From: Caldifarciminota bacterium UBA3079
GTDB lineage: Bacteria; Hydrothermota; Tepidihabitantia; Tepidihabitantales; Tepidihabitantaceae
Reading direction: 5' to 3'
Length of the DNA: 10,609 bases
Assembly: GCA_002366635.1 (NCBI GenBank)
Contig: DFBN01000004.1
Span: forward strand, 1 to 10,609
Part shown: positions 1 through 10,609 of the stretch, in pieces
How positions within the stretch are numbered: position 1 is the stretch's first letter
Layout: each line of letters opens with the position of its first letter
The notes under the pieces: model-generated
The model's input: only the letters and a program-made list of their open reading frames with translations
Told to the model about the DNA's origin: nothing
Databases searched by the model: none
Program-made: the position numbers and the translations under genes

Positions 1-11
1 AGTTGAGAAAA

Positions 12-18
12 CCCTCCT
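12..18 (-). promoter_or_regulatory. Shine-Dalgarno-like AGGAGGG near the left edge
   Basis: The minus strand reads AGGAGGG at 18-12. It could be the ribosome binding site of a further gene that starts just outside the window. However, no ATG, GTG or TTG occurs in the remaining 11 bases, so the start would sit unusually far away. It is equally explained as two Gly codons (GGA GGG) of the frame-shifted continuation of the gene that starts at 138. Confidence 0.2.
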
Positions 19-33
19 AACTGCATGTCCACT

Positions 34-138
34 TTATCGGGGGCAGTCCCCGGTGTAGAGTATCGGCAGCGTATCGCTCGACTCAGCATAAATGCTGGCG
101 GCAAGCGCTGCCGTGATTATGGTGATTATTCTTTTCAT
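34..138 (-). CDS. 5' end of a secreted protein gene, interrupted after 34 codons
   Basis: An ATG at 138-136 is preceded at a 5-nt spacing by the Shine-Dalgarno sequence AGAGG. It opens a frame that begins MKRIITIITAALAASIYA, a textbook signal peptide with cleavage likely after Ala18, followed by ESSDTLPILYTGDCPR. The frame then meets TAA at 36-34. The stop follows a CCCCC run (43-39) inside a GC-rich hairpin. Removing one C opens a frame reading DKVDMQLGGFSQ to the window edge. So this is either the start of a longer secreted protein with a frameshift (real or an assembly error), or a genuine 34-residue exported peptide. It lies 45 bp downstream of the SBBP gene on the same strand, so the two are probably co-transcribed. 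The mature part is too short to assign a function. The signal peptide and ribosome binding site are solid; the intact length is not. Confidence 0.55.
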   Translation of the reverse strand: MKRIITIITAALAASIYAESSDTLPILYTGDCPR

Positions 139-183
139 GTTTGCCTCTTTCAACATCCAGTGTTCGGACAACACAAGTCAGGT

Positions 184-3036
184 TTATTTCAGTCTCACAA
201 ATTTGGTCCTACCCGACCGGACCGGGCTTGCAGAATGCAACCTCTCTGGAACCCAGGTCATCTCTGCGAAATAGACTCCGTTCGGAACCGGATGGCCAGA
301 ATCATCGGTTCCGTCCCAAAGATAGTCGAGAACTTCGCTGCTATGAGCTCTATCTACGAGCGTCCGCACCAGCATTCCTGCTCGGTTATAAACGCAAATA
401 TGGACCCGGCCCTTGCCAGGCAGTCTCCCTCCAAATCGGACAGTACGGGCAAACGGATTTGGACGGACGCGCACGAACGATGTTGCGCGATGGCTAGCCT
501 GACGAGACGGTTCGCTCAGGCCCACTTCCGGTGTGTAGAGGATGGTTACAAAACCCGCATCTCTGCCCACTACCACAATCCGATTCTCTGGCCCGGCGGC
601 AATAGCGTAACCACGGCTACCGCAGATATCCCTCCATATTTCTCTTCCCGATGAATCATACCCGACTGTTGCGGCTAAATAAGTAGCCCTTCCTGTAACA
701 AACACATTACCATCATTCGCGACAGCAACATCATATGCGTAGTCTCTACCGTATTCACTATCGAAGGTTGCGCGCCACAATTCTTCGCCGTCTGCGCTGA
801 ACGCGACTGTCGCGTAATCATAGTCATGACTACCCCTGACGCGCCCGGTGACAAGAACTCGGCCGGTTTCGTCCCCGGTTGCTGAATACGCACGGCAAGT
901 TCTGTCAAAGCTGGCGCGTGCTGCCCACAGGGTTTCGCCTGAAGGACTGAGTTTGGCAGCAAGAAACGCACGAGAACCATACCCTCCCAGGAATACGTTC
1001 CCTGCCGAATCAACGGCCATTCCCTCCGCCCTGAACGAACTTAGGCTGGAATCAGGGTCTTCGCAATGGGCCGTCCATACTACATCTCCGAGGAGGTCGT
1101 ACTTAATTGTAGTCGCTAGAGTGAGGCCGTCATCTTCGTAGCTCCAGCCACTGACATATGTTGCACCAACACCATCGACTGCCACAGCACCGGCATGATC
1201 AGCAGTGTCAGCAGAGCCGTTGTATCTTCTGACCCAGAGTTCCTGACCGGAAGTTGAGTATCTCACCGTAGCGTAGTCCAGGTCTGTGCCAACCCCGTAG
1301 CTCTCTCCGGTCACAGCCACATTGCCAGAACGGTCAACCGCCAAAGCCACTGGCTTGTCGTCATTGTCAGCCGGACCGTTGTAACGATTAGCCCAGAGAC
1401 GGTTGCCCCAGGGGTCATACTTGAGAGTCACATAGTCCAACCCAGTGCCAGCGCCCTCGCTGTATCCGGTCACATACACATTCCCCCAACCGTCCGTTTG
1501 CACAGCCGCCGCAATATCCTCTTCATTCGGAATGTTGCCGTAGGATTGCACCCACAGAAGCTCTCCAGAAGCCGAGTACTTGGCTACCGCTAGGTCTTTG
1601 TACTGGTCGAAGTTCTCCAACCAGCCGGCCGCTATGACGTTGCCGTTACGGTCAAAGGTCACATCCTTGCCTTCCCCGGCCCCAGCAGTGCCCGGTCCAT
1701 TCAGAACTTGCGACCACTGCTCGTTACCGCCGCTGTCATACCGAATCAGCAGCGCATTTTCGTCAAGGTCTCGGTTGTTGTAATAGCCGCCAACGCAGAT
1801 GCCTGAACCCGCCAGGATTAAGGCCAGAGCTCCGCTTTCCAGAGAATCGCGGGCAACCCAGCGCCGCACCCAAACCGATTCGCCAGCGGGGGAGTACTTC
1901 ACTGTGGTCATATCCGACCCTCTCCAATCGCGTTCGCACCAACCCGAAACATAGATATTGCCGGACGGGTCAACCTGCATTCCTGCAAGGCTGTCATTGT
2001 CTCGTGGCCCATGATAGCTTCTGCGCCAGAGTTGAGTCCCGGTCGGTGAGTATTTTACCACCAGATAGGCATTGCTGTCGTTACCTGCCAGAATCACATT
2101 TGCCTGGTTGTCGGTTCCGACCGCGACCGCGCCGTTTTCATCCCCTTGGTCAACAAAGCTTCTTGACCAGAGAGTTTCACCTGAGGGACTATACTTTACC
2201 ACAAGGTAGCCGCTGTTGCGAAAGTCAGGATGGGTGCAGCCAGCAACTACCAGGTTATTCTGCGGGTCCAAGGCAACCGCTACCGCGCTGTCTTCGTTGT
2301 CGCCCGGCCCTCGGAAAGTGCGCGCCCATTGCAGCACTCCATCAAGTGAATACTTCAGCACCTGCATGTCGAAGTCTCCGGCCGCTTCCCAGTTACAAAC
2401 AGTTCCGACTTCGTAGATGTAACCCTGCTGGTCTATGACCGCTGCGAGCCCGAAATCTTCGTTCTCTTGAAAGTCAAACAGCCGTGCCCAAAGCTGTTCC
2501 CCAGAAGGAGAGTACTTAACCAGCGCCATATCTTCGTATCGTTCCCCGGTTTCACCGTAGCCGGCCACATATGCATTGCCTACATCGTCCACCACCACTG
2601 CCGAAGCTTCATCATTTTCCCCCTCGGCATCATAATACTTGACCCAGACCGAATCCCCAGAAGCGCCGTACTTCAGAGTGACAATGTCGAGCCAGCCGCC
2701 CGGCCGTATGGAACTGCCGGTCACGAATGCGTTGCCCCAGTGGTCAACCGCAATGTCTACAGGAATAACGCATCCGTCGCCTTCAGAACGTTGTGACCAG
2801 AGCAGTTCACCGCTCGGTGAGTACTTGGCCGTAATGATGGCAGAGGTGCTCTCGCTGGGCATGTTCTGAATCACGACATAGACATTGCCCTGCTGGTCAG
2901 AAGTCATCGCCCGCACTTGGTCATCGCTGTTGCCGGTACCGGAGAGCCGCCTGACCCAGACCGTATCACGCTGGGCAAATGCACAAGAAATGCACGCTGC
3001 TAGGGTTATTAGCTTAAATCCTGAAAGTCGAATCAT
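184..3036 (-). CDS. secreted SBBP-type beta-propeller repeat protein with C-terminal FlgD-like domain
   Basis: This is a 950-residue exported protein. I chose the ATG at 3036 because GAGGT lies 6 nt upstream and the frame opens directly with a signal peptide (cleavage near AFA|QRD, residue 21). A TTG 15 nt further up is in frame but has no good ribosome binding site. Residues about 22-850 are some 16 tandem repeats of 45-54 residues. Each has the pattern KYSPSGE.LW, a short loop often reading GPxDNxD, then A.A.D..GN.YV.G. This is the SBBP (seven-bladed beta-propeller-type) repeat. Residues about 853-950 resemble the FlgD Ig-like or T9SS-type C-terminal domain, with RPNPF, VYNRAGMLVRTL and WDGTDDSGHPVPNGVYF. 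In known families this tail serves as a sorting or anchoring module. An extracellular or surface-attached scaffold or ligand-binding role is inferred. No catalytic motif is seen. The gene is transcribed divergently from the barrel operon at 3286. Confidence 0.93.
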   Translation of the reverse strand: MIRLSGFKLITLAACISCAFAQRDTVWVRRLSGTGNSDDQVRAMTSDQQGNVYVVIQNMPSESTSAIITAKYSPSGELLWSQRSEGDGCVIPVDIAVDHWGNAFVTGSSIRPGGWLDIVTLKYGASGDSVWVKYYDAEGENDEASAVVVDDVGNAYVAGYGETGERYEDMALVKYSPSGEQLWARLFDFQENEDFGLAAVIDQQGYIYEVGTVCNWEAAGDFDMQVLKYSLDGVLQWARTFRGPGDNEDSAVAVALDPQNNLVVAGCTHPDFRNSGYLVVKYSPSGETLWSRSFVDQGDENGAVAVGTDNQANVILAGNDSNAYLVVKYSPTGTQLWRRSYHGPRDNDSLAGMQVDPSGNIYVSGWCERDWRGSDMTTVKYSPAGESVWVRRWVARDSLESGALALILAGSGICVGGYYNNRDLDENALLIRYDSGGNEQWSQVLNGPGTAGAGEGKDVTFDRNGNVIAAGWLENFDQYKDLAVAKYSASGELLWVQSYGNIPNEEDIAAAVQTDGWGNVYVTGYSEGAGTGLDYVTLKYDPWGNRLWANRYNGPADNDDKPVALAVDRSGNVAVTGESYGVGTDLDYATVRYSTSGQELWVRRYNGSADTADHAGAVAVDGVGATYVSGWSYEDDGLTLATTIKYDLLGDVVWTAHCEDPDSSLSSFRAEGMAVDSAGNVFLGGYGSRAFLAAKLSPSGETLWAARASFDRTCRAYSATGDETGRVLVTGRVRGSHDYDYATVAFSADGEELWRATFDSEYGRDYAYDVAVANDGNVFVTGRATYLAATVGYDSSGREIWRDICGSRGYAIAAGPENRIVVVGRDAGFVTILYTPEVGLSEPSRQASHRATSFVRVRPNPFARTVRFGGRLPGKGRVHICVYNRAGMLVRTLVDRAHSSEVLDYLWDGTDDSGHPVPNGVYFAEMTWVPERLHSASPVRSGRTKFVRLK

Positions 3037-3042
3037 CTTGTT

Positions 3043-3047
3043 ACCTC
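3043..3047 (-). promoter_or_regulatory. ribosome binding site deciding the SBBP gene start
   Basis: GAGGT on the minus strand lies 6 nt before the ATG at 3036. It falls inside the coding stretch that would exist if the upstream TTG at 3051 were used, so it supports the ATG start. Confidence 0.65.
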
Positions 3048-3055
3048 GCAAGACT

Positions 3056-3083
3056 AATATAATCGTATTCCACTGCTTATCAA
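3056..3083 (-). promoter_or_regulatory. sigma70-like promoter for the SBBP protein gene
   Basis: On the minus strand the -35 box TTGATA (3083-3078) is separated by 16 nt from the -10 box TATATT (3061-3056). Transcription would start near 3050, giving a leader of only about 13 nt that still includes the GAGGT ribosome binding site. The boxes each differ from consensus by one base. The short leader is slightly unusual and lowers confidence. Confidence 0.5.
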
Positions 3084-3130
3084 GGCTGGGATTTCAACCT
3101 GGGCATTACCCGTACCGCCGACTTCGTGCC

Positions 3131-3215
3131 ATTCGGCAAACGCAAAAGAAATGCGCGCTTACGCAGAGGGGTTTCTTTGCGAAGCCGTTCTTGCTGTGCG
3201 CCAGTTTGCGGGAAA
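3131..3215. repeat. nested palindrome / degenerate CGCAGAG-TTTGCG type intergenic repeat
   Basis: Within the 249-bp divergent spacer, CGCAAAAGAAA (3141-3151) and TTTCTTTGCG (3172-3181) form an imperfect inverted repeat with one bulge. An inner TGCG/CGCA pair (3152-3155 and 3162-3165) nests in the loop, followed by CGCAGAGGGG. The flank continues with further TGCGCC and TTTGCGGG words up to about 3211. This vocabulary is typical of dispersed, non-coding 'CGCAGAG...TTTGCG' intergenic repeats in many bacterial genomes. Here it sits between two outward-facing promoters. Whether other copies exist in this genome cannot be seen from one window. Confidence 0.4.
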
Positions 3216-3225
3216 ACACTGTTGC

Positions 3226-3253
3226 TTGACTCAGGTTGACCGGCTAATAGAAT
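3226..3253 (+). promoter_or_regulatory. sigma70-like promoter for the outer-membrane operon
   Basis: TTGACT (3226-3231), a 16-nt spacer and TAGAAT (3248-3253) match the sigma70 consensus with one mismatch in each box. The predicted start near 3260 gives a leader of about 25 nt that carries the AGGAGG ribosome binding site of the first gene. A second TTGAC (3236-3240) overlaps the spacer but has no matching -10 box at a suitable distance. Confidence 0.6.
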
Positions 3254-3274
3254 GCAGTTGGTTTGCATCATGAC

Positions 3275-3280
3275 AGGAGG
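3275..3280 (+). promoter_or_regulatory. perfect AGGAGG ribosome binding site selecting a TTG start
   Basis: AGGAGG lies 5 nt upstream of TTG at 3286, which is the only plausible start codon for a complete signal peptide. It explains use of the rare TTG initiator. Confidence 0.8.
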
Positions 3281-3285
3281 CTCAG

Positions 3286-4113
3286 TTGGTTAGAAATGTT
3301 CTGTTTTTCTCGGCTGTTCTGTTCCTGGTAGTTCCATGCTGGGCGATGTTTGAAGAGAATGGGGTAGGTGTCAGGCCCGAAGGCATGGCGGGCGCTTTCA
3401 CGGCGGTGGCCGATGATGTGAGTGCGGCAAGTTTCAATCCGGCCGGTTTGTTTCAGGTCGGGAAATATGAGGTTCAGGGTTTCTACAAATTGCTTTACGG
3501 CGGTGCCGGCGTTAATCTGCATTCGGTTAGTGCGGCCGGTTGCATGCCTCTGGGCAGGTTTGGCAGTTTCGGGCTGAGTGCGCAGGAGACCGGTTTTGAG
3601 TTGCATTCCGAACGCACCTTGAAGTTTACCCATGGTCTGAGACTCGTCAATAGTATCGGTTTTGGCTATGGTTTGAATGTTTACAATCTCTTTCAGAAGG
3701 GAATCGGCAGCGGTTTTTCATTCGGTCTGGATTTGGGAATGTTTGCAAGGGTGTACCGGGTATGGACCACAGGGTTTTATGTCCACAATATCAATATGCC
3801 CAGGATTGGAACAGGACCCGAAGGCGAGATGCCCAGGTCACTTTGCTTCGGACTCGGATATTCACCGACATCAGGGATTCATTCGGCAATAGATTTGGAA
3901 AAGGAACCGGGGAAGGGGACACAGGTGCGCTGTGGCCAGGAGTTCACGATAGTTCCGGACCATCTGGTTCTCCGTGCCGGTGTCCAGACCGAGCCGGTCA
4001 GTTTTGCCTTTGGCCTGCGGACCGGAACCCGGAGTATCCATATTGATTATGCGCTTAAGACCCATGCCGAGCTGGGTTTGACCCATAATTTCGGGTTATC
4101 GCTCGGGTTCTGA
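3286..4113 (+). CDS. PorV/UPF0164-like outer-membrane beta-barrel protein
   Basis: This 275-residue protein starts at TTG, 5 nt after AGGAGG. Residues 1-20 form a signal peptide (hydrophobic core VLFFSAVLFLVV, cleavage likely after CWA). The mature N-terminus reads GVGVRPEGMAGAFTAVADD then ASFNPAGL (about residues 26-55). This is the hallmark of the PorV/PorQ and FadL-related barrel families, in which an N-terminal segment with an NPAGL motif precedes the strands. The rest alternates polar and hydrophobic residues with many Gly and aromatics and ends in Phe (FGLSLGF), as outer-membrane barrels do. PorV proteins act as shuttles or anchors for secreted cargo in type IX secretion, and FadL proteins import hydrophobic compounds; which applies here is unknown. 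It is the first gene of the operon, and its TGA is followed after 1 nt by the next ATG, suggesting translational coupling. Confidence 0.85.
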   Translation: MVRNVLFFSAVLFLVVPCWAMFEENGVGVRPEGMAGAFTAVADDVSAASFNPAGLFQVGKYEVQGFYKLLYGGAGVNLHSVSAAGCMPLGRFGSFGLSAQETGFELHSERTLKFTHGLRLVNSIGFGYGLNVYNLFQKGIGSGFSFGLDLGMFARVYRVWTTGFYVHNINMPRIGTGPEGEMPRSLCFGLGYSPTSGIHSAIDLEKEPGKGTQVRCGQEFTIVPDHLVLRAGVQTEPVSFAFGLRTGTRSIHIDYALKTHAELGLTHNFGLSLGF

Positions 4114-4114
4114 T

Positions 4115-6520
4115 ATGTTCCAATTCGTGCTTTTCCTGATTGCCGTTTACAGCCCTGCGAATCAGCTTGATATAAACCGTGCGACCCGGGAAGAGATTCG
4201 GCAATTGCCAGTGGATTCGGTTGTTGCAGAACGCATTTATCAGCACCTTTATGAATATGGCAGGTTCAACAGTATCTACGAGCTTTCGGGAATAAAGGGG
4301 GTAGGGCCGGCATTGCTAGAAAGGCTGAAGCCGATGGTTTATGTTTCGTTGCGGCGAGCGGACGAAGACAGGCTGCGCAAGATGCATCTGGTTCAGCGGC
4401 GGCTGGCATCAGAAGAAGGACCGACCCGCGCCGCGGTCGAGGAGTGGCAGGATATGCTATTGACACCGCTCAATATCAATCGGGCAAGTGTGGACGATTT
4501 GGTGATGCTGGACAATGTTTCCCTGGTGGATGCGGTGGCCGTTGCCAAATATCTGAAATCAGGTCGGACAATCCGAAGCCGATATGATTTGGCAAAGCGG
4601 ATTGTCGGGCTTTCCAGTTATGGGTATCGGAATATCCGTGACTTTGTCGCTTACCAGGATATGAAATTCGAGGGTTTCGGTGGTAATTACCGGTTGAATT
4701 ATTTGTCCTGTCCTGCCTGGGAGACCGAGGTCAGCACTGTTGATTTCAGCCAGGCACTTGATGCGCTGGAAAAGGATACGGCAGAGTTCCGCGCAGCCGG
4801 GTTCACAAAGAATGAGATTGAATATATCAGGCATCGTCTTGAAGCTGAAAAAGATTATCTTGAAGAGGGGGGCAGTTCTGGAGATGTGCGCAACCGCTTG
4901 CGGATACGACTGGGTAATCATTTCCGAACCGGTGCGTGGGTCAATCAGAAATTCTTTGAGCCCGGAGCGATAAACGGTCTTAAGGGTTTTGTCAGCGGCC
5001 AGGATTTCGGGCTTTTGCGCCGTGTCTTTCTGGGTGACTACCGGGTTACACTTGGTCAGGGTTTGCTGCTTGACAATACTGCTGAGCTCAGGGCGAGGAC
5101 GCATGAAAGACCCAGAGGTTTGTTCAATGACCTGGATGAGAATCCGGGTTTCGGTTTCAGGGGGGGCGCAGCGGAAATCGGCCTGAGCCGTTTCGGGCTC
5201 GCGGGTTGTATCTCCAGTGCCCGGCGGGATGCAATTCTGAATCCGGACAGCAGTGTGAACTATTATATTATCACTACGCCATGTTATCCGACATTCAAGG
5301 ATGTTTTGAAAGAAACCGATATTGCCGGGAGCGGATACCTTGACCTGTCTGATTTTCTCATGATTCCAGTCGGGACCAGGCTGGGATTCAATGCATTATC
5401 AATCCGGTATGACCGTGATTTCAAACCCGATGCCAGATACCTGGATTTGCCCGGGGACGGCACTGAGCTTGCAGACCCGAATTATACAAGGCTGGACAGC
5501 GGTAAGGCCCGGCTTTTCTATGGTTTTGATTTCCGCACTGTGGTTGAGAATGTTTCTCTTGAAGGTGAGCTGGCACTTAAACCGGATGTCGGCACAAGCT
5601 TTTTGCCCAAAACAGGGACACAGAAGGCGTATCTGGCCAAGGCAAGGGCTCAGTATAATTATCTTTATCTGACCGCATTGTTCCGTCATTATGACATCGG
5701 TTATGATAATCCGTACAATCGTGGTTATTGCGAGCAGTTGCGTTTTGAGGATACGCCTTTTGAAAAGGCGTATCGGTTGATTGACCCGGCATATTCAGGA
5801 TTGCAGGATTTCCCGATGCCCAAGGCCGAGCAAGGTTTTCTTGTTGAGACGCGTTACCAGATTTCGCGCAAGATAACCTTTACCCGGGCATATATTGATG
5901 TATGGCGTAATCTTGCATGGGGGATGAGCAATATCCGGTTTCAGGCAGAAATAGAATATCGGCCGGTTTTCCCTTTGCGAATCCGTTTCAGGCAGAAGCT
6001 GCAAAGCAAAGGTTTGCCCAAGCCTGTCCTGTCCACCAGGTCAAACACATCCGAGTCGAGTATCAGGGTAATGGCAAGTTTGACCAATCACGATTTCCTG
6101 ACAGGGGAAGTGCGCGAAGGCCGGGTTCATTTGATTCCTAATCCGAAATACGGTGACAAAGCGAGTATGTCAGGGAACTTCCTGGCGGTGCAATGGGAAC
6201 ACAATTTCAGCGATGACTTCAATACTGAGCTCGGGGTGGCGACCTGGCTGACCCGGGACATGTCGCAATGGATTCTTGAGGATGTCGGGATTGATTTCCT
6301 TGAAGGCGACGGGCTCAGATGGTATGCAGCATTGAACGACCGGATTTCAGAAAGGCTGCTGATTTACCTGAAATGCCGGCATAAAGTAAGTTGGTTTCCC
6401 CATACCGGGCTGGGTAGTTCTGAAGGTGTTCATTATTCGGAATCGCCTTTCCCGGTGCGGGATTTTGTGAGCAAAGACGATGCATTCGGTATCGCCATCC
6501 AGGTTGATGTGCTATGGTAA
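4115..6520 (+). CDS. exported protein with two ComEA-like helix-hairpin-helix modules and a C-terminal beta-barrel
   Basis: This is an 801-residue protein. Residues 1-15 are a short signal peptide (MFQFVLFLIAVYSPA). Residues 17-76 form a ComEA-type HhH unit: LDINRATREEIRQLP, then ELSGIKGVGPALLERL with an intact second hairpin (GVG). The first hairpin is changed (LPVDS instead of LPGIG). Residues about 118-180 hold a second, more diverged unit beginning LNINRASVDDLVML. In known ComEA-type HhH proteins these hairpins bind the DNA backbone without sequence preference. Residues about 185-801 are rich in aromatic and Gly strands with alternating patterns and end in Trp (IQVDVLW), as expected for an outer-membrane barrel. 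Large HhH-barrel proteins are annotated in Bacteroidetes-like groups, usually without a known role. The gene has no clear Shine-Dalgarno and probably relies on coupling to the upstream stop 1 nt away. A part in surface DNA binding or uptake is inference. Confidence 0.88.
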   Translation: MFQFVLFLIAVYSPANQLDINRATREEIRQLPVDSVVAERIYQHLYEYGRFNSIYELSGIKGVGPALLERLKPMVYVSLRRADEDRLRKMHLVQRRLASEEGPTRAAVEEWQDMLLTPLNINRASVDDLVMLDNVSLVDAVAVAKYLKSGRTIRSRYDLAKRIVGLSSYGYRNIRDFVAYQDMKFEGFGGNYRLNYLSCPAWETEVSTVDFSQALDALEKDTAEFRAAGFTKNEIEYIRHRLEAEKDYLEEGGSSGDVRNRLRIRLGNHFRTGAWVNQKFFEPGAINGLKGFVSGQDFGLLRRVFLGDYRVTLGQGLLLDNTAELRARTHERPRGLFNDLDENPGFGFRGGAAEIGLSRFGLAGCISSARRDAILNPDSSVNYYIITTPCYPTFKDVLKETDIAGSGYLDLSDFLMIPVGTRLGFNALSIRYDRDFKPDARYLDLPGDGTELADPNYTRLDSGKARLFYGFDFRTVVENVSLEGELALKPDVGTSFLPKTGTQKAYLAKARAQYNYLYLTALFRHYDIGYDNPYNRGYCEQLRFEDTPFEKAYRLIDPAYSGLQDFPMPKAEQGFLVETRYQISRKITFTRAYIDVWRNLAWGMSNIRFQAEIEYRPVFPLRIRFRQKLQSKGLPKPVLSTRSNTSESSIRVMASLTNHDFLTGEVREGRVHLIPNPKYGDKASMSGNFLAVQWEHNFSDDFNTELGVATWLTRDMSQWILEDVGIDFLEGDGLRWYAALNDRISERLLIYLKCRHKVSWFPHTGLGSSEGVHYSESPFPVRDFVSKDDAFGIAIQVDVLW

Positions 6521-6524
6521 GGAG
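6519..6524 (+). promoter_or_regulatory. AAGGAG ribosome binding site deciding the start at 6531
   Basis: AAGGAG overlaps the TAA of the previous gene and lies 6 nt before ATG 6531. It rules out an in-frame ATG at 6480, which would add 17 residues ahead of the signal peptide. Confidence 0.75.
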
Positions 6525-6530
6525 AAAGCG

Positions 6531-7739
6531 ATGAGAAGATTATCATTTGCGTTCCTGATTCTCGTCATCGCCGGTGCGCTGGCAATGGCCGAGATACCGC
6601 TGCGGGCGTACTGGGGAGAGCGGGTGAAGTGGCACAATGCCAGGGATTTGGCATTTGCCGGAATGAACAGATTTGACCCCGGACCTGGCGCAGTATTCTC
6701 CAGCCCGGCACAACTGGGTTTTGTTGACCGTCCCGGGCTTGAACTCAGCTATGGGCTGAAATTCTCTTCTGAGCAGCGGACCAGAACTGTTTATGACCGG
6801 TTCGAGAATACGATTGGCGAAGCGGTTGTAGCTGATAATGCCGGTCTGTCCGGGATTGTTGGGCCTCTGGCCGGAGTGTTTCCGCTTTTCGGAAAGGGAG
6901 CGGTCGCAGCCGGCATTGGGCCGGTGCTCGATTTCTCATACCGGTATTACAAGGAGTTCCGGGATGATTTCTATAATGTCATCGGCGAAGACCGGGTTGA
7001 GCAGACCGGCACTGTTTTCAATGCCGGGCTCGGGTTCGGGTTCCGGCCTTTGAGCCGGCTGAGTCTTGGAGCAAGCGGCGGGTATATGTTCGGTTCAAGA
7101 GAGCTCGAGTCCTGGCAGATTCGAATACCAGATACGAGCTATGAGAGCGAGTTCGGCAAGCCGGCCGGAGTCACTTATGCGGTGGGTATCGCCGGTCAGC
7201 CGATTGACCGGCTTGACCTGGAGTTCGGCTTCACTGGGCCAGTCAAGCTGTCCGGCTGGTATACGCCGTCTGCTGCTCCGCCTGAATTTATTGGCTGCGA
7301 GCAGCATTATCCGTGGCGCGCGGACCTGAATGTTTCATACCAGGTGCCAGGTCCGCTGCCGTCCCGGGTGATGCTCGAAGCCGAGTACCAGCCACGGGTT
7401 AGCGTGGTTACCGGGTGGGGACTCTGGGGTAAGCACCCCGTGACTGAAACCGCCAGCATCCTGAGCGTTCGTGCCGGGGTCGAGCATACAATGCTGAATT
7501 TCTTGAAGCTGCGCTATGGATTCGGTGTTGAGCCGCTACCTTTTGACCCTTCGATTCAACTGGCCGAGGTCGGAGCCGGTGTCGGGTTTGATGCCGGATT
7601 CGGCCGGATTGATATTGGCGGGATGTTCTTCCGGGATGTTATCGGGCCAAGCTATTTCTACGGCTCATTGACCCCAAAAGACCAGACAGTATATGAGACC
7701 AGCGCGGTTTTCGCAGTTACGGTCGAGCATGGGTTCTAA
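6531..7739 (+). CDS. second PorV/FadL-like outer-membrane beta-barrel protein
   Basis: This is a 402-residue exported protein. The start at 6531 is set by AAGGAG 6 nt upstream and by a signal peptide at residues 1-20 (MRRLSFAFLILVIAGALAMA, then EIPLRAYW). After it come DLAFAGMNRFDPGPGAVFSSPAQLGF, a variant of the NPA-type motif found at the N-terminus of FadL/OMPP1 and PorV barrels, and then Gly- and aromatic-rich alternating strands up to a terminal Phe (FAVTVEHGF). Several stretches such as FNAGLGFGFRPLSRLSLGASGGYMFG read as barrel hairpins. Family-level assignment (outer-membrane barrel) is firm; subfamily and substrate are not. The last 11 bp overlap the start of the nucleotidase-like gene, so the two are likely translated together. 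Confidence 0.82.
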   Translation: MRRLSFAFLILVIAGALAMAEIPLRAYWGERVKWHNARDLAFAGMNRFDPGPGAVFSSPAQLGFVDRPGLELSYGLKFSSEQRTRTVYDRFENTIGEAVVADNAGLSGIVGPLAGVFPLFGKGAVAAGIGPVLDFSYRYYKEFRDDFYNVIGEDRVEQTGTVFNAGLGFGFRPLSRLSLGASGGYMFGSRELESWQIRIPDTSYESEFGKPAGVTYAVGIAGQPIDRLDLEFGFTGPVKLSGWYTPSAAPPEFIGCEQHYPWRADLNVSYQVPGPLPSRVMLEAEYQPRVSVVTGWGLWGKHPVTETASILSVRAGVEHTMLNFLKLRYGFGVEPLPFDPSIQLAEVGAGVGFDAGFGRIDIGGMFFRDVIGPSYFYGSLTPKDQTVYETSAVFAVTVEHGF

Positions 7740-9195
7740 GCATATTACCTGGTTGTTCTTGGGTTTGGTCCTGGGCTGCGTGATTGCCCGGGCCCGGGTC
7801 CAGCATTTATATATTGTCCATACCAACGATATTCAGGGTGCATTGCTGCCAAATAAGGCGTTCTGGATGAACCGGGATTTTCCGCCGCCGCTGGCAAATG
7901 CACCCGGTGCATTGACTGTAATCAGGGAATTGAGGGCCGAAGCAGCACAGAAAGGTTATGGTTTTCTGTTGCTGGATGCAGGCGATGCATTCAGGGGCAA
8001 GACGCCTGGCGAGTTGAGCAGCAGCCAGGCTGTCGTGGATTATTTTAACCGGGCCGGGTATGATGCGATTGAACTCGGGCAATATGATTGTCTGTCCGAT
8101 ACCAATTCCGGCATGCCGTGGATATGTTCTAATTTGCAGATTGCCGGCAGGAATATCAGGCCGAATCGGTTGTTTGAGCAAAGAGGTATTAAAATCGGCA
8201 TCTTCGGGCTGATAACAAAATATGCCAAAAGCGCAATTAAGGATAAGGATTATGATGCTGTTGCCAGTGACCAAATCGCAAAGCTGCGCAGGCAAGGTGC
8301 AGATATTATTGTCGGGTTGACCAGTATCGGATACAGAAACGACAAGCGACTGGCCGATGATGTGGCTGGTGTTGATATTATTATTGGTGGTTATAGCCGG
8401 ACCGGCGTCGAGCCGCCTTATGAATCGCCAAAGAACCATACGATTGTCTGCCAGGCATATAGCAGATTGAGTGCGATAGGTTTTCTTGATTTGGTTGTGG
8501 ATACCGATACCCGGCATATTATCGGTTATGAGGGGCATTTAATAAACCTGTATGGAGAAGAGATTCCCAAGGACCCGGCATACATGCGGTACCTTGATTC
8601 ACTTAAGGCAAAGAAGGAAAAGGGCTTTGATAAAGTCATCGGCAAAAGCGTGCGAGAATTGGTGCGTTGCGAAGACAGGGAATCACCGGTTGGAAATCTG
8701 GTCACCGATGCGATGCGGGAATTCACCGGTGCGGATATTGCTTTGCACAATTCAGACGGAATCACTGCGGATATTCCTTGTGGGGAGATTACTTACCGTG
8801 ATATTTACAATCTGGCTCGTTTCGGCAATACAGTCGTCACCGGCGAATACGCTGGCCGTCAGGTTCGGGAAATGCTTGAAGTTTCAGTAAGCAGTAATCG
8901 AATACTCCAGGTTTCCGGGCTGAAGATGGGTTATGCAAAGAAGAGGCCTTTGGGCAGCCGGGTGCTTTCGGTTGTGGTCGGGGGTGAAGCGCTTGAGCCG
9001 GACCGGTTGTATAAAGTTTGTACCAATTCATATCTTGCCACCGGGAAAAGTGGTTTCGGTGTTTTCCAGACCGGCAAGCATATCAGTGACAGCGGTGTGC
9101 TCCTGCGCGATGTTGTTGCCGATTATATCCGCCGCAATTCACCGGTTAATGCCCGCATCCAGGGCCGTATCGTTTTGCAGGATAGTAGGCCCTGA
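7729..9195 (+). CDS. UshA/5'-nucleotidase family protein with most active-site residues replaced (probable pseudoenzyme)
   Basis: The 488-residue length and two-domain layout match the secreted 5'-nucleotidase family. ATG 7729 is preferred because a signal segment follows at once (WLFLGLVLGCVIARA). The N-terminal metallophosphatase-like domain spans about residues 26-265, and the C-terminal 5_nucleotid_C domain about 303-484 (SPVGNLVTDAMREF, ADIALHN, GEITYRDIYNLARFGNT, ILQVSGLKMGY). The core motifs are altered. TND.HG reads TNDIQG (His to Gln36). GNHE reads GQYD (Asn to Gln118, His to Tyr119). The LTH.G motif reads LTSIG (Ser199). GGHSHT reads GGYSRT (Tyr222, Arg224). Only Asp34 and Asp86 of the metal ligands remain. 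In the C-domain, GGIR reads DGIT and GGDGF reads GKSGF. Loss of hydrolysis is therefore expected, while the fold and perhaps ligand binding persist. A lipoprotein signal (VLGC) is possible but weak. It ends the operon. Confidence 0.9.
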   Translation: MGSKHITWLFLGLVLGCVIARARVQHLYIVHTNDIQGALLPNKAFWMNRDFPPPLANAPGALTVIRELRAEAAQKGYGFLLLDAGDAFRGKTPGELSSSQAVVDYFNRAGYDAIELGQYDCLSDTNSGMPWICSNLQIAGRNIRPNRLFEQRGIKIGIFGLITKYAKSAIKDKDYDAVASDQIAKLRRQGADIIVGLTSIGYRNDKRLADDVAGVDIIIGGYSRTGVEPPYESPKNHTIVCQAYSRLSAIGFLDLVVDTDTRHIIGYEGHLINLYGEEIPKDPAYMRYLDSLKAKKEKGFDKVIGKSVRELVRCEDRESPVGNLVTDAMREFTGADIALHNSDGITADIPCGEITYRDIYNLARFGNTVVTGEYAGRQVREMLEVSVSSNRILQVSGLKMGYAKKRPLGSRVLSVVVGGEALEPDRLYKVCTNSYLATGKSGFGVFQTGKHISDSGVLLRDVVADYIRRNSPVNARIQGRIVLQDSRP

Positions 9196-9207
9196 AAAAA
9201 GTTCGGT
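9196..9207. other. 12-bp convergent junction without an obvious terminator
   Basis: The stop of the nucleotidase-like gene (9193-9195) and that of tolB (9208-9210) face each other across 12 bp. CTGAA (9192-9196) and TTCAG (9207-9211) form a 5-bp inverted repeat around an A-rich loop. This is too weak to call a rho-independent terminator, so read-through or factor-dependent termination is likely. Confidence 0.4.
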
Positions 9208-10506
9208 TCAGTGTGACCAGGTGGGAGAAAAAGCGCCTTTGGTCCGGGTTATGCATTTCTGATGGGCACCGTTCCAGTCCATCGTATAAATCTCATAGTG
9301 GCCGCTCCGGTTTGAAGAAAAGGCGATGTGCAGGCCATCCGGAGACCAGATTGGGTCTTCGTTGCTGCCACGGCTGGTGAGTCTCAGATAGGTATCACCC
9401 GTTATATTCGTGGCGCAGACCTGATTCGAGCCATCTGGTTGGCGTTGGACAAATGCGACCATGTCACCGCGTGGAGACCAGGCAGGCGAAGTGTTATAGC
9501 TTCCTTCAAATGTCAGGCGGTGCAGGTCAATCCCATCGGCATTCATAATATAGACCTGTGGTGTTCCGGTCCGGTCAGACACGAAGGCTAGTTGTCTGCC
9601 CGATGGAGACCAAGTCGGGGATATGTCAATTGCATGGCTTGTGGTCAGCCGGCTGAGGTTGTGTCCTTTCGGGTCCATCAAATAGATGTCGGATTGCCCT
9701 CTGAAACTCAAAGATACCGCAATCGTCTTATTGTCCGGTGACCAGGCCGGGGTCGTATTCAATCCTGGCCGTTCACTCAAGGTTTTTCTCTTGCGGGTTT
9801 GGATATCGAGTGTGTATATGTTCAGCGAATGCTTTCCATAAGCGCAATACGCCAGTTTGTTTCCGTCGGGAGAGAAATCCGGGAAGAGTTTTACACCACC
9901 AGAGTTTGTAATAGAAACAAGAGCTGCACCATCGTAGTCTAGGAGAGCTAATTCCTTGCGGCCGTTTCCCAGGCTGCGGGAGAAAGCGATACGGGTGCGG
10001 CTGACACCCTGTTCTCCGGTAAGCAGTTTTATGACATCATCGGCAATTTCGTGTGCAAGCCGGCGCCATTGTTTTCTGAACCTGTAGGGCTTGGTTGCGA
10101 TACGCCGGCATGTGAGAAGGTCATAAAGCCAGATTTGGAGAATGGGTCCGGAACGCTTCCTCGTGAGGTCTCCGCATATGAGCACTTCGGCCCCGGTGGA
10201 GCCCCAGGCTTTCAGGTCCACTTTGTGCATGGCGGTTTCAAATCCGAAGGCCGCGCCGGATTCTGGTTGCTGGAATGTGAAATACAAAGAGAAGCGCAAG
10301 TCTGCTTCGAATACCTGTTGGATTGACTGAAGGATATTGATAGTATCTTTTGGGAATCCTTTCTGGGCTGAGAATTCGGCAATCACCAGGTTGAGTCTTT
10401 GCCGGCCACTGGTTGCGGTTATCCTGAGCCAGAGCTCATCCTGTTGGTTTTGGCCAGATACCAGTGAAATACCCAAGAGTGCCAGCCAGCATATGACTCT
10501 CTTCAT
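9208..10506 (-). CDS. tolB: TolB, periplasmic beta-propeller protein of the Tol-Pal system
   Basis: The protein has 432 residues from the ATG at 10506, the usual TolB length. Residues 1-18 are a signal peptide (MKRVICWLALLGISLVSG). Residues about 25-165 are the TolB N-terminal domain (LNLVIAEF near 38-45, FEADLRFSLYF, GAEVLICGDL, HEIADDVIKLLTGEQG). Residues about 170-432 form the propeller, with five full PxWSPDG-type motifs (FPDFSPDG 208, PAWSPDN 253, PTWSPSG 297, PAWSPRG 341, PIWSPDG 385) and a closing SPTWSH at the C-terminus. TolB works with Pal and the TolQRA energy complex to keep the outer membrane tight during division. No pal gene lies downstream here; the neighbouring gene is convergent. 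A longer frame up to 10584 exists, but it would place the signal peptide internally and would contain the promoter, so the shorter start is favoured. No strong Shine-Dalgarno precedes this ATG. Confidence 0.93.
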   Translation of the reverse strand: MKRVICWLALLGISLVSGQNQQDELWLRITATSGRQRLNLVIAEFSAQKGFPKDTINILQSIQQVFEADLRFSLYFTFQQPESGAAFGFETAMHKVDLKAWGSTGAEVLICGDLTRKRSGPILQIWLYDLLTCRRIATKPYRFRKQWRRLAHEIADDVIKLLTGEQGVSRTRIAFSRSLGNGRKELALLDYDGAALVSITNSGGVKLFPDFSPDGNKLAYCAYGKHSLNIYTLDIQTRKRKTLSERPGLNTTPAWSPDNKTIAVSLSFRGQSDIYLMDPKGHNLSRLTTSHAIDISPTWSPSGRQLAFVSDRTGTPQVYIMNADGIDLHRLTFEGSYNTSPAWSPRGDMVAFVQRQPDGSNQVCATNITGDTYLRLTSRGSNEDPIWSPDGLHIAFSSNRSGHYEIYTMDWNGAHQKCITRTKGAFSPTWSH

Positions 10507-10549
10507 TTCGCTTGTGACAGAGAAAGAATGTATGCGGGCATTGGAGCCG

Positions 10550-10577
10550 ATTATAAAGACTACATGGTTCGGGTCAA
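10550..10577 (-). promoter_or_regulatory. strong sigma70-like promoter for tolB
   Basis: On the minus strand TTGACC (10577-10572) is followed after 16 nt by a perfect TATAAT (10555-10550). Transcription would begin near 10543, giving a leader of about 37 nt before the tolB ATG at 10506. The promoter lies inside the in-frame extension of the tolB frame, which argues that the extension is not coding. Confidence 0.65.
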
Positions 10578-10609
10578 GATGCATTTTCCCTCGAGCAATG
10601 CCTTGATGC

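What the first reader, a model, noticed from the sequence alone, without database searches (positions are those of the whole stretch)
7729..9195. 5'-nucleotidase-fold protein that has lost nearly all metal and catalytic residues
The architecture is a complete UshA-type protein, with signal segment, metallophosphatase domain and 5_nucleotid_C domain. Yet the canonical motifs are changed at almost every key site: DxHG to DIQG, GNHE to GQYD, LTHxG to LTSIG, GGHSHT to GGYSRT, GGIR to DGIT and GGDGF to GKSGF. The two Asp ligands (34, 86) and the structural motifs around them are kept, and the frame is intact. Random decay would not erase active-site residues while sparing the fold, so a conserved non-enzymatic role such as nucleotide or sugar-nucleotide binding, or a structural role, is likely.
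Basis: partly seen in the sequence, partly recalled or inferred. Interest (0 to 1): 0.75.

Follow-up and report, generated by a model that had tools for sequence, protein, structure and literature searches.

The report
Dead nucleotidase kept as envelope protein
A protein with the shape of a phosphate-clipping enzyme has lost the residues that hold its two metals, yet it stays intact beside outer-membrane genes in an uncultured bacterium, so it has probably become a binding or scaffold protein.

Summary

The window's substitutions do not define a clade. In 12 of 14 relatives' loci with the same operon the ortholog is canonical. The sister group (12 database proteins) is also altered, but differently: Arg replaces one metal His in all 12. 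A second clade in the class lost the centre independently, with a uniform pattern. A ComEA-HHH-fused paralog, also without the centre, occurs in 18 of 18 genomes of the bacterial family.

Neutral evolution over the whole window branch is rejected (omega about 0.05), though dS is saturated and the branch is the longest in its group. The operon is PorV-like / HHH protein / outer-membrane protein / nucleotidase.

Best reading: a pseudoenzyme retained by selection, probably a nucleoside-binding or structural partner of an outer-membrane nucleic-acid-handling complex. The loss of the catalytic centre is well supported; inactivity and role are inference.

The parts
7729..9195 (+). pseudo-5'-nucleotidase CDS (488 aa): hydrophobic N-terminal segment, metallophosphatase-fold domain, 5_nucleotid_C domain
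7828..7830 (+). codon D34 (UshA D41), retained metal-site Asp
   Evidence: role of the UshA residue recalled
7834..7836 (+). codon Q36 (UshA H43), metal ligand replaced
7984..7986 (+). codon D86 (UshA D84), retained bridging Asp
   Evidence: role recalled
8080..8085 (+). codons Q118-Y119 (UshA N116-H117), metal Asn and catalytic His replaced
8323..8325 (+). codon S199 (UshA H217), metal His replaced
8392..8394 (+). codon Y222 (UshA H252), metal His replaced; Arg in all 12 sister database proteins
8398..8400 (+). codon R224 (UshA Q254; His in 75 of 75 canonical relatives), proposed to pair with D34/D86 in place of a metal
   Evidence: pairing is inference
8764..8766 (+). codon T346 (UshA R410), substrate Arg replaced
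8821..8823 (+). codon F365 (UshA F429), base-stacking aromatic kept
   Evidence: role recalled
9031..9033 (+). codon Y435 (UshA F498), base-stacking aromatic kept
   Evidence: role recalled
6528..7739 (+). outer-membrane-protein-like gene (403 aa, ends in Phe); its end overlaps the start of the nucleotidase gene by 11 bases; similar gene adjacent in 29 of 30 relatives' loci
4115..6520 (+). ComEA-type HHH domain(s) followed by a long region ending in Trp, read as an outer-membrane barrel (801 aa)
   Evidence: barrel is inference, not predicted here
3286..4113 (+). PorV/PorQ-like protein (275 aa; profile match below cut-off), first gene of the run
9208..10584 (-). TolB, convergent, 12 bases after the nucleotidase stop; the DHH/RecJ-like and methyltransferase genes found here in several relatives are missing

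Best explanation
A periplasmic pseudoenzyme descended from an operon-encoded 5'-nucleotidase-family enzyme. Shown by sequence: the two-metal centre is gone, the frame is kept, the fold is predicted intact, and the branch as a whole evolved under purifying selection. Inferred: D34 and D86 form a salt-bridge network with R224 where the metals used to sit. The aromatic pair that stacks the base (F365, Y435) and N367 remain, so the cleft may still bind a nucleoside or an end of a nucleic acid without cutting phosphate. The protein works as a binding or structural partner of the proteins encoded just upstream (PorV-like, ComEA-HHH protein, outer-membrane-like protein), in nucleotide or DNA handling at the envelope.
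Against: The window has the longest terminal branch of its group (0.57-0.59; medians of end branches 0.15-0.18). It has three short deletions (8, 5, 8 residues) and lacks the two genes that follow the nucleotidase in several relatives. The dS of the branch is about 3, so recent relaxation would be hidden. The window keeps fewer conserved positions outside the centre (0.85) than canonical members (median 0.987). Nothing measures binding, location or partners. No substitution set is shared with the sister group, and only 2 of 12 residues specific to the sister clade are shared by the window. Six of 18 family genomes have no close copy of this gene. The E-type clade has the OMP neighbour but not the HHH gene beside it, so the HHH link does not cover the whole family.
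Confidence: 0.55

Rival explanations
1. A remnant in slow decay: the operon's enzyme lost its use in this small genome, and the gene is on its way out.
For: Long branch; three small deletions; downstream DHH/RecJ-like gene present only as a 35% homolog elsewhere and methyltransferase not found in the 93%-complete genome; six of 18 family genomes lack a close copy; in G003 the flanking genes are truncated.
Against: Neutral evolution over the whole branch rejected; 488 codons open; the closest database protein (P0002, representative of a cluster of 7 member sequences that may include the window's own copy) differs by 4 conservative changes, none at the eight sites; sister-clade proteins are altered yet intact in several genomes.
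Confidence: 0.25
2. Still an enzyme, with a rebuilt site (one metal, or metal-free chemistry) and another substrate.
For: Both Asp residues kept; the parallel E-type clade keeps GNHD and has Glu at UshA-43, so other chemistries in this fold are conceivable.
Against: Every metal His, the metal Asn, the catalytic His and the remaining substrate Arg (T346) are changed in the window.
Confidence: 0.12
3. Purely structural scaffold at the outer membrane/peptidoglycan, without any ligand in the old cleft. This overlaps with the best explanation (both are pseudoenzymes), so the odds are not exclusive.
For: One sister-clade member (P0007) carries an OmpA-family domain inside the metallophosphatase domain; conserved neighbours look like outer-membrane proteins.
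Against: Stacking aromatics F365/Y435 and N367 are kept; P0007 is a single protein whose contig was not seen and could be a chimera.
Confidence: 0.25

Closest known systems
UshA / CD73 / T. thermophilus 5'-nucleotidase (PF00149 + PF02872)
   Same: Two-domain fold over nearly the full length, PF02872 hit, base-stacking aromatics
   Different: Metal and catalytic residues lost (2 of 8 kept), substrate Arg lost, 62 residues shorter than the UshA precursor
WOR-3 canonical operon orthologs (e.g. P0006; G005 locus L033)
   Same: Same operon position, 57-60% identity
   Different: Those keep DxH, GNHD, LTHxG, GGHSH and GIR
Sister 'GGRS' clade (P0003, P0007, P0021, P0037, P0038, P0041, P0044, P0059, P0066, P0068, P0097, P0111)
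   Same: Sister in the tree, metal centre altered
   Different: Arg at UshA-252 in all 12, His at UshA-217 kept in all 12; the window has Tyr and Ser there and Arg at UshA-254
ComEA-HHH-fused nucleotidase-like paralog (P0130-P0209; own copy L064:6831-7898 / P0131)
   Same: Nucleotidase-family profile matches, centre lost, same genomes
   Different: C-terminal ComEA HHH domain; DLH and the UshA-217 His mostly kept; GNH and GHSH lost; 23-29% identical to the window protein
UshA-like (seleno)protein NF041198 and SoxB TIGR04486
   Same: Profile similarity
   Different: Scores far below curated cut-offs (48.8 of 275; 112 of 550 bits)

Membership tests
5'-nucleotidase family, fold level | 5_nucleotid_C domain over cut-off | tested here: met
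   PF02872 137.6 bits against cut-off 23.6
5'-nucleotidase family, fold level | Metallophosphatase N-terminal domain | tested here: met
   Model and structure matches cover residues 25-487; note PF00149 itself gives no hit at E<=1e-3
Active 5'-nucleotidase (UshA/CD73) | Two-metal ligand set and catalytic His | tested here: not met
   2 of 8 positions kept
Active 5'-nucleotidase (UshA/CD73) | Catalytic dyad Asp (UshA D120) | tested here: not met
   L122; but only 56 of 75 canonical relatives have Asp in this column, so it is a weak marker
Active 5'-nucleotidase (UshA/CD73) | Substrate-phosphate Arg residues | tested here: not met
   UshA R410 column is T346; the R375 column is a gap and the R379 column is not Arg in the window and in all 75 canonical relatives
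Active 5'-nucleotidase (UshA/CD73) | Base-stacking aromatic pair | tested here: met
   F365 and Y435; role recalled
Active 5'-nucleotidase (UshA/CD73) | Secretion signal | tested here: inconclusive
   Hydrophobic N-terminal helix in the model; no signal predictor available
Active 5'-nucleotidase (UshA/CD73) | Phosphohydrolase activity | not testable with these tools
   needs an assay
Sister GGRS clade | Arg at UshA-252 with His at UshA-217 | tested here: not met
   Y222 and S199; but sister in the tree, 100/98
Pseudoenzyme retained by selection | Catalytic residues lost, coding sequence under purifying selection | tested here: met
   caveat of saturated dS
Pseudoenzyme retained by selection | Demonstrated non-catalytic function | not testable with these tools
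   needs binding or knock-out data
UshA-like (seleno)protein NF041198 | Score over curated cut-off | tested here: not met
   48.8 of 275 bits
SoxB TIGR04486 | Score over curated cut-off | tested here: not met
   112 of 550 bits

The most novel reading that the evidence does not exclude
This WOR-3 family handles DNA or nucleotides at its envelope with a complex in which 5'-nucleotidase folds have been turned, more than once, into non-catalytic nucleic-acid- or nucleoside-binding subunits: the window protein beside a ComEA-HHH outer-membrane protein, and a second pseudo-nucleotidase fused directly to a ComEA HHH domain. It would be a DNA-uptake or DNA-scavenging apparatus of a kind that the paper searches made here did not turn up.
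Probability: 0.2. Interest if true: 0.75.

Novelty: new variant of a known kind. Interest (0 to 1): 0.5.

Why it matters
Repeated loss of one of the best studied two-metal centres inside one phylum-level lineage, in proteins that stay intact in conserved gene neighbourhoods, gives a natural series (canonical, GGRS, E-type, HHH-fused, window) in which the use of an enzyme fold as a binding module can be tested. It also warns that automatic names such as 'bifunctional UDP-sugar hydrolase/5'-nucleotidase', given to several proteins of this family including the sister-clade member P0066, can be wrong about function. The HHH link suggests an uncharacterised nucleic-acid-handling system in uncultured bacteria.

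Tried and rejected
Rejected: 'the window's substitutions define a clade' (no other row has the set). Rejected: 'GGDGF to GKSGF is a window-specific loss of the Asp' (an acid one column later, present in 54 of 75 canonical rows, is missing in the window). Rejected: window and its same-genus genome G001 as sisters in the gene tree (p-AU 0.001), although the neighbouring HHH and OMP genes of G001 are the closest by identity; not resolved, horizontal replacement is possible. Thought unlikely: a frameshift or sequencing artefact, because the frame is open and P0002 differs by only 4 conservative changes, though P0002's cluster may include the window's own copy.

Led nowhere: the first genome-contig scan with the single protein (no relative). 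The second scan gave 24 loci, of which 5 were WOR-3 records (L067-L071); the other 19 were not analysed. Paper searches: HHH/ComEA/Bacteroidetes terms (2 papers, one opened); HHH/beta-barrel/competence terms (1, the same paper); 'pseudoenzyme'+'metallophosphatase'+'nucleotidase' (0); 'WOR-3'+'nucleotidase' (0); a five-term 'inactive nucleotidase family' search (0); a VPS29 search with 'metallophosphoesterase' (0); a second VPS29 search (3 listed, none opened); UshA+ComEA (37 hold both, 10 listed, one opened); 'pseudoenzyme'+'nucleotidase' (1 listed, not opened, on another enzyme by its title). None describes this family as far as seen. A structure prediction for the HHH protein could not be run. 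Four distant loci fetched (L062, L063, L065, L066) hold only a distant nucleotidase hit and none of the neighbours; they, and L064 (the own-genome paralog), were left out of the neighbour counts.

Limits: the codon model was my own script (10 taxa, 460 ungapped codons), not an established package. In one search loci on the minus strand were read on the wrong strand; one search replaced it. The 157 rows include 29 locus rows, several of which repeat database rows; counts 'of 128' use database rows only (P0001-P0129 without P0002). The careful tree used 33 of these (the window, 10 of 12 GGRS rows, the two partial ones left out, and 22 of 75 canonical rows); the quick tree used 96 (8 of 40 E-type rows). 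The database listings show only the best 120 hits.

Full report

The host. The window lies on contig C59 of a 1.58 Mb, 93%-complete genome with one PF02872 match. The same-genus genome G001 has a 7,634-base contig with the match at the same place (1626-3113) as JAUWNN010000153.1, titled candidate division WOR-3 bacterium CSMAG_2425; several homologs carry WOR-3 names.

The active site. Roles of UshA residues are recalled; positions are. At UshA 41, 43, 84, 116, 117, 217, 252 and 254 the window has D, Q, D, Q, Y, S, Y, R. Of 128 database rows (P0001 to P0129 without P0002), 75 are canonical: D, H, D, N, H, H, H, H wherever the column is filled. Forty are an 'E' type: D, E, D, N, H, G, H, A/S wherever filled. 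Twelve are a 'GGRS' type: Arg at 252 in all 12, His at 217 in all 12, 254 His in 7 and Asn in 5, 116 and 117 variable. The dyad Asp column (UshA 120) is Leu in the window, but only 56 of 75 canonical rows have Asp there. The substrate Arg (UshA 410) is Arg in 74 of 75 canonical rows, 9 of 12 GGRS rows, and Thr in the window. The base-stacking aromatics (UshA 429, 498) remain as F365 and Y435, and N431 as N367.

Relationship. With the six variable motif columns removed, the 33-row careful tree puts the window as sister to 10 GGRS rows (100/98), and those rows as one clade (100/98). The 96-row quick tree gives the 12 GGRS rows plus window as one group (SH-aLRT 98) and the E type as a separate group (99) (8 of 40 E rows put in). 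Placing the window with P0003 (G001) or with the six nearest canonical rows is rejected (p-AU 0.001 and 0.006). The window shares 2 of 12 residues specific to the GGRS clade, so its state is best read as a separate path of loss from a common, possibly already weakened, ancestor. Its branch is the longest of the group (0.57-0.59).

Selection. In a 10-taxon codon model over 460 codons, the window branch has omega 0.05, background 0.055; fixing omega at 1 costs 15.2 log units (2dlnL 30.3). By domain: N 0.023 (2dlnL 23.9), C 0.076 (9.2); neither differs significantly from background. dS on the branch is about 3, so the values are rough and late relaxation cannot be excluded. Conserved positions outside the centre and substrate sites are kept at 61 of 71, against 2 of 8 in the centre (p 6e-4). 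Counted the same way, sister proteins keep 82-93% of outside positions and the window 85%; canonical ones keep a median of 98.7%, so the whole altered group is looser.

Neighbourhood. Upstream lie a PorV-like gene, an 801-aa protein with ComEA-type HHH domains and a 403-aa outer-membrane-like gene. All three end in an aromatic residue, as outer-membrane barrels do (recalled). A relative of the 403-aa gene adjoins the nucleotidase in 29 of 30 close loci (the exception begins inside the nucleotidase gene), and the HHH protein, whole or in part, is found with it in 14 of 30. Of those 14 loci, 12 have a canonical nucleotidase and 2 a GGRS one; of all 30, 12 are canonical, 14 E-type and 4 GGRS. In genomes G000-G030 (31), a strong nucleotidase hit (E<=1e-100) and an HHH-protein hit (E<=1e-20) co-occur in 15, nucleotidase alone in 2 (G007, G011, fragmented genomes), HHH alone in 0, neither in 14. 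A DHH/RecJ-like gene and a PUA/methyltransferase gene follow in G001, G010, G007 and G011, and the start of the DHH gene in G003; in the window TolB follows after 12 bases. The genome has only a 35% RecJ-like homolog elsewhere and no methyltransferase hit. In E-type locus L046 an Exo_endo_phos protein with a below-cut-off Por-type tail follows.

A second pseudo-nucleotidase. The genome's only other relative at E<=0.001 (L064:6831-7898, cut by the contig end) belongs to a roughly 560-aa family with a C-terminal ComEA HHH domain. P0131 is 99.7% identical to it over 356 aa and is listed at 558 aa with HHH domains. In 81 rows (80 database proteins plus the cut own copy) UshA-116 is Ala or Pro in all, and neither 117 nor 252 is His in any; the alignment around 252 is loose. 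It is found in 18 of 18 genomes of this family and 0 of 47 others of the class at E<=1e-30. A ComEC-family hit is present in the genome, which says little, since 10 of 14 control genomes have one.

Interpretation. Shown by sequence: loss of the centre, open frame, predicted intact fold, purifying selection over the branch, repeated losses in the class, conserved neighbours. Inferred: no activity, a salt-bridge centre, nucleoside binding, partnership with outer-membrane proteins. For background, an HHH protein is reported as needed for transformation in Riemerella (PMC8459023; passages read), and ComEA/ComEC/EndA are reported to help use DNA as nutrient in Deinococcus (PMC11784314; passages read). 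In the passages seen, neither paper describes the proteins studied here. The decay rival keeps real weight because of the long branch, the deletions and the missing downstream genes.

Noticed in passing
L064:6831-7898; L092:470-2152; P0130-P0209: Nucleotidase-like protein fused to a ComEA HHH domain with the GNH and GHSH motifs lost; 18 of 18 family genomes, 0 of 47 other class genomes.
   Followed up: partly
P0007: GGRS-clade protein with an OmpA-family domain inside its metallophosphatase domain; contig not seen, chimera not excluded.
   Followed up: partly
L016, L017, L019-L028, L030, L031; P0074 and similar: E-type clade with NDIEG/LTGIG/GSHS(A,S) and GNHD kept: a uniform alternative centre, possibly with other chemistry; OMP neighbour kept, HHH protein not beside it.
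   Followed up: partly
L046:8453-9739: Exo_endo_phos protein with a Por-type secretion tail (below its cut-off) directly after the E-type nucleotidase.
   Followed up: no
L039 (G003): OMP and nucleotidase lie between the last 137 residues of an HHH protein and the first 122 of a DHH protein, as if moved or left over as a block.
   Followed up: no
184-3036 (-): Large SBBP/delta-60 beta-propeller protein with a FlgD-like C-terminal domain; LipL53-like by profile but below that cut-off.
   Followed up: no
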